NCBI GenBank assembly: GCA_020833225.1
Contig: JAJHQS010000002.1
Coordinates: 1 to 64,000 of the forward strand
DNA length: 64,000 nt
Direction of reading: 5' to 3'
From: Desulfurococcaceae archaeon
Lineage (GTDB): Archaea > Thermoproteota > Thermoprotei_A > Sulfolobales > Desulfurococcaceae
Shown here in pieces: positions 1-64,000 of this stretch; position 1 is the first letter of the stretch; each line of letters begins with the position of its first letter. A model generated the notes under the pieces. The model did not search any database, was not told the DNA's origin, and saw only the letters and a list, made by a program, of their open reading frames with translations. A program made the translations under genes and the position numbers.

Positions 1-76
1 TCCACTTATGACAATGGTTGGTGTTGATGATTTTATGAGGCAGGTCATTAATGCATTGCAAAAATCAAAAAGTTAA
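1..76 (+). CDS. 3' end of an unidentified CDS truncated by the window start (…PLMTMVGVDDFMRQVINALQKSKS*)
   Basis: Open frame 2 from the window start to TAA at 74-76; too short to identify. Confidence 0.4.
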   Translation, partial: PLMTMVGVDDFMRQVINALQKSKS

Positions 77-275
77 GTGTAAAGAGAGCGAGAACCAGCC
101 ATCTACGGTAATGAGGAGTCTGGAATACCACTAGGTGAGCTTTATAGTTTTTGAAGATGCAGAAGAAGCTCTTAATTGTGCTTTATATGTATATGATGTT
201 TTTTTAAGTTGTTTAAAGAGTTAAGTGGGCTTGGTGTTTGAATAGTTTTATTTGTGTGGAATTAGATGAGTCAAT

Positions 276-788
276 ATGGATCAGTGTGTAGTAGTCTTTA
301 TAGATCTTGATGGGACCCTTTGGGATCACTACGACGTATCTATACTTAAAACACCCTTCACGAAGGTTTCTGAGTTGGAGTTTATAGATTCTAATGGTGT
401 TGTAGTGAGAGTGTATAAACTTGCATTAGAGGTTCTCAAATATGCTATTAGAAGAGGTTTTATTGTGTCAACACTCAGCTGGAATGATCCTGTGAAGGCT
501 CTCCAAGCTCTCAGAATACTAGGGCTGAACGAATTGTTTCATTATCATGCTATAGAAAATCATCCAAATAAAGCATTAATGGCTCAACGTGTATTAAGAA
601 TGATCGAGGAGAGGGGACTCTGCAGAAATAATGTAGTAGTCATATATATTGATGATAGAGAACTACACTTAGAGGATATGAAGAGAGCTTTTAGAAACTT
701 GCTTTACATAAAGGCATGGGAGTCGTGTAAGAATATAGGTGATTGTGTAGAGCTCATAGAGCGGTATATTCAGCTCTCTAAAAACTAG
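276..788 (+). CDS. HAD-superfamily phosphatase, MDP-1 (magnesium-dependent phosphatase)-like
   Basis: N-terminal VVVFIDLDGTLWDH (DxDGT motif I), STLSWND, YIDDRELHLEDM. Confidence 0.75.
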   Translation: MDQCVVVFIDLDGTLWDHYDVSILKTPFTKVSELEFIDSNGVVVRVYKLALEVLKYAIRRGFIVSTLSWNDPVKALQALRILGLNELFHYHAIENHPNKALMAQRVLRMIEERGLCRNNVVVIYIDDRELHLEDMKRAFRNLLYIKAWESCKNIGDCVELIERYIQLSKN

Positions 789-871
789 AATGATAATTGT
801 GAGTATAACTTCTCAAGGAGATTAAAAGACTTTAGTTACAATATGTCTTAGTTATTTTCGGTGTATACTAT

Positions 872-2239
872 ATGTCTATGGAGTTATCTAGTAGAATTCT
901 AGACGTAGTTGAGCGTGACAAGAGGGTATTTCCTCGCGGCATATCACTCAAATACTCTCCACTAGTAGTTGAGAGCGCGAGGAAGTGGTTTATTAGAGAT
1001 ATTGAGGGTAGAGAGTTTATTGACTTTGTTTCTGGCGCCGTAGTTTATCCTATTGGACACTTACATGAGGATGTTGTAAATGCTATTAAAAGTCAACTTG
1101 AAAAATACTTGGGGTATCCAATAGTCTATTTTTATGCTAGAGAGCCAATAGATCTCGCTGAAAAATTAATTAACATAACGCCGGGTAATTTTGAGAAAAA
1201 AGTATTTCTCGGCTTCTCGGGTTCTGATGCTGTTGAGGTAGCTATATTAGTTAGTAGAGCTGCTAAGAGAGCTAAGTATGTAGTGTCATTTTATGACTCT
1301 TTCCATGGATCACTCTACATGACTTTTTCAGCTTCAGGGATATTTGGTGAAGATGTTAAGAGAGCTGTTTTAGCTTCTAGTGATATCATCTTAGTTCCTT
1401 ACCCAAATCCCTATAGAAACCCCTATGGAATAGATGGTTATGAGAAGCCGGTAGAGCTCTCAAACATCGTACTTAGAGAACTCGAGAAGATATTTATTTC
1501 AAGGAGTGCTGAGATTTCCTCAATATTGCTTGAACCTATTCAAGGTGACGGTGGAATTGTTATTCCACCAGAATATTTTATCAGAGAACTGGGGAAACTG
1601 TGTAGTGAACACGGTATACTACTAGTAGATGATGAAGTGAAAACTGGTGTTGGGAGGACTGGTAAATGGTGGGGTATTGAACACTATGGAGTTATACCAG
1701 ATCTCCTCGTTACAGGTAAGGGTCTTGGTAGTGGTATGCCGATCTCAGCTGTTATCGGTAGAGCTGATGTTATGGACTCATATCCTGAGGGGGGTTTAGG
1801 ATATACTCTTTCAGGGCACACGCTTTCAGCTATAGCAGCTCTTGCCACTCTTAAGGTTATTGAGAGGGATAATCTCATTGAGAGAGCACGAGATCTAGGT
1901 AGTTACATTATTAAGCGTTTAAGAGAGATGAGTGAACAATTCGAAATCATAGGTGATGTACGAGGTAAGGGGTTGTTAATTGGCGTAGAGATCGTGAGAG
2001 ATAAGGTGAAGAAGACTCCTGATAAGCCACGAACTCTTAAAATACTGTGGAGAGCTTGGGAGAAAGGACTTATACTATTGGCTGTTGGTAAATACGGCAA
2101 TGTAGTGCGTATAGCACCTCCACTAAATATTCCACGCGAAGTTGTAGATAAAGCTCTTGAAATAATAGAGGAGTCTATAAGAGACGTGCTTGAAGGACGT
2201 GTACCTGATACAGTGTTAACATATATGAGGGGGTGGTGA
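872..2239 (+). CDS. Class-III PLP aminotransferase (GABA/ornithine/acetylornithine type)
   Basis: FSGSDAVEVAI, LLVDDEVKTGVGRTGKWWGIEHYGVIPDLLVTGKGLGSGMPISAV (PLP Lys). Confidence 0.9.
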   Translation: MSMELSSRILDVVERDKRVFPRGISLKYSPLVVESARKWFIRDIEGREFIDFVSGAVVYPIGHLHEDVVNAIKSQLEKYLGYPIVYFYAREPIDLAEKLINITPGNFEKKVFLGFSGSDAVEVAILVSRAAKRAKYVVSFYDSFHGSLYMTFSASGIFGEDVKRAVLASSDIILVPYPNPYRNPYGIDGYEKPVELSNIVLRELEKIFISRSAEISSILLEPIQGDGGIVIPPEYFIRELGKLCSEHGILLVDDEVKTGVGRTGKWWGIEHYGVIPDLLVTGKGLGSGMPISAVIGRADVMDSYPEGGLGYTLSGHTLSAIAALATLKVIERDNLIERARDLGSYIIKRLREMSEQFEIIGDVRGKGLLIGVEIVRDKVKKTPDKPRTLKILWRAWEKGLILLAVGKYGNVVRIAPPLNIPREVVDKALEIIEESIRDVLEGRVPDTVLTYMRGW

Positions 2240-2769
2240 AGACTCTGAGGAGAGCACTATTTATTGGGAGATTTCAACCATTTCACAACGGGCATCTCTA
2301 CGCTATTAAATATATTTTAAGCGAATTTGACGAGGTGGTAGTAGTAATTGCGGCTGCACAATACAATTATACTGTAGAAAACCCGTTTACAGCCGGTGAA
2401 CGCGTTGAAATGATTAAGAGAGGACTTGGAGAACTATACATGAGATCCTATATTATACCAGTTGATAATATTCCAAGTAATTACTTATGGCCTAGACACG
2501 TTCTTGAGCGTACTCCACGCATAGAAGTAGTTTTTAGTAATAATAAACTTGTACAAGAACTCTTCGAGGCTTATGGCGTTACCACAAAAAATACTCCTAT
2601 ACTTCCAGGTGTTAGTGGAACTAGTGTTAGAAGATTAATGGCTGAGGGTGGTGATTGGCGATCTCTAGTACCACGTAGTGTTGTTGATTTTATAGAGGAA
2701 ATTAGGGGTGTTGAAAGAGTTAAAACACTATGGGGGCTTGCTGTAAAAATACCTGGTGAGCGCTTGTGA
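2233..2769 (+). CDS. nadM: Nicotinamide-nucleotide adenylyltransferase (archaeal NadM)
   Basis: ALFIGRFQPFHNGHLYAIKYI (H-x-G-H motif), GVSGTSVRRLMAEG. Confidence 0.9.
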   Translation: MVKTLRRALFIGRFQPFHNGHLYAIKYILSEFDEVVVVIAAAQYNYTVENPFTAGERVEMIKRGLGELYMRSYIIPVDNIPSNYLWPRHVLERTPRIEVVFSNNKLVQELFEAYGVTTKNTPILPGVSGTSVRRLMAEGGDWRSLVPRSVVDFIEEIRGVERVKTLWGLAVKIPGERL

Positions 2770-3518
2770 TGTGGAGAATAGCTTGCATTATCACCGTGGG
2801 ATCAGAGATCACGAGAGGCCTTATACAAGACACAAATTCACACTGGCTTGCTAGTAGACTAAGTAGTCTTGGTATCACTGTAAAGAGAATTATTAGTGTT
2901 CCAGATGATAAGAGTGAAATAGCGTGGGCTTTAAAGAGCTGTCTAGAAGTCTCAGATATAATACTAGTGACTGGAGGTCTTGGCTTTACAGCTGACGATA
3001 TTACTCTCGAAGCAGCTGCTGAAGCTCTCGGAGTTAAACTAGTATTTTCAAGTGAGGCATTAGAGATGATTAAGAGTAGAGTTAAAGGAGAAGTAACATA
3101 CCAGGTTAAAGCCGCATATATACCTGAAGGCTCCAGACCCCTTTACAACAGGGTCGGAGTCTCACCAGGTGTACACTTGGTGCTAAGTGCAAAACACATA
3201 TTTTTCCTACCAGGTGTCCCAGGCGAGATGCAAACTATTTTTGAAGATCATGTAAAACCCCTTTTAACTAGTACCACATACTTCTCAAGAACACTACTAG
3301 TGAGAACTAAACATAGCACTGAAGCTGAGGTTTACAAGCTCCTAGAGCCATTAAAATATAAGTATACGTGGGCCTATTTCAAAACACATGCTAAGACACC
3401 TGTTGAAGTAGTAGTTGTAATACAGGCTAATAGTCTCATAGAACTAGAAGAGAGAACTCGTAAGTTAATTAACGATCTTGAGAAAATCATCCTCATTGAG
3501 AGCTTAGAGTATACTTGA
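2766..3518 (+). CDS. Molybdopterin-binding / CinA N-terminal domain protein
   Basis: ITVGSEITRGLIQDTNSHWLASRLSSLGI, ILVTGGLGFTADDITLEA, FFLPGVPGEM. Confidence 0.85.
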   Translation: MMWRIACIITVGSEITRGLIQDTNSHWLASRLSSLGITVKRIISVPDDKSEIAWALKSCLEVSDIILVTGGLGFTADDITLEAAAEALGVKLVFSSEALEMIKSRVKGEVTYQVKAAYIPEGSRPLYNRVGVSPGVHLVLSAKHIFFLPGVPGEMQTIFEDHVKPLLTSTTYFSRTLLVRTKHSTEAEVYKLLEPLKYKYTWAYFKTHAKTPVEVVVVIQANSLIELEERTRKLINDLEKIILIESLEYT

Positions 3519-3597
3519 AATACATTTTCACATTAACTCTAAAGACTATGTTTAATTTCAATTAGTACATAGTACTAGGTTATTTTGAGGGTTTATC

Positions 3598-4299
3598 TTG
3601 AAGACTATTTTACTAGTACCTTTCCATGAGAGAGGCTATGAAAAACTAGTTAAATATCTTGAAAAGACAAATTTACGAGTATATTTGCCACTACCAATTG
3701 AACTATGTAGAGAACCTATATTACGGGAATATAGTTTTAGCGGGTTGTGGAGTTATATTAGGGTGTGGAGTCCACTATTAGAGTTTTTAAGTAGCCACCG
3801 AGAACACATCTGTTATCTAACACTAGGACACTTTGAGAAAACATTGAACACTTCTATTAAACTCCTCGGATTAGTCTTAAAGGCAAAGGTGTTTAATAAA
3901 ATTGATCCATTTGAATGGCTTATGTTAATGCCAGAGAGAATAGAATTCAATATACCAGGTAACCGGAGTGGTATATTAGTTATTGATCGCTTTGTCGACT
4001 ACGTCTTACTCATGAAGAGAGATATGGTGGTTAATTATGTGTTACAACAACTAGAAGAGTTTATTCCTACACCACTAGATTTACTAATACTAATTAAGAA
4101 TAATGTGGTAAATTGGAATTGTAATGTGGAGAGTGTTATAGAGTGGATTATTAAGTATCTTGGTGAATACGTATTATTTAGTAGAGATCTTACGGAGGCT
4201 TATGATAAGTTAAAGAGATCTAAAGAATACAGAGACCTAGTAGTTAATTGTACTAGTGACGAGTTAATTCTTACATCTTTATCAGTTCTCAAAAATTAG
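3598..4299 (+). CDS. Hypothetical protein
   Basis: Long ORF in an otherwise coding strand gap; no motif recognised. Confidence 0.6.
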   Translation: MKTILLVPFHERGYEKLVKYLEKTNLRVYLPLPIELCREPILREYSFSGLWSYIRVWSPLLEFLSSHREHICYLTLGHFEKTLNTSIKLLGLVLKAKVFNKIDPFEWLMLMPERIEFNIPGNRSGILVIDRFVDYVLLMKRDMVVNYVLQQLEEFIPTPLDLLILIKNNVVNWNCNVESVIEWIIKYLGEYVLFSRDLTEAYDKLKRSKEYRDLVVNCTSDELILTSLSVLKN

Positions 4300-5006
4300 C
4301 CATTTAAACAAGATTTTGAAACCATTCTCTTAAATTCCTCTGGTTTTTCAAAAATCAATGAGAAGATCTTGCCAGGGCCATGTTCTATTATTAGTTTATC
4401 AAGTACTTTGTAGAGTTGACACGTAGACTCTAGGTCTCTAACACGAGATAACATGGTATTTTGTAAGATCTCTCCAAACCTTGCATCAAGGGAGTCGGCT
4501 AAGTGTACTATGAGGCCTTCAATAGTTGTTAGGGGTGTATCGCCATGAACTTCCGAGATGACTCTAATGAGTTTTTCAGGAGCTCTCCTCATAATGAGCT
4601 CTCCTACGATTGCATAGTTATGTGCTAAATACCAGTCTTCACGCATTTTATAGCCTCCGAAAATATCGTCTTTTACATATTGATAGTATTTGTAGATATC
4701 ATGTAGTATTGATGCTGCAATTACTAGGTCTCTATTAACTCTAATACCATATACTTCTTCAATTACACGTGAAATTATTTCCGCGATCCTTGCAACTGAA
4801 AATGTGTGGAGTAGTAATCCACCTGTAAAGAAGTGGTGTTTACGCGGAGCAGCTGGAGAATCCTCTAGTTTTATAAGTGGATTTGTATTAGAGTAGGTTA
4901 ACTCAGGTTTCTCTAAGATATCAATTAGTACTCTCTTCACTTCACCGTCTTCCACGAGGTTTACAAGTCTTTTTAACTCTTCAATAAGTTTCATTCTCCA
5001 ATCCAA
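4296..5006 (-). CDS. HD-domain phosphohydrolase (YhaM-like HD domain)
   Basis: HHFFTGGLLLHTFSVARIA … ASILHDIYKYY … VHLADSLDARFG. Confidence 0.8.
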   Translation of the reverse strand: MDWRMKLIEELKRLVNLVEDGEVKRVLIDILEKPELTYSNTNPLIKLEDSPAAPRKHHFFTGGLLLHTFSVARIAEIISRVIEEVYGIRVNRDLVIAASILHDIYKYYQYVKDDIFGGYKMREDWYLAHNYAIVGELIMRRAPEKLIRVISEVHGDTPLTTIEGLIVHLADSLDARFGEILQNTMLSRVRDLESTCQLYKVLDKLIIEHGPGKIFSLIFEKPEEFKRMVSKSCLNG

Positions 5007-5104
5007 CTCTAACCCCTCCTCTTACTGGGAACTCTAGATATATAATTAACCTAGTATCATAGTGCACTTTATAATTGAAATGTAAATTTAGAATACTCAC
5101 TAAT

Positions 5105-5163
5105 AGTGTTCAGCAACGCCAACCATCTTCACTACTCTGACACGGGTTCGCTCATCACCAGTA
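5105..5163 (-). ncRNA. C/D-box sRNA candidate
   Basis: Minus strand: C GTGATGA, 12-nt guide GCGAACCCGTGT, D' CAGA, spacer, C' GTGAAGA, 12-nt guide TGGTTGGCGTTG, D CTGA; sits in an intergenic gap. Confidence 0.75.
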
Positions 5164-5246
5164 AAATAGTTAATAGGACAGATTAATAAGCTATTAGTAG
5201 ACAATGCTGTAGAAGTATATACGAGTGTTCTGAGAGGAGGTTTTCT

Positions 5247-6335
5247 GTGGGGTTAGATTGGAGGAGGGTGAAACAGGTTAGAGAAGAGTTTTGGAGTAGT
5301 AATCCAGTATATAGGGCTATATATGAGAGGCTTACTAAGCAGGGTTATCACATAATAGGTACTATTGGTGCTGTGAAGAGGTGTCATTGGACGAGAGAGG
5401 CTATTGTTAGACATAGGTTTTGTTATAAGTGCTTGTGGTATGGTATTGAGAGTCATAGGTGTATTCAAATGACACCTGTAGTTGTCTGGTGTTGGAATAG
5501 GTGTCTTCACTGCTGGAGAATAGAACCTGAGGATATTGGTATGCACTGGGATGATACAAGGCCGCCTGTAATAGATGATCCAGAGGTACTTGTAGAGGAG
5601 AGTATAAGAGTTCATAGACAAATAGTAGCTGGGTTTAAGGGTAATCCATACGCTGATCAGAGGGTGGTTAATGAGGCTTTAGATCCTAAGCATGCTGCAA
5701 TTAGTTTAGCAGGTGAACCAACGCTTTATCCAAGGCTTAGTGAGCTTATAGAGGAGTATCATAGGCGTGGAATAACGACATTTCTAGTTACACATGGTAC
5801 AAGGCCAGATGTACTGAGAAATTTAGAAGTAGAGCCGACACAGCTCTATATTAGTATGGAGGCTTGGGATAAGAAGTCTTACGAGTACTTTAATAGACCC
5901 TTAGTCCCCAGAGCATGGGAGTTATTTCAAGAAACACTTGAATTAGTTAAGTCTTTTAAGACACCAGTGGTTTTTAGAATAACTCTCATTAAGGGTTTTA
6001 ATGATCACAATGAAGCTCTAAGTAGATTCGCCGAGTTTATTAATAAAAGCTATCCACACTATGTAGAGGTAAAGGCGTATATGTATTTAGGTGTTAGTAG
6101 AGAGAGACTTACGAGAGAGAATATGCCTTCTCACATAGAAGTGAGAGAATTCGCTAAGAAGCTCTCGGAGTTAACTAGTTATAAAATACTAAGCGAGTCA
6201 ATACCAAGTCGCGTAGTACTACTTAGTAGATTAGAGAGCCCTATTAGACACGGTAAAGGGTGTCCTGATGGTGTAAAATGCCCTGAGAAATATGTCCCAG
6301 TTATTACTGAAGAATATGAGGAGGCAGAAGCTTAA
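5247..6335 (+). CDS. taw1: 4-demethylwyosine synthase (radical SAM, TYW1/Taw1)
   Basis: TPVVVWCWNRCLHCWR (CX3CX2C), SLAGEPTLYPRLSELI, FLVTHGTRPDVL. Confidence 0.92.
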   Translation: MGLDWRRVKQVREEFWSSNPVYRAIYERLTKQGYHIIGTIGAVKRCHWTREAIVRHRFCYKCLWYGIESHRCIQMTPVVVWCWNRCLHCWRIEPEDIGMHWDDTRPPVIDDPEVLVEESIRVHRQIVAGFKGNPYADQRVVNEALDPKHAAISLAGEPTLYPRLSELIEEYHRRGITTFLVTHGTRPDVLRNLEVEPTQLYISMEAWDKKSYEYFNRPLVPRAWELFQETLELVKSFKTPVVFRITLIKGFNDHNEALSRFAEFINKSYPHYVEVKAYMYLGVSRERLTRENMPSHIEVREFAKKLSELTSYKILSESIPSRVVLLSRLESPIRHGKGCPDGVKCPEKYVPVITEEYEEAEA

Positions 6336-6379
6336 GTATAATTTCATTTCTGTTATTTTATTGTGCTTAAAGCTTATAA

Positions 6380-7123
6380 TTACTCTTCTATAAGTCTATA
6401 TTCTCTACCCGCGAAGAGTACAACCATGGCTTCTCTTCTCATTTCATCTAATAATATTTTCTCGTGATGAGAGAGTTTGTCTATGTCTTGTATCTTTATT
6501 GGGAATTTCGCTTTAAACTCCTTGTAGAATTCGCTATCAACAATAAGTGTGCCAATTTTTTTGACCTTGTTTTCAGAGATCATTTTTTCAACGTAGACTT
6601 GTCCATACTTATTTACAACATCATTATAGAACATGACAGGTTCCTCTAAAACCAAGCTCTCAGTTCTCTTCTGCTTAGCCTGAATAGCTTTTTCAAGGTT
6701 TTTCAAAGCTCTCTCTAATTCCTCAATTCTCTTTTCAAGGACTTCAACTCTCTTTTTTAAGTCTATAATAGTATCTTGGAACTGCGATATCTCAGTTGCT
6801 ACTTGAACACTCCCAATAGCAGGTGTTTCTGGGGGAGTGGGTTGTGGTGTTTCCTCATGTATTCTCATAGTCTCTTCTACTGGTTTCTCTTCACGGTGTA
6901 TTGGTGTTTTTGATTTTTCTAGGTATTCGAGAAATCTTAATCCCCTCTCAGTTAACATATATCCTTTACCAGCTTTCTCAATAAAACCACTAGATTTCAG
7001 CTTGTAGAGTAAGCCTCGCACTCTCTCTACACTAATATCTAGTAGTGTAGAGAGTTCTTTAATACTGAGTCCAGGGTTTTCACGTAAGATTTCAAGAACT
7101 CTGTGTAATAAGGGTTTATTCAC
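6380..7123 (-). CDS. Winged-helix DNA-binding protein with central coiled coil
   Basis: N-terminal NPGLSIKELSTLLDISVERVRGLLYKLKSSGFIEKAGKGYMLTERG wHTH, then a heptad-rich QFQDTIIDLKKRVEVLEKRIEELERALKNLEKAI. Confidence 0.75.
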   Translation of the reverse strand: MNKPLLHRVLEILRENPGLSIKELSTLLDISVERVRGLLYKLKSSGFIEKAGKGYMLTERGLRFLEYLEKSKTPIHREEKPVEETMRIHEETPQPTPPETPAIGSVQVATEISQFQDTIIDLKKRVEVLEKRIEELERALKNLEKAIQAKQKRTESLVLEEPVMFYNDVVNKYGQVYVEKMISENKVKKIGTLIVDSEFYKEFKAKFPIKIQDIDKLSHHEKILLDEMRREAMVVLFAGREYRLIEE

Positions 7124-7192
7124 GGCTAACTCACTCCTAAATAATACTTTAAATATGATAGCTATTAATTTGAATATTAGAGGTGTATAAGT

Positions 7193-7894
7193 GTGAGTAG
7201 GCTGTTTGACGAAGAGACTATAGCTGAATTGAGGCGGTTTTTTAGAGCCCTTAGAAAGAACTTAAAAGATATAGTGGTATTAGACTCAATAACTAATCCT
7301 GGTGGTAGTGGGAAGTGTGGTACGTGTTCAGAGGCAAAACTACTAGTTGAAGAGTTAATGAAGATTAGTGGTAGTAAGGTGAGCTTTGAAATATTGGAAT
7401 TAACGTCGGCTGGGCCTTTAAAACCACGATATATTCCAGCATTCATATATGATACTGCGAGGAGAAATGTGAGATATTATGGACTACCAAGTGGCCAGGA
7501 ATTTGCCCCATTTATATATGTTCATGAGTATATCTCTGAGGGTGTTAAATTATCAAAACACGTAGTAGAAGAAGTAGAGGCTATTGAAGTACCACTCCAC
7601 GTAAGGATCTTTGTGACTCCAGAATGTCCATATTGCCCAATAGTAGTAGACTTCATGAATCAAGTGGGTATTGTTAATAGTAACATTCTCGTTGAGACTA
7701 TTGAGGCGTTTGAACACCCATATGAGGCAGATAAATATCGCGTTCTCTACGTCCCATATATAGCTGTGACGAGAATAGAAGAGTATGAAGTTTATGGTGC
7801 TAAACCAGTAGAAGTTGTTCCAGGCTATATACCACCTGAAGAACTATTAGAAGTATTAAAAAGAGCTGAGAAAAAATTAAAGAAATCAACATAG
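7193..7894 (+). CDS. Protein disulfide oxidoreductase (tandem thioredoxin folds)
   Basis: Two redox motifs, GKCGTCSEA and PECPYCPIV, in a ~230-aa protein typical of hyperthermophile PDO. Confidence 0.88.
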   Translation: MSRLFDEETIAELRRFFRALRKNLKDIVVLDSITNPGGSGKCGTCSEAKLLVEELMKISGSKVSFEILELTSAGPLKPRYIPAFIYDTARRNVRYYGLPSGQEFAPFIYVHEYISEGVKLSKHVVEEVEAIEVPLHVRIFVTPECPYCPIVVDFMNQVGIVNSNILVETIEAFEHPYEADKYRVLYVPYIAVTRIEEYEVYGAKPVEVVPGYIPPEELLEVLKRAEKKLKKST

Positions 7895-7934
7895 ACCACG
7901 GTGAAATAACTCTCCTTATAAGGTTAGAGTTAAA

Positions 7935-8045
7935 TAGTGTTTTTAGGGATGAAGAGGGCCCTCTAGACGAGTGGTGAGTTATTCACGGACCGTCAGACCC
8001 GGTTTTAAGTAATTATTTTCGTTACGCGTGAACACAGCGTGGTTT
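7935..8045 (+). ncRNA. GC-rich structured ncRNA candidate upstream of the speA-like gene (strand uncertain)
   Basis: GC-rich island in an AT-rich intergenic gap with several short hairpins: GAGGGCCCTC, GTGA-GTTAT-TCAC, ACCG-TCAGACC-CGGT, ACGC-GTGAACACA-GCGT. Confidence 0.3.
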
Positions 8046-8048
8046 CTG

Positions 8049-8056
8049 TTTATAAA
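8049..8056 (+). promoter_or_regulatory. TATA box for the speA-like gene
   Basis: TTTATAAA about 50 nt upstream of ATG 8105. Confidence 0.55.
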
Positions 8057-8104
8057 TCCTTTTTTAACTATTTGAAATTGAAATAGTGTGTGGAATAGGT
8101 AGAA

Positions 8105-9874
8105 ATGAGTAGGGAGAGTTGGAGTAGGGAAATTGCGAGAATTATTTATGGATTAGAAAATAGTGTTAGAGGAAATGTATTAGATATAGATGAAGAAGGC
8201 TTCTTAGTAATTAGGATTAAGGATAATGTGCTTAGAGTAAAAGACCTTATGGAGAAAAATAAGCTTGATGTAGCTTATATAAGAATACTCCCACTAATTG
8301 AGAGAGCCATGGAAACTGTTTACGAGGCTTTTAAAACAGTAATAGAGTTAACAGGTTATAAAGGTACTTTAAACCCAGTATACCCTATGAAAGTAAATCC
8401 TATACCATTAATTGTTGAATGTATTTTTAAATATGGTGAAAAATATAAGTGGGGATTTAATACAGGCTCACTCAGCGAACTCCTCTTATTATTAAACCTA
8501 GCTGAGAAATACACGCCTAGAACACTCATATATGATGGTGTTTTAACAGAAAAAGTTATAGAAGCCCTCTTAAAATTACATAGACTAGGTTGGCGCATAA
8601 TAATTGACATAGAGAGTGAACACGATATTGAAGCTATTGAGAAGTATCCTGAACTTGAAATAGGTATTCGCGTTAAACCCATCATAAAACCTCAGGGTAA
8701 GTGGTCTACGGCGACAGGTCTCTCTGGGAAATTTGGCTTAACAATAAATACCTTAATTAAGCTAAGAGAGGATTTTAAGTGGATCACAGAGAGAGCAACA
8801 CTATTACACATGCACCCTGGATCACAGATTTCAAGGTTTAGCGATGTAAAGAAATATCTTAGAGAAGTAAAAGAAGTTTTCAGTGAGCTCCTTGAACTAG
8901 GCTTTGAAAACATCTCAATGGTGGATCCTGGGGGAGGTGTTGCTTACCCTTATATTGACTTAAGAGATGGAGATGAAGAATCCCCAGATTACAGTATTGT
9001 TGATTACGCTAAGACACTAGTAAGTGAGTTTCTAGGACTTAGTAAACACCCTGATATAGTGTTTGAAGGTGGGAGGTATATTGTATCTTCTCACAGACTC
9101 GTAGTTGCAAGTGTCATTGATGTAAGACCATACTCAGCCATACATAATAAAGAGAATTTAAACGTATTACAAGAGTACGTTGAGAAAATTAAATCTATTA
9201 GTGATGCTAAGGAATTAATTTCGAGAATTCGTGGAATTCTAGGTTCTATTAAATCTAAATCCAGTGAAGAGACTAGTGTAAGACAACGCGAGCTTTACGA
9301 GGATTTAGTAGCTTTTATTGAGAATGATATTGCTCAGAAAATATCAGCTCTACTAGTAGAAGGTAAAATTGATGTGAGAGAGGTTTTAGAAGATCAATTA
9401 CTCTTAAAAATACTCACCTCGCCGAGTAGGCGGTATATTTTAAATATGTCTATTTTTGCCGATATACCTGACGCTGTTCTAGTAGATCAATACTTCCAAG
9501 TCATACCTGTTCAGGGATTAAATAAGCCTCCAGATGTCTTAGCATCTCTAGCTGATTTAACTTGTGATAGTATGGGCGAGATCTCTCATTATATAAGTCC
9601 AGGTAACCTACTAAATACAAATAGTATAATACTCACAAATGTAGATCTTAGATTACTAGCTATACCTGGAGTTAAATTAAAACTAAGAGGAGTCCCATTA
9701 CCACTACCATTAAAAGGTGAAACTCACTACATTGTTGTACTTGATACTGGTGCATATCAGGATACACTGGCAATGAGACATAACCTGATTTATGGTGCTC
9801 CAGAGGTAATTATAGATACTAGTGGAGATAGTGTTTCAATTAAAATTATTAGGAATGGTGAGAGTAGGACTTAA
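8105..9874 (+). CDS. SpeA-like (alanine-racemase-fold, PLP) biosynthetic arginine decarboxylase family
   Basis: NPVYPMKVNPIPLIVECI (PLP Lys), GFNTGSLSELLL, HMHPGSQISR, MVDPGGGVAYPY, FEGGRYIVSSH, LTCDSMGEISHYI. Confidence 0.82.
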   Translation: MSRESWSREIARIIYGLENSVRGNVLDIDEEGFLVIRIKDNVLRVKDLMEKNKLDVAYIRILPLIERAMETVYEAFKTVIELTGYKGTLNPVYPMKVNPIPLIVECIFKYGEKYKWGFNTGSLSELLLLLNLAEKYTPRTLIYDGVLTEKVIEALLKLHRLGWRIIIDIESEHDIEAIEKYPELEIGIRVKPIIKPQGKWSTATGLSGKFGLTINTLIKLREDFKWITERATLLHMHPGSQISRFSDVKKYLREVKEVFSELLELGFENISMVDPGGGVAYPYIDLRDGDEESPDYSIVDYAKTLVSEFLGLSKHPDIVFEGGRYIVSSHRLVVASVIDVRPYSAIHNKENLNVLQEYVEKIKSISDAKELISRIRGILGSIKSKSSEETSVRQRELYEDLVAFIENDIAQKISALLVEGKIDVREVLEDQLLLKILTSPSRRYILNMSIFADIPDAVLVDQYFQVIPVQGLNKPPDVLASLADLTCDSMGEISHYISPGNLLNTNSIILTNVDLRLLAIPGVKLKLRGVPLPLPLKGETHYIVVLDTGAYQDTLAMRHNLIYGAPEVIIDTSGDSVSIKIIRNGESRT

Positions 9875-11427
9875 CTTATTAATTTGCCGAGAACACTTTT
9901 AGAAGAGTGTTTAAGGACTCTCACAGATATAGATCTACCTAACTCTACTTTACCGGGCACTTTAACTGCTATAGGATAGCTTCCGGGGAATCTTGCAATA
10001 GTAAAGCTTTTCACGTATTTCTCTGTGTATAGATAATATAATATGGTGTTCACTGGGACAATCCTAGATAACATGACACGATCAAAAAATCTCATAACCC
10101 GGACTCTGTGAACATGGTATATCTTCTTGTGTTTGGATCGAATGTAATGTACATCTGCTTTCTTAAGCCAGAGTGGAGTGTTTAGTAGGACTGCTACTTG
10201 TCTAATATTAACTCTCCTCACAAGTAAACCCTCGTTGAGAATTTTCTTTAAATACTCTTCATTTATAATAAATGTTTCTTTGGTTTCACCTGGTAAACCG
10301 TAGAGGAGATTTATACCTGGTAGTAGGTATGGTAATCCATTCCAACCTCTAATACTCCCCACTTTATTAATTACTCTGATTGCCTCAAGAGACTCATCAG
10401 GCTGTGTCTTTAAATTATTTAATTTTACTACTTTTGGGTCAAAGGATTCAATACCGAGAGCAGCTACATCTCCCGGTGTATTATATTTCACTATTACTTT
10501 AAGTGCTTTAATAGACTCATCAGGATGTTTAGCTATAGTGCCGGGGTTTACGTTATCAATATGTAGTGTTATGAGGCCTGGAGCTGAGAGCCTTATACCT
10601 TTAAAAAGTTTTTCAAGAGCCTCTACGTTTGGTTTAGGGAATTCTTCAACTCCAATATTATTAGCCATGTATGTGAGGATGTCTGGTTGTTTACCTAGTC
10701 TAATGTGTCTTACTCCGAGTTTATAGAGAACTTCGACTTCTTTAATAATAGCCTCAGTATTCCTCATAATGGGTTTGCCGTAGCGTGGTTCAATACAGAA
10801 ACTACAGCCACCTGTAATCCAGCGTGGACAACCCCTATAAGTCTCAATCTCGACAACTAAGTTCTTTCCATAGCATGGATGTTCTTGCACGATTTTAGCA
10901 CCAAGTATAAAGGCTTTATTTGCTAATTCGTAGTTTTCACGTAGAATCCAGGGTCTTGCTTTTTCAAATCCATGGTCTATTAGCTCATTTAGGTATTCTT
11001 CTACATCTCCGTGAACAATTTCATCAAATAGGTATTTGTATTTTGAAGGCTCTATAGCTATGCTACCACCTCCGTGTGCTAATCCATATCTTGCAGCTGG
11101 ACCAACTAGTATTTTCCTAGAGTCTCTTAGTAGTAGGGCTATTCTCTCGAGTTCACTATGTCTTATTGGTACTCCACCAATATATTTACCTGGAACTTCA
11201 GAACCAGCTATAATGACGACGAGATCGGACTTCTTAGCTTCACTGAGAAATCTTGATGCATCAGCTCTAAATTGATCTATAGTCCAATACCTCACTATAG
11301 CATTCTTATTTTTTAACCAAATTACACCAGCAATGAGTCTTGGATATGTATTAATATATGGAGGTACACCTAGACCAGCAGGCTCATCAGTATATCCATC
11401 AAGTATAATAGCTCTCTCTACTCTCAC
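9871..11427 (-). CDS. Radical SAM enzyme, archaeal COG1031-like
   Basis: ETYRGCPRWITGGCSFCIEPRYGKPIMRN cysteine cluster; NLLYGLPGETKETF. Confidence 0.8.
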   Translation of the reverse strand: MRVERAIILDGYTDEPAGLGVPPYINTYPRLIAGVIWLKNKNAIVRYWTIDQFRADASRFLSEAKKSDLVVIIAGSEVPGKYIGGVPIRHSELERIALLLRDSRKILVGPAARYGLAHGGGSIAIEPSKYKYLFDEIVHGDVEEYLNELIDHGFEKARPWILRENYELANKAFILGAKIVQEHPCYGKNLVVEIETYRGCPRWITGGCSFCIEPRYGKPIMRNTEAIIKEVEVLYKLGVRHIRLGKQPDILTYMANNIGVEEFPKPNVEALEKLFKGIRLSAPGLITLHIDNVNPGTIAKHPDESIKALKVIVKYNTPGDVAALGIESFDPKVVKLNNLKTQPDESLEAIRVINKVGSIRGWNGLPYLLPGINLLYGLPGETKETFIINEEYLKKILNEGLLVRRVNIRQVAVLLNTPLWLKKADVHYIRSKHKKIYHVHRVRVMRFFDRVMLSRIVPVNTILYYLYTEKYVKSFTIARFPGSYPIAVKVPGKVELGRSISVRVLKHSSKSVLGKLIS

Positions 11428-11437
11428 AATTAAAACC

Positions 11438-12058
11438 CTATTTAAATACTAATTGTTTAATTCTCAATAAGTCTAGAATAGTGTCTAGGTCTAATAGTAC
11501 ACCGGGATATTCTGTCTCAATTAACATAGTCTTATCTATGTACTTAGAAGTTACTTCTTTTAACCCCATTTTCTCTTCTGATATTGAGAGTAAATCTTTA
11601 AGAATACGGGTTGAAAAGAGTATTGGGTGTCCTCGTTTACCCCTATATGTAGCTACAGCTATGTAGAATTCATCGAGGCGTTCAAGAAACCTCACAGCGA
11701 CATTAACATATACGCCTGGATGAATCCAAGCAGCATCACCAGGATTTACACCAAGAACTCTAACATTAGAATATTTTTCAACTACATATTCTACACCGAG
11801 CTTAATAGAAGAACTCATACCTAATCTGAAACTAGGATTAAATACTACGTCAATGTGATTTCTAAATTCTCTTAAAACACATTCGACTAAGTGTGCTTGA
11901 TATCCTAAAACAACAATTACTTTATTAAAAATACCTGATTCTATAATGTTTGAAATAGTCTGCGCTATAATAGGTTTTTCACTATACTTATACAGCATTT
12001 TATTCCAGGGGAATCTCGAGCTCTCACCAGCAGCTGGCACGATACAATATAGAGTCAC
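11438..12058 (-). CDS. MobA-like nucleotidyltransferase
   Basis: CIVPAAGESSRFPWNKMLYKYSEKPII, GVNPGDAAWIHPGV, RGHPILFS. Confidence 0.8.
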   Translation of the reverse strand: MTLYCIVPAAGESSRFPWNKMLYKYSEKPIIAQTISNIIESGIFNKVIVVLGYQAHLVECVLREFRNHIDVVFNPSFRLGMSSSIKLGVEYVVEKYSNVRVLGVNPGDAAWIHPGVYVNVAVRFLERLDEFYIAVATYRGKRGHPILFSTRILKDLLSISEEKMGLKEVTSKYIDKTMLIETEYPGVLLDLDTILDLLRIKQLVFK

Positions 12059-12063
12059 GATAA

Positions 12064-12732
12064 CTACCTCGAAACTAATTGTAATCGGAAGAGGTCTGCA
12101 ATGTCTTCACACATATCAGTAATTTTCTCAATGTCATCTATAACTACTGGCATAACTATACAGATCTCCTTAATACTAATAGAGCATTCTCTTAATAGTT
12201 CTTCAAAAGCCTTTAACCTGATCTCGTCAACCACCTCTTCGAGTTCTTCAATTTTATGTGTTAATTCGAGTGCTTTCTCATAATCACTTCTCACAAGCTC
12301 TAATATGTTATTGACAAGCTTCACGGCTTCAAGAGATTTCTCAACCGCATTAACTAATATGTCGTGAAGATTACGTGGTATTTCAAGTTGTAGGTGTTTA
12401 AATATAAGGATTTTTTTAGCGACAGCTTTTGCTAAGCCAATTATATCATCTATTGTTAACACCGTTCTTAATAAGTCTTCGCGATCCTCTGGATGAATAT
12501 GACTAACTCTAAGAAGACTCATTAAGACTCTCTTTAACTTATCACTCTCTTCTTCATGTTTATTTAATTCTTCATACTTCTCACGCATATTCTCATAGCT
12601 GGAAGTACTATAACTTCTTAAAATTTCATCTAATATTCCTACACCACGTGTAATATGATCTAAGTGTTCTCTGAATTTACTATTAATTTCTTCGAGAAGC
12701 CTACCGCCAGTGAAAATTCTGCTAGTAAACAT
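12064..12732 (-). CDS. DUF47 / PhoU-like phosphate-transport regulator
   Basis: Helical protein with …EESDKLKRVLMSLLRVSHIHPEDREDLLRTVLTIDDIIGLAKAVAKK…. Confidence 0.75.
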   Translation of the reverse strand: MFTSRIFTGGRLLEEINSKFREHLDHITRGVGILDEILRSYSTSSYENMREKYEELNKHEEESDKLKRVLMSLLRVSHIHPEDREDLLRTVLTIDDIIGLAKAVAKKILIFKHLQLEIPRNLHDILVNAVEKSLEAVKLVNNILELVRSDYEKALELTHKIEELEEVVDEIRLKAFEELLRECSISIKEICIVMPVVIDDIEKITDMCEDIADLFRLQLVSR

Positions 12733-12815
12733 ATAATCCCCTTTGAATATTATACATTAATAAGTGTTAAAACTTCTTTCTGTTAAAATAGAAGGTCATT
12801 GTCTTTATTGTTTAT

Positions 12816-12886
12816 GTTTTTCATAGTTTAACTATATTCTATACGTTGTGTTTGTATTTTTCATAGTATTTTTACTATGAGAAAAT
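12816..12886. promoter_or_regulatory. Pair of inverted-repeat operator-like sites between divergent genes
   Basis: TCATAGTTTAACTAT (12821-) and TCATAGTATTTTTACTATGAGAAAA (12861-), exactly 40 bp apart, each an ATAGT…ACTAT inverted repeat. Confidence 0.5.
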
Positions 12887-12935
12887 GTTTATTAGATTCT
12901 TTACTGATTAATATTAAATAAAATGGTGTATTGTC

Positions 12936-13310
12936 ATGGAGAGTAGTGAATTGTGTGGTATATATGATATAAGATTTCTCGTTAAGAGAGGTATTATTAT
13001 AACACCACCAGTTCTAAAAACACTTGACGCTGTAATAGCACTCAAAAAAGTTACAGCTGACGACATAGCTAGATATACTGGGAGAGCAAGAACTATTGAA
13101 TCACGTTATTTAGCAAAACTCAATAGACTAGGTATTGTTGCAAAAGTCAAAGAGGGTAGGAGAATATACTATATGGAACCTATTCACGCTGTCACAGAGT
13201 TCTATAATAGATATGGCGAGGCTTTTACACCAGAGCAAATAGCACATATGATTGGATTACCTGCGGACATCGTCAAGATGATTATTAGTACACTTAAAGC
13301 GAAGAAGTGA
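12936..13310 (+). CDS. Winged-helix transcriptional regulator
   Basis: VTADDIARYTGRARTIESRYLAKLNRLGIVAKVKEGRRIYYM. Confidence 0.75.
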   Translation: MESSELCGIYDIRFLVKRGIIITPPVLKTLDAVIALKKVTADDIARYTGRARTIESRYLAKLNRLGIVAKVKEGRRIYYMEPIHAVTEFYNRYGEAFTPEQIAHMIGLPADIVKMIISTLKAKK

Positions 13311-13333
13311 ATTAATTATTTAATAGGAGAAGC

Positions 13334-13645
13334 TTAGGGCCTACTCTTTAAACTTAATACAACACTTACTTCTCTTTTTTCACCCCTCTCCTCTACTGTG
13401 AAGACTAGCCATATACTGCTAGCACAATAACCTGTTCTTCTCAATCCTTCAGCAAAGGCCTCTATGAGTTTTGTTAGAATTAATGTTCTAGAGTACTCAC
13501 CGTGTTTAGCCACAAATTTATCTATAACTAAAAGATCTTCCTCGTTAAGTCTCAGCGAAATCATCTTTTTTCTAGGTTTTAACGGTATTTCTATGATATT
13601 GCCGCGGTAAATCAGAGGCTCTTCACTGGAAGCGGTAGAAGTCAC
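13334..13645 (-). CDS. Ribbon-helix-helix-like small protein
   Basis: KMISLRLNEEDLLVIDKFVAKHGEYSRTLILTKLIEAFAEGL. Confidence 0.5.
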   Translation of the reverse strand: MTSTASSEEPLIYRGNIIEIPLKPRKKMISLRLNEEDLLVIDKFVAKHGEYSRTLILTKLIEAFAEGLRRTGYCASSIWLVFTVEERGEKREVSVVLSLKSRP

Positions 13646-13883
13646 AATTAATTATCACCAGAGATATCATTGAACCCCTATATATTTAAATCTTAACTTA
13701 ATACACACTCATAGGGCTCTTAGTAGAAACCTTATTTCACACTACATGGAACTAATTGTACAATTATAGATAACACTTACTAGTAATTTATTCTCACTTC
13801 GAGATATGAGAGATTTAAAGATAAATAAGCCCCTCGCTATCTAGGTAATTGTAGAGTTATTTTCTCACACTGGAGGTGTTTTT

Positions 13884-14615
13884 ATGAAGCCTAGTATTAT
13901 TGATTTTTTAGATGAAGCTTCAAAACAGATACGATATTTAATTGTTAATGGAAGAGTTTACGTAGTAAAAAAGTATGCTAGTGAGCCTGGTTTAATTAAG
14001 TGGTTTTTTATTTCAACATCTAATTTAGCCATTGGAAAATACCCGTTTAAATTAGACCCATTTGAGAGACTTAAACGTGAAGTATACTTTATGAGGCATT
14101 CAAAGAGAGGTTTTAATAAACCGGAGATTCTTGTAGTTGACTACTCTAATATGGTTTTAGTTAGGGAATTTATAAGAGGTGATGTTTATAGTTATAGTGC
14201 ACCTAGTAGTGTGCACTATGAAGTAGCTAGACAACTCGGTATGTGTCATGAAGATGGCTGGGTTCTCGGAGACTCTAAGATATCAAATTTCATATATAGT
14301 GTTGAGAAACATGTATATATTGTTGACGCTGAACAGGCTATTAGAGAGTATAGTTTAGATTATTCTGCATGGGATTTACTTGTCTATGTGTCAACTCTAA
14401 CTATAGATGGATATGTGAAAGCCCTTTATAGTAGAGATGTCTATGATTCTATAATAGAAAACATCATTACTGGTTATCTTCAAGGTAATAGTAATGGTAG
14501 AGAAGTTTTCAAGACACTATTAATAAGAGAATTTAAAGTACTTACATATTTCCTTATACCATTTCCATTTAACCACGTTTTTGTAAAGAAAATTGAGAAG
14601 TATGTGAGTAGTTAG
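13884..14615 (+). CDS. Atypical protein-kinase-like (RIO/Bud32-like) protein
   Basis: GRVYVVKKYA; ARQLGMCHEDGWVLGDSKISNFIYSVEKHVYIVDAEQA resembles HxD..KxxN and DxE of lipopolysaccharide-kinase/RIO-like folds. Confidence 0.6.
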   Translation: MKPSIIDFLDEASKQIRYLIVNGRVYVVKKYASEPGLIKWFFISTSNLAIGKYPFKLDPFERLKREVYFMRHSKRGFNKPEILVVDYSNMVLVREFIRGDVYSYSAPSSVHYEVARQLGMCHEDGWVLGDSKISNFIYSVEKHVYIVDAEQAIREYSLDYSAWDLLVYVSTLTIDGYVKALYSRDVYDSIIENIITGYLQGNSNGREVFKTLLIREFKVLTYFLIPFPFNHVFVKKIEKYVSS

Positions 14616-14642
14616 TGTTTATTAAGCTTGTAGAGTTATTAG

Positions 14643-14700
14643 TAGTGGTGATGATTTACCTCCGGCTCGAATAGTGAAGAGAACTTACCCGGCTGATCAA
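14643..14700 (+). ncRNA. C/D-box sRNA candidate
   Basis: C GTGATGA (14648-14654), 12-nt guide TTTACCTCCGGC, D' TCGA, spacer ATA, C' GTGAAGA, 12-nt guide GAACTTACCCGG, D CTGA (14693-14696). Confidence 0.82.
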
Positions 14701-14701
14701 C

Positions 14702-15280
14702 TTGCCGAGGCGCATACTCATTACTGGTGATACACACATACCTGACAGAGCTACATCTATACCGCGTTTACTTCTAAACTATATATCAGACCATGCACCC
14801 TGGGAAATGGTATTATTTACTGGGGACTTAACAGGTGAAAATGTTTTAAAATGGCTTAAGACTATTAGTAAGGATCTATATATCGTTCAGGGAAATATGG
14901 ATTATTTATCACTACCAAGACAAGTCACTGTGGAAATTAATTGGTTAAAAGTAGGGTTAATTCACGGTGATGGGGTTTATCCACGTGGAAACCCTGTAGA
15001 GCTTTCAAAGATAGCTAGAAGACTAGGCGTACAAGTACTAGTCTCAGGACATACACATGCAGATTTCACGCGTATAGGTATAGGTGGTAATACACTCCTC
15101 TTAAATCCGGGTTCACTAACAGGTGTGTGGGGTGGTGGAGGCGGTAGTTATAAACCATCTCTAATGGTCCTTGAAATACCTGATCAAGAGTGCGTAGTCG
15201 TAGAGGTCTATAGGTTGAATAAAGATATCTTAGAGCATACTACTAGTAACTATTGTTTTAAGAGCGGGGTGTGGAGTTAA
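14702..15280 (+). CDS. YfcE/MJ0936-like metallophosphoesterase
   Basis: ILITGDTHIPDRA, LFTGDLTGE, VQGNMDY, LIHGDGVYP, VSGHTHADF, LLNPGSLTG. Confidence 0.88.
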   Translation: MPRRILITGDTHIPDRATSIPRLLLNYISDHAPWEMVLFTGDLTGENVLKWLKTISKDLYIVQGNMDYLSLPRQVTVEINWLKVGLIHGDGVYPRGNPVELSKIARRLGVQVLVSGHTHADFTRIGIGGNTLLLNPGSLTGVWGGGGGSYKPSLMVLEIPDQECVVVEVYRLNKDILEHTTSNYCFKSGVWS

Positions 15281-16384
15281 TTACTCTACTCCTAGTGGCA
15301 GTATAATAGTGTTTTTCCAGGGTATTGTTACAGTGATCTCATCGCCCACTTGAACATTGAGAGTGTTAGGTAAATATACTAGTAGTTTTAAACCACCAAT
15401 TTTAAGTCTCCCCTCTATTTTTTCGCCAATAAACATTGCAAATTCTAATACACCTTTCACAGTAGTGTCTTTTTCATCACTACTAGAACCAATTTTCACA
15501 ATTTCTGGTCTTATAACAACAGCTACTTTTCTCGGTAAATTACTCTGGGGAGTTACACCTTTAATAATCACGTCGGCGTCTTCGAGTTTTACTTCGACTT
15601 CTAAGCCGCTTTGACGTAGTACTTCACCTCTATATATACTACTACGCCCGAGGAAATCTGCTACAAAGAGGTTATTGGGGTTAAAATATAGTTCTCTCGG
15701 TGTCCCTATCTGCATTATCTTGCCCTTATTCATGACAGCTATACGGTCACTAAGGCTCATAGCTTCAATTTGATCGTGGGTAACGTAGATCGTTGTTATG
15801 CCAAGAGACTTCTGTAGTCTTCTAAGCTCTTCTCTCATTTCTATTCTGAGTTTAGCATCTAAATTGCTGAGAGGCTCATCGAGTAGTAGTATTCTCGGGT
15901 GAGTTACAAGAGCTCTTGCTAATGCTACTCTTTGTTGTTGTCCACCACTAAGTTGTAGAGGGTAGCGGTTTTCAAACCCCTTTAACTTTACTAATTCAAG
16001 TGCCCATTCAACCCTCTTCTTAATATCTTCATCAGATAACCCAAGCTCTTTCTTTCTAATTTTTAAACCATAAGCTATATTTTCAAACACCGTCATATGT
16101 GGCCATAAAGCATAGTTTTGAAAAACCATTGCTGTATTTCGCTTATATGGTTTAAGGAAGGTTACATCTTCATCATCGAAGTATACTCTACCAGTATCTG
16201 GTATTTCAAAGCCTGCAATAATTCTAAGCGTTGTTGTTTTACCGCATCCAGAGGGGCCTAGAATTGTAAAGAATTCTCCTCGCTCAACTGTGAAAGAGGC
16301 GTTATCAACAGCTATTATGTTACCATAGTATTTAGAGACATTTTCGAGAGTAACTTTAGTCACTGCGAAATACCCTCTAAACAC
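15281..16384 (-). CDS. ABC transporter ATPase (Fe3+/polyamine/thiamine-type)
   Basis: LGPSGCGKTTTLR Walker A, LSGGQQQRVALARAL signature, LLLDEPLSNLDAK Walker B; TOBE-like C-terminus. Confidence 0.92.
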   Translation of the reverse strand: MFRGYFAVTKVTLENVSKYYGNIIAVDNASFTVERGEFFTILGPSGCGKTTTLRIIAGFEIPDTGRVYFDDEDVTFLKPYKRNTAMVFQNYALWPHMTVFENIAYGLKIRKKELGLSDEDIKKRVEWALELVKLKGFENRYPLQLSGGQQQRVALARALVTHPRILLLDEPLSNLDAKLRIEMREELRRLQKSLGITTIYVTHDQIEAMSLSDRIAVMNKGKIMQIGTPRELYFNPNNLFVADFLGRSSIYRGEVLRQSGLEVEVKLEDADVIIKGVTPQSNLPRKVAVVIRPEIVKIGSSSDEKDTTVKGVLEFAMFIGEKIEGRLKIGGLKLLVYLPNTLNVQVGDEITVTIPWKNTIILPLGVE

Positions 16385-18638
16385 CTATAAAAGCATATCT
16401 CTGTTTAAATACATACACGATTACTACTACGACTATTAATTGTAGTAGTATTAGCAATGTTCCCATAGCGGCCACGATGAGAGGGCCGCCGCCGGCTCCA
16501 CCACTATAGTACATTCTCATATAGTATGTTATTGGGGCTTGGTCGTCTCTTATGCCTCCAAATGTAACACTCGTAGAGACCTCAGTAGCCATATATATAA
16601 ATCCTATTAATGCACCACTCAATATGTAGCCCACTATGAGTGGTAATATTACTCCAAAAATTACTTTGAATCTTGATGCTCCTAGGTTTAAAGCAGCTTC
16701 TTCTAGGTTTTCATGTATTTGTTGAAATCCTGCAAAAACAGATCTTACAACGTATGGTAGTCTTCGAACACTAAAAGCTATAATAAATATTAGCCAAGCC
16801 TCAAATGCTGGGCTTGCAGGACTAATTCTAGAACCTATCTCGATAGGTAAGAGTTCTGCTAAGCCAGCGAAGAGGATATAGTAGCCAACTGCAAATACTA
16901 GTCCAGGTATGGCTAGTGGAGCTACTGAGAGAGAGTCTAATATACTGGTTACTGATTTAACTTTAAATCTACTAACACTATAAGCTACACAAGTAGCCAA
17001 GAACACTGCTATTAGAGTAGAGACACCTGCATATATGAGTGTATTAGCAAAGTACCTGTAGATCATGGGGTCTGTGAGTGCTCTCCTAAAATACACGAAT
17101 AGATCTTGGGGAATACTCAGCTCTAAACCAGATTCACCAATATATGGTTTAAGTACACCTAGTGACATTAAGATAACGCCGATTTGTGGAAGAGCTGTGA
17201 AAACTACGAGTGGAAATATTAAGAAATATACTAATAGTTGCCCGAGGAGCCCAAGTCTCCTAATACGAGGATTCCACCTACCACCTCTACTAATCATAGC
17301 ATAACTTCTCATACTTACATAGTTCCTTATGGCTAGAAAAGCAATTAACGCGAGTATTAGCATTAAAATACCGAGTGCAGCTATCTCTGGTGATATTACT
17401 CCGTGAGCTGTTAATAACCCGCTATAAATCCTATAACTCATTAAATTCGGCTCATTAAACACTATTGGGGCTCCAAGATCCTCTAAACTAAAGACGAAAA
17501 CTAGTGTTGAGCCAGCTGCTATACCTGGAAGTGCTAGTGGTAGTGTAACTGTTCTAAATAACCTAAACCCCTTAGCTCCTAGATTTTCAGCTTGCTCCTC
17601 TGTTGAGGGATCTACATTAATAAACGCTGTATACGCGTTTAAATACACTATAGGGTAAAATGAAAATATCTGTGCAACTATAACTCCAACAAGGCTATCA
17701 ATACTCAGTGAACACCCAGTTAGAGATCTTAGTATTGCAGATACAGGTCCATGCTCACCCCAGAGGAGTCTAATAACATAGGCATTTATGAATGGAGTAT
17801 TGAAAAGCGGTATTATTGCAAGAACTCTCAATAGTGAATGACCTGGAAACCTATAACGAGCTAGTATAAAAGCTACAAATACACCTAGAAGAGTAGCAAT
17901 AGATGTTACTATAGCAGCGATGATGATGCTATTTAACACAGGCCCATAATTCACACCCCTCAAGATAATAATACATCCGCCACCCGGTAACTCCAATATT
18001 TCTAGTGGTCTTGAATATATAGGGTTTAAATTTACATAACTAGGTGTTCTGAGTACACTGTAAAAATTTGTCCACCAATAGCCACCTGTAGGGGGTGTAA
18101 AAGAGTGAAATAGTACTAGTAGTATGGGGATTAACATGAATACTACGAGATAAGTAAAGCCAAATATGAGGAAAAACCACATTGTCTTATCAAGCTGGTG
18201 TAGAGTAGACTTTATTCTCCGCGTATAACTCACAGTTACTTCTTTAACCAACTCTCTACGTGTCTTTAAATATCTAAACCACTCTCGCAGAGCACCTAGA
18301 AATACAAGCCCTAGATAAGGAGCTAATCCCACAGCAAGAACTCTTAATAACCCTGTAGCGCAGATAAGTAACACTATGATCTCGTAGAGAGCCACTATAA
18401 CTGATAGAAATGTTAATGAGAAACTATATTTAACTCTATTATAATCAAACCCCATTACTAATAAAACATATCCATAAATAAAACTAGCAGACCACACAAT
18501 ATATGTGAAGATTTCGACCTCGCTAGGTGGAAGCACCTCGTAACTGATCATGCAGAGTGTTGCAAATAAGACGCCTGCTAATACTACATCTAGAAGTCCA
18601 GCTCTCCCAAGTCTTCTTAACAAGTACAAACACCACAA
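16377..18638 (-). CDS. ABC transporter permease, two permease halves fused in one polypeptide (FbpB-like)
   Basis: Two EAA loops: EEQAENLGAKGFRLFRTVTLPLALPG and EEAALNLGASRFKVIFGVILPLIVG, in a 753-aa polytopic protein. Confidence 0.88.
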   Translation of the reverse strand: MWCLYLLRRLGRAGLLDVVLAGVLFATLCMISYEVLPPSEVEIFTYIVWSASFIYGYVLLVMGFDYNRVKYSFSLTFLSVIVALYEIIVLLICATGLLRVLAVGLAPYLGLVFLGALREWFRYLKTRRELVKEVTVSYTRRIKSTLHQLDKTMWFFLIFGFTYLVVFMLIPILLVLFHSFTPPTGGYWWTNFYSVLRTPSYVNLNPIYSRPLEILELPGGGCIIILRGVNYGPVLNSIIIAAIVTSIATLLGVFVAFILARYRFPGHSLLRVLAIIPLFNTPFINAYVIRLLWGEHGPVSAILRSLTGCSLSIDSLVGVIVAQIFSFYPIVYLNAYTAFINVDPSTEEQAENLGAKGFRLFRTVTLPLALPGIAAGSTLVFVFSLEDLGAPIVFNEPNLMSYRIYSGLLTAHGVISPEIAALGILMLILALIAFLAIRNYVSMRSYAMISRGGRWNPRIRRLGLLGQLLVYFLIFPLVVFTALPQIGVILMSLGVLKPYIGESGLELSIPQDLFVYFRRALTDPMIYRYFANTLIYAGVSTLIAVFLATCVAYSVSRFKVKSVTSILDSLSVAPLAIPGLVFAVGYYILFAGLAELLPIEIGSRISPASPAFEAWLIFIIAFSVRRLPYVVRSVFAGFQQIHENLEEAALNLGASRFKVIFGVILPLIVGYILSGALIGFIYMATEVSTSVTFGGIRDDQAPITYYMRMYYSGGAGGGPLIVAAMGTLLILLQLIVVVVIVYVFKQRYAFIGV

Positions 18639-18686
18639 TCTGAAAACTGTAAAAGCACTTAGAGGTATTTATAGAGAAAAAGCTAA

Positions 18687-20420
18687 TTATCTCCTCCTCA
18701 ATAATACTACTAGCAATATAGTAACTACAAGAATTACTATTAGTGCTATTAGAGTTAATGATACACCTCCTCCCTGAGGTGTAGTTGGACTCGGTGAAGT
18801 AGTTTCAGGCGTAGTTATAGGTGTCGTAGTTGTTGTTTCTATTGGTGTTTGTGTCGGTGTAGTTGTGGGACTTGTTGTGGGGGTTGTTGTAGTTGTTTGT
18901 GTGGGTACCGGTTCTCCTCTTAAGGCCTTGTTAAGTAGGCTTAATACATAGGTATATTTTTCACGTGCAGCGTTCTCCCAGGCTGTTATGAGGGCTTGAT
19001 ATACGCTCGGATCTTCTTTGATCTTCTTATTTACTTGTATTGCGTATTCGATTGTAAACTCAACTTTCTTACCTGTGAGTGGGTCTGTAAAAGTTACGGT
19101 TTTTCCGAGTTCTTGTACTAAGTAATCAAACCATTCCTTTGAGATTTTTCCATTTAAATATGCTTGTGCTACTTGAGCCCATGTTGCCTGTAGATCGCTG
19201 TGAGCATTTACTAGTGTAGCCTTAAAGTAGTACATTACAGAGTTAACCCAGTTTACTGAGAGGGTTTCATTGAATAGTATTGCAGAGGTCTTTAAGAGAT
19301 CTTCAAAGGCGCTCTTTAAATCAGGTCTCTTAGCGCCCTCGGGAGTGTCAAAAGTCTTGGGGTTAATGGGTATTCTATTGATCTCTGAGTTTAACCATAC
19401 TACTTGTCCACCGAACTCGCTGAGAACCCATGCTACAAATGCAGCAGCGTGTACAGGATATTTTGTGTCTTTTAGTATAGCTATAGGGTCTGAGTTAACA
19501 ATGGTCTCGCCTTGAGGTGCTATATATTGACAATTTGGATTAACATTCATAGCCATATAACCGTAAAAGTCTATTGTAGTTCCAATTCCAATATCTCCTT
19601 TTATTACAGCATCTCTCACATCACCACTACCGGGGTAAATTATGGAGTTTGCTGCTAGTAGTGTTAGAGTTCTCCATCCTTTATCCCAGCCCTTAGCTTG
19701 CAGTATTATCTCGAAAATTCTCAAGTTACTAGTACTCATGGTTGGATCTGCTGTTCCTATGAGGCTTTTTGCTGGAAGATATTTGGCATACTCTGGTCTT
19801 GTAAGGTCATCCCAGCTCTTAGCTTCAGGTACACCATATTGACTTAGTATGAGTTTATTAAGTGTAAAACCAAAACTACTTACACTAGCACCAATCCATT
19901 TAACATGTCCCTCAGGATCGCTCTTATATGTTTCAGCACCAGCTATTCTTTCAGGTATTTTACTCATCTCGTAGAGAACTGCATAGTGCTCTGGATGTAT
20001 CTGTGTGTCTAATGGCATTAAATAGCCATATTCATCAAGGGAATTAAAGAGTGTTGGTCCACCACCCCAAGCAACATCTATTGGTGTACCAAGTTTCTTT
20101 GCTTTTTCAATGTAATCAGGCCATAACTCAGCAGCCACATAGAGGAATTGTATTTCAACAATGCCTAGTGTTTTTGCTACAGGCGACTCTAAGAAGAGTT
20201 TTCTAGTGAGTGATTGTATAGATGACTCATGTCTTGTTAATACTCGTAGTGTAATACCACGCTCAGGAGTTAAGCTCGCTAAGTAATCTAACCATGGAAA
20301 AGGCTCACCTTTACCACTCCAAGGCCATGTCTGAGCAATAGTGAACAGTGATTGTGGTAGTAATATTAGTAGTAATATTACACTACACAGTAAAGTAGAT
20401 AACTTAGTAGACCTTTTCAT
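18687..20420 (-). CDS. Extracellular ABC substrate-binding protein with C-terminal Thr/Pro stalk and TM anchor
   Basis: N-terminal signal, periplasmic-binding-protein-like body, TTTTTPTTSPTTTPTQTPIETTT stalk, terminal VSLTLIALIVILVVTILLVVLLRRR. Confidence 0.82.
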   Translation of the reverse strand: MKRSTKLSTLLCSVILLLILLPQSLFTIAQTWPWSGKGEPFPWLDYLASLTPERGITLRVLTRHESSIQSLTRKLFLESPVAKTLGIVEIQFLYVAAELWPDYIEKAKKLGTPIDVAWGGGPTLFNSLDEYGYLMPLDTQIHPEHYAVLYEMSKIPERIAGAETYKSDPEGHVKWIGASVSSFGFTLNKLILSQYGVPEAKSWDDLTRPEYAKYLPAKSLIGTADPTMSTSNLRIFEIILQAKGWDKGWRTLTLLAANSIIYPGSGDVRDAVIKGDIGIGTTIDFYGYMAMNVNPNCQYIAPQGETIVNSDPIAILKDTKYPVHAAAFVAWVLSEFGGQVVWLNSEINRIPINPKTFDTPEGAKRPDLKSAFEDLLKTSAILFNETLSVNWVNSVMYYFKATLVNAHSDLQATWAQVAQAYLNGKISKEWFDYLVQELGKTVTFTDPLTGKKVEFTIEYAIQVNKKIKEDPSVYQALITAWENAAREKYTYVLSLLNKALRGEPVPTQTTTTTPTTSPTTTPTQTPIETTTTTPITTPETTSPSPTTPQGGGVSLTLIALIVILVVTILLVVLLRRR

Positions 20421-20515
20421 AAAAACACCTTTAACACTAACCCAGTTAAAATATTACTATCCAGGTTAATATTCTCCTTTAAAAAATGTTTAAAGGAAGG
20501 AAAAAGAAAGTTAAT

Positions 20516-21745
20516 TTACTTCTTACGTAGTCTTGTAGCTAAAACAGCAATTATGATAATTGCTATTATTGAGACTACTATTGTTGATGTATAATCTGGT
20601 ACTTTCTCTGTGATAGTTGTGGTTTCAGTTGTTTTTTCTGTTATTGTAGTAGTCGTAGTTGTAGTCATAGTTGTTGTAATAGTTTCAGTGGTGGTTGTAG
20701 TGGTAGTTACAGTCTTAGTTTCTGTTGTTGTAATAGTTGTAGTGATTGGAGTTACCAGTGGAGTTGTAATTACTTTAATCCACCATCTAATTAGATTAGT
20801 CACGAATTTAGGACCATCTAAGTCTACTCCATAATAGCTTGATGACCAAGCTGGCTCATAGTCACCGTAGAGAGATTCGCCGGCAACAACAACCATACTG
20901 TTAATTTGAGTGAAATATTCTGCTGCATATCCTACAAAGCTACTATCACCTTTAGGTCCACCTAGCCCATATGATAGAAGGTCGTAGACAAATGGTGATG
21001 GTGGAGTATTATCACCTATATAGGCTCTTCTAAACCACACAAGTCTTATTAAGCCTGGAAATACTTCCTCTACGGGGTCTCTATACTTCCCCGTCTCATC
21101 AACCCATATTACACATGTTGGACCATGCATTATTATAGGCTTAGTTACACCTTCATCTAACATATATGTATATAGTAGGGATACTGGATCAGGTTCGACG
21201 AAGGCTAATACTCTATAGTAGGCTTTGGCATTTGTAGGATACTCTACACCCTTATATATGTAGCTTCTTGTGTCAGGGTATGGTGTATATACTGCTGCAT
21301 GTTCAAGTCTTAGTTTTGAGCCTATATACTCGAGTAGAGAGTTAACTGCATTAATACTCGCTGGTCCACCACCATAATCGCTGTCGCCTGCAATATATAG
21401 CACTTTATTGCCTGTGAAAAGCCATGTTTTAATAGACTCCATTTCATCTGGTCCAAGACTCACAGTGGGTTGTCCAATTAGTAATATATCAACTCCACTC
21501 AGGAGATCACTAGTAATACTCATACCTGACGTGATATTAACCCAGTTAATAGAATATGTAACTCCATCTATAACAACACTCGTAATATTACCCTGTATAA
21601 AGCCAAGATACTTATCACTCTCGTCGTGAGCTAAGTCAACAGCTATTGTTACTGTGCGCCCAACCTGTGCTATACTACTCCTCGACGTCATAGCTAGAGC
21701 TAATAGGACTAGGATTACTAATCCAAGTACAAGTATTTTTCTCAT
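20516..21745 (-). CDS. Secreted, membrane-anchored surface protein (class-I glutamine-amidotransferase/ThuA-like or DUF4350-like body is a guess)
   Basis: Signal peptide; DILLIGQPTVSLGPDEMESIKTWLFTGNKVLYIAGDSDYGGG; ~50-aa Thr-rich stalk; C-terminal TM helix plus RLRKK. Confidence 0.6.
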   Translation of the reverse strand: MRKILVLGLVILVLLALAMTSRSSIAQVGRTVTIAVDLAHDESDKYLGFIQGNITSVVIDGVTYSINWVNITSGMSITSDLLSGVDILLIGQPTVSLGPDEMESIKTWLFTGNKVLYIAGDSDYGGGPASINAVNSLLEYIGSKLRLEHAAVYTPYPDTRSYIYKGVEYPTNAKAYYRVLAFVEPDPVSLLYTYMLDEGVTKPIIMHGPTCVIWVDETGKYRDPVEEVFPGLIRLVWFRRAYIGDNTPPSPFVYDLLSYGLGGPKGDSSFVGYAAEYFTQINSMVVVAGESLYGDYEPAWSSSYYGVDLDGPKFVTNLIRWWIKVITTPLVTPITTTITTTETKTVTTTTTTTETITTTMTTTTTTTITEKTTETTTITEKVPDYTSTIVVSIIAIIIIAVLATRLRKK

Positions 21746-21803
21746 AGAGACACCTTGTCAATTAAAAATGTAATATGAGTGGGGTTAAAAAACATATATG
21801 AGA

Positions 21804-24032
21804 TCATTTCTTGGCGCGTATAGCATATACAGCCATGAATACTACTACAAGTATCACTATGAACACTAGTATATATAGTCCCTGAATACCTGGTAAAGTT
21901 GGACTAGAAGTAGGACTAGTAGTTTGCATTGTTGATGTAGGAGTCGTAGTACTGTATGGTGGGGTGTGTGTTGGTGTGATTGATGTTGTTTCTATTGGTG
22001 TTTGTGTTGGTGTTGTTGTGGGGCTTGTTGTGGGGGTTGTTGTGGTTGTTTGTGTTGGTTTTTCTTCAACCTCGATCTCTTCGATCGGATGCTCTGTTGG
22101 TATTGCTCCAGGTGGGTAGTATATTACTCTATAGAGTTTTTGTGTTATTTTTCCATTTAAGTCTGCTATTTCTATTTTCAGGGTTGTTGTTGTGATGTTA
22201 GTGTTTCTTACTAATAGATCTATTTTGAGAGAGGCGTTGTTGTGATGGCTAATATAGTTTATTGGCTTTAAGACTTGAACAGTAATACTTGTACCATTGA
22301 AGAACACTCTAAGAGATTCTACATTAACACCCCACTCGCTATCATATATGTTAAAATAGAGTGTGAGAGTTTTATTGAGTATTGGTGTGTTTGGTATATT
22401 TCTAAATAACTCTATTATTGGTGGTTTTATATCTTCAATTGTGTAGAGTGATAATTCTACTCTAGTTGTATAGGGGAGTTTAAGCTCTATTAGTGTGAAG
22501 AGCTTATTAATAACGAGTTTTTTATCTAATATAGAGATCGAGGCGTTACCTGTACTATTAGTTGTAGATATTATTTGAGTACTCTGACTACTTATCCATG
22601 GGAATACCCAGAGTAATTTTGCCGAGAGATCATTATACCACGAGTATTTGTTTTCAAATATAATCTTATATCCAGTTGTAGAGTAGAATATCCTTGTAGG
22701 TATATATGTAAGTCCTCCGCCAACGTTAACTCCTATAGGTAGAGAGTTAGAAGCTATTGGGGAAGTTCTATTCATAAACCCTGTGAATCCTGGTGGTTGT
22801 AGTGGGAAATTCAATTCACCGCTTTCTAAGTCTAGTTCAAATAGACCTACACCATTATAGAGTGCTACGCCATGGGCTGTCGACGTAAAAGTCATGAAGT
22901 ATGTGGTTGTATTTGTCCTTGTGCTTGTGTATTTTACGAATTGATCTCTATGTATATGTCCAGCTATTACAACTGTAACGTTGTAGTCCTCTATGAGTTT
23001 AAGTACATATCTAAACGCTGTCATATTGGGGCTCCAATAACTACTAACAGGAGTTACTACTCCCTGAGTATAGGGCTTTAGAGTTACCTCGTCATCGTAG
23101 CGTGTTGTGAGTTCACCTTGATAATAAAACATTGGGTAGTGGAATACTATAATCTTATATGGTATGTAAGAGTAGTTGAATAATGCTTGCTCTAGGAGAA
23201 CCACATCTTCTGGTGGTAGAACACCCTCAATACCGGCATAGGGTACAGTGTAAATCCCGATGACTAAGAGTTTATCACCTATAATCCTAATCCATCTCAA
23301 TGGGCCAAGGTACTTGGTGTAAGAGCCTCCAGGCCAATCGTGATTACCTGCAACACTTAATACAGGGTATTTGTAGAGGTATGTGTAACGATATACTTGT
23401 GCAATTTGAGCCTCATACTCAGAACCTGTATCTGTTATATCACCTCCCCATATAATGAGATCTGGGTTAACCCAGTGTGTTATTAGAGCTGCTGAAAACC
23501 TATTAATATCCCCCTCTCTCGGTGTTGGTGAACCAGTCTCAATGTGGAGGTCGCTGAAAACAGCTATTTTAAGTTTTTTAAGATTATTAGATAACACCCA
23601 GAGAGAGCGTGGTAGAATATACTCTTGCTCAGCAATTAATACTAAGTCATAAACGCCGTTGATAATATTACTTGGAGCACAGATCTCTAATACTCTACTA
23701 TCATATTTATATATACTTAAAGTATAATTATAGAGTTTTAGTACGTCTCTCTCTTCACTAATCATCCACGCATATGCTCCTCTAATACTATAGACGTCAA
23801 ATCGTAGTGTTAAATTCAAACACCCTCCAGGCTTTATTATTCCAGGTGCTAATGGCCCTATATTCTCAGCTACTATTTCAACAGCATTTGTTTGTATTTC
23901 AGGTATTTTTAAACTAATAGTAGAGGCTATAGGGGTTGAAGTAAATGTAGTGGTTGCTGAGGAGACTATGATGACTATTAAAATTAATGTGAAAAACTTC
24001 TTTAAGGCCTTATTAGAACACATTATTTTCAC
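21804..24032 (-). CDS. Secreted calcineurin-like metallophosphoesterase with Thr/Pro stalk and C-terminal TM anchor
   Basis: AVFSDLHIETGS, IIWGGDITDTGS, SVAGNHDWPGG, VFHYPMFY, VIAGHIHRDQ motifs; stalk and terminal TM. Confidence 0.85.
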   Translation of the reverse strand: MKIMCSNKALKKFFTLILIVIIVSSATTTFTSTPIASTISLKIPEIQTNAVEIVAENIGPLAPGIIKPGGCLNLTLRFDVYSIRGAYAWMISEERDVLKLYNYTLSIYKYDSRVLEICAPSNIINGVYDLVLIAEQEYILPRSLWVLSNNLKKLKIAVFSDLHIETGSPTPREGDINRFSAALITHWVNPDLIIWGGDITDTGSEYEAQIAQVYRYTYLYKYPVLSVAGNHDWPGGSYTKYLGPLRWIRIIGDKLLVIGIYTVPYAGIEGVLPPEDVVLLEQALFNYSYIPYKIIVFHYPMFYYQGELTTRYDDEVTLKPYTQGVVTPVSSYWSPNMTAFRYVLKLIEDYNVTVVIAGHIHRDQFVKYTSTRTNTTTYFMTFTSTAHGVALYNGVGLFELDLESGELNFPLQPPGFTGFMNRTSPIASNSLPIGVNVGGGLTYIPTRIFYSTTGYKIIFENKYSWYNDLSAKLLWVFPWISSQSTQIISTTNSTGNASISILDKKLVINKLFTLIELKLPYTTRVELSLYTIEDIKPPIIELFRNIPNTPILNKTLTLYFNIYDSEWGVNVESLRVFFNGTSITVQVLKPINYISHHNNASLKIDLLVRNTNITTTTLKIEIADLNGKITQKLYRVIYYPPGAIPTEHPIEEIEVEEKPTQTTTTTPTTSPTTTPTQTPIETTSITPTHTPPYSTTTPTSTMQTTSPTSSPTLPGIQGLYILVFIVILVVVFMAVYAIRAKK

Positions 24033-24053
24033 ACCAAGTGTTATTAAGCTACA

Positions 24054-24563
24054 ATGTGCTTAAAAGTAAATATTGCTCTACGTTTCTGTATAGGGTGTGT
24101 TGTTCTGAGTAGTAGGAGGGTTCGTGGTTTTTCACATGAACGTGAATTAGCTAGGAGATTGTGGTCTCATGGATTAGCTGTTATGAGAGCTCCTGCTAGT
24201 GGTAGTAAGGTTAAGAGGCTTGTATACCCGGATATAGTTGCTATTTATAAAGGGCGGGTTTTAGTATTTGAAGTTAAAACTACTAGTAGTCTTAGAGACA
24301 TCTATATACCTAGGCGTCAAGTAGAGAAATTAGTAGAGTTTACTCGTAGAGCTGGTGGTGAAGCATATATAGCGGTGAAAATTACTGGTACTGGTGAATG
24401 GCTTTTTGTGAATATTGATAAGCTCTTAAAAACCTCTTCTGGAAACTATAAGTTGCCGAGAAATATGCTTGGAGAAGCTTTGAAACTAGCTGCTCTTGTA
24501 AGTCTTGTTAAGGGTGTTAAAGACCTCTTTGAATTTACTAATAGTAAATCAGAGTCTACTTAA
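24054..24563 (+). CDS. hjc: Holliday junction resolvase Hjc (start uncertain)
   Basis: GFSHERELARRLWSHGLAVMRAPASGS … YPDIVAIYKGRVLVFEVKTT. Confidence 0.9.
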   Translation: MCLKVNIALRFCIGCVVLSSRRVRGFSHERELARRLWSHGLAVMRAPASGSKVKRLVYPDIVAIYKGRVLVFEVKTTSSLRDIYIPRRQVEKLVEFTRRAGGEAYIAVKITGTGEWLFVNIDKLLKTSSGNYKLPRNMLGEALKLAALVSLVKGVKDLFEFTNSKSEST

Positions 24564-26124
24564 GTATTACTTTTAATACAGCACCTTGTTTTTCAGCGAT
24601 TTTTCTAAATCTATTGAGCTTTCTCCTATATACTCTAAAGACATCTCGACTAACCTCTACGACAATGCCGTCGTTAGTCACACTTACATTTACCTCTGGT
24701 ATTGATGCCTTAATTCTATCTGCGAGTTCACTCCAGCCTTGTGGTGTGTGTTTTAGTTTTCTAATGGGTACAACTACTGTCTGCTCGCCGAAAGTGTAGA
24801 TTTCATATTCTAGTTCGCCGGTTAAGAAGTCTCTTACTTCTACTACTGGTCTTGAGAGCTCGGCTTCACGTAGGCCAGTGGGGAGTTTCACAGTCATTCT
24901 CACCTCATATACCTTCTCCACATAGCCGTTCTTTATGAATATTACAGTATCTACAATAGAGGGGATCATGCCTAACTCTACTCTACCAATAAATCTCTGT
25001 ATAGCATCTATAGGTGAAGTTGCATGTACAACTCCAATCATACCTATACCTGCGAGTCTTAAGTCTGCGTATAATTTAAAGTCTTCATCTGTCCTCATCT
25101 CGTCGAAGACTGTGTAGTCTGGTCTTGATAGGAGTAATATGTCGTGTAATTCACCCATATCAGCATAACTCTTACTTAGTTGTGTTATTTCATCTGGTAA
25201 TATCATGTCGCGAGGTGACTCTATAGTCTTTACGACTTTACCCATACGCATATAGTATTCTGCGAGAGCTTGTGCAAAAGTAGTCTTACCCATACCTGGG
25301 GCTCCAGCTATTAGTATTCCCTCAGCTCTCTCATTTAGCCTCTTAATTAGCTCCCCTGGTAAATTATAGTCTTCGAGTTTTAGCCTCTTAACAGGCCTTG
25401 TAATAGTTATTTCCCATCCATCGCCCAGCGGAGGCCTCACAATTATTACTCTGTAAGGGCCTAGCTGAATAATTGTTGATCCTCCACGATCTATTTCAAT
25501 GAAGGAGTCTCTTCGCCTCTTGGCTTCTTCTATTATTTCATTAGCTATTCTCTCTAAGTCTTCACGTGTAAGGATATTACCTTCGAGTTTAACGTATTTC
25601 CAGCTACCTGGTCTACCAACTTTAGTTACAGGTATACTGTTTTCTCTTAAGTGTACACTCATAGTGTCTTCTCCGAAGAACTTTTCGAACTCTAAAACTC
25701 TACTAGTCCTCCTCTCAGCTAATAATACCTGTATACCCATAGATCTACATATCTCATATTGCACTTCATCACCAGTAATAACAGTAGCTCCCGTGGAGAG
25801 AGCATATTCTCTAACAACACTATTAACCTCGCTAATAGAGTCTTCTTCTCTCTCGCTGAGTACTCGAAATCTCTCACCAGAGAACTCTACTACGACAACT
25901 CCCTTTAAGTGAAGCTCTCTGAGTCTTCTAAGCTCTTCAAGACCTGCAAATCCTAATACACGGTTTTTAGAGGCAAAGTATTCAAGTAAGTAGAGTAGTG
26001 CGCGGTGAATTATAATTCTCCCACTAATAACTCCATCTTCTATAAGTCTACTCACAGCACCCTGAGTTATCGCGGTGAAATCTGGAACATATAGTGCTTC
26101 GCCAGCCACCTTCATTGAATTCAA
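24556..26124 (-). CDS. PIN-domain + PilT-like ATPase + KH-like domain protein (COG1855-like)
   Basis: N-terminal VPDFTAITQGAVSRLIEDGVI (PIN), ILIAGAPGMGKTTFAQALAEYY Walker A, YTVFDEMRTDEDF. Confidence 0.88.
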   Translation of the reverse strand: MNSMKVAGEALYVPDFTAITQGAVSRLIEDGVISGRIIIHRALLYLLEYFASKNRVLGFAGLEELRRLRELHLKGVVVVEFSGERFRVLSEREEDSISEVNSVVREYALSTGATVITGDEVQYEICRSMGIQVLLAERRTSRVLEFEKFFGEDTMSVHLRENSIPVTKVGRPGSWKYVKLEGNILTREDLERIANEIIEEAKRRRDSFIEIDRGGSTIIQLGPYRVIIVRPPLGDGWEITITRPVKRLKLEDYNLPGELIKRLNERAEGILIAGAPGMGKTTFAQALAEYYMRMGKVVKTIESPRDMILPDEITQLSKSYADMGELHDILLLSRPDYTVFDEMRTDEDFKLYADLRLAGIGMIGVVHATSPIDAIQRFIGRVELGMIPSIVDTVIFIKNGYVEKVYEVRMTVKLPTGLREAELSRPVVEVRDFLTGELEYEIYTFGEQTVVVPIRKLKHTPQGWSELADRIKASIPEVNVSVTNDGIVVEVSRDVFRVYRRKLNRFRKIAEKQGAVLKVILK

Positions 26125-26407
26125 ACCTCACACAAAATGTTTTAACTCCTAGTCCTTAATATCATCCTTAATATTTCTTATTAGTAGAATATTACATTAC
26201 CCCTAGTCACGTTGAAACCTATAAAGACTTAATAATCTCTTTTCTCAAAGGCTTTAAAAGTGTTTAGTGTGAAGAGATGTTTAAAAGTAGTTTTATAATT
26301 GTGTTTGAATTGAAATAGAAGTATGAGAGTAGAGTAGGAATATTAGTTAATATAAAAATTAGGTTTTATCATCTAAGAGGGTTTCACCAGAGAACTGGTG
26401 GAGGTAT

Positions 26408-27055
26408 ATGCCCGACTTTAAAGTAGTGATCTCGGACCCAGAAGCCCCTAAGAGAGAGAGAATAGTGAGAGTGAAAATTGTAGGTGATGCTGAAATACCA
26501 TTTACTGATAAAATGAAGGAGCAGTTTGAATTACCCGTAATTAAAATGAACTCTAAACTTTACAGGGAGCTTGAGGCAAAATACGGCGTAGTTACTATTA
26601 GAATGATTAGACAAGACACTAAGATGAAGGTTAAATTAACTGGTAAAGTTCAAGTAGATGATAATGTCCCTGATGGTGAAGTACGTGTTAGCTTAGCTAA
26701 ACTCATAGATCTAACAGGTGTTCAGGAGATAGAGGGAGAGATTTTTAGAGCTAGAGCTTGGCAAGTGAGATTAAATGATGAGAGAACTAGTGCTTTTCTA
26801 GGGTTAAAAATAGGTGATGAAGTAGATGGATCTATTCTCGGGTTAAGAGGCGTTAAATTAATTATAACAGGTGGAAGTGATATTAGTGGTTTTCCAATGA
26901 GGCCAGATGTGCCAGGCCCCGTCAAGAAGAAGGCATTACTAGCGGGTCCACCAGGTTTTCGCCCAAGTGAAAATGGTGAGCGTAGGCGTAAAATGATCAG
27001 GGGTAATACCATTGCTCTAGACACTGTTCAAATAAATACTATGATAAAATACTAA
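26408..27055 (+). CDS. rps6e: Ribosomal protein S6e (eS6)
   Basis: FKVVISDPEAP…, ITGGSDISGFPMRPDVPGPVKKKALL, PSENGERRRKMIRGNTI. Confidence 0.93.
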   Translation: MPDFKVVISDPEAPKRERIVRVKIVGDAEIPFTDKMKEQFELPVIKMNSKLYRELEAKYGVVTIRMIRQDTKMKVKLTGKVQVDDNVPDGEVRVSLAKLIDLTGVQEIEGEIFRARAWQVRLNDERTSAFLGLKIGDEVDGSILGLRGVKLIITGGSDISGFPMRPDVPGPVKKKALLAGPPGFRPSENGERRRKMIRGNTIALDTVQINTMIKY

Positions 27056-27086
27056 TTTCTCATAATACAACTATGTATTGGTGTAA

Positions 27087-28343
27087 ATGAGAGTGAAGAT
27101 TCAACAGCCTGAGGTAAACATTGGTGTTGTGGGCCATGTAGATCATGGCAAGACCACTCTAGTACAGGCTTTAACAGGTATATGGACAGCTAGACATAGT
27201 ATGGAGATTGAGAGAGGTATGACTATATTTCTAGGTTATGCTGACGGTAACATTGCGTACTGCGAAGACCTCTCTCCTCCAGAATCATATACTACAGAGC
27301 TCACGTGTCCTAGTGGATTAGAAGCTAAGTTACTGCGTAGAGTGAGCTATGTTGATGCACCTGGACACGAGGCATATATGACAACTATGCTCAGCGGCGC
27401 CATGGTTGTAGATGGTGCAATCCTAGTTATAGCTGCTAATGAGCCTTGCCCACAACCACAGACAATTGAACACTTAATGGCTCTTGAAATACTAGGTGTA
27501 AAAAACATTATTATTGTTCAAAACAAGGTAGATGTTGTCTCTAGAGAAAAAGCTCTTAAAAACTATGAAGAGATTAAAAAATTCGTGCAAGGTACTATAG
27601 CAGAGGATGCTCCAATAATACCTGTAAGTGCACTACACAAAGTTAACATCGACGTAGTTGTAGAAGCACTCTATAAATTAATACCTTTACCCCAGAGGAA
27701 TCTAGAAGCACCACCAGTAATGTATGTACTTAGGAGTTTCGACATAAATAGACCGGGTACGCGTTATAGTGAAATACAAGGCGGTGTTATAGGTGGAACT
27801 ATAATACATGGTGTTTTTAGAGTTGGCGATGAAGTAAAAATTCTACCTGGCATTAAGAAGCCTGGGGAGTCTGGGAAGACATCACACTTATTTACACCAG
27901 TAGTGACTAGGATTGAGGAAATGAGATTTGGTGAGTATCAGGTAGATGAGGCTAAGCCAGGTGGGTTAGTTGCGTTTAGAACTACACTAGATCCCTCGCT
28001 TACAAAGGCAAATCAATTAGCTGGCTCTATTGTTGTGAAAGCAGATTATGAATTACCAGTTGTAAGGTCTATTGAAATATCTTATAACGCTCTCAGTAGA
28101 GTTGTTGATGTGAGAGGTCAACCTGCTAAGCTCCCACCACTACAAGTTGGTGAGAAAGTAGTTGTAGCTGTTGGACCTGCTACTAGAATAGCTACTGTTA
28201 AGAGTACTCGCAAAGACCGGGTTGAATTAAATCTTGAAATGCCTGTAGCAACGTGGCGTGGTGCTCGTGTAGCTATTGGTAGGCGTGTAATTGCTAGGTG
28301 GAGGCTTGCAGGGTGGGGTTTTATTGAAGAACTCTACGAGTAG
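27087..28343 (+). CDS. eif2g: Translation initiation factor aIF2 gamma subunit
   Basis: [64 protein letters not shown]. Confidence 0.97.
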   Translation: MRVKIQQPEVNIGVVGHVDHGKTTLVQALTGIWTARHSMEIERGMTIFLGYADGNIAYCEDLSPPESYTTELTCPSGLEAKLLRRVSYVDAPGHEAYMTTMLSGAMVVDGAILVIAANEPCPQPQTIEHLMALEILGVKNIIIVQNKVDVVSREKALKNYEEIKKFVQGTIAEDAPIIPVSALHKVNIDVVVEALYKLIPLPQRNLEAPPVMYVLRSFDINRPGTRYSEIQGGVIGGTIIHGVFRVGDEVKILPGIKKPGESGKTSHLFTPVVTRIEEMRFGEYQVDEAKPGGLVAFRTTLDPSLTKANQLAGSIVVKADYELPVVRSIEISYNALSRVVDVRGQPAKLPPLQVGEKVVVAVGPATRIATVKSTRKDRVELNLEMPVATWRGARVAIGRRVIARWRLAGWGFIEELYE

Positions 28344-28347
28344 GAGG

Positions 28348-28746
28348 TTGCTAGTAGTGTTAGATACAAATATGTTAATGCTCGCAGCTAGTGGAATACC
28401 CGTCTTCGAGAACATTGAAGAGGAACTTGCAGTAAAACCTGAATTCATAGTTTTAAAACCTGTCTACGATGAGCTCGTAAATATAGCTAATAGTTCTAAG
28501 GGTATTACAGCTAAAAAAGCACTTTTTGCTCTTAAATTAGTTGAAAAGTACTGTAGAATAGTAGACTATAGTGTAGAGCCTGGTGAGAGCGTTGACGACG
28601 CCATTATAAGATTTGCTCTTCAAAATCACGCTATAGTAGCCACAAATGATAGAGAATTACGTAGAAAACTGAGAATACATGGTGTTCCAGAAGCATATTT
28701 TAGAGAAGAGGCTAGAAGAGTGAAAATTGAGGGACTATATATTTAA
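28348..28746 (+). CDS. PIN-domain protein (Fcf1/COG1412-like)
   Basis: VVLDTNMLM…, DDAIIRFALQNHAIVATNDRELRRKLR; TTG start at 28348 chosen because aIF2-gamma ends at 28343. Confidence 0.85.
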   Translation: MLVVLDTNMLMLAASGIPVFENIEEELAVKPEFIVLKPVYDELVNIANSSKGITAKKALFALKLVEKYCRIVDYSVEPGESVDDAIIRFALQNHAIVATNDRELRRKLRIHGVPEAYFREEARRVKIEGLYI

Positions 28747-28790
28747 CTATTATATAATTGATTAAAAGTGCTTAGAGAGCGTGAAATACC

Positions 28791-29363
28791 GTGTTTATAT
28801 TGGTTAAAACTAGAGATGTGGTTAGAATACCGCCAAGTAAATTTATGAGGCCTTTAGAGTCTGTTGTATTAGAGGAATTGAGATCTAAGTATGAAAACAT
28901 GTTAGTATATATTGAAGAGCCAAGTGGAGGAGTTAAACGCTTAGCAGTAATAATTGCAATAGTGAGTGTTAATGTTGATCCACTAGGACTAATAATACCT
29001 GGAGATGGAGCATCATATCACAACGTAGTATTCGAGTTCGTGGCGTTCTCACCATTTATAAAAGAAGTCGTAGAGGGCGAAGTCGTGTCTACTACGAAAT
29101 CTGGTCTCTACGTGAATCTCGGCGTAATAGACGGCTTTATCCACATTAACCAGGTCTCAGATGAACATGTAACTTTTGACACAGCTTCTGGCTCACTACT
29201 ATTAGAAGAGAGTAGAAGGCGTATTGAGAGAGGTGATGTTTTACGTGCAAGGGTATATGCAACTGGTATTCTACCGGGTAAGGGTATTAGAATACATATG
29301 ACTATGAGGCAGCCTGGGCTTGGTAAATTAGAGTGGATTAGAGGAAAGAAGTCTACTGGGTGA
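28791..29363 (+). CDS. rpo7: RNA polymerase subunit Rpo7 (RpoE')
   Basis: VRIPPSKFMRPLESVVLEELRSKYENM … PGDGASYHNVVFEFVAFSPFIKEVVEGEV S1 domain. Confidence 0.93.
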   Translation: MFILVKTRDVVRIPPSKFMRPLESVVLEELRSKYENMLVYIEEPSGGVKRLAVIIAIVSVNVDPLGLIIPGDGASYHNVVFEFVAFSPFIKEVVEGEVVSTTKSGLYVNLGVIDGFIHINQVSDEHVTFDTASGSLLLEESRRRIERGDVLRARVYATGILPGKGIRIHMTMRQPGLGKLEWIRGKKSTG

Positions 29364-29428
29364 GGAAATGTTTTTGAAAATGTATTTAAAGTTAGATCAC
29401 ATGGCTTATGTGGGTTGGTGGCTACTAC

Positions 29429-29641
29429 ATGAGTACTAGGAGGAAGAGTATACCATTTAAGGCGTGTGTTTCATGTAGAGCCCTAGTAGATAAAGATGCT
29501 GAGGTTTGTCCATATTGTGGGTCAAAGGAATTTACTAGTGATTGGAGTGGTGTTTTAATAGTAATAGAACCAGAGAACTCGGAGTTAGCGAAAACCCTAG
29601 GTGTTAGTGGTAAGGGTAGATATGCAGTTAAAATCGAGTAA
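29429..29641 (+). CDS. spt4: Transcription elongation factor Spt4
   Basis: KACVSCRALVDKDAEVCPYCGSKEFTSDWSGVLIVIEPENSELAKTLG. Confidence 0.93.
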   Translation: MSTRRKSIPFKACVSCRALVDKDAEVCPYCGSKEFTSDWSGVLIVIEPENSELAKTLGVSGKGRYAVKIE

Positions 29642-29645
29642 AATT

Positions 29646-30131
29646 ATGAATATTCCCGCTTTACTATTGCCAAGTGAATTTAGGAGATTTCTAGCTATGC
29701 CTCAGGGTACTTTGTACATTAAGCCTACTTATGGAGATGTTAAAGGACTTGAAGCCACAGTCTCTGTTGGAGATATTGTTTCTTCAAGGCATAGGACACT
29801 GGTTAAAGTAGTTGACTATAAGAGTAAGAGGAGTCACTATGTCTCTGACAATATAGTAAAGGGTATAAGTGAGTATAGAGTAGTTATAAATCCGCCTGGT
29901 TTATTGAGTTTAAACGCTATGACTACTTCTACGAGTACTTTAAGGGGTTATATTCATGTAGTTGGAGAAGAAGATTTACTTGTAATACCGTTTCTTGCTA
30001 AGAGTAATATAAGTATTCTCTATGGACAACCAGGTACCGGTGTTGTTAAAGTTGACTCAGATGTAAATGTGGCTTTAAAAGTGTTAAAAATACTTAAACC
30101 TACTATAGTCACGTATAAGTGTGGTGTTTAA
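29646..30131 (+). CDS. GTP-dependent dephospho-CoA kinase (DUF359 family)
   Basis: GTLYIKPTYGDVKGLEATVSVGDIVS; VINPPGLLSLNA; VVGEEDLLVIPFL. Confidence 0.85.
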   Translation: MNIPALLLPSEFRRFLAMPQGTLYIKPTYGDVKGLEATVSVGDIVSSRHRTLVKVVDYKSKRSHYVSDNIVKGISEYRVVINPPGLLSLNAMTTSTSTLRGYIHVVGEEDLLVIPFLAKSNISILYGQPGTGVVKVDSDVNVALKVLKILKPTIVTYKCGV

Positions 30132-30134
30132 ACT

Positions 30135-30470
30135 GTGAGTAGACATGTGAGATTACTAGATAAATATGATTGTGAAATAGTAGAAGAACGCTATAATCCA
30201 ATAGTGGGGAGACGTGAAGTAGTATTAAATATCTTTCATGGTGGTGAGGGTACACCTAGTAGAGGCTTATTGAAGAAAGCAGTAGCTAGTCTCTATAATG
30301 TAGATGTGGGTTTAGTGTTTATTAGATCTATTGTAACCGAGCGTGGATTAAGTGTTAGTAGAGTAGAGTTACATGTATACGATAACCCTGAGAGAGCTAG
30401 AGCTTTTGAACCTGAATACATTATTAAGAGAGATGAGGAATCTCTCTCAAAAATACTTCAAACACAATAG
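30135..30470 (+). CDS. rps24e: Ribosomal protein S24e
   Basis: YNPIVGRREVVLNIFHGGEGTPSRGLLKKAVASLYNVDVGLVFIR. Confidence 0.9.
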   Translation: MSRHVRLLDKYDCEIVEERYNPIVGRREVVLNIFHGGEGTPSRGLLKKAVASLYNVDVGLVFIRSIVTERGLSVSRVELHVYDNPERARAFEPEYIIKRDEESLSKILQTQ

Positions 30471-30479
30471 GTGACTTAA

Positions 30480-30641
30480 ATGCCCTATGTACATAAACTC
30501 TACGAGATAGACGTTAAGAAGTGGACTATTAAGAGGAGAAATAAGAAGTGTCCTAAGTGTGGTTCTTTTATGGCGTTTCATAAAGAGCCTGTGCCGCGTT
30601 GGCATTGTGGTAAATGTAGTTATGTTGAATATGTTAAGTAA
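30480..30641 (+). CDS. rps27ae: Ribosomal protein S27ae (53 aa; absent from the supplied ORF track)
   Basis: Own translation: MPYVHKLYEIDVKKWTIKRRNKKCPKCGSFMAFHKEPVPRWHCGKCSYVEYVK*; two CxxC. Confidence 0.93.
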   Translation: MPYVHKLYEIDVKKWTIKRRNKKCPKCGSFMAFHKEPVPRWHCGKCSYVEYVK

Positions 30642-30662
30642 AACTAGAAAGGCTTTTAATTA

Positions 30663-31736
30663 ATGTCAACTAAGATGTGTTTTGAAATACCTGTTTTAGT
30701 GCCTTCTACTAAAGGATCGCTTGTAGTTTTCGGCGTAGAGTCTACTAGTCACACTTTTGGAGTAGGTATTATTGAGTTTCAAAATAATAATGTATGTGTT
30801 CTCGCCAATGTCTCAAGTCAATATAAGCCTGAGAGAGGTGGAATTCACCCTAGTGAGGCATCACAACACCATGTTAATGTATCTAACGAGGTAGTTAAGA
30901 GAGCTCTAAGTGAAGCTGGGATTAGTATAAGTGATATTGATGTAGTAGCTGTAGCTGTAGGTCCTGGGCTTGGACCTTGTCTTCGAGTAGGTGCTACTTT
31001 AGCTAGGTTTATATCGGCTTACTGGGGTAAACCACTAGTACCAGTTAATCACGCTGTAGCTCATATAGAGATAGGTAAACTCGTAGGTAATATGAGAGAC
31101 CCCCTCATAGTCTATGTTTCTGGAGGTAATACTCTCATAGCTGTTCAAAAAGATAAACGTTACCGTGTTCTAGGAGAGACCTTAGATATACCACTCGGAA
31201 ATCTATTAGACACATTTACACGTGAAATTGGTATAGCACCACCATATATAGTTGGAGGTAAACACGCTATTGACATCTGTGCTGAGTGGAGTAGTGAGTT
31301 TACTCCTCTACCATACACTGTGAAAGGTTCTGATCTGAGCTTCTCGGGTTTATTAACAGCTGCTTTAAGAATCGCTAGAGAAGCTGGGGGCGATAAGACG
31401 AAACTAGGTAGAGTGTGTAATAGTTTGAGAGAGACTGCGTTTAACATGCTTATTGAAGTTGTTGAGAGGAGTTTAATGTTAACAGGTAAGCGTGAAATAC
31501 TATTAGTTGGCGGTGTCGCCTCTAATACTGTGCTTAGAGAGAAATTTGAAACTATAGCTAGATTTTATGGTGTAAGATATTATGGTACACCTCCAGAGAT
31601 AGCTGGTGATAATGGCTTAATGATAGCTTATACAGGTCTACTCCAATACCTATATGGTAGAATTGTAAAGCCCGAAGAACTCGTAGTTAAACAGAGATTG
31701 AGACTTGATGAGGAGGTTTATCCATGGCTTCTCTAA
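30663..31736 (+). CDS. kae1: KEOPS subunit Kae1 (tRNA t6A synthesis)
   Basis: GVESTSHTFGVGII, HHVNVSNEVV, VNHAVAHIEIG, VYVSGGNT, LDTFTREIG. Confidence 0.96.
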   Translation: MSTKMCFEIPVLVPSTKGSLVVFGVESTSHTFGVGIIEFQNNNVCVLANVSSQYKPERGGIHPSEASQHHVNVSNEVVKRALSEAGISISDIDVVAVAVGPGLGPCLRVGATLARFISAYWGKPLVPVNHAVAHIEIGKLVGNMRDPLIVYVSGGNTLIAVQKDKRYRVLGETLDIPLGNLLDTFTREIGIAPPYIVGGKHAIDICAEWSSEFTPLPYTVKGSDLSFSGLLTAALRIAREAGGDKTKLGRVCNSLRETAFNMLIEVVERSLMLTGKREILLVGGVASNTVLREKFETIARFYGVRYYGTPPEIAGDNGLMIAYTGLLQYLYGRIVKPEELVVKQRLRLDEEVYPWLL

Positions 31737-32407
31737 GCAACTCTCTCATAGCGAGAGGGGCTGAAGCAGAGATTTATGTTGCTGATTTTTTAGGAATAAA
31801 GGTAGTTGTAAAGAAGAGAGTGAGTAAACCTTATAGAAATCCCATATTTAATAAGATGTTTATTGAGTCTAGAACTAGAACTGAGGCTAAAGTTCTTTCA
31901 GAATTATACTTAGCTGGTTTACCTGTCCCCTCAGTTATACTTGTAGATGAGGAAGGTGGTGTTATAGTAATGGAGTATGTAGAGGGTTCTAGGCTCTCAG
32001 ATATCTTAGGGACTCTTCCACGTGAAACAATTATAGATATTAGTGGGAGTATTGGTAAGTATGCAGCATTAATGCATAATATGGAGATCTATCATGGGGA
32101 TTTCACACTTGCAAACATATTATTTACGAGGAGTAGTAGTATTGTAATAATTGATTTTGGGCTTGCGGGTTATAGTACTGATATCGAGGAGTATGCTATA
32201 GACTTACACCTAATGAGTAGAAGTATTGAAGCATTATATCCAGAGTTCTCAGAGATCTTTACTAAGAATATGTTTGAAAAGTACAAAGAATATAGTAAAA
32301 TCGGGGGCGAAAATGTTATTAGAAAAGTGAGTGAAATTCGCGCTAGGGGTAGATATGTTGATAGAGAAGTACGTAAAGCAATATTAAGGGAGAGGTATAT
32401 TGGATGA
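31724..32407 (+). CDS. bud32: KEOPS subunit Bud32 kinase
   Basis: IARGAEAEIYVADFLGIKVVVKKRV; YHGDFTLANILFTRSSSIVIIDFGLAG. Confidence 0.95.
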   Translation: MASLSNSLIARGAEAEIYVADFLGIKVVVKKRVSKPYRNPIFNKMFIESRTRTEAKVLSELYLAGLPVPSVILVDEEGGVIVMEYVEGSRLSDILGTLPRETIIDISGSIGKYAALMHNMEIYHGDFTLANILFTRSSSIVIIDFGLAGYSTDIEEYAIDLHLMSRSIEALYPEFSEIFTKNMFEKYKEYSKIGGENVIRKVSEIRARGRYVDREVRKAILRERYIG

Positions 32408-32969
32408 GAAGATCTGTTTTGCTACTAGTAACTTCCACAAGTTTGAAGAAGTCTCAGAAATAGCTAGGAGTTATGGTATTATGCTAGAGCATTGCAACAT
32501 ACCAAAAATAGAGGTTCAAGCTGAGAGTCTCAGAGAGATAGTGTTAAAGTCCGCGATATTAACACGTCTCTACACTAATAAACCTGTCTTAGTCGAAGAT
32601 GCAGGCCTCTTTATTAAAGCCTTAAATGGATTTCCAGGCCCTTATAGCAATTACGTATATAGGACTATTGGAATAAACGGCGTGCTTAAACTACTAGAGA
32701 ATATAGATAATAGAGAGGCATGTTTCAAATCAGCGGCAGCTTTAATTCACGAAAACGGTGTTATAATTGATGAGGGAGAAGTCTGCGGGTATATTGTGAG
32801 ATCTCCTAGAGGAACCATGGGATTTGGGTTTGACCCAATTTTCACACCATATGGCGAGACAAAAACATTTGCTGAAATGACTACTAGTGAGAAAAATAAG
32901 TATAGTCATAGAGCTAAAGCAATATCTCGTGTATTTGAAAAATATGTAGAGTTAAAGAGAACTATTTAA
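32400..32969 (+). CDS. rdgB: XTP/dITP (non-canonical purine NTP) pyrophosphatase
   Basis: ATSNFHKFEEV, LVEDAGLFIKALNGFPGPYSNYVY, GFGFDPIFTPYGETKTFAEMT. Confidence 0.94.
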   Translation: MDEKICFATSNFHKFEEVSEIARSYGIMLEHCNIPKIEVQAESLREIVLKSAILTRLYTNKPVLVEDAGLFIKALNGFPGPYSNYVYRTIGINGVLKLLENIDNREACFKSAAALIHENGVIIDEGEVCGYIVRSPRGTMGFGFDPIFTPYGETKTFAEMTTSEKNKYSHRAKAISRVFEKYVELKRTI

Positions 32970-33022
32970 GTAGTTTTTAAGGGGAGTGTCTATTGTACTG
33001 TAATATGTAATGGTGAAGTCTA

Positions 33023-33508
33023 GTGAATAAGAAGCGTGATAAGGGGGAATCGCATTCAACGAGGCCGGCTCGTGCTGGCCCACCTCGATGGTTAAAGTTA
33101 GACCTTAGTCCAAGTGATATAGAGCAGTTAGTGGTAGAGTTAGCTAAGAAGGGTTATTCCCCATCAATGATCGGAATTATACTTAGAGATCAATATGGGA
33201 TACCGTTATTAAAACAGGTCATTGGTAAAAAAGTTGAAGATGTGCTTGAAAAGCACGGTATTAAACTAGTTGTTCCAGAAGACCTCTTTAACTTAATGAA
33301 AAAAGCTGTAAATCTACGTAGACACCTTGAAGAACACCCCAAAGACTATCATAGTGAGCGTGGCTTAATCGAAGTTGAATCTAAAATACATAGACTTGTA
33401 AAGTACTATAAGAGTGTAGGTAAACTCCCACCGGACTGGAAATATGACCCAGAGGCTGCTAAGTTAATTATATCAACAGGCCTCTATAAGACTACTCAGA
33501 CATCATAA
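33023..33508 (+). CDS. rps15: Ribosomal protein S15
   Basis: [74 protein letters not shown]. Confidence 0.95.
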
Positions 33509-33562
33509 AGAACACGCTTATAATGAAACTCAACTACTCTTACTAATTGGTGTCAAGTTTAC

Positions 33563-34711
33563 TTGAGTGAGAAGACATTTATAGATTTTATAGAGTCTTA
33601 TAGGAGCCTCACAGTGGTGTCAGATAGCTCATTAGACTCCTTGCTCTCAGCTGGAATACTCTTTAAGAATCTAAGTGAACATGGCTGGGATGTTAGAGTT
33701 AATTTAGATCCTAAGATACTCGTAGACTATAGAGATGACCCTGCAATACTCCTAAATCTAAAGCCGCTAAACGCTAAGAAACAAATTACATTATCAACAA
33801 CCACTAGCTCTGTTACAGCGCTTGTAGTTACAATGCTTGAGAAGAGCATTGGTAGTATTAGTAAGTGGGATAAAGTATTAGCCCTTCTATCGGCACTATA
33901 TCGTGGATACTATGATTTTAAAGCAGGATCTTTTCTAGGTGTTGAAAACACTATTTTCAGTGAGCTCTCAACTCAGAAAATATTTACAGAAGTTGTTGGT
34001 TTAAGATTATGGGGGGCTAAGAGGAGAAATCTAGTAGCAGCATTAACGAGGACACTAATCCCCTTTATTCCCGGAATTACTGGTAATGTGGAAAACGCCA
34101 CTAAAGTTGTAAGAGAGGTTTATGGTGTCAATGACCCGCTCTCTGTTAAGCAGAAAGAGCTTACTAGTGATGAAGATGTGAAAAGGATTTCAGATCTCAT
34201 AAAGAGGATCAATGAAATCTCACAGCACTATGTGAAGAAAGATTTACAATTACAATTAAAACTCGTAGGAGACTTCTACATGTATATACAAGTACACGGT
34301 GTAGTATTAGAATTAGAGGCTTATGAGACCTTGGGGAATCTAGTAGTATATGGAAGTATGTGTAAAAATTGCCCATTAGACTTAGTTTTAACACCACTAA
34401 GTATAGATATGTTATCGCAGATTTTTGCACTATGTAGTAGTAGTTTAGATTATTTGGCAATATCTCTCTCTAATCAAATAGTAGAATTTCTCAGAGATGA
34501 GAGGAGTATATTTGAATGTGAAGATTCAATGCAGAGACCAGATTTAGTAATTGATATATTACTATATCACGGTATTATTCCACGAGACAGACCCATTAAA
34601 CTCCTCTGTAATGGGGAAGAAATGACTACTCTGAGAGAATTATTAAGGCTTGGTGTAAAGCCTGAGGAGGCGTATTCTAAGTGTACAGAGGATCAATTAT
34701 GCAAAGTGTAG
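33563..34711 (+). CDS. RecJ/Cdc45-like DHH-superfamily protein with degenerate catalytic motifs
   Basis: VVSDSSLDSLLSAGILFKNL aligns with DHH motif I, but the DxD/DHH acidic residues are not evident; located between S15 and Pcc1/S3Ae. Confidence 0.7.
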   Translation: MSEKTFIDFIESYRSLTVVSDSSLDSLLSAGILFKNLSEHGWDVRVNLDPKILVDYRDDPAILLNLKPLNAKKQITLSTTTSSVTALVVTMLEKSIGSISKWDKVLALLSALYRGYYDFKAGSFLGVENTIFSELSTQKIFTEVVGLRLWGAKRRNLVAALTRTLIPFIPGITGNVENATKVVREVYGVNDPLSVKQKELTSDEDVKRISDLIKRINEISQHYVKKDLQLQLKLVGDFYMYIQVHGVVLELEAYETLGNLVVYGSMCKNCPLDLVLTPLSIDMLSQIFALCSSSLDYLAISLSNQIVEFLRDERSIFECEDSMQRPDLVIDILLYHGIIPRDRPIKLLCNGEEMTTLRELLRLGVKPEEAYSKCTEDQLCKV

Positions 34712-34983
34712 TAGAGGCTATATTAAATATTACTGGAGAATGTCGACTAGTAGATTCTACTAGGAGGGCTCTTACACCTGATAATCAAAATGTACCGGGA
34801 AATATGCATATTTTAGAGATTTTTAGAGAAATTCAAGGTACTAATGAATGTGTATACTCTATGGAGATCCACGTATACGCTGATAGTATTATTGATGCTC
34901 TAAAGAGGGCTAAGGCAACTATAAATGACTCCTTATTAGTATTAAAAGCTGTTTTAAACATATATAACTCGCTTAAGAGTTAA
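34699..34983 (+). CDS. Pcc1-like (KEOPS) protein, copy A
   Basis: TRRALTPDNQNVPGNMHILEIF … YSMEIHVYADSIIDALKRAKATINDSLLVLKAVLNIYNSL. Confidence 0.75.
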   Translation: MQSVVEAILNITGECRLVDSTRRALTPDNQNVPGNMHILEIFREIQGTNECVYSMEIHVYADSIIDALKRAKATINDSLLVLKAVLNIYNSLKS

Positions 34984-35037
34984 TAAACCCTGTAGTGTTA
35001 AATATGAGTTCAGCTATTAGAGAGGTGCTTAGTTAAA

Positions 35038-35679
35038 TTGTCTAGTAAGCCTATTAAAGACAAGTGGAAGTTGAAGAAGTGGTATGAGGTATTAGCGCCA
35101 GAAATGTTTAATAATATTAGTTTAGGGACAATACCTGCGGATGACCCGGATAAATTGATTGGGAGAGTATTAGAGACAACACTCTATGATATAACGGGTG
35201 ATATTTCACAAGTACATGTAAAATTATATTTTCAAATAATTAGAGTTGAGGGAGATAAAGCATATACGTGGTTTAAAGGACACGAGTTAGCTAGAGATTA
35301 TATGAGGAGTTTAATTAGGAGAAAGAGTAGTAAAATACAAGGTATATTCGATGTAACTACAAAAGATGGATATGTATTGAGAATTACAATAATTGCTTTA
35401 ACGAGTTATAGGTGTAAAACTAGTCAGAAGAGAGCTATTAGAAAAGTTATGTATAACTACATTACTAATAAAGCTCCAGAACTAACACTGGCCGAGTTTT
35501 TATCAGAGATCTTGAGTTATAAGATCTCTAATGAAGTAGCTGAGCGAGCTAGGAAGATCTATCCTATAAGAAGAGTAGAAGTATATAAGACAAAGCTACT
35601 AATGGTGCCGACACCTGAGGGACCTAAACCAGCTATAGTGATATCTCCTATACAACTACGTAAAGCTATGCCAGGCTAA
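35038..35679 (+). CDS. rps3ae: Ribosomal protein S3Ae (eS1)
   Basis: DKWKLKKWYEVLAPEMFNNISLGTIPADDPDKLIGRVLETTLYDITGD. Confidence 0.95.
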   Translation: MSSKPIKDKWKLKKWYEVLAPEMFNNISLGTIPADDPDKLIGRVLETTLYDITGDISQVHVKLYFQIIRVEGDKAYTWFKGHELARDYMRSLIRRKSSKIQGIFDVTTKDGYVLRITIIALTSYRCKTSQKRAIRKVMYNYITNKAPELTLAEFLSEILSYKISNEVAERARKIYPIRRVEVYKTKLLMVPTPEGPKPAIVISPIQLRKAMPG

Positions 35680-35764
35680 ATTCTATATGTTTTAAATTAG
35701 TTTTATTTAACATTAATGTTATTTAATTATTTCTACCTATTATTAGTAGTTTTAGGGCTTTAAC

Positions 35765-37024
35765 GTGTCTTTAAAGGCTATTGTACTCGCTGCTGGTGAG
35801 GGTACAAGGCTTAGACCTGTAACTGAGACTAAGCCTAAAGCACTTATACCTATTCTTTGTAAGCCACTATTACAATGGCATATTGAGGCATTATTAGAAA
35901 TTGTAGAGGAAATAGTTGTTGTCACTGGTTACATGTCTGAGCTTGTAGTTAAATATCTTGAGAGCACAGGGCTTATGAGTGGGAGAATTAAAATTGTAAA
36001 GCAAGAGGTCCTTCTAGGTACTGGTCACGCTGTTTTAGAAGCTATTAAAGTGCTTAGTCCAGATGACGTGGTTATAGTGTCTTACTCTGATATTTTCTTA
36101 GAAGATTGGAGAGTTTTTGAGGAGATTAGTAAAATAGATGATAATGTAATTGTCGGCGTACATGTTCCAAATCCACAGGATTATGGAGTTCTCATAGTGG
36201 ATAATAATATGTGGTTAAAGCATATTATTGAAAAACCAGAGCAACCACAAGTTGACCTAGTAAATGCAGGCATTTATAAGCTGAGTGTTAGAGATATCGT
36301 AGAAAATAGTGATGTTCAGTTAAGTCCACGTGGTGAATTAGAGTTTCCAAGTATAATTAATAGGGTTGTTGCTAAGAAGCCTGTGAGAGTTTTTGAGTAT
36401 AGTGGTAAGTGGATTGATGTAGGTAAGCCATGGCACATATTAGAGGCTAATAAAATAGCTCTTTCAAAAATAAAAACTACTATTAAAGGAAAGATCACTG
36501 AGCCTGTTTACATCAGGGGTGAAGTATATGTTGAAGAAGAGGCTGAGATATTGCCTTTCACAATTATAGAGGGACCTACGTATATTGGGAAAGGTGCTAG
36601 AATAGGGCCACATGCTTACATTAGACCGTGGAGTGTTATATGTCAAAATTCAAAAATAGGCTTCTCAGTTGAGGTTAAAGAGAGCGTTATAATGGAGAAT
36701 GTTCACGCATCTCACTTATCTTACATTGGTGATAGTGTTATATGTGAAAGTGTTAATCTAGGTGCTGGCACAGTAATAGCGAATTTGAGATTTGATGAAA
36801 AGCCTATTAAAATGAACATTAAGGGCGTCGTAGAGAATACTGGTAGAGTTAAATTAGGGAGTATTATTGGGGCTTATGTAAAAACAGGTGTTAATGTATC
36901 AATAATGCCTGGTGTTAAAATAGGTTCTTATAGCTGGATAATGCCGGGTACAGTTGTATATAGAGATGTCCCCTCTAAGGTTATTTATCCCTCACATAGT
37001 ACATTACTAATGGAGACTAAGTAG
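35765..37024 (+). CDS. Bifunctional sugar-1-phosphate nucleotidylyltransferase/acetyltransferase (GlmU-like)
   Basis: IVLAAGEGTRLRPVTETKPKALIPI; C-terminal left-handed beta-helix hexapeptide region. Confidence 0.92.
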   Translation: MSLKAIVLAAGEGTRLRPVTETKPKALIPILCKPLLQWHIEALLEIVEEIVVVTGYMSELVVKYLESTGLMSGRIKIVKQEVLLGTGHAVLEAIKVLSPDDVVIVSYSDIFLEDWRVFEEISKIDDNVIVGVHVPNPQDYGVLIVDNNMWLKHIIEKPEQPQVDLVNAGIYKLSVRDIVENSDVQLSPRGELEFPSIINRVVAKKPVRVFEYSGKWIDVGKPWHILEANKIALSKIKTTIKGKITEPVYIRGEVYVEEEAEILPFTIIEGPTYIGKGARIGPHAYIRPWSVICQNSKIGFSVEVKESVIMENVHASHLSYIGDSVICESVNLGAGTVIANLRFDEKPIKMNIKGVVENTGRVKLGSIIGAYVKTGVNVSIMPGVKIGSYSWIMPGTVVYRDVPSKVIYPSHSTLLMETK

Positions 37025-37404
37025 TGATGTATGTGTCTCATGAGTTTAGTGTTGAAGAATTCAAGAAGAAATTTCCAAGATTAGCTGAGGAGATTTTTAG
37101 TGATAGAGATAAGCAGTTAACACTTAGAGTAGAGAGTGGGTTTTCAGATCCCTGGAGAAATTATGTACCTACAGTTGTAGATTATATTAGGAGGTGTAAG
37201 ACTACTGAAGAGGCTATTAGAGTTGTAGAATATCTCGCTAAGAGAGGTGAATTAACAAGCGAGGAGGCTGAGGAGTTAAAGAAGATTCTTGTAAATCATG
37301 GAGTTGAATTTTTTGGTAGTAGGAAAGAAGATGACTACTACTATAAGGAGGCTAAGAGATATTGGAGTCTTATGAGGAGGCAACAGAGGCTTCATAAAAG
37401 TTAA
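37024..37404 (+). CDS. Conserved archaeal hypothetical protein (DUF2095-like)
   Basis: HEFSVEEFKKKFPRLAEEIF…; compact conserved-looking ORF coupled to the preceding gene. Confidence 0.6.
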   Translation: MMYVSHEFSVEEFKKKFPRLAEEIFSDRDKQLTLRVESGFSDPWRNYVPTVVDYIRRCKTTEEAIRVVEYLAKRGELTSEEAEELKKILVNHGVEFFGSRKEDDYYYKEAKRYWSLMRRQQRLHKS

Positions 37405-37417
37405 AGTACAATCTCTA

Positions 37418-38644
37418 CTAGTGTGATAGTGTAGAGACTATTTTTACAACGTCGTTGTCTTCGAGAACATAGGATTCTCCAACACGCCTCTTCTTTCTAG
37501 CGTCAATAGCATATAGAAAACCTTCTCCTAGGGCTGTGTGTATCATGTATGCTAATTCTCTAACAGTAGTACCCTTTTCAACTAAATAAGCGTCTGGGAG
37601 CACGTTGCCCGCGTGATCACTTAGTTTACTTTCATCAGCTACAGGATATACTGCTATGAGTTTCAATTTTTCAAAAACAGCTCTTTGTAAAATCTCCTGA
37701 ACTCCAGTCGACCCGTAGGGCTTTAGAACATTCTCTTGAATCATTTCTAAAACTCTCAATTGTTCTCGTGTTAATGCCTTTGAGTTTATAATATTAAATG
37801 AGCTATCTCCAGGGGTATATTCTATAAGGCCGGATTGAGCAGCTTTTCTGAGAATTAGCTCTGCTAGTGCACTGACAGGTACAACGTTTTCTCTGCCATA
37901 TAGCTCTACAAGTCTCTTTACATTATCTCTCGCCTCGTAGTGATCTGCTTTATTCGCCGCTATTATAATTGGCTTTGAGACTTCTCTAAGTGCTAGGGAG
38001 AATGCTTCTATATCGCTAGTAGTCCAGTTTTTTGGGTGTTTGGATTCTAATTGAGAGCGCCTTATAGCTTCTACCACGTGTATTCTCTTTATGTTTAATC
38101 CTGAGAGATTTTGGTAAATAGTGTCTAAGGGGTTTTGTGCAGTAATAATACTTCTAGATATCTTACTCTCCCATATTCTCATAATTGTGTTTTTAAACCA
38201 CTCGTTAATCTCGAAGAGTATGTTTTCGACCTCTTCCACAGGATCAGCTGTACCTGGTTTTACTCTATTACCATCTAAGTCTGTTGATCCAGCCGCGTCA
38301 ACTACGTGTATGAGGACGTCTGCTTGTCTAATATCATCCATAAACTTATTTCCTAAACCCCTACCTCTATGTGCTCCTGGAACTAATCCAGCAACATCCA
38401 TTATTTTTACAGGGATAAATCTAAATCCTCTAATACAAAAACCACTTCTAGGGTTACAAGTACTCAAGCTTAGTTCTACGTGAATACACTTCTTCTTAAC
38501 ATAGGCTACACCAATATTTGGCTCTATTGTAGTGAAGGGGTGATCTGCTATTTTAACTGGGATAAGTGTCATAGCTGAGAAGAGGGTAGATTTACCTACA
38601 TTAGTTTTACCCACAATACCAATTAACTTCTCTACTACAGGCAA
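37418..38644 (-). CDS. YchF/Obg-family GTPase with TGS domain
   Basis: IGIVGKTNVGKSTLFSAMTLIPVKIADHPFTTIEPNIGVAYV; IIAANKADHYEA; C-terminal TGS. Confidence 0.93.
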   Translation of the reverse strand: MPVVEKLIGIVGKTNVGKSTLFSAMTLIPVKIADHPFTTIEPNIGVAYVKKKCIHVELSLSTCNPRSGFCIRGFRFIPVKIMDVAGLVPGAHRGRGLGNKFMDDIRQADVLIHVVDAAGSTDLDGNRVKPGTADPVEEVENILFEINEWFKNTIMRIWESKISRSIITAQNPLDTIYQNLSGLNIKRIHVVEAIRRSQLESKHPKNWTTSDIEAFSLALREVSKPIIIAANKADHYEARDNVKRLVELYGRENVVPVSALAELILRKAAQSGLIEYTPGDSSFNIINSKALTREQLRVLEMIQENVLKPYGSTGVQEILQRAVFEKLKLIAVYPVADESKLSDHAGNVLPDAYLVEKGTTVRELAYMIHTALGEGFLYAIDARKKRRVGESYVLEDNDVVKIVSTLSH

Positions 38645-38706
38645 ATAGCACTCCCCTGTACTCTATATAAACCCCTAGCACATCTTTAAGTATAATCGGC
38701 ACTAAA

Positions 38707-39384
38707 ATGGTGTTTATCTTGGCAAAAAGTATGTATCACTATTTAGCTCAGACTTGGCAACAGATTTATAAAGGAGATCTCAAGAAACTGCTCCGCGAGA
38801 AGTTATTAGAGTGGAGGAGAGAGCCAAGTGTAGTTAGAGTAGAGAAGCCTACGAGGCTTGATAGAGCTCGAGCCCTAGGCTATAAGGCGAAAATAGGTTT
38901 TATAATTGTACGTGTACGTGTTAGAAAAGGTGGTCAGAGGAGGCCTAGACCTGATAGTGGGCGTAGACCTAAGAGAATGGGTGTTTATGGATATGCTCCA
39001 GCCAAGAGCTTGAGGCTTATAGCTGAGGAGAGAGCTGCTAGGAAATATAGGAATCTAGAGGTACTAAATAGCTATTATATTGGCGAAGATGGTAAATATA
39101 AGTGGTTTGAAGTAATATTAGTTGACTCACATCATCCATCGATATGTAGAGATCCAGAGATCAAGTGGATTTGTGAGCCACAAAATAGGGGTAGAGTGTT
39201 TAGAGGATTAACAAGTGCTGGCAAGAAAATGAGAGGTTTGAGGAAGAGTAGGGGGTTGAAAGGCACTGTATACTATAAGTGGAAGAAGAAGCAAAAAGAA
39301 CGCTTATTAAAGAAGAGGCATGAGGCTAGTAGAGGGGCTCGTGAACCTTGGCAAGTAGCAGAAAGACTGAAAGAAGAAAAGTAG
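38707..39384 (+). CDS. rpl15e: Ribosomal protein L15e
   Basis: [59 protein letters not shown]. Confidence 0.96.
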
Positions 39385-39827
39385 AGGCCTTAACACTAAA
39401 GATCACTGCTTTTTGCCACGCTACAGAGGAGTGTTCACGTGTTGAAGAATCTATGAAAAACCTCCTCCCAGAGGACATTAGATCTCAGCTCACCACCGTA
39501 GTGAAGCATGAGAAAGGCTATTATGGAAACCCTATAACAATAATGACTATTGAAGTAAAAAATCCAGTGTTAGTAAGTTCAATAATGAAGTACATAGCGA
39601 GTAAATTAGAAGAGACTGAGAAGAGGATATTGAAGATCACTAGTAGGCTTAGATATGATCCTGGGGAGAAGAAGTTTACAGTGAGATTTTCTAAGCAAAG
39701 TCTACTTAGAAGTAAATTTCAATTATCAGATACAGATGACGTGGTTAAACTCATAGTACACTTAAAGAACATTAAAAGCCCTAAAGATCTAGAGGAATTT
39801 TTAAGTGATATGAATTTAATTGCTTAA
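39348..39827 (+). CDS. RNA-binding protein, COG1325/exosome-associated-like
   Basis: [54 protein letters not shown]. Confidence 0.82.
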
Positions 39828-39900
39828 CCAATAAGTAATAGTAATTAAAAGGTAAATTTACCTCTACTCCTAGATCTATCTTACTATGAGGGGTTGATAT

Positions 39901-40521
39901 TTGAGACGTGTTTTTGCCGATATTCATGCAGCTCTTTGTACTGATGAAAATCTCTCTATGTACTATAAGCTAGGGTATACTCTCATCGCCTGTGAGAAGT
40001 TTTCAGGTAGAACTAGTGAGATGACTGAGAGAGGTGTGAGTGTTGTAGGTAAAGTTGTCATAGATGCTAGTAGTATTAGTGATCTTAGGGAGGCTCTTGG
40101 GAAAGTTAAGTATAGAGAGAGCGTTATAGCTGTACATCCTGAGAGCGTAGAGGTTGCTAGGTGGGCTGCTCATGATGGTAGAGTAGATGTTATTCTCTTA
40201 ACGCCGAGTAATATTAGAATATTTGATAAGAGGCAGTTTAGTACAATGAAGTATTATAGTAAGCCCTTAGAAATACGTATACCTCACCTGCTTTATAGTA
40301 ATAGTGAGGTGAAGAGTTATTTTTACAGGAGATTAAATATGCTTGTGAGATTTAAACTGGGATTTGCACTAGGCACTTCTGCGAGTAGTTTTTATGAGCT
40401 CTTACATCCACTTGTAGCTGTTAAGGCTTTGAAAACACTTTATGATATTCCAGAGAAAATAGCACTATTAGCTTTAACTGATATTCCAAGGCAAATAATA
40501 TTTCGAAAATTAAATGTGTGA
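39901..40521 (+). CDS. rnp3: RNase P subunit Rpp30 (Rnp3)
   Basis: FADIHAAL…; position upstream of Pop5; VIAVHPESVEVARWAAHDGRVDVILL. Confidence 0.88.
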   Translation: MRRVFADIHAALCTDENLSMYYKLGYTLIACEKFSGRTSEMTERGVSVVGKVVIDASSISDLREALGKVKYRESVIAVHPESVEVARWAAHDGRVDVILLTPSNIRIFDKRQFSTMKYYSKPLEIRIPHLLYSNSEVKSYFYRRLNMLVRFKLGFALGTSASSFYELLHPLVAVKALKTLYDIPEKIALLALTDIPRQIIFRKLNV

Positions 40522-41008
40522 GTTAGGTGTCTTAGTGGTAGATATAATATTATTATTCAGTATTATATTAGCTTTAATACTGGCATTTCTAATTATAATC
40601 TCAATTACACTGTTAAGATTTAGGCGTTTAGTAGGGGCGTGTATAGCTCTCTTAAGGGCTAGAGAAGAGCGTAGTGAGATTAGTAAGAAATTAAGGAGGA
40701 GATATGTTGTCTTCACCGCGATCTGTGAAGAGAGAGTTGGATTCAGCGATCTCCAAGAGGCTGTTTCAAGTAAGTTTTGTGAATTATTTAGTAAGACTAT
40801 GTATTATAAGGCCTCTCCACAATTAGTATTATTTGATGAGAGTACTCAGAGAGGAGTGTATAGAGTAACACATCTCTACCTAGATCACCTTATTGTCGCT
40901 CTCGGACTAGTAAAAAACATTAAAGGTAAGAAGTGTATATTATTGCCGCTGAGAACAACCGGGACATTGAAAAAAGCTAGAGAGTTAACTAGAAAGCTTA
41001 GATTTTAA
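40514..41008 (+). CDS. rnp2: RNase P subunit Pop5 (Rnp2) with N-terminal hydrophobic extension
   Basis: RRRYVVFTAICEERVGFSDLQEAVSSKFCELF … YRVTHLYLDHLIVALGLVKNIKGKKCILLPLRTTGTLKKARE; N-terminal VVDIILLFSIILALILAFLIIISITLL. Confidence 0.85.
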   Translation: MCELGVLVVDIILLFSIILALILAFLIIISITLLRFRRLVGACIALLRAREERSEISKKLRRRYVVFTAICEERVGFSDLQEAVSSKFCELFSKTMYYKASPQLVLFDESTQRGVYRVTHLYLDHLIVALGLVKNIKGKKCILLPLRTTGTLKKARELTRKLRF

Positions 41009-41027
41009 GGACTATTAAAAATACTAT

Positions 41028-41086
41028 AATCGGTGATGAAGCCGCTCCAGTATGATTGATGATTACTTCGCGACGATCTGATGACA
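41028..41086 (+). ncRNA. C/D-box sRNA candidate
   Basis: C GTGATGA (41033-41039), guide AGCCGCTCCAGT, D' ATGA (degenerate), C' TGATGA, guide TTACTTCGCGACGAT, D CTGA (41078-41081). Confidence 0.68.
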
Positions 41087-41260
41087 AATACTACACAAAC
41101 TCATATATCTCCTAGCAGCTCAGCTATATTAATTAATAGCTAAGATCTCAACTACGAGCTCCCCGATAACATCTCTTTTTAAATGCCTTGTTCTTAGCCT
41201 ACTAATAGCCCAGATGCAAAATAATACGTCGTAAAAGGCTGTTACAGGTTTGAAGTGTTT

Positions 41261-41288
41261 TGTAAATAGCTGTAAATATTTCTAAATA
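41261..41288. repeat. Three helically phased 10-bp repeats (TGTAAATA/TGTAAATA/TCTAAATA), inverted relative to 41467-41494
   Basis: TGTAAATAgcTGTAAATAttTCTAAATA, exact period 10. Confidence 0.7.
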
Positions 41289-41326
41289 CTTCTCAGGGCT
41301 ATGGTGTATGCTGAGCCTCTGCAAAA

Positions 41327-41334
41327 TTTATAAA
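41327..41334 (+). promoter_or_regulatory. TATA box for the structured ncRNA candidate
   Basis: TTTATAAA centred about 26 nt upstream of the GGTGTCTCC start of the GC-rich island. Confidence 0.6.
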
Positions 41335-41356
41335 ACCAAGAGATTTACATATTTAT

Positions 41357-41520
41357 TGGTGTCTCCGGGTTTCCGAGAACCGCAGGGCTTTGAAGCCCCT
41401 GGCGACAGAGGCTGAGCCACTGCGGTGAGGGGGCTCGGGGGTAGCGTGATGAGCCACCTGCCAAGCATTTACAGCTATTCACAGATAATTACAGGTCTTG
41501 GTAGGTGGTAAACGCTACGA
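41357..41520 (+). ncRNA. Novel structured ncRNA candidate between pop5 and psmA
   Basis: GC-rich island with nested complementary arms: TGTC 41360/GACA 41404 enclosing GGTT/AACC and CAGGGCTT-TG-AAGCCCCTG; GTAGCG 41441/CGCTAC 41513 enclosing CCACCTGCCAAG 41454/CTTGGTAGGTGG 41497. Confidence 0.6.
41467..41494. repeat. Three 10-bp repeats (ATTTACAG/ATTCACAG/AATTACAG), reverse-complementary to 41261-41288
   Basis: ATTTACAGctATTCACAGatAATTACAG, exact period 10; ATTTACAGCTATTCACA is complementary to TGTAAATAGCTGTAAAT at 16/17 positions. Confidence 0.7.
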
Positions 41521-41595
41521 CATATACTAGAGTCTTCACGTCATTTAAAAACTTTTAGTTATGAGATTTTTGTGTTTTAATAAGTGGTTTAGGAG

Positions 41596-41680
41596 TGCGG
41601 GGGGTGGGATTTGAACCCACGCAGGCCTACGCCAGCGGATCTTAAGTCCGCCCCCTTTGACCAGGCTCGGGCACCCCCGC
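41596..41680 (-). tRNA. tRNA-Leu (UAA), no intron
   Basis: Minus strand GCGGGGG…GCGGA-CTTAAGA-TCCGC anticodon arm, long variable arm, GTGGGTTCAAATCCCAC T-arm, CCCCCGC acceptor. Confidence 0.95.
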
Positions 41681-41706
41681 GTCTCCTAGTTATTTTTCTA
41701 GTGGGA

Positions 41707-41717
41707 GGGGTTTAAAT
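41707..41717 (-). promoter_or_regulatory. tRNA-Leu promoter (TATA)
   Basis: Minus strand ATTTAAACCCC about 33 nt upstream of the tRNA 5' end; the same ATTTAAACCC element precedes tRNA-Asn. Confidence 0.6.
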
Positions 41718-41806
41718 AGTGTAGTGTGTTTTGTTTTTATTATTCCCTAAATTATTTTATACACGTAAGGTAGTTGAGTAGTGTAGTGTGTATGTGGGTG
41801 TAGTGT

Positions 41807-42547
41807 ATGAGTTTGCCAATAACAGCTGCCTATGATAGGGCGATTACGATATTTGCGCCTGATGGTAGGATATATCAGGTTGAATATGCATTTGAGACTG
41901 TGAGGAGAGGATGGACTAGTCTCGGTATTAGGACGAGTAGTGCTAGTGTTATAGCTGCCGAGAAGCGGAGGGTGTTACCGCTTGCGGATGAGAAGAGTGT
42001 GAGAAAGATATTTAGAGTGGATGATCACATAGGGGCTACATACGCGGGCATGGCTGGTGATGGGAGAGTACTATTAGATTATGCTATACAGCAAACACTC
42101 TACTATAGGTTTATATATGATGAGCCTATTCCAGTAGAACACCTCGTTAAATTAGTGTGTGATGTTAAACAAATCTATACACAACATGCTGGTGTAAGGC
42201 CTTTTGGAGTAGCAATAATATTTGCAGGTGTTGATGACAGAGGATTACACCTCTACATGACAGAGCCTAGTGGTAACTACATTGGTTACTACGCTATTGC
42301 TATAGGTGAGAAGAGTAATGTTGTCCAAGACTTCCTCGAGAAAAACTATAAATACGATCTTGACACTAAGAGCACAATTAAATTAGCTATACAAGCTATT
42401 GTAAATATTATTGAGAGTAAGCCATATGAGAACTTTATAGAAGTAGGATACGTAGATAAAGAGACTAGGAAATTTAAACTACTAAGTGAGAGCGAGATTA
42501 AAGAATATATTGAAGAACTTGGACGTGAAGGTAAAATAAAAGTCTAA
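41807..42547 (+). CDS. psmA: Proteasome alpha subunit
   Basis: AAYDRAITIFAPDGRIYQVEYAFETVRRGWTSLGIR. Confidence 0.97.
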   Translation: MSLPITAAYDRAITIFAPDGRIYQVEYAFETVRRGWTSLGIRTSSASVIAAEKRRVLPLADEKSVRKIFRVDDHIGATYAGMAGDGRVLLDYAIQQTLYYRFIYDEPIPVEHLVKLVCDVKQIYTQHAGVRPFGVAIIFAGVDDRGLHLYMTEPSGNYIGYYAIAIGEKSNVVQDFLEKNYKYDLDTKSTIKLAIQAIVNIIESKPYENFIEVGYVDKETRKFKLLSESEIKEYIEELGREGKIKV

Positions 42548-42609
42548 ACTTATTATTGATTACTAAGAGAAGTTTACGAGTTGAGTTTAAATCTTTTTAA
42601 ACATAGATC

Positions 42610-43320
42610 ATGGGTGTTTTTGTTTTGAGCGAGAAATATGTTATTGCCAGATATGAGGCTAAGGGTCATAGATTTGAAGTCTTAGTAAACCCTGATTTAG
42701 CAATTAAGCTTAAAGAGGGTAAATCAGTGAGTATTGATGATGTACTTGTAAGTGACTTTATCTACAAAGATGCTAAAAAAGGTCTTAAAGCTTCACCTGA
42801 AGCTATGCGTGAGGTTTTTGGAACAGAAGATCCGAGAACAGTAGCTGTTGAAATTATTAAACGTGGTGAAATACAATTAACAGCTGAACAGAGGAGAAAA
42901 CTTATTGAGGAGAAAAAAGCTCAAGTATTAAATCTAATAGCTAAGAATGCTGTAGACCCGAAGACGAAGTTGCCAATACCATTAAAGAGGCTGGAATTAG
43001 CATTAGAGCAGGCGAGGGTGACTATAGATCCCTTTAAACCAGCTGAACAACAATTAGATACTATAGTGTCTCAGTTAGCTAAGGTTATACCGATAAAAAT
43101 AGCACGTGCATATGCTATAGTAAAGCTCCCCCCAGAATGTAGTGGCAGGGGGCTTAGAGTATTACAGAGTATGGGTGTAGTTAAAAAGACAACTTGGCTT
43201 AGTGATGGTAGCTTACAAGTTGAATTAGAAATTCCCGCTGGTCTTCAACAAGAATTAATAGATAGAGTTAACGCTATAACTAAGGGTAGTGGTGATGTAA
43301 AAATTACAAGTGTTAGGTGA
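42610..43320 (+). CDS. sbds: SBDS/Sdo1 ribosome maturation protein
   Basis: VIARYEAKGHRFEVLVNPDLAIKLKEGK … TAEQRRKLIEEKKAQVLNLIAKNAVDPKTKLPIP. Confidence 0.95.
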   Translation: MGVFVLSEKYVIARYEAKGHRFEVLVNPDLAIKLKEGKSVSIDDVLVSDFIYKDAKKGLKASPEAMREVFGTEDPRTVAVEIIKRGEIQLTAEQRRKLIEEKKAQVLNLIAKNAVDPKTKLPIPLKRLELALEQARVTIDPFKPAEQQLDTIVSQLAKVIPIKIARAYAIVKLPPECSGRGLRVLQSMGVVKKTTWLSDGSLQVELEIPAGLQQELIDRVNAITKGSGDVKITSVR

Positions 43321-43325
43321 TTTAG

Positions 43326-44063
43326 TTGTCAACAACTACTCCAACATTAAAAATACTAGTTGCAGATAGACAAATAGTGAGGCCTGGAGACTGTTTAGCA
43401 CTAATTGAGGGTGTATTTGAGCAGAAATTAAAACATATTCCGGAGAAACACATCTATATACTTGGTAATAGAGTATATAGTGATGTAGTTGGAGTTGTAT
43501 CAATTGAAAATAATACTTTAAGTGTAGTACCCCTCGAGAGCACTTATATACCTAGGAAAGATGACACCGTGATAGGTGTTATTAGTGGTGTTAGTGTTTC
43601 TTCTTGGAGTGTTGATATTAAATCACCATATAAAGCAATACTCCCAGCTTCAGATGTTATTGAGGGGTTTAATCCAGCTATACATAATTTGAGAAATTAT
43701 CTCGACATTGGAGACTATGTATTAGCAAAAGTAGCTGCATTTGATAGACTAAGAGATCCTGTCTTAACTGTTAAGGGTAAGGGTCTTGGGAAAATTATTG
43801 ATGGATATGTAGTAGAGATTAAGCCTAGTAAAGTTGCACGTGTTATTGGTAAAAAGGGGAGTATGTATAATTTATTGACAAATATGACTAAATGCGAGCT
43901 CGTAGTAGGAGTTAATGGGTATATATGGGCTAGGTGTCCTGATGAACGAGTACTAGATGTCTTAGTTAAAGCTATAAGGCTCATAGAGACTAAAGCTCAT
44001 ATGAGAGGTCTTACAGAAGAAGTTAGATCTTACTTAGCATCAAAACTAGGTGTTCAATTGTGA
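43326..44063 (+). CDS. rrp4: Exosome subunit Rrp4 (S1-KH)
   Basis: [15 protein letters not shown]…; G-rich [22 protein letters not shown]. Confidence 0.93.
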
Positions 44064-44800
44064 GTGTTCAAAAGCCCGTTTTAATCCGCGAAGATGGGAG
44101 AAGAATAGATGGGAGAAGACCTGACGAGATGAGACCTGTTAAAATAGCTGTAGGTGTATTGAAAAACGCTAATGGCAGTGCTCTAGTAGAGTATGGTGAG
44201 ACAAGAGTATTAGCAGCTGTTTATGGGCCTCGCGAAGCATTACCCAAGTATATGAGTATGCCTATGCGGGCTACTCTACGTGTACGCTACCACATGGCAC
44301 CCTTCTCAACAGATGAGAGAAAAAGTCCTGCACCAACTAGGAGGGAAATAGAGCTCTCTAAGGTTATTCGAGAAGCACTTGAAGCCGTAGTATTTAGTTC
44401 ACTCTTCCCTAGAACGGGTATAGACGTCTTTATAGAGGTGTTACAGGCTGATGGTGGGACTAGAACAGCTGGGCTTACAGCGGCTTCAATAGCTCTAGCT
44501 GATGCTGGAATACCATTAAAAGATATTGTGATCGGGGTTGCTATTGGGAAAGTTAATGGTGTATTAGTATTAGATATTAATGGGTTAGAAGACGAATATG
44601 GTGAAGCTGATATGCCAGTGGGTATAGCGCCAAATCTCGGTGAGATTGTTCTCTTCCAGTTAAATGGTGTACTTACACGTGAAGAGGTGAAAGTGGGCTT
44701 AGATATGGCGTTTAAAGCAGCTGAAAACATTTATAAAATTGCTAAAGAAGCACTTTACAATAAGTACATTAAAGTATTAGAAGAGGTGAAGTTTGAATGA
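44060..44800 (+). CDS. rrp41: Exosome subunit Rrp41
   Basis: [51 protein letters not shown]. Confidence 0.97.
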
Positions 44801-45657
44801 GCATTACGCCTGAGAGAGAAATCGTGCCTAAAATGCAGTTTGAACAGATTGTTAAGAGTATTAAGCGTGGTGAGAGAATTGATGGCAGGGGGTTATTAGA
44901 CTATAGACCTATATCAGTAATACTTAGCCCTATAAAGAAGGCTGAAGGTAGTGCTCTAGTTAAACTAGGCAAAACCCAGGTTATTACAGGTGTGAAACTA
45001 GATCTTGGAGCTCCATTTAGAGATAGACCTAATGAGGGTGTTTTACAAGTACACGCTGAATTTGTACCTCTAGCTTCTCCCTCATTTGAACCTGGACCCC
45101 CAGATGAAAACGCCATTGAAGTAGCTAGAATAGTTGATAGGTCGCTTAGAGAGCCGCGTGCTATTAGACTCGAAGACCTTGTCATAGAGCCAGGTAGAAC
45201 TGTATGGGTTGTCTATAACGACATTTACTTAATTGACCACGATGGAAACATTGTAGACTCTAGTATGCTCGCATCTATGCTTGCTCTTGCAACCGTTAAA
45301 ATACCTAAGCTCATTAAGACAGAGAGTGGACAATATATATTAGATAAGAGTATGCGTGAAACACCATTACCATTAAATCTCCTAGTAGCTACTGTGACTA
45401 TTGGTGTATTAGAAAACACCCTCTTTGTAGATCCAACTCTCGAGGAGGAGAAGGTCGTAGATACGTTGATAGTTTTAGCTGTAGATGAAAAGGGGAGAAT
45501 TTGTGGTGCACAGAAGAGGGGTGAGAAGAGTATTTCGAGAAAACTACTTGAAAACGCATTAGATATTGCTTCTGAAAAGGGGTTGCAATTAGTGAGTTTT
45601 ATGAGGAATGTGTTAAATAACCCACAAGACTACATTAAACCACTAATAGAAATGTAG
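44797..45657 (+). CDS. rrp42: Exosome subunit Rrp42
   Basis: [45 protein letters not shown]. Confidence 0.96.
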
Positions 45658-45666
45658 GTGGTGTTT

Positions 45667-45927
45667 ATGGGTAGAACTAGAGTTGTGGGTATTGCTGGCA
45701 GATATGGGGCAAGATATGGTTCAACACTCAGAAAAAAAGTTAAAGAAGTTCTTGAGAGGAGATATGCCGATCACACGTGTCCATTTTGCGCACACAAGGG
45801 GTATGTTATGAGATTAAGTACTGGTATTTGGATTTGTAGAAAATGTGGTGCTAAATGGGCTGGAGGCTCATATATACCTAGAACAGGCCTATCTAAAACC
45901 TACTCAGAGATTATTATTAGGGAGTAA
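45667..45927 (+). CDS. rpl37ae: Ribosomal protein L37Ae
   Basis: GIAGRYGARYGSTLRKKVKEVLERRYADHTCPFCAHKGYVMRLSTGIWICRKCGAKWAGGSY. Confidence 0.96.
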   Translation: MGRTRVVGIAGRYGARYGSTLRKKVKEVLERRYADHTCPFCAHKGYVMRLSTGIWICRKCGAKWAGGSYIPRTGLSKTYSEIIIRE

Positions 45928-45932
45928 AACTA

Positions 45933-46475
45933 TTGTTTCTCATTACTACATCACATCGCTCTTCGCCTCGAGTTAGATCTCTTGTAAAAGACCTTGTAAG
46001 CGTGTTTCCAGGGGCTTTAAGAGTTCAGCGAGGACATAGAACACTTAACGACCTAGCTGTAGAAGCATATGTAAATAGATTAAAATATGTTTTATTAGTC
46101 GGAGAGCTACATGGAAACCCTAAATTAATATCAATATATGAAGTCCTTGAAGAACCTGAGTTAAGGCTAGTAAAAATAGTTGATCTATTACTTAAAGGCG
46201 TCAAGTTATCTAGAGAAAATCCTTCATCGGCGAGAATATATGGTGTTGAGACTTTAAGTGTTAATTACTCTAAGTGTATTTCTAGCGACTGTTATCTCCT
46301 CGCAGACGTCTTAACTAAGATTTTTCAGCCTAGAATTAGTGAGAACCCGGATATTACAGTGATCTTGGATGAGGAAAAGTATATTGAGGTTAAATTTCAA
46401 GGTGTTCATGGAAAACTCGTGGGTCCAGTGTTAAGAGTACTTAGAGTAGTTAAGAGTGGTGATATTGAAACTTAG
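45933..46475 (+). CDS. Brix-domain ribosome biogenesis protein (Imp4/Rpf2-like)
   Basis: LITTSHRSSPRVRSLVKDLVSVFPGALRVQRGHRTLNDLAVEAYV; position after L37Ae. Confidence 0.88.
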   Translation: MFLITTSHRSSPRVRSLVKDLVSVFPGALRVQRGHRTLNDLAVEAYVNRLKYVLLVGELHGNPKLISIYEVLEEPELRLVKIVDLLLKGVKLSRENPSSARIYGVETLSVNYSKCISSDCYLLADVLTKIFQPRISENPDITVILDEEKYIEVKFQGVHGKLVGPVLRVLRVVKSGDIET

Positions 46476-46722
46476 AGTTGTATATAAAGTAGAATTAGAC
46501 GATCGCTTGGTTGAAGCAGTGTATAAGGCACTTACACCTGAAATGTCAATACTGCCAGAGACTTGTAGAGGTGAAGTTAATATATCTCAGAGGACCCTTA
46601 TATTGATCTTTGAGTGTTCTAGTCTTAGTAAAGTGAGAGCTTTAAATAATAATTTAATAAGTCTTCTCGCTCTACTATTAAGAATTGTAGGTGAATTAGA
46701 AAATGTCGGAAACTCAGCGTGA
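46456..46722 (+). CDS. pcc1: Pcc1-like (KEOPS) protein, copy B
   Basis: AVYKALTPEMSILPETCRGEVNISQRTLILIFECSSLSKVRALNNNLISLLALLLRIVGEL; between Brix and prefoldin beta. Confidence 0.78.
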   Translation: MVILKLRVVYKVELDDRLVEAVYKALTPEMSILPETCRGEVNISQRTLILIFECSSLSKVRALNNNLISLLALLLRIVGELENVGNSA

Positions 46723-47080
46723 GAAGAGTCTGCCACCAGAAGTTCAGCAATTAATAATTCAATATCAGACTCTCAGAGAACATTATGCTAGAATAGAGAC
46801 AGAGCTAAGAACAGTTGAAGCTGAGCTGAGTGAAATAGACAGTATTAATGATGCTTTGAAAAACTTAGATGATAGTGTAGAGCTCTATAAGAGTGTAGGA
46901 CACGTGTTAGTTAAAAAGACACGCTCAGAGATATTAAGAGAGCTTGAAGAGAGAAAAGAATTACTCATTATTAGGAGAGATAAGTATAAGAAGCAATTAG
47001 AATTCTTAAATAAGCAAATACAAGATCTCGAGAACAAGTTAAGAGATGCTTTAGCTAAACATGGGATTAGTGTTGGTTAG
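46703..47080 (+). CDS. pfdB: Prefoldin beta subunit
   Basis: LPPEVQQLIIQYQTLREHYARIETELRTVEAEL … LYKSVGHVLVKKTRSEILRELEERKELL. Confidence 0.93.
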   Translation: MSETQREKSLPPEVQQLIIQYQTLREHYARIETELRTVEAELSEIDSINDALKNLDDSVELYKSVGHVLVKKTRSEILRELEERKELLIIRRDKYKKQLEFLNKQIQDLENKLRDALAKHGISVG

Positions 47081-47402
47081 TGAGGAGAGTAGTTCACAGA
47101 GAGATCAAGGGTACTTAGCTATACTGAGAAATCTACCATTAGAAAAACTCGAAGAAATATTACTAATAGTTGAAAAGAGTATTAAAGAATATCTTGATGA
47201 GAAGCTTAAAAGGCGTGGTGAATATACAATTGTAGCTAGTATTTCAAGAGGCGTTAGTGGCGTGGATTTAACCATAGATCTTCGGGTAAATCACTGTATT
47301 ACGCCTCGCGAGAAGTGTAGTGATATTGTTAGTAGTGCGTTGAGTTATGCTAGGAGGCGGGTTGAGGAGTATTTAGAGAATTTAAGTGTAAGAAATTTGT
47401 AA
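47061..47402 (+). CDS. DUF3194-like protein following prefoldin beta
   Basis: KLEEILLIVEKSIKEYLDEKLKRRGEYTIVASISRGVSGVDLTIDLRV; context. Confidence 0.7.
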   Translation: MGLVLVSEESSSQRDQGYLAILRNLPLEKLEEILLIVEKSIKEYLDEKLKRRGEYTIVASISRGVSGVDLTIDLRVNHCITPREKCSDIVSSALSYARRRVEEYLENLSVRNL

Positions 47403-47446
47403 TTTTATAAGAGTTTTAAGGGATTTAGACTCATTTATGAATAATA

Positions 47447-49669
47447 ATGGTGTATAGTATGGTTAAATATAAGCAGACTATTGAAGTATTAAGGATTATG
47501 AGGAACATTGATCAAATCAGGAATATAGGTATAACGGCACATGTAGATCACGGTAAGACGACATTATCAGACTCTCTACTTAGTGCTGCAGGATTATTAT
47601 CAGAGAAGCTAGCTGGTCAAGCATTAGCACTAGATTATCTTGATGTAGAGCAGAGGAGGCAAATGACTGTTAAAGCTGCCAATGTGAGTCTCTACCACGA
47701 GTATAAGGGTAAGCCATATGTGATAAACCTTATAGATACTCCTGGACACGTAGATTTTCAGTCTAGGACACTTAGAGCTCTGAGAGCTATAGATGGAGCT
47801 ATCATAGTAGTAGATGCTGTTGAAGGGGTTATGACGCAGACTGAGATGTATTTACGTGTAGCATTAGAAGAGCGTGTTAAACCAGTTCTCTTTATAAACA
47901 AGATTGATAGGCTTATTAAAGAGTTAAAATTGTCGCCTCAGGATATTCAGCGGAGGCTAGTACAGATCGTGAGAGATATTAACGTACTTATTTCAAACTA
48001 TGCTGATAAGGAGTTTCAAAAGGCGTGGCTTCTAGATCCAGCTAAGGGGCAAGTAGCCTTTGGCTCTGCTAGAGATAGATGGGGTCTTACAATACCCTTA
48101 GCTCAGCAGAAAGGTATAAAGATAAGTGATATTATTGATATTTATAATCGTGGTAGAGAAGCTGTAGCAGAATTGCAAAAAATCGCTCCACTACATGAGG
48201 CTGTATTAGACATGGTTGTTAAATATCTTCCTAATCCACGTGAAGCCCAGAAGTATAGGATACCTAAGATCTGGCATGGTGATGTTAATAGTGAAATAGC
48301 AAAATACATGGTAGAGTGTGATCCTAACGGCCCATTAATAATGATGGTTACTGATGTTAAAGTAGATCCACATGCTGGCCTAGTAGCTACTGGTAGAGTG
48401 TTCTCGGGTACTGTAAAGCCCGGTGATGAAGTATGGCTTGTTAATGCTAGGACTGCTCAGAGAGTATTACAAGTAGGGCTCTACATGGGGCCTTATAGAG
48501 AGCTAGTAAGTGATGTTACAGCTGGAAATATAGCTGCTATACTAGGTCCTGATAAAGTGAGAGCTGGTGAGACTATTGCTTCAGCCATGTTGAGAGATCA
48601 GATTGTCCCATTTGAGAGGTTTAGAATGATAACAGAGTCTGTTGTAACTGTAGCTGTAGAGCCTAAAAACCCACAGCAGTTAACTAAGCTTATTGATGCT
48701 CTCTACAAGCTACATCTTGAAGATCCAAGTCTTATTGTGAAGATTAATGAGGAGACTGGGGAGTATTTAATTCACGGTGTAGGGACGCTTCACATAGAAA
48801 TAGCTCTCACACTACTAAGAGAGTTTTATGGGCTTGAAGTAGTGACAACACCACCTCTTATAGTGTATAGAGAGACTATTAGATCAGCTAGTCAAATATT
48901 TGAGGGTAAATCGCCAAATAAACACAACAAGTTCTATATTAGTGTAGAACCCCTCGACGAGGCTACAATAAAGCTTATACAAGAGGGTATTATAACAGAG
49001 GATATGGATTCACGTGAGAGGGCTAAGATTTTAAGAGATCACGCGGGCTGGGATACAGATGAAGCTAGGAGAATTATTGCTATAGATGAGAACATAAATG
49101 TATTAGTAGATAGAACAGTAGGTGTACAATATCTCCGCGAAGTACGAGACACACTTATTCAGGGCTTTAGATTAGCTATGAGAGAGGGTCCACTAGCACA
49201 CGAGCCTGTGAGAGGGTTAAAAGTAATATTACACGACGCAATAATACACGAAGACCCCGCTCATAGAGGACCAGCACAGATATATCCGGCTGTTAGAAAC
49301 GCTATTTTTGCAGGATTTTTGACAAGTAATCCTACACTACTAGAACCAATACTTAAACTCGATATTAGAACACCACTTGAATATATTGGTAATATCTCGG
49401 TTATTATAACTAAGAAGCGTGGTAAAATATTGAATGTTGAGCAATCCGAGAACTTAGCACGTGTAATAGCTGAGATCCCTGTTGCAGAGTCACTTGACAT
49501 AGCTGATGCTCTAAGAAACGCTACTGCAGGTAAAGCTATATGGGGTCAAGAGTTTAGTAGATGGGCTCCACTCCCAGATAGCATGTTAATGGATATGATA
49601 GCTAAAATAAGAACTAGAAAAGGTCTAAAACCAGAACCACCTAGAGTAGAAGATTTTATTAAGTTCTAA
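47447..49669 (+). CDS. fusA: Elongation factor 2 (start possibly 47459)
   Basis: [59 protein letters not shown]; diphthamide-region [20 protein letters not shown]. Confidence 0.98.
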
Positions 49670-49674
49670 TTCAC

Positions 49675-49890
49675 TTAGAATTTAATAAGTTTATAAGTAT
49701 TTTTACTTAATCTCATAGCTAAGCCAAGCTCATACATCTTAGAGAGCACTCTACCAGCACTCCTAGTTGAAGTAGCAAGTATTTTTGCAAGCTCATCAAC
49801 CGAGATAAAGTAAATACCAGCCTCAATAAGCCTTAAATATAAATCATAGACATCTACAGCTACATGTACATAGCTCTTCACAATAAACAC
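49675..49890 (-). CDS. Small winged-helix DNA-binding protein
   Basis: FISVDELAKILATSTRSAGRVLSKMYELGLAMRLSKNTYKL. Confidence 0.65.
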   Translation of the reverse strand: MFIVKSYVHVAVDVYDLYLRLIEAGIYFISVDELAKILATSTRSAGRVLSKMYELGLAMRLSKNTYKLIKF

Positions 49891-49944
49891 CCAGTTAAAT
49901 TAAATTACAGTTATAGCTGAGAGTAAAGTGAAACTTTTAGAAAA

Positions 49945-50046
49945 CGCCGGGGCGGGGATTTGAACCCCGGACCACCGGGTTTCCACCACGGCTACTACTA
50001 TGTGGGGTTAACAGCCCGGCGCTCTTCCAGGCTGAGCTACCCCGGC
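49945..50046 (-). tRNA. tRNA-Asn (GUU) with a 28-nt intron at 37/38 (intron 49981-50008)
   Basis: Minus strand GCCGGGG…CCGGG-CTGTTA|ACCCCACATAGTAGTAGCCGTGGTGGAA|A-CCCGG…CCGGGGTTCAAATCCCCG…CCCCGGC. Confidence 0.95.
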
Positions 50047-50072
50047 TCCGAAACATTATTATTGTAATTAAA

Positions 50073-50082
50073 GGGTTTAAAT
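50073..50082 (-). promoter_or_regulatory. tRNA-Asn promoter (TATA)
   Basis: Minus strand ATTTAAACCC about 32 nt upstream of the tRNA 5' end. Confidence 0.6.
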
Positions 50083-50128
50083 CTTAAGTCCTAGTTGAGT
50101 AAGAGTTTTTCTCGGGGAGGGTTTAATG

Positions 50129-51421
50129 TCATGTTGTAATCTCTACTTCTTCACCGCTAGCTGGGATATATATGTTTATGTCTTCACCAATAAACTCTTT
50201 CATCCTAGTTGAGAGTACTAGGGCTTCTTCGTAGTCTCCATGAACTATTATAATATTTCGTAGAGTATTCTTATATTGTAGAGTGTATTTGACAATGTCA
50301 TCTTTACCAGCGTGGCTGGAGAGATCTATCCACTCAATTCTAGCTTTAATAGGTCCGACGTCGTGTTGGAGGAGTTGACCTTCCTCGAGAATTCTATGTC
50401 CATTGCTGTTAACTGCCTGATAGCTTACTAAGATAATAGAGTTTTTTGAGTTATCGTAGAGTTTTTTGAGGTAATAGAGGCTTGGTCCACCTTTAAGCAT
50501 GCCCGCTGATGCTACAATAACACATGGTTTTCTTACAATTTTCCTCCTCATAGAGGAGTCTGTGACGAAATTAATGTTCTCGACAACTTTGTTAAAGAGA
50601 ACTGGATCTCGAAGAAACCCCCTGTGTTTAGAATAGATCTCAGTAACATCTCTACTTAAGCCATCTACATATATGTCTAAGTATGGTGCATGTGTGTAAA
50701 GTAGTGTAATTACTTCTTGAGTTCTACCTACACTAAATGCTGGTATTAACGCTACTCCCCCACGATCTATAGTCTCTTCTACCACTTGGATAAGTCGCTC
50801 CTCCATTTTACCGCGTGGTGGGTGATTTCTAGATCCATATGTTGACTCCACTATTAATGTTGTTACTTTTAACGGAGCTGTATCTGCTGGTTTAAGTGTC
50901 CATGTCTGATTAGTATTAAAGTCTCCAGTATATAATATGTTCTCATCGCCCGGTGTTTCAATGTAGATCAAACTACTCCCAATAATATGTCCTGCATTAA
51001 AAAACTGCACTGAGAAATCATCTACCTGTACTTCTTCACCATACTCAACAAACTGAGCGTTACTATTCATACGATCAAACTCCCTCATTTCATAGTCAAC
51101 GTAAAGTGAATTTAACCTCAGGAAATCTATTGTTAAAAGTCTAGCTACATCTATAGTTGGTCGTGTTGTTAATAGTTTTGGATTACCTGTTATATAGAGG
51201 TATGGTGCTGCACCTATATGATCTAGGTGTGCATGAGAGATCAGGACTGCAAGCACCTCTATAGGTCTCACATGTAATGGTAGTATTGGCCTATCTTTCT
51301 CGTCAAAGCTAACTCCATAGTCTAATAAGAGCTTCTTACCTACACTCTCAACGATAATAGCTGATCTGCCGACCTCTCGCCCCCCACCAAGAACCTTAAT
51401 TTTCAAGTACATAGCATACAC
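50129..51421 (-). CDS. Metallo-beta-lactamase/beta-CASP RNase (aCPSF2/RNase J-like)
   Basis: LISHAHLDHIGAAPYL, LYTGDFN, IVESTYGSRNHPPR, IVASAGMLKGGPS, SSHAGKDDIVKY, IIVHGDYEEA. Confidence 0.93.
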   Translation of the reverse strand: MYAMYLKIKVLGGGREVGRSAIIVESVGKKLLLDYGVSFDEKDRPILPLHVRPIEVLAVLISHAHLDHIGAAPYLYITGNPKLLTTRPTIDVARLLTIDFLRLNSLYVDYEMREFDRMNSNAQFVEYGEEVQVDDFSVQFFNAGHIIGSSLIYIETPGDENILYTGDFNTNQTWTLKPADTAPLKVTTLIVESTYGSRNHPPRGKMEERLIQVVEETIDRGGVALIPAFSVGRTQEVITLLYTHAPYLDIYVDGLSRDVTEIYSKHRGFLRDPVLFNKVVENINFVTDSSMRRKIVRKPCVIVASAGMLKGGPSLYYLKKLYDNSKNSIILVSYQAVNSNGHRILEEGQLLQHDVGPIKARIEWIDLSSHAGKDDIVKYTLQYKNTLRNIIIVHGDYEEALVLSTRMKEFIGEDINIYIPASGEEVEITT

Positions 51422-51467
51422 ACTCCAACTCGCATTTACCAGAGTTACACATCTTTAAAACATAGTA

Positions 51468-51869
51468 TTGAGAGTTAATATTAGAGGTGCTTTTAAAGTG
51501 ATATCTCTAAGTCCACATGAGCTTAGAAGACTACTTAAGAGATATGGTGTTGAAGTTGAAGAGGTTAAAAGTGCAGAGAGAGTTGAAATACACTTAGCTG
51601 ATAAAGTCATTGTCGTAGATAAACCTCAAGTGTTAGTCTTTAAGATCGCTAAGCAAACGGTATTTCAAATATCAGGTGAGAATGTACGTGAAGAACAGAG
51701 AAAGAGATCTGAGCAGGTAGAAGAGATCAAGGTGTCAGAAGACGATGTGAAATTTATTGTTGAATATACTGGTGTAAGTTATGAGAAAGCACGTGAAGCC
51801 CTAATTAAAGCTAAAGGTGATATAGCTAAAGCAATAATGATGCTCACAAGCGGTGAGAGTAAGCAATGA
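51468..51869 (+). CDS. nac: Nascent polypeptide-associated complex (NAC) protein
   Basis: LRRLLKRYGVEVEEV…, VLVFKIAKQTVFQISGE, C-terminal UBA VKFIVEYTGVSYEKAREALIKAKGDIAKAIMML. Confidence 0.93.
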   Translation: MRVNIRGAFKVISLSPHELRRLLKRYGVEVEEVKSAERVEIHLADKVIVVDKPQVLVFKIAKQTVFQISGENVREEQRKRSEQVEEIKVSEDDVKFIVEYTGVSYEKAREALIKAKGDIAKAIMMLTSGESKQ

Positions 51870-54463
51870 ATAATACACGCTTACATGGGGGAGTAGAACA
51901 CATAGATCTAACTTTACCATTTAAAGGAAACTTCGATAAGATTATAAATACACCACACTACTTGTTAGGAGTTTATTATGATGGTAAACTAGGTAGAGCT
52001 GTACTTGTTTTTCTCAGCGAGAGCGGAGATAAACTTGTTAAAATAATAGACCCCACGGGGCATCACCCCTATTTTTTAACAAATGAGAGTGTTGAGAATT
52101 TAAAGGTGAAGTTGAGTTCTGATAATTTAGTGCTTGGATTTGAAGAAGTTCAAAAAATAGATCCACTCACAATGAGGAGTATTAAAGTAGTAAAGGTAGT
52201 TACAAGAGATCCACTAGCTGTTAAAAAATTGAGAAATAAAGTTGAAACAGCATGGGAGGCTAAGATAAAGTATCATGCTAACTACATATTTGACCTTGGA
52301 CTAATACCAGGTATGAAATACGTCATTACTAGTAGTAATGGGGTTTTCAAGATCTCTATTGTAGAGCCCTCTATACCGGAATCAACACTAAAATCTATTG
52401 AGAAGCTATTTGAAAAAGAACCTGAAGAGGTAAAGAGTACTGCAAGACTATTTGCAGCACTCTTTGAAGAACCACCTCCATCTGCACTCAGAGTTTCACT
52501 AGATGTAGAGGTGTATACTCCAATTAAGGGGAGAATTCCTAGCCCTAAGCTTGCAGAATACCCTGTTATAAGTGTGAGTATAGTTGATAATAAAGGCTTT
52601 AAAAAAGTCTTTATACTATCTCGCCCATTTAAAAACAAGTTTACTTACGCATTAAACCCGAGGGAGTATCCTGTAGACGCAGAGATAGAAATATATGATT
52701 CCGAGGAGGCTCTTATACTAGAGGTTTATAAGACTATTTCAAAGTATCCTATAGTGTTAACTTATAATGGTGATAACTTCGACCTACTCTATTTATACGT
52801 GAGATCTCTTAAACTCGGAATACCTAGGTCCATGATCCCTATTCAAATAAGGGAAGGTATGTTGGGATTAGAGACTAGTATACACCTAGATCTCTACAAG
52901 TTCTTTTCAAATAGGGCGGTGAAGAACTATGCTTTTGGAGGTAAATACCAGGAAAATAGGCTTGACGCTGTAGCCGACGCGTTACTGGGAATGGCTAAAA
53001 TAGGCTTTGAAGAGACTATTAGCGTGATTTCTGCTGGACTTTTAGCTGCTTATAACTTGAGAGATGCTGAGATAACGATGAAATTAACTACTTTCAGCGA
53101 TGAGCTTGTATGGAAGTTAATAGTTCTCTTAGCTCGTATTTCTAAGACTAGTTTTGAAGAGGTTTGTAGAAAACAAATTTCGAGCTGGATACAAAATCTA
53201 TTCTTCTGGGAACATAGGAGGAGAGGTTATTTAATACCAAATAAAGAAGATATAGCTAATCGCGTGAGATCCTCTACTAAAGCTGTTATTGAGGGTAAGA
53301 AGTATGCTGGAGCACTCGTCATAGAGCCTCCTAAAGGAGTGTTCTTTAACGTGGCGGTTTTAGATATAGCATCACTATATCCGAGTATTATAAAGAACTA
53401 TAATCTCAGCTATGAGACTGTAGATATGGATTGGTGTAGTAGGAAAGTTAGTGTCCGCGATGAGACTGGTGTTGAAATACATAAAGTGTGTACTGATAAA
53501 ATTGGTTTAACAGCATTACTCACAGGTATATTAAGAGACTTTAGAGTTGGAATTTATAAGAAGCGTGTAAAAGATAAGACATTAACACCTGAGCAGAGAG
53601 TCTGGTATGATGTAGTACAGAGAGCACTTAAAGTCTTTATAAATGCTAGTTATGGTGTTTTTGGAGATGAAAAATTTGCGTTATACTCACCAGCTGTAGC
53701 TGAGAGTGTAACTGCTCTTGGTAGAGTTGCTTTTAAACACATTGTCTGTAAAGCGTCAGAAATGGGTGTAAAGCCATTGTATGGTGATACAGACTCTATT
53801 TTTATATGGGCTTATAGTAGAGAACACCTCGAACTACTACAACAGTGGACTCAGCAAACTCTAGGTTTAGATATAGAGTTAGATAAAGAATTCACGTTTA
53901 CAGTGTTTACTGGGTTGAAAAAGAATTATCTTGGAAGAACTACTAGTGGTGAAATAGAGATTAAAGGCCTTATGGTGAAGAAGAGAAATACGCCAGAGTT
54001 TATAAAAGACCTCTTTAACGCGATAAATGATAGGCTTTCAAAAATAGAGTCTCCTACAGATTTCTCAGAGTTTATTGAGTGGCTTGAGAAGACATTGAAG
54101 TATTATTATGTTGGTTTAAAGCGTAAAGAGATCACGCTAGATCAGTTGAGTATTAAAACAACGTTGTCTAAAGATCCATCAGCATATACTAAAAGTCAAC
54201 CATTCCACGTTAAAGCAGCATTACAGCTTAGAAGTCATGGTGTTGATGTTCACGAGGGTGATGTAGTACTTGTAGTTATAGTTAAAGGTGGTGGCGGCTA
54301 TAAGCCTACACAATTAGCTAGGCAACATGAAGTAGATTCTGAAAAATACATTGAGAGGCTTAAATCAAGCCTAGAACAACTCTTATCAGCTATTGGTGTA
54401 GAGTGGGAGAGTATAATTGGGGGTGCTAGTTTAAGAAAATTTAGTATTTCTCATTCTTCTTAA
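51866..54463 (+). CDS. Family-B DNA polymerase with intact exonuclease motifs (PolB1-like by GLMVKKRNTPEF)
   Basis: SLDVEVYTP (ExoI), LTYNGDNFDLLYLY (ExoII), YNLRDAEITMKL (ExoIII), DIASLYPSIIKNYNLS, LKVFINASYGVFG, LYGDTDSIF. Confidence 0.95.
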   Translation: MNNTRLHGGVEHIDLTLPFKGNFDKIINTPHYLLGVYYDGKLGRAVLVFLSESGDKLVKIIDPTGHHPYFLTNESVENLKVKLSSDNLVLGFEEVQKIDPLTMRSIKVVKVVTRDPLAVKKLRNKVETAWEAKIKYHANYIFDLGLIPGMKYVITSSNGVFKISIVEPSIPESTLKSIEKLFEKEPEEVKSTARLFAALFEEPPPSALRVSLDVEVYTPIKGRIPSPKLAEYPVISVSIVDNKGFKKVFILSRPFKNKFTYALNPREYPVDAEIEIYDSEEALILEVYKTISKYPIVLTYNGDNFDLLYLYVRSLKLGIPRSMIPIQIREGMLGLETSIHLDLYKFFSNRAVKNYAFGGKYQENRLDAVADALLGMAKIGFEETISVISAGLLAAYNLRDAEITMKLTTFSDELVWKLIVLLARISKTSFEEVCRKQISSWIQNLFFWEHRRRGYLIPNKEDIANRVRSSTKAVIEGKKYAGALVIEPPKGVFFNVAVLDIASLYPSIIKNYNLSYETVDMDWCSRKVSVRDETGVEIHKVCTDKIGLTALLTGILRDFRVGIYKKRVKDKTLTPEQRVWYDVVQRALKVFINASYGVFGDEKFALYSPAVAESVTALGRVAFKHIVCKASEMGVKPLYGDTDSIFIWAYSREHLELLQQWTQQTLGLDIELDKEFTFTVFTGLKKNYLGRTTSGEIEIKGLMVKKRNTPEFIKDLFNAINDRLSKIESPTDFSEFIEWLEKTLKYYYVGLKRKEITLDQLSIKTTLSKDPSAYTKSQPFHVKAALQLRSHGVDVHEGDVVLVVIVKGGGGYKPTQLARQHEVDSEKYIERLKSSLEQLLSAIGVEWESIIGGASLRKFSISHSS

Positions 54464-54541
54464 ACTCCTAGGTGAAGTTTAGAGATATATGAGTATATAT
54501 TACAGGCTTTAGTAATTTCGCTTAAGGAGAGGTCGAAAAAC

Positions 54542-55333
54542 GTGTTAGCTCTCTGGACTATTGTATTAATTATCATAGTGTTACTCATTGTTATACCATT
54601 ATTAGCTTCAGCTATAAAGATTGTTAAAGAGTATGAGAGGTTAGTTGTATTTAGACTTGGCAGACTTAGGGGTGCAATTGGCCCTGGACTAGTTATAATA
54701 ATACCTTTTATTGATACTGTTGCTAAAGTCGACTTGAGAACTATAACTGTTGATGTGCCTAAACAGGAGGTTATAACGAGAGATAATGTTAGTGTGACTG
54801 TTGATGCAGTAATATATTATAGGGTTGTTGATCCAATAGCTGCTGTTACACGTGTAGCTAATTATCACTACGCAGTGAGTTTACTAGGACAAACTGTTCT
54901 AAGAGATGTTCTCGGACAGGCTGAATTAGATGATTTATTACAGAGGAGAGAAGAGCTCAATAAGAGGCTTTCAGCTATACTAGATGAAATGGCTATGCCA
55001 TGGGGTATTAAAGTTACAGCTGTAACAATTAAAGCTGTTGAGTTACCTGAAGAAATGACTAGAGCTATGGCTAAACAAGCTGAAGCTGAGAGGTGGAGGA
55101 GAGCTCGTGTTATTGAAGCTGAGGGTGAGAGACAGGCATCACTAATACTTAGCGAGGCCGCGAAAATGTATGAAGATCACCCCGTGGCTTTAAGGCTACG
55201 TGAATTACAAACTCTCATTGAGATTGCCAGAGAGAAGTCTCTTGTAGTTGTAACAGAGACGGGTGGTGTTATAGGTAAGCTTGTAGGTGTTGAGAGGGCT
55301 CTTCGTGAGCAGGAAAAGAGACTTGGTGGTTAA
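54542..55333 (+). CDS. Stomatin/SPFH-band 7 protein
   Basis: IKIVKEYERLVVFRLGRLRGAIGPGLVIIIPFIDTVAKVDLRTITVDVPKQEVITRDNVSVTVDAVIYYRV. Confidence 0.95.
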   Translation: MLALWTIVLIIIVLLIVIPLLASAIKIVKEYERLVVFRLGRLRGAIGPGLVIIIPFIDTVAKVDLRTITVDVPKQEVITRDNVSVTVDAVIYYRVVDPIAAVTRVANYHYAVSLLGQTVLRDVLGQAELDDLLQRREELNKRLSAILDEMAMPWGIKVTAVTIKAVELPEEMTRAMAKQAEAERWRRARVIEAEGERQASLILSEAAKMYEDHPVALRLRELQTLIEIAREKSLVVVTETGGVIGKLVGVERALREQEKRLGG

Positions 55334-55335
55334 AT

Positions 55336-56673
55336 TTGAATACTCGTAGAGTATTTTTCACTATTATCTTTTTCACCATACTCTCCTCTGCTTTTCACCT
55401 TATTTCCTCTACAGCTATGAGTTCACCTGAGAAGAGCTATAAAGAGGCCTTATTAGTCGAGATTACTCCCCCATGGGATACTATAGATAGTGGTGTAGCT
55501 GAGTGTCTTGTAGATGCTGTTAAGACAGCTGAAGAGCGTGGTGTTGCATTAATATATAAAGTGGAGTCTTATGGTGGATATTTAGATGCAGGATTTACTA
55601 TTGGTGATGCTATCTATGATGCTAAAGTTGCTACTGTCGCCTATGTTGAGAACAAGGCTTTAAGTGCTGGTACATTGATAATAATTCCAGCGGATATTGT
55701 TGCAGCTAAGAGAGGCTCTATTATTGGAGCTATGCAGCCTGTTATTGTAAACCCTGTTACAGGCGAAGTGACTTTTATCAATGAATCTAAGATTATTGAG
55801 CCTATACTTAGAAAAGCAGAGGTTTATGCTGAGCGTGCTGGGAGAAATAAGACTCTTATAGGAGAGTTTATACTTCAAGCGCGAGCAGTAGATTCTAAAA
55901 CAGCTGTTGAAAGTGGAGTTGTAGATTTAGAGGTAAATGACTATAGTGAGCTATTGCAAATATTGAGTAATTACACTATTACTAGGGGTGGAGTTAGTTA
56001 TAAGTTAGAGATTAGTAGAGTTGAAGTTTTTGCTTGTAGTTTAAGGTCTAGGATGTGGTCGATTCTCTCAAATGCATATCTAGCTAACATATTAGTATCT
56101 ATTGGAATTCTGGGAACGATATTTGCACTAGTTTCTGGTAAACTAGCTGTTCTCCCATTAACTTTTATGTTAATACTACTTGGACTTATAAGTACTGGTT
56201 TAAATCCAAATATAGTTTCACTACTCTTAATAATGCTAGGAGCAGTATTATTAGCAGTTGAGCTCTTTATATTGCCTGGATTTGGAATTGTCGGTATTAG
56301 TGGCATAATTTTATTAACACTGGGTTTTGCACTATTACCAATGTATATTCCAATAGGAGCATTACCAACAGAAGAATACATAGCGGCTATTAGGGCATTT
56401 ATAATAGGTGTAGGCGTCACACTCGGAGGGTTTTTCGGATTTGTGATTTTCAAGATCGCTGAGGCTAAGAGGAAAAAGCCTATTGAATACACGCCTAGGG
56501 GTAAAGTAGCAGTTGTCATAGAGGATATAAAGCCTGGAGCTCTTGGTTTTGTTAAACTTGAAGGAGAGATCTGGAGAGCTACTTCTACAGAGGAGATCAG
56601 GGTTGGTGAAGAAGTCATTGTCTTAGAAATGCGTAGTGATGGAGTATTAATTGTCAAGAAGAAGACTAGTTAA
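55336..56673 (+). CDS. NfeD-type membrane serine protease (STOPP family)
   Basis: VAYVENKALSAGTLIIIPADIVAAKRGSIIGAMQPV; multiple TM helices; C-terminal NfeD OB domain. Confidence 0.9.
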   Translation: MNTRRVFFTIIFFTILSSAFHLISSTAMSSPEKSYKEALLVEITPPWDTIDSGVAECLVDAVKTAEERGVALIYKVESYGGYLDAGFTIGDAIYDAKVATVAYVENKALSAGTLIIIPADIVAAKRGSIIGAMQPVIVNPVTGEVTFINESKIIEPILRKAEVYAERAGRNKTLIGEFILQARAVDSKTAVESGVVDLEVNDYSELLQILSNYTITRGGVSYKLEISRVEVFACSLRSRMWSILSNAYLANILVSIGILGTIFALVSGKLAVLPLTFMLILLGLISTGLNPNIVSLLLIMLGAVLLAVELFILPGFGIVGISGIILLTLGFALLPMYIPIGALPTEEYIAAIRAFIIGVGVTLGGFFGFVIFKIAEAKRKKPIEYTPRGKVAVVIEDIKPGALGFVKLEGEIWRATSTEEIRVGEEVIVLEMRSDGVLIVKKKTS

Positions 56674-56677
56674 AAAA

Positions 56678-57538
56678 TTAGGGGTAGAGAACACCTATTT
56701 TTAATAAGCCATCTATAAATCTCCCAGATACGAGTCTAGTTATTACTCCCCTCTCTCTTAATCTTTCATCAATATTGTTCACGTAGTCTTCTAATCTATA
56801 CACGTTAGATGCTACTATGAAATTCACGTTTAATCCAAAACTCGGCACCCAGAACCAGTATTCTGAGATATATTTAAATGAGCTCTTCACACTGCTGAGA
56901 ACCCATTTATATTCATCTGGGTAAAAGTAGCTACTACCAGCTTGTGTTACAACAACACCGTCGTCTCTAAGTATTCTTCTTATTTCTCTGAAAGCCTCTG
57001 GACTATAAAGTGGCTTAGCTATTTCACTAGCATAGGGGTCTGTTAAATCCATGATAACTACGTCGAAGTAGTTGTTGGGTGCTTGTTTAACGTAGTCTTT
57101 ACCGTCCATTATTATTACTCTAACCCTTGGATCGCTGAAACTACCTTTATGCATGTGTTCTAGATACTTCTTTGAGAACTCTACTACCACTGGATCTATA
57201 TCAATCATAATGGCTTCTCTCACAGTGGTGTGTTTTAATACCTCTCTCAGCGTGGCTCCTTCTCCTCCACCCAATATTAATACTTTCTCTGGGTGTGGGT
57301 GTAGACACATTGCTGGGTGTACTAGGAGCTCATGATACATATATTCGTCTTTCTCAGTACTTTGTATAAATTTATCTAGTATTAGTGAGCGCCCAAACCC
57401 CTCAATATCTGCGAGGACTATTTCTTGGTATGGTGATTTTTCTAGAGCGTAGACTCTATTTACTTTGAGAAGTAACCTTAGATATCTGCCGGCGGGTTCA
57501 ACTATATATACGCCTTCAAACTCCTCGCGAGTAGACAC
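56678..57538 (-). CDS. speE: Spermidine synthase-family aminopropyltransferase
   Basis: DEYMYHELLVHPAMCLHPHPEKVLILGGGEGATLREVLKH; DVVIMDLTDP. Confidence 0.93.
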   Translation of the reverse strand: MSTREEFEGVYIVEPAGRYLRLLLKVNRVYALEKSPYQEIVLADIEGFGRSLILDKFIQSTEKDEYMYHELLVHPAMCLHPHPEKVLILGGGEGATLREVLKHTTVREAIMIDIDPVVVEFSKKYLEHMHKGSFSDPRVRVIIMDGKDYVKQAPNNYFDVVIMDLTDPYASEIAKPLYSPEAFREIRRILRDDGVVVTQAGSSYFYPDEYKWVLSSVKSSFKYISEYWFWVPSFGLNVNFIVASNVYRLEDYVNNIDERLRERGVITRLVSGRFIDGLLKIGVLYP

Positions 57539-58260
57539 TACTCTTCACCTTTTAATTTTAAAAACTCTTCTATTATTTTATCTCCACTACTAGTACCTAT
57601 TCTACTAGCACCAGCAGCTATTAGTGTTAAAGCGTCTAAGGCGTGTCTTATCCCGCCAGAAGCTTTAACTAAAACTCTCCCCCTACTAGCCTTATATAGT
57701 AGTGAAACATCGTGTATTGTAGCAATTGAGCCTAGAAAACCTGTACAAGTCTTCACGTAATCCCCCTTAGCCTCAACTACTATGTCTACGGCTCTCACTT
57801 TTTCTTCATCTGTGAGTAGGCCTGTCTCAATAATGACTTTAACAACTCTCACACCCCTGCTCTTAGCGGCTTCAACAACACTAATTATATCGTGCTTAAC
57901 GAAGTCGAAGTCTCTAGATTTAAAAGCATTAATATTCATTACCATATCTACTTCACTAACGCCAAGTTCACCGGCCTCTATAGCCTCAATTACTTTAACC
58001 CTAGTTGACGTATTACCTAGTGGAAAACCCACTACAACACCAAGCTTAATACTTCTACCAGCAATTTCCCTAGTCTTCTCTACAAGGGAGAGTGGGATCA
58101 CTAGGAGTGCAAATCCATACTTCTTTACATCATCAATATACTTCTCTAATAGCTTGTAGTCAGCATCAGGCTTTAATAACGTATGGTCTATTTTTTCAGC
58201 CAGCTCTCTAGGAGAAGTCTTATATATTAATTCTTCTATTAATTCCACAAATAACACCAT
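57538..58260 (-). CDS. deoC: Deoxyribose-phosphate aldolase
   Basis: KIDHTLLKPDADYKLLEKYIDD, VVGFPLGNTSTRVKVIEA, VKVIIETGLL, YVKTCTGF, VKASGGIR. Confidence 0.96.
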   Translation of the reverse strand: MVLFVELIEELIYKTSPRELAEKIDHTLLKPDADYKLLEKYIDDVKKYGFALLVIPLSLVEKTREIAGRSIKLGVVVGFPLGNTSTRVKVIEAIEAGELGVSEVDMVMNINAFKSRDFDFVKHDIISVVEAAKSRGVRVVKVIIETGLLTDEEKVRAVDIVVEAKGDYVKTCTGFLGSIATIHDVSLLYKASRGRVLVKASGGIRHALDALTLIAAGASRIGTSSGDKIIEEFLKLKGEE

Positions 58261-58303
58261 AGGTGTTTTTAAGGAAAAAATAAGTTAAAAAAGAGAAAAC
58301 CTC

Positions 58304-58735
58304 CTACTTTTTCTTTAACTTCTCAGCGTATTCTTCAGGCTTTAGTAAAGTCTCATATTCATTAATACTTGTGGGTTCAATTACTACTATCCAGCCGGCG
58401 CCATATGGATCTTTATTTAAGAGTTCAGGGCTTTTTTCTAATTCCTTATTAACACTTATTATTTTACCTGATATTGGTGCATAATATGGTGATGTAGCCT
58501 TAACTGAGTCTATAACACCAATCTCTTCACCTTTTTTAACAATTCTACCGATCTCTGGTAGTTCTACTGCTACTATATCTTTGAGTTCTTTTTGAGCATA
58601 ATCAGTTATTCCAACTCGGATAACACCACTACTTTCCAGTAAAGCCCATTCATCGCTTTCTGTATATCTCCTATCTGTTGCTACAAGATATGTTTTTCCC
58701 TTCGCTTTAACTTCAATTAAACTCATAATGACCAC
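58304..58735 (-). CDS. gcvH: Glycine cleavage system H protein
   Basis: ESSGVIRVGITDYAQKELKDIVAVELPEIGRIVKKGEEIGVIDSVKATSPYYAPISGKI (lipoyl Lys in SVKA). Confidence 0.96.
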   Translation of the reverse strand: MVIMSLIEVKAKGKTYLVATDRRYTESDEWALLESSGVIRVGITDYAQKELKDIVAVELPEIGRIVKKGEEIGVIDSVKATSPYYAPISGKIISVNKELEKSPELLNKDPYGAGWIVVIEPTSINEYETLLKPEEYAEKLKKK

Positions 58736-58769
58736 CTCTTTAACTTCTTATCTACTCGTACTAGAAAAA

Positions 58770-60113
58770 TTATACTTCAGCGTGGAGCATTATTTTTAAT
58801 AGTTTTATTTCATCCTCCCGCGTTATTTTAAATCCATAGTGTACTTCTTGAATAAATTCTTTTCTAAACTCTATTACTTTTTGTCTTACTTCGGCAGGAT
58901 CTTTTCTATCAATTAACACCATCTTCATAAATCTAGCAATTTCCTCCATTTCATCTCTCCTCATACCCCACCTAGTTACTTCTTGAGTACATATTCTAAG
59001 TCCACTCGGATCTCTAGCTTCTTCAGGCTTATCACGTGGCAAAATACTCTTATCTACTATAATATTGGCTTCTCTTAATAGTGTAGCACACTTAGTACTT
59101 CTACCAAGTTGTGAGACATCTACTGCTACTTGATGACTACTCGTGTAACCCACGTGTTCAAGTACTACTTTAAAGCCTTCAGATGCAAGGGCTTCTGCTA
59201 GTGTCTTAGCGTTTTTAACTACTTGTACAGCATAATCTCTACCCCAAATTTTCATTTCAACAGCTGTTATGCCAATAGCTATTAATCTATGTAAATAATA
59301 ACTTGGAGTAAATAGTGGAATTACATTACTTACCTCCTCATAATCTCTCTCATTAACTACAGCTATAAGTCCCCCTTGAGGACCTGGAAAAGTTCTATGT
59401 GTAGAAGCTGTAATAACATCTGCTCCTAGTTTAAGTGGATTCTCCCAAACACCCCCTATAATTAAACCCAATACGTGTGCAACATCATGTAAGACTTTAG
59501 CTCCAATAGTATGTGCTATCTCAGCAAGCTCTTTATTTGGATGTGGAAAAAGATAGAGTGAGCTTCCAAGCATAATTATTCTTGGTTTAACCTCTTCAAT
59601 TAACTTAATAGCCTTATCTACATCAATATTCCAGTCTTCTATGTTAAGAGGTAATTCGATCTTTCCTACACCAAGAGCTTCTAGTATACTATACTTATTG
59701 CGACTAAAGCCTATTCCAGCTTGTAAAGGAGCCACGACAACCCTATCACCAGGTTTTGTAAAAGCCTTGAGTACTGAGACATTAGCTACTATATCATTAA
59801 TAGGTCTCAAATCCACGTAAGATGTCTCTAAGAAATCCCCCATGAATCTATGTACTTTTTCTTCTAAAACACCGAGATATTTTAAACCCCAATAAGATCT
59901 CTCATTTGACTTATCCCCCATATACATGTCTATTGAATTACCAAGGTATGTTAGTATTGCTAGTGGTGACAATACATTTTCATCAGCACTCATGTTTAAA
60001 CAGTAACGTTTTCTCCATAAAGTGTAGTTTACTGAGAGGTCAAATATCTCTCTTAAATCAGGGTATAATTGTAATAGTGCATCTAAACCTGGAGATTCAC
60101 CAAACTCATACAA
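58770..60113 (-). CDS. glyA: Serine hydroxymethyltransferase
   Basis: NMSADENVLSP, VLHDVAHVLGLI, TASTHRTFPGPQGGLI. Confidence 0.94.
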   Translation of the reverse strand: MYEFGESPGLDALLQLYPDLREIFDLSVNYTLWRKRYCLNMSADENVLSPLAILTYLGNSIDMYMGDKSNERSYWGLKYLGVLEEKVHRFMGDFLETSYVDLRPINDIVANVSVLKAFTKPGDRVVVAPLQAGIGFSRNKYSILEALGVGKIELPLNIEDWNIDVDKAIKLIEEVKPRIIMLGSSLYLFPHPNKELAEIAHTIGAKVLHDVAHVLGLIIGGVWENPLKLGADVITASTHRTFPGPQGGLIAVVNERDYEEVSNVIPLFTPSYYLHRLIAIGITAVEMKIWGRDYAVQVVKNAKTLAEALASEGFKVVLEHVGYTSSHQVAVDVSQLGRSTKCATLLREANIIVDKSILPRDKPEEARDPSGLRICTQEVTRWGMRRDEMEEIARFMKMVLIDRKDPAEVRQKVIEFRKEFIQEVHYGFKITREDEIKLLKIMLHAEV

Positions 60114-60186
60114 GTATACTCCACCAATTATACTTAGAGAGTAGAGTGTAAAAGATGTATTTTTAACTAGTATACATTAAGGTCCA

Positions 60187-61314
60187 CTATTTCTTGATAA
60201 AGGGGAAATCAACGATTTTAGCTAGATATCTTTTACCTCTAATATCAACTTCAACTTCTTCACCTAGTATAGCGTATTTTGAATCTATATATGCCATGGC
60301 TATTCCTCTATTAAGTACCGGTGAATAACAACCGCTTGTAACCCACCCTATATAAACGTCTTCTACATATACACTACTATCTTTCCTCGGAAATAATCTA
60401 CCAGCATCTCTACTGATCTTTAATCCTACTCTAATCCACTTAACACCTTCACGTCTACATGTCCTCAAAGCTTCTTCTCCAATAAAACCCCTCTTCCCCC
60501 ACGATATAGCACTCATACCATATCTTAAACTAACTGCACAGGGGAATTTAGATGGATCTTCTCCATACTCGTGATCTCCTAGTACAAATCCCATTTCAAT
60601 TCTCAACGTGTCACGTGCTATTAGACCTGCTGGTTTAATACCCTTAGAGAGCATGACCTCGAGAAGTCTCTTAATTTCGCCGTGTTCACCCCAGATCTCG
60701 AAGCCATCTTCACCAGTCCACCCACTCCTACTAATAAGATATATCTTCACACCTGCTATTTCTTCATTTAGCCTAAATTCTAATGGTTTTAAGTCAACAG
60801 CCCATTTAGCTCCAAGATCATCAAGGATTTCTATTGATCTAGGTCCTTGAATAGCTAACATAGAGTACTTCTCCGTTAGATCATATATTTCGACTTTAAA
60901 TTTTCTCTCTTCAATTATGTGCTTAAAGTACTTAAGCATCTTCTCTCTAGCTAGAGCATTTAATACAAGTAACCAATCTTCATCACTAATCTTATAGAGC
61001 ATTTCATCATCTTTAACTCTAGCAAGCTCTGTTAAAGCTAGTGTGGGGCCACTCATAAAGCCTACTTTTACCCTTGATAAGTCTCTTGTGTAAACATATT
61101 GTATAAATGGCACTACATCAGGGCCTCTTAATAAAACTCTACCCATGTGTGAGACGTCAAAAAAACCCACACTAGTTCTAATAGTCAAGTGCTCTTCTAT
61201 AGCACTAGTATATCTCATTGGAACCTCCCAGTCACCGAAGAAGCCAGGCTCTGCTCTTAATCTCTCAATGTAAAAATCGAGTAGAGGTATACGTTTATAC
61301 AATTCATACACCAC
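60187..61314 (-). CDS. gcvT: Glycine cleavage system T protein
   Basis: VGFFDVSHMGRVLLRGPDVVPFIQYVYTRD; LAIQGPRSIEIL; YLISRSGWTGEDGFEIW. Confidence 0.95.
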   Translation of the reverse strand: MVYELYKRIPLLDFYIERLRAEPGFFGDWEVPMRYTSAIEEHLTIRTSVGFFDVSHMGRVLLRGPDVVPFIQYVYTRDLSRVKVGFMSGPTLALTELARVKDDEMLYKISDEDWLLVLNALAREKMLKYFKHIIEERKFKVEIYDLTEKYSMLAIQGPRSIEILDDLGAKWAVDLKPLEFRLNEEIAGVKIYLISRSGWTGEDGFEIWGEHGEIKRLLEVMLSKGIKPAGLIARDTLRIEMGFVLGDHEYGEDPSKFPCAVSLRYGMSAISWGKRGFIGEEALRTCRREGVKWIRVGLKISRDAGRLFPRKDSSVYVEDVYIGWVTSGCYSPVLNRGIAMAYIDSKYAILGEEVEVDIRGKRYLAKIVDFPFIKK

Positions 61315-61332
61315 TTCACTCTATAAGGAGGT

Positions 61333-62790
61333 ATGATTAAGTTTTTTACCTTGAGATTCTTTCCTTTAAACTGGTGTATTTTATTGAATACATCACATCC
61401 CTGGATACCTAGCTCTACACCTGAGCAAGTAGAGAAAATGTTAAAGATTATTGGTGTTAAAAGTATTGAAGAACTATTTACTGATATTCCTCGAGAAGTG
61501 TTATTGACGCGTGAGATATGGGAGAGTCTTGAAATAGGGTTTAAGAGGCCTCTCTCTGAAATTGAGGCTAAGAGGGTTATTGAGGAGAAGTTTTCAAGGA
61601 ATACTAAGCTAAAAACACCCCCATTTCTAGGTGGTGGTGTTTATCCTCACTATGTGCCATCACTAGTTAAATACATTGTTTCTAGAGGAGAGTTTCTCAC
61701 AGCTTATACACCTTATCAAGCAGAGATCTCGCAGGGATTAATGCAAGCTCTCTTCGAATATCAAAGCTTAATAGCAGAGCTTCTCGACATGGATGTGGTT
61801 AATGCCTCAATGTATGATTGGGGTTCAGCGGCAGCTGAAGCTGTCTTAATGGCTCTTAGAGTTAATAAGAACAGGGGTAAAGTTATATTACCAGCTAATA
61901 TGAACCCATTTCACAAGAAAGTAATTGAGACATATACGTGGCCTCACAATATTAAATTAGAAATAGTGCCTTATGATAAAATACGTGGTACTATAGATAT
62001 TGAGAGAGTAAAAGAGCTAGTAGACTCTAATACAGCGGCTGTATATGTACAATATCCAAATTTCTTCGGGATTATTGAACCTGAAGTAAGAGCTATCGGT
62101 GAATTAACACATGAAAAAGGATCTCTCTTTATCACTGGCGTTTACCCTATAGCACTTGGATTACTAAAACCACCTGGTGAACTTGGTGCTGATATTGCTG
62201 TTGGTGAGGGTCAGCCATTAGGACTTGGATTAAACTATGGTGGACCATATCTAGGAGTCTTTGCTACGAGGTATGATATGAATCTTATAAGACAAATGCC
62301 TGGTAGAATTATAGGTTTAGCTGAGAGTGTTAGAAGTGAAAGGTGTTTTGCAATGATCCTTCAAACTAGAGAACAACATATTAGGAGAGCTAGAGCTACT
62401 TCAAATATTTGTACAAATGAGGCTTTAGTAGCTATTGCAGCAGCCATATATCTCTCAATGCTGGGTAAAAATGGTGTTGTGAAGTTAGCTGAGATCAATT
62501 ATTACAATGCACACTACGCGTGGATCAAAATGAAGAAAAATGGGTTAAATGTAGAAGTGTTTAAAGAAGACTTCTTCAACGAGTTTCCTATATCATTTAA
62601 TGAGTTTAAATTAAAATATAGTGTTATACATGAGAAGCTTTTAGAGAAAGGTATTCACGGCGGACTCTACATTGGTAAATACTATCCTGAACTAGGAGAG
62701 ACAGCTCTCTTCGCGTTTACAGAAGTCCACTTGAAGAGCGATATAGATATGCTTATTGAAGCCCTTAGAGAAGTGGTGTTTAAGAGGTGA
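61333..62790 (+). CDS. gcvPA: Glycine dehydrogenase (decarboxylating) subunit 1 (start uncertain; TTG 61384 fits family N-termini better)
   Basis: HPWIPSSTPEQVEKMLKIIGVKSIEELFTDIPREVL; PPFLGGGVYPHYVPSLVKYIVSRGEFLTAYTPYQAEISQG. Confidence 0.94.
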   Translation: MIKFFTLRFFPLNWCILLNTSHPWIPSSTPEQVEKMLKIIGVKSIEELFTDIPREVLLTREIWESLEIGFKRPLSEIEAKRVIEEKFSRNTKLKTPPFLGGGVYPHYVPSLVKYIVSRGEFLTAYTPYQAEISQGLMQALFEYQSLIAELLDMDVVNASMYDWGSAAAEAVLMALRVNKNRGKVILPANMNPFHKKVIETYTWPHNIKLEIVPYDKIRGTIDIERVKELVDSNTAAVYVQYPNFFGIIEPEVRAIGELTHEKGSLFITGVYPIALGLLKPPGELGADIAVGEGQPLGLGLNYGGPYLGVFATRYDMNLIRQMPGRIIGLAESVRSERCFAMILQTREQHIRRARATSNICTNEALVAIAAAIYLSMLGKNGVVKLAEINYYNAHYAWIKMKKNGLNVEVFKEDFFNEFPISFNEFKLKYSVIHEKLLEKGIHGGLYIGKYYPELGETALFAFTEVHLKSDIDMLIEALREVVFKR

Positions 62791-62795
62791 TCTAG

Positions 62796-64000
62796 GTGTT
62801 TAAGCAGGCTAAGTGGAGTGAACCATTAGTATTTGAATTAGGAGCTCCTGGAAGAATTGGAGTAGCATTACCAGAGATAGATGAGGAAATTAAGAATCTA
62901 GTTGGCGAGGTTAAAATACCAAGTAGTATTAAGAGAACTACTCCACCACAATTACCAGAACTAAGTGAAGTTGAAGTTGTTAGACACTTTACTAATCTTA
63001 CACAGATGTCTTATGGAGTAGATAATGGCCCAGTACCATTAGGCTCTTGCACGATGAAATATAATCCGAGAATAGCATGGGAGATCGCATTTGACCCCAG
63101 GATAACAGAGCTACATCCACTCCAAGACGAGAAGACTGTTCAGGGACTACTCGAATTAATGTATGAGTTGCAGAGATGGTTAGCTAATATTGTTGGCATG
63201 GATGTGTGTACATTACATCCAGCAGCTGGAGCTCATGGAGAGTTAGCCGGTGTCTTAACTATTAAGAAGTATCATGAGGTTAAAGGTCAATTAGATAAAA
63301 AAACAGAGATAATAATACCCGATAGTGCACATGGTACAAACCCAGCTAGTGCTGCTATGGCTGGTTTTAAAGTTATAGAGGTTCCTACAGGGCTTGATGG
63401 TAATGTAGATATGGAGGCATTAAAGAGTATTGTAGGAGATTCAACGGCAGGACTAATGATCACTAATCCGAGTACTCTAGGGCTCTTCGAGGAACATATA
63501 CTTGAAATAGCAGAATTATTCCACAATTATGATGCATTACTATATTACGATGGTGCTAATTTAAATGGAATTATGGGATATACAAGGCCAGGAGACATGG
63601 GCTTTGACATAGCACATATAAATATACATAAGACTTTTAGCTCGCCACATGGTGGTGGAGGTCCAGGTGCAGGCCCTATTTGCATTAAGGATAGACTAGT
63701 AGATCGAGATCGAAACATCTGGTTAAGAGACTTAATACCAGGCTATGTGGTTGTTTATGATGAGAAAGAGAGGGTTTATAAGCTTAGGGGACTTGGACCT
63801 TATAGCGTAGGATTACTAAAATCCTTCTTTGCTAATACAGTTCCACTAGTGTGGGCTTATGTCTATATATTAATGATGGGGCCTCAAGGTCTTAGAAGAG
63901 TTACTGAGCACGCTGTACTAGTAACTAATTACTTCGCAAAATTAGTGAGTGAAATTAGGGGGTTTGAAATACCCTATGGTAAAAGTAGATTTAGGAAACA
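62796..64000 (+). CDS. gcvPB: Glycine dehydrogenase (decarboxylating) subunit 2, truncated by the window end
   Basis: Own translation from GTG 62796: VFKQAKWSEPLVFELGAPGRIGVALPEID…; GSCTMKYNPR; HKTFSSPHGGGGPGAGPI (PLP Lys); open to the window end. Confidence 0.94.
   Translation, partial: MFKQAKWSEPLVFELGAPGRIGVALPEIDEEIKNLVGEVKIPSSIKRTTPPQLPELSEVEVVRHFTNLTQMSYGVDNGPVPLGSCTMKYNPRIAWEIAFDPRITELHPLQDEKTVQGLLELMYELQRWLANIVGMDVCTLHPAAGAHGELAGVLTIKKYHEVKGQLDKKTEIIIPDSAHGTNPASAAMAGFKVIEVPTGLDGNVDMEALKSIVGDSTAGLMITNPSTLGLFEEHILEIAELFHNYDALLYYDGANLNGIMGYTRPGDMGFDIAHINIHKTFSSPHGGGGPGAGPICIKDRLVDRDRNIWLRDLIPGYVVVYDEKERVYKLRGLGPYSVGLLKSFFANTVPLVWAYVYILMMGPQGLRRVTEHAVLVTNYFAKLVSEIRGFEIPYGKSRFRK

What the first reader, a model, noticed from the sequence alone, without database searches (positions are those of the whole stretch)
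41261..41520. Structured, promoter-bearing ncRNA candidate flanked by phased inverted decamers in the RNase P / proteasome superoperon
The longest non-coding gap in the window (about 800 bp between pop5 and psmA) has a TATA box (TTTATAAA, 41327). About 26 nt downstream a strongly GC-rich island begins at GGTGTCTCC. It contains a three-way-junction-like module (TGTC 41360/GACA 41404 enclosing two hairpins) and a long two-stage stem (GTAGCG/CGCTAC plus a 12-bp CCACCTGCCAAG/CTTGGTAGGTGG arm with one G-U). The stem's 31-nt apical loop carries three ACAG-containing repeats at an exact 10-nt period. It does not match any tRNA, 5S, SRP or C/D layout I know. I see no coding potential, because the longest frames are interrupted.
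Basis: partly seen in the sequence, partly recalled or inferred. Interest (0 to 1): 0.78.

Follow-up and report, generated by a model that had tools for sequence, protein, structure and literature searches.

The report
Guide-RNA-like gene of archaeal transposon
The structured non-coding stretch is a 278-bp mobile DNA element that appears to make a guide RNA for a very diverged TnpB (ancestor-of-Cas12) protein; in dozens of heat-loving archaea this RNA gene sits back-to-back with the protein gene instead of behind it, as in known TnpB systems.

Summary
The structured block 41358-41516 lies in a 278-bp insertion (41238-41515), one of 8 RNA copies in the genome. Full-length copies (1.3 kb) carry one gene for a ~365-aa protein whose predicted fold matches Cas12f/TnpB and whose RuvC motifs are invariant D213 and E277, then D350-R/K-H352. 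The RNA gene lies head-to-head with that gene: 41 of 46 near-full protein loci in the class have it divergently upstream. One TATA box appears to serve both directions. The RNA has strong compensatory change and ends in a kink-turn hairpin exactly at the element border, so its 3' end would read into flanking DNA. The ends, including the 10-bp-phased ACAG repeats, match IS607 (serine transposase) elements of the same genus, and a WWGRG motif precedes the other border. In Sulfolobaceae the same position holds Rfam Sso133, an sRNA of unknown function. Best explanation: a promoter-driven omegaRNA (guide RNA) of a divergent TnpB clade; the window copy has lost tnpB and could act only in trans. Expression, protein binding, cleavage and L7Ae binding are untested. 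New variant of a known kind.

The parts
41238..41515 (+). tnpB-less (MITE-like) IS607-type element; the GC core at 41238-41239 and 41514-41515 is shared by both junctions
   Evidence: copies aligned; junction logic from the full copy in a HEPN gene
41233..41237 (+). TAM-like flank AAAAG, directly 5' of the element
   Evidence: 58 element flanks give WWGRG; information 0.52/0.95/1.51 bits at -3/-2/-1
41238..41294 (+). left end with CTGTAAATA-type repeats, like those at the left end of IS607 tnpA elements
   Evidence: same GGCTGTT start and repeats upstream of serine-recombinase genes (L173, L174, L170)
41327..41334 (+). TATA box TTTATAAA of the RNA promoter; in full copies apparently also used for tnpB on the other strand
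   Evidence: conserved ~30 nt before the RNA and ~25 nt before the tnpB start in relatives
41358..41515 (+). RNA scaffold (predicted 5' end 41355-41358)
   Evidence: covariance model R1 hit 41358-41516, 120.6 bits, E 5e-29 (the window sequence was in the seed alignment)
41364..41439 (+). helix P1: 41364-41374 with 41429-41439
   Evidence: 99.4% of cells paired, 7 of 11 pairs with two-sided changes
41380..41425 (+). helix P2: 41380-41385 with 41420-41425, separated from P1 by a GA-rich internal loop
   Evidence: 99.0% of cells paired, 4 of 6 pairs with two-sided changes
41394..41413 (+). helix P3 with GNRA tetraloop GCGA (41402-41405), present in long forms only
   Evidence: 91.3% of cells paired, 5 of 8 pairs with two-sided changes
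41443..41516 (+). terminal hairpin with kink-turn: stem AGCGT/ACGCT, bulge GAT 41448-41450, GA 41451-41452 opposite AA 41510-41511 (GA in most relatives), upper stem 41454-41465/41497-41508
   Evidence: found upstream of the protein in 72 fetched sequences, some duplicated
41466..41496 (+). apical loop with three ACAG repeats at 10-nt period, probable TnpA (IS607) binding sites
   Evidence: shared with IS607 ends
41516..41535 (+). predicted guide TACGACATATACTAGAGTCT, host DNA next to the element
   Evidence: position only; sequence occurs once in the genome at up to 3 mismatches

Best explanation
The RNA is the guide RNA (omegaRNA) of a family of insertion sequences that encode a highly diverged TnpB/Cas12f-like protein. 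One TATA box drives two divergent transcripts: a leaderless tnpB mRNA and an RNA of about 100-165 nt that runs to the element's right end and on into host DNA. The TnpB-like protein, probably with host L7Ae on the terminal kink-turn, would use the first ~20 flanking nucleotides as guide and recognise the empty target next to a WWGRG motif, favouring retention of the element. Movement would be by IS607-type serine transposase acting in trans on the phased ACAG/CTGTAAATA repeats. The window copy lost tnpB and is a solo guide locus; the intact partner gene is on contig C84 of the same genome. Shown: mobile copies, divergent gene-RNA pairing, RNA structure, TnpB/Cas12f fold, IS607-like ends, clean insertion without target duplication in one case, flank motif. 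Inferred: transcription, RNA-protein complex, guide use, L7Ae binding, any cleavage.
For: Copies: 5 near-identical and 8 RNA copies in the genome. Full copy of 1344 bp; its removal restores a HEPN gene (PF05168, E 9e-24). Protein: 23 aligned members with invariant D213 and E277; AlphaFold mean pLDDT 87; best PDB matches Cas12f1 7c7l E 4.7e-9, Cas12f 9i8y, Cas12k 7n3o, AsCas12f; weak PF07282 in 7 of 23; profile match to canonical TnpBs of the same genomes, P 2.9e-5, over the C-terminal 72 columns. Pairing: RNA in 87 and protein in 81 of 231 genomes, together in 62 (Fisher p 2e-19); 41 of 46 near-full protein loci have the RNA divergently upstream. Structure: 16 of 25 pairs of P1-P3, not used in choosing sequences, show two-sided change; covariation 0.475 against 0.185 shuffled and at most 0.11 slid. 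U-G pairs kept in up to 31 of 32 sequences at P1 columns 15-17 point to selection on RNA. Ends: same left and right ends as tnpA-tnpB IS607 elements; the genome has two serine transposases and no Y1 transposase. WWGRG flank resembles the AG-rich TAM of IS607 TnpB (PMC11061315).
Against: No expression data in this organism. The third RuvC acidic residue aligns with His352, with Asp350 two residues before, so cleavage is doubtful. Zinc-ribbon cysteines are absent, as also in two canonical IS607 TnpBs of this genus. Ten genomes with the protein lack a detected RNA and 31 have RNA without protein, mostly explicable by solo copies and draft genomes. The left border of the element was fixed from one empty site only.
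Confidence: 0.8

Rival explanations
1. The structure is a DNA-level or transposition signal (hairpin and TnpA sites) of a MITE, or an RNA that regulates transposition, not a guide RNA.
For: The right-end hairpin loop carries TnpA-type repeats. Antisense RNAs to transposase genes are reported in S. solfataricus (PMC3432209).
Against: P1-P3 lie outside the terminal repeats yet covary strongly, with wobble pairs kept. The RNA promoter is conserved, and the RNA is tied to a TnpB/Cas12f-fold gene and does not overlap it.
Confidence: 0.12
2. An H/ACA or C/D modification-guide RNA, because it holds kink-turn motifs and, in the window, an ACA after the basal stem (CGCTACGACA).
For: Kink-turn GAUGA/GA and a terminal stem followed by ACA in the window.
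Against: The ACA is host flank and is absent after most copies. No Rfam H/ACA or C/D family at threshold. The RNA is mobile and tied to tnpB.
Confidence: 0.03
3. The family is a guide RNA, but the window copy is a dead relic without function.
For: tnpB is gone; the terminal kink-turn has AA for GA; one pair of P3 (41398/41409) is mismatched.
Against: TATA box and all main helices are intact, the model score is 120.6 bits, second in the genome, and an intact partner gene exists on C84. L052, next to the intact gene, has the same AA.
Confidence: 0.45

Closest known systems
IS607 TnpB with RAGATH-18 reRNA (ISFba1; PMC11061315)
   Same: IS607-type element, TnpB-like protein of similar size, non-overlapping structured RNA with a possible kink-turn, AG-rich TAM next to the left end, 3' guide from flanking DNA
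   Different: RAGATH-18 RNA lies downstream of tnpB and no RAGATH-18 match was found here; ours is divergent, upstream, with its own promoter; the protein has D-E-(D/H) and no zinc ribbon
Rfam RF02814 Sso133 (Sulfolobus sRNA133)
   Same: matches the first module of the RNA in relative L069 (37.3 bits, below the cut-off of 44); in Sulfolobaceae-like genomes true Sso133 copies lie divergently next to relatives of the same protein and end in a similar kink-turn hairpin
   Different: the model covers 73 nt and misses the terminal hairpin; no link to a TnpB-like protein was found in the papers searched; it does not match the window copy
IS200/IS605 TnpB omegaRNA (ISDra2; haloarchaeal sotRNA)
   Same: guide RNA of a TnpB, 3' end leaving the element
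   Different: there the RNA overlaps the 3' end of tnpB on the same strand and Y1 transposase moves the element (PMC12558985)
Cas12m2 (PMC10442227)
   Same: compact Cas12 with a non-canonical RuvC triad
   Different: HDD triad, CRISPR-associated, zinc finger kept

Membership tests
TnpB / OMEGA nuclease | TnpB/Cas12 fold with RuvC domain | tested here: met
   AlphaFold pLDDT 87; Foldseek top hits Cas12f1/Cas12k/AsCas12f, E 4.7e-9 to 3e-8
TnpB / OMEGA nuclease | D-E-D catalytic residues | tested here: inconclusive
   D213 and E277 invariant; third site is D350-R/K-H352, with H352 opposite the canonical Asp in hhalign
TnpB / OMEGA nuclease | curated family models (PF01385, PF07282, NF040570) | tested here: not met
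   no match over a cut-off; weak PF07282 in 7 of 23 members
TnpB / OMEGA nuclease | structured RNA encoded in the element whose 3' end reads into flanking DNA | tested here: met
   terminal hairpin ends at the element border in 72 fetched sequences, some duplicated; transcription not shown
TnpB / OMEGA nuclease | RNA sense and downstream of tnpB | tested here: not met
   divergent and upstream in 41 of 46 loci
TnpB / OMEGA nuclease | RNA-guided DNA binding or cleavage | not testable with these tools
   needs biochemistry
IS607 element | ends shared with serine-transposase elements | tested here: met
   same left end GGCTGTT plus repeats and right end AAACGCT in L173/L174
IS607 element | no target duplication, dinucleotide core | tested here: met
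   one case: removing 1344 bp at a GC core restores the HEPN gene; IS607 itself uses GG (PMC6188088)
IS607 element | tnpA in the element | tested here: not met
   tnpA absent from these copies; two serine recombinases elsewhere in the genome
Rfam Sso133 (RF02814) | score at or above 44 bits | tested here: not met
   window: no match; L069 37.3 bits; Sulfolobaceae copies 91-97 bits
Kink-turn (L7Ae site) | C stem - 3-nt bulge - GA:GA - NC stem | tested here: met
   CGU-GAU-GA-NCC/GGN-GA-ACG in most relatives; the window has AA on the 3' strand
Kink-turn (L7Ae site) | L7Ae binding | not testable with these tools
   needs a binding assay

The most novel reading that the evidence does not exclude
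A widespread archaeal class of RNA-guided elements in which a RuvC-altered TnpB works with a promoter-driven, L7Ae-bound guide RNA that is uncoupled from tnpB. Once uncoupled, solo guide loci such as the window copy spread by IS607 transposase and, as dispersed guides, programme one shared protein in trans, perhaps as a binder rather than a cutter. Sso133, so far an orphan sRNA, would be its Sulfolobus version.
Probability: 0.35. Interest if true: 0.88.

Novelty: new variant of a known kind. Interest (0 to 1): 0.76.

Why it matters
It would give an orphan Rfam sRNA (Sso133) a partner and a likely function, add a large, almost unannotated TnpB clade found in 48 of 88 sampled genera of the class, and show guide RNA genes freed from the nuclease gene and copied on their own. 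That is a step that resembles how CRISPR-like systems could separate guides from effector. A small hyperthermophilic Cas12-like protein with a separate short guide RNA is also a practical target for biochemistry.

Tried and rejected
Rfam on the window at gathering and at E up to 10: only the tRNA and chance hits. RNase P RNA: found elsewhere on C24, so this is not it. OrfB_IS605 PF01385 in the own genome: none. PDB by sequence: none, so structure comparison was needed. Y1 transposase (IS200/IS605): none in the own genome, so IS607 was followed. The GA-rich loop between P1 and P2 was first read as a second canonical kink-turn; given the invariant C-G closing pair its bulge is 2 nt, so I call it only kink-turn-like. 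TGTC/GACA three-way junction: not supported. The automatic hairpin picker chose wrong sites in some loci and was redone with stricter rules; the redone picker requires pairing, so pair counts of helices 4-5 are biased upward, those of P1-P3 are not. Self-target search of the guide: only its own flank. Paper searches for a divergent tnpB guide RNA or for Sso133 found none in the open library; subscription journals are not covered.

Full report
WHAT IS THERE. The finding's sequence elements exist where stated, and the block folds far better than shuffles (-85.5 kcal/mol, z -6.9). Rfam finds nothing at the locus except tRNA-Leu(TAA) next door at 41595-41680, minus strand. A nucleotide search showed at once that it is not unique: nine matches in the same genome, five nearly full length at 87% identity or more, and matches in other genera and another family of the order. 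The window genome's own RNase P RNA is on another contig.

THE ELEMENT. Aligned copies start at GGCTGTT and end at AACGCT, giving an element at 41238-41515. A full-length copy on contig C84 (locus L032/L052) is 1344 bp and carries one open frame (376 codons from the previous stop, about 364 aa from a TTG start), oriented away from the RNA; its far end is the same left end. Removing it at a GC core joins a HEPN protein without gap or duplication (PF05168, E 9e-24, profile positions 2-116 of 117). The window copy is therefore an internally deleted, MITE-like version that kept left end, promoter, RNA and right end.

HOW IT MOVES. The genome has two serine recombinases of the IS607 type and no Y1 transposase. 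IS607 elements with tnpA and tnpB in the same genus have the same left end (GGCTGTT followed by CTGTAAATA-like repeats before tnpA) and the same right end (hairpin with ACAA/ACAG repeats, then GAAACGCT). IS607 transposase is known to bind repeated end motifs with about 10-bp periodicity and to insert at a GG dinucleotide without target duplication (PMC6188088). Transposition in trans is inferred.

THE PROTEIN. Homologs occur in 81 of 231 sampled genomes of the class, 48 of 88 genera, and in 69 named loci, among them Desulfurococcales, Ignisphaera, Caldivirga, Vulcanisaeta and one Thermococcus MAG. No curated family covers it; Cas12f1-like TNB is a weak hit in 7 of 23 members. A model from 23 aligned members (mean pLDDT 87) matches Cas12f1, Cas12k and AsCas12f best in the PDB (E 4.7e-9 to 3e-8), with RuvC resolvase further down. 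Profile comparison with canonical TnpBs of the same genomes aligns the last RuvC motif (P 2.9e-5). D213 and E277 are invariant; the third site reads D-R/K-H in 58 of 60 distinct sequences, and the alignment places the His opposite the canonical Asp. From general knowledge, Thermus RuvC also uses a His near this position, so activity cannot be predicted.

THE RNA. Upstream and divergent from the gene lies the RNA. The common anatomy is: TATA box, about 30 nt, GGTGA, a long helix P1, a GA-rich internal loop, P2, optionally a GNRA-capped P3, then a hairpin with a kink-turn (CGU-GAU-GA-NCC/GGN-GA-ACG) that ends at the element border. TATA is about 25 nt from the tnpB start on the other strand, which suggests a shared bidirectional box and leaderless tnpB mRNA (inferred). 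On a sequence-only MAFFT alignment of 32 diverse copies, 94.4% of pair cells are standard and 30 of 42 pairs have two-sided changes; the covariation score is 0.475, against 0.185 (sd 0.010) for shuffles and at most 0.11 for slid partners. RNAalifold alone finds the same P1, P2 and terminal hairpin. The terminal hairpin was used in choosing sequences, so the unbiased part of this evidence is P1-P3, with 16 of 25 pairs changed on both sides. Retained U-G pairs in P1 argue for selection on RNA rather than on DNA hairpins.

GENE-RNA PAIRING. A covariance model finds 8 clear copies in the own genome, only one of which (C84) lies beside an intact gene. Across the class it finds the RNA in 87 of 231 genomes. 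Protein and RNA co-occur (62 genomes with both; Fisher p 2e-19; 8e-24 when Sso133 is counted as RNA), and 41 of 46 near-full protein loci have the RNA divergently upstream. Thirty-one genomes have RNA without a detected protein, as expected for solo copies.

SSO133. Rfam RF02814, Sulfolobus sRNA133, matches the first module in relative L069 below its cut-off (37.3 against 44 bits). In the f11 (Sulfolobaceae-like) genomes it is multicopy, up to 14 matches per genome, and many copies sit divergently beside protein hits, for example G208:C1 1935619 minus and 1936468 plus. Three such copies score 91-97 bits, and at least L192 and L193 continue into a GAGUGAUGAGGCU...AGGCUGAACUC kink-turn hairpin. 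L7Ae immunoprecipitation and RNomics were both used to find S. solfataricus sRNAs (PMC3432209); whether Sso133 came from either I could not check.

FLANK MOTIF. In 58 elements the bases just before the left border are WWGRG. For IS607 TnpB the known TAM is AG-rich (AGGAG in ISFba1) and lies at the left end (PMC11061315). Part of this signal may be target choice by the transposase, so it is consistent with a TAM but does not prove one.

VERDICT. By what it resembles, this is an OMEGA-type guide RNA and protein pair. By membership it is a divergent TnpB branch that fails two usual features (curated models, sense-downstream RNA) and is unresolved on the catalytic triad. I found no paper in the open library describing a divergently encoded TnpB guide RNA. 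I therefore file it as a new variant of a known kind. For the window copy itself, function in trans is plausible but about even with being a relic.

Noticed in passing
   Followed up: yes
window 49945-50046 minus: Rfam tRNA hit of 102 nt that ARAGORN does not report; possibly an intron-containing tRNA.
   Followed up: no
L095, L069, L064 and others, between tnpB start and TATA: GGGGAATCCCC or GGGATATACCC palindrome just before the tnpB start codon in many relatives; a possible operator for autoregulation.
   Followed up: no
L188, L189 (Sulfolobaceae-like genomes): Solo Sso133 copies lie directly next to an IS607 tnpA gene, so RNA and transposase may sometimes travel together.
   Followed up: partly
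L124 (NZ_JACDNS010000002.1, Thermococcus MAG): A full protein-RNA pair in a Euryarchaeota bin, either horizontal transfer or binning error.
   Followed up: no
L173 2197-3501, L171 3174-4406: Otherwise canonical IS607 TnpBs of this genus have also lost the zinc-ribbon cysteines.
   Followed up: partly
L061, L059, L060, L076: A subtype whose terminal hairpin has a symmetric GAGA/GAGA internal loop in place of the kink-turn, joined to a near-identical RNA core; suggests module swapping between ends.
   Followed up: partly
L068, L069, L072, L074, L105, L113, L115, L116, L129, L141, L112: Second RNA subtype (GGGGAGCC...GGCUCCCGUAG) that is closest to Sso133; left out of alignment A2.
   Followed up: partly
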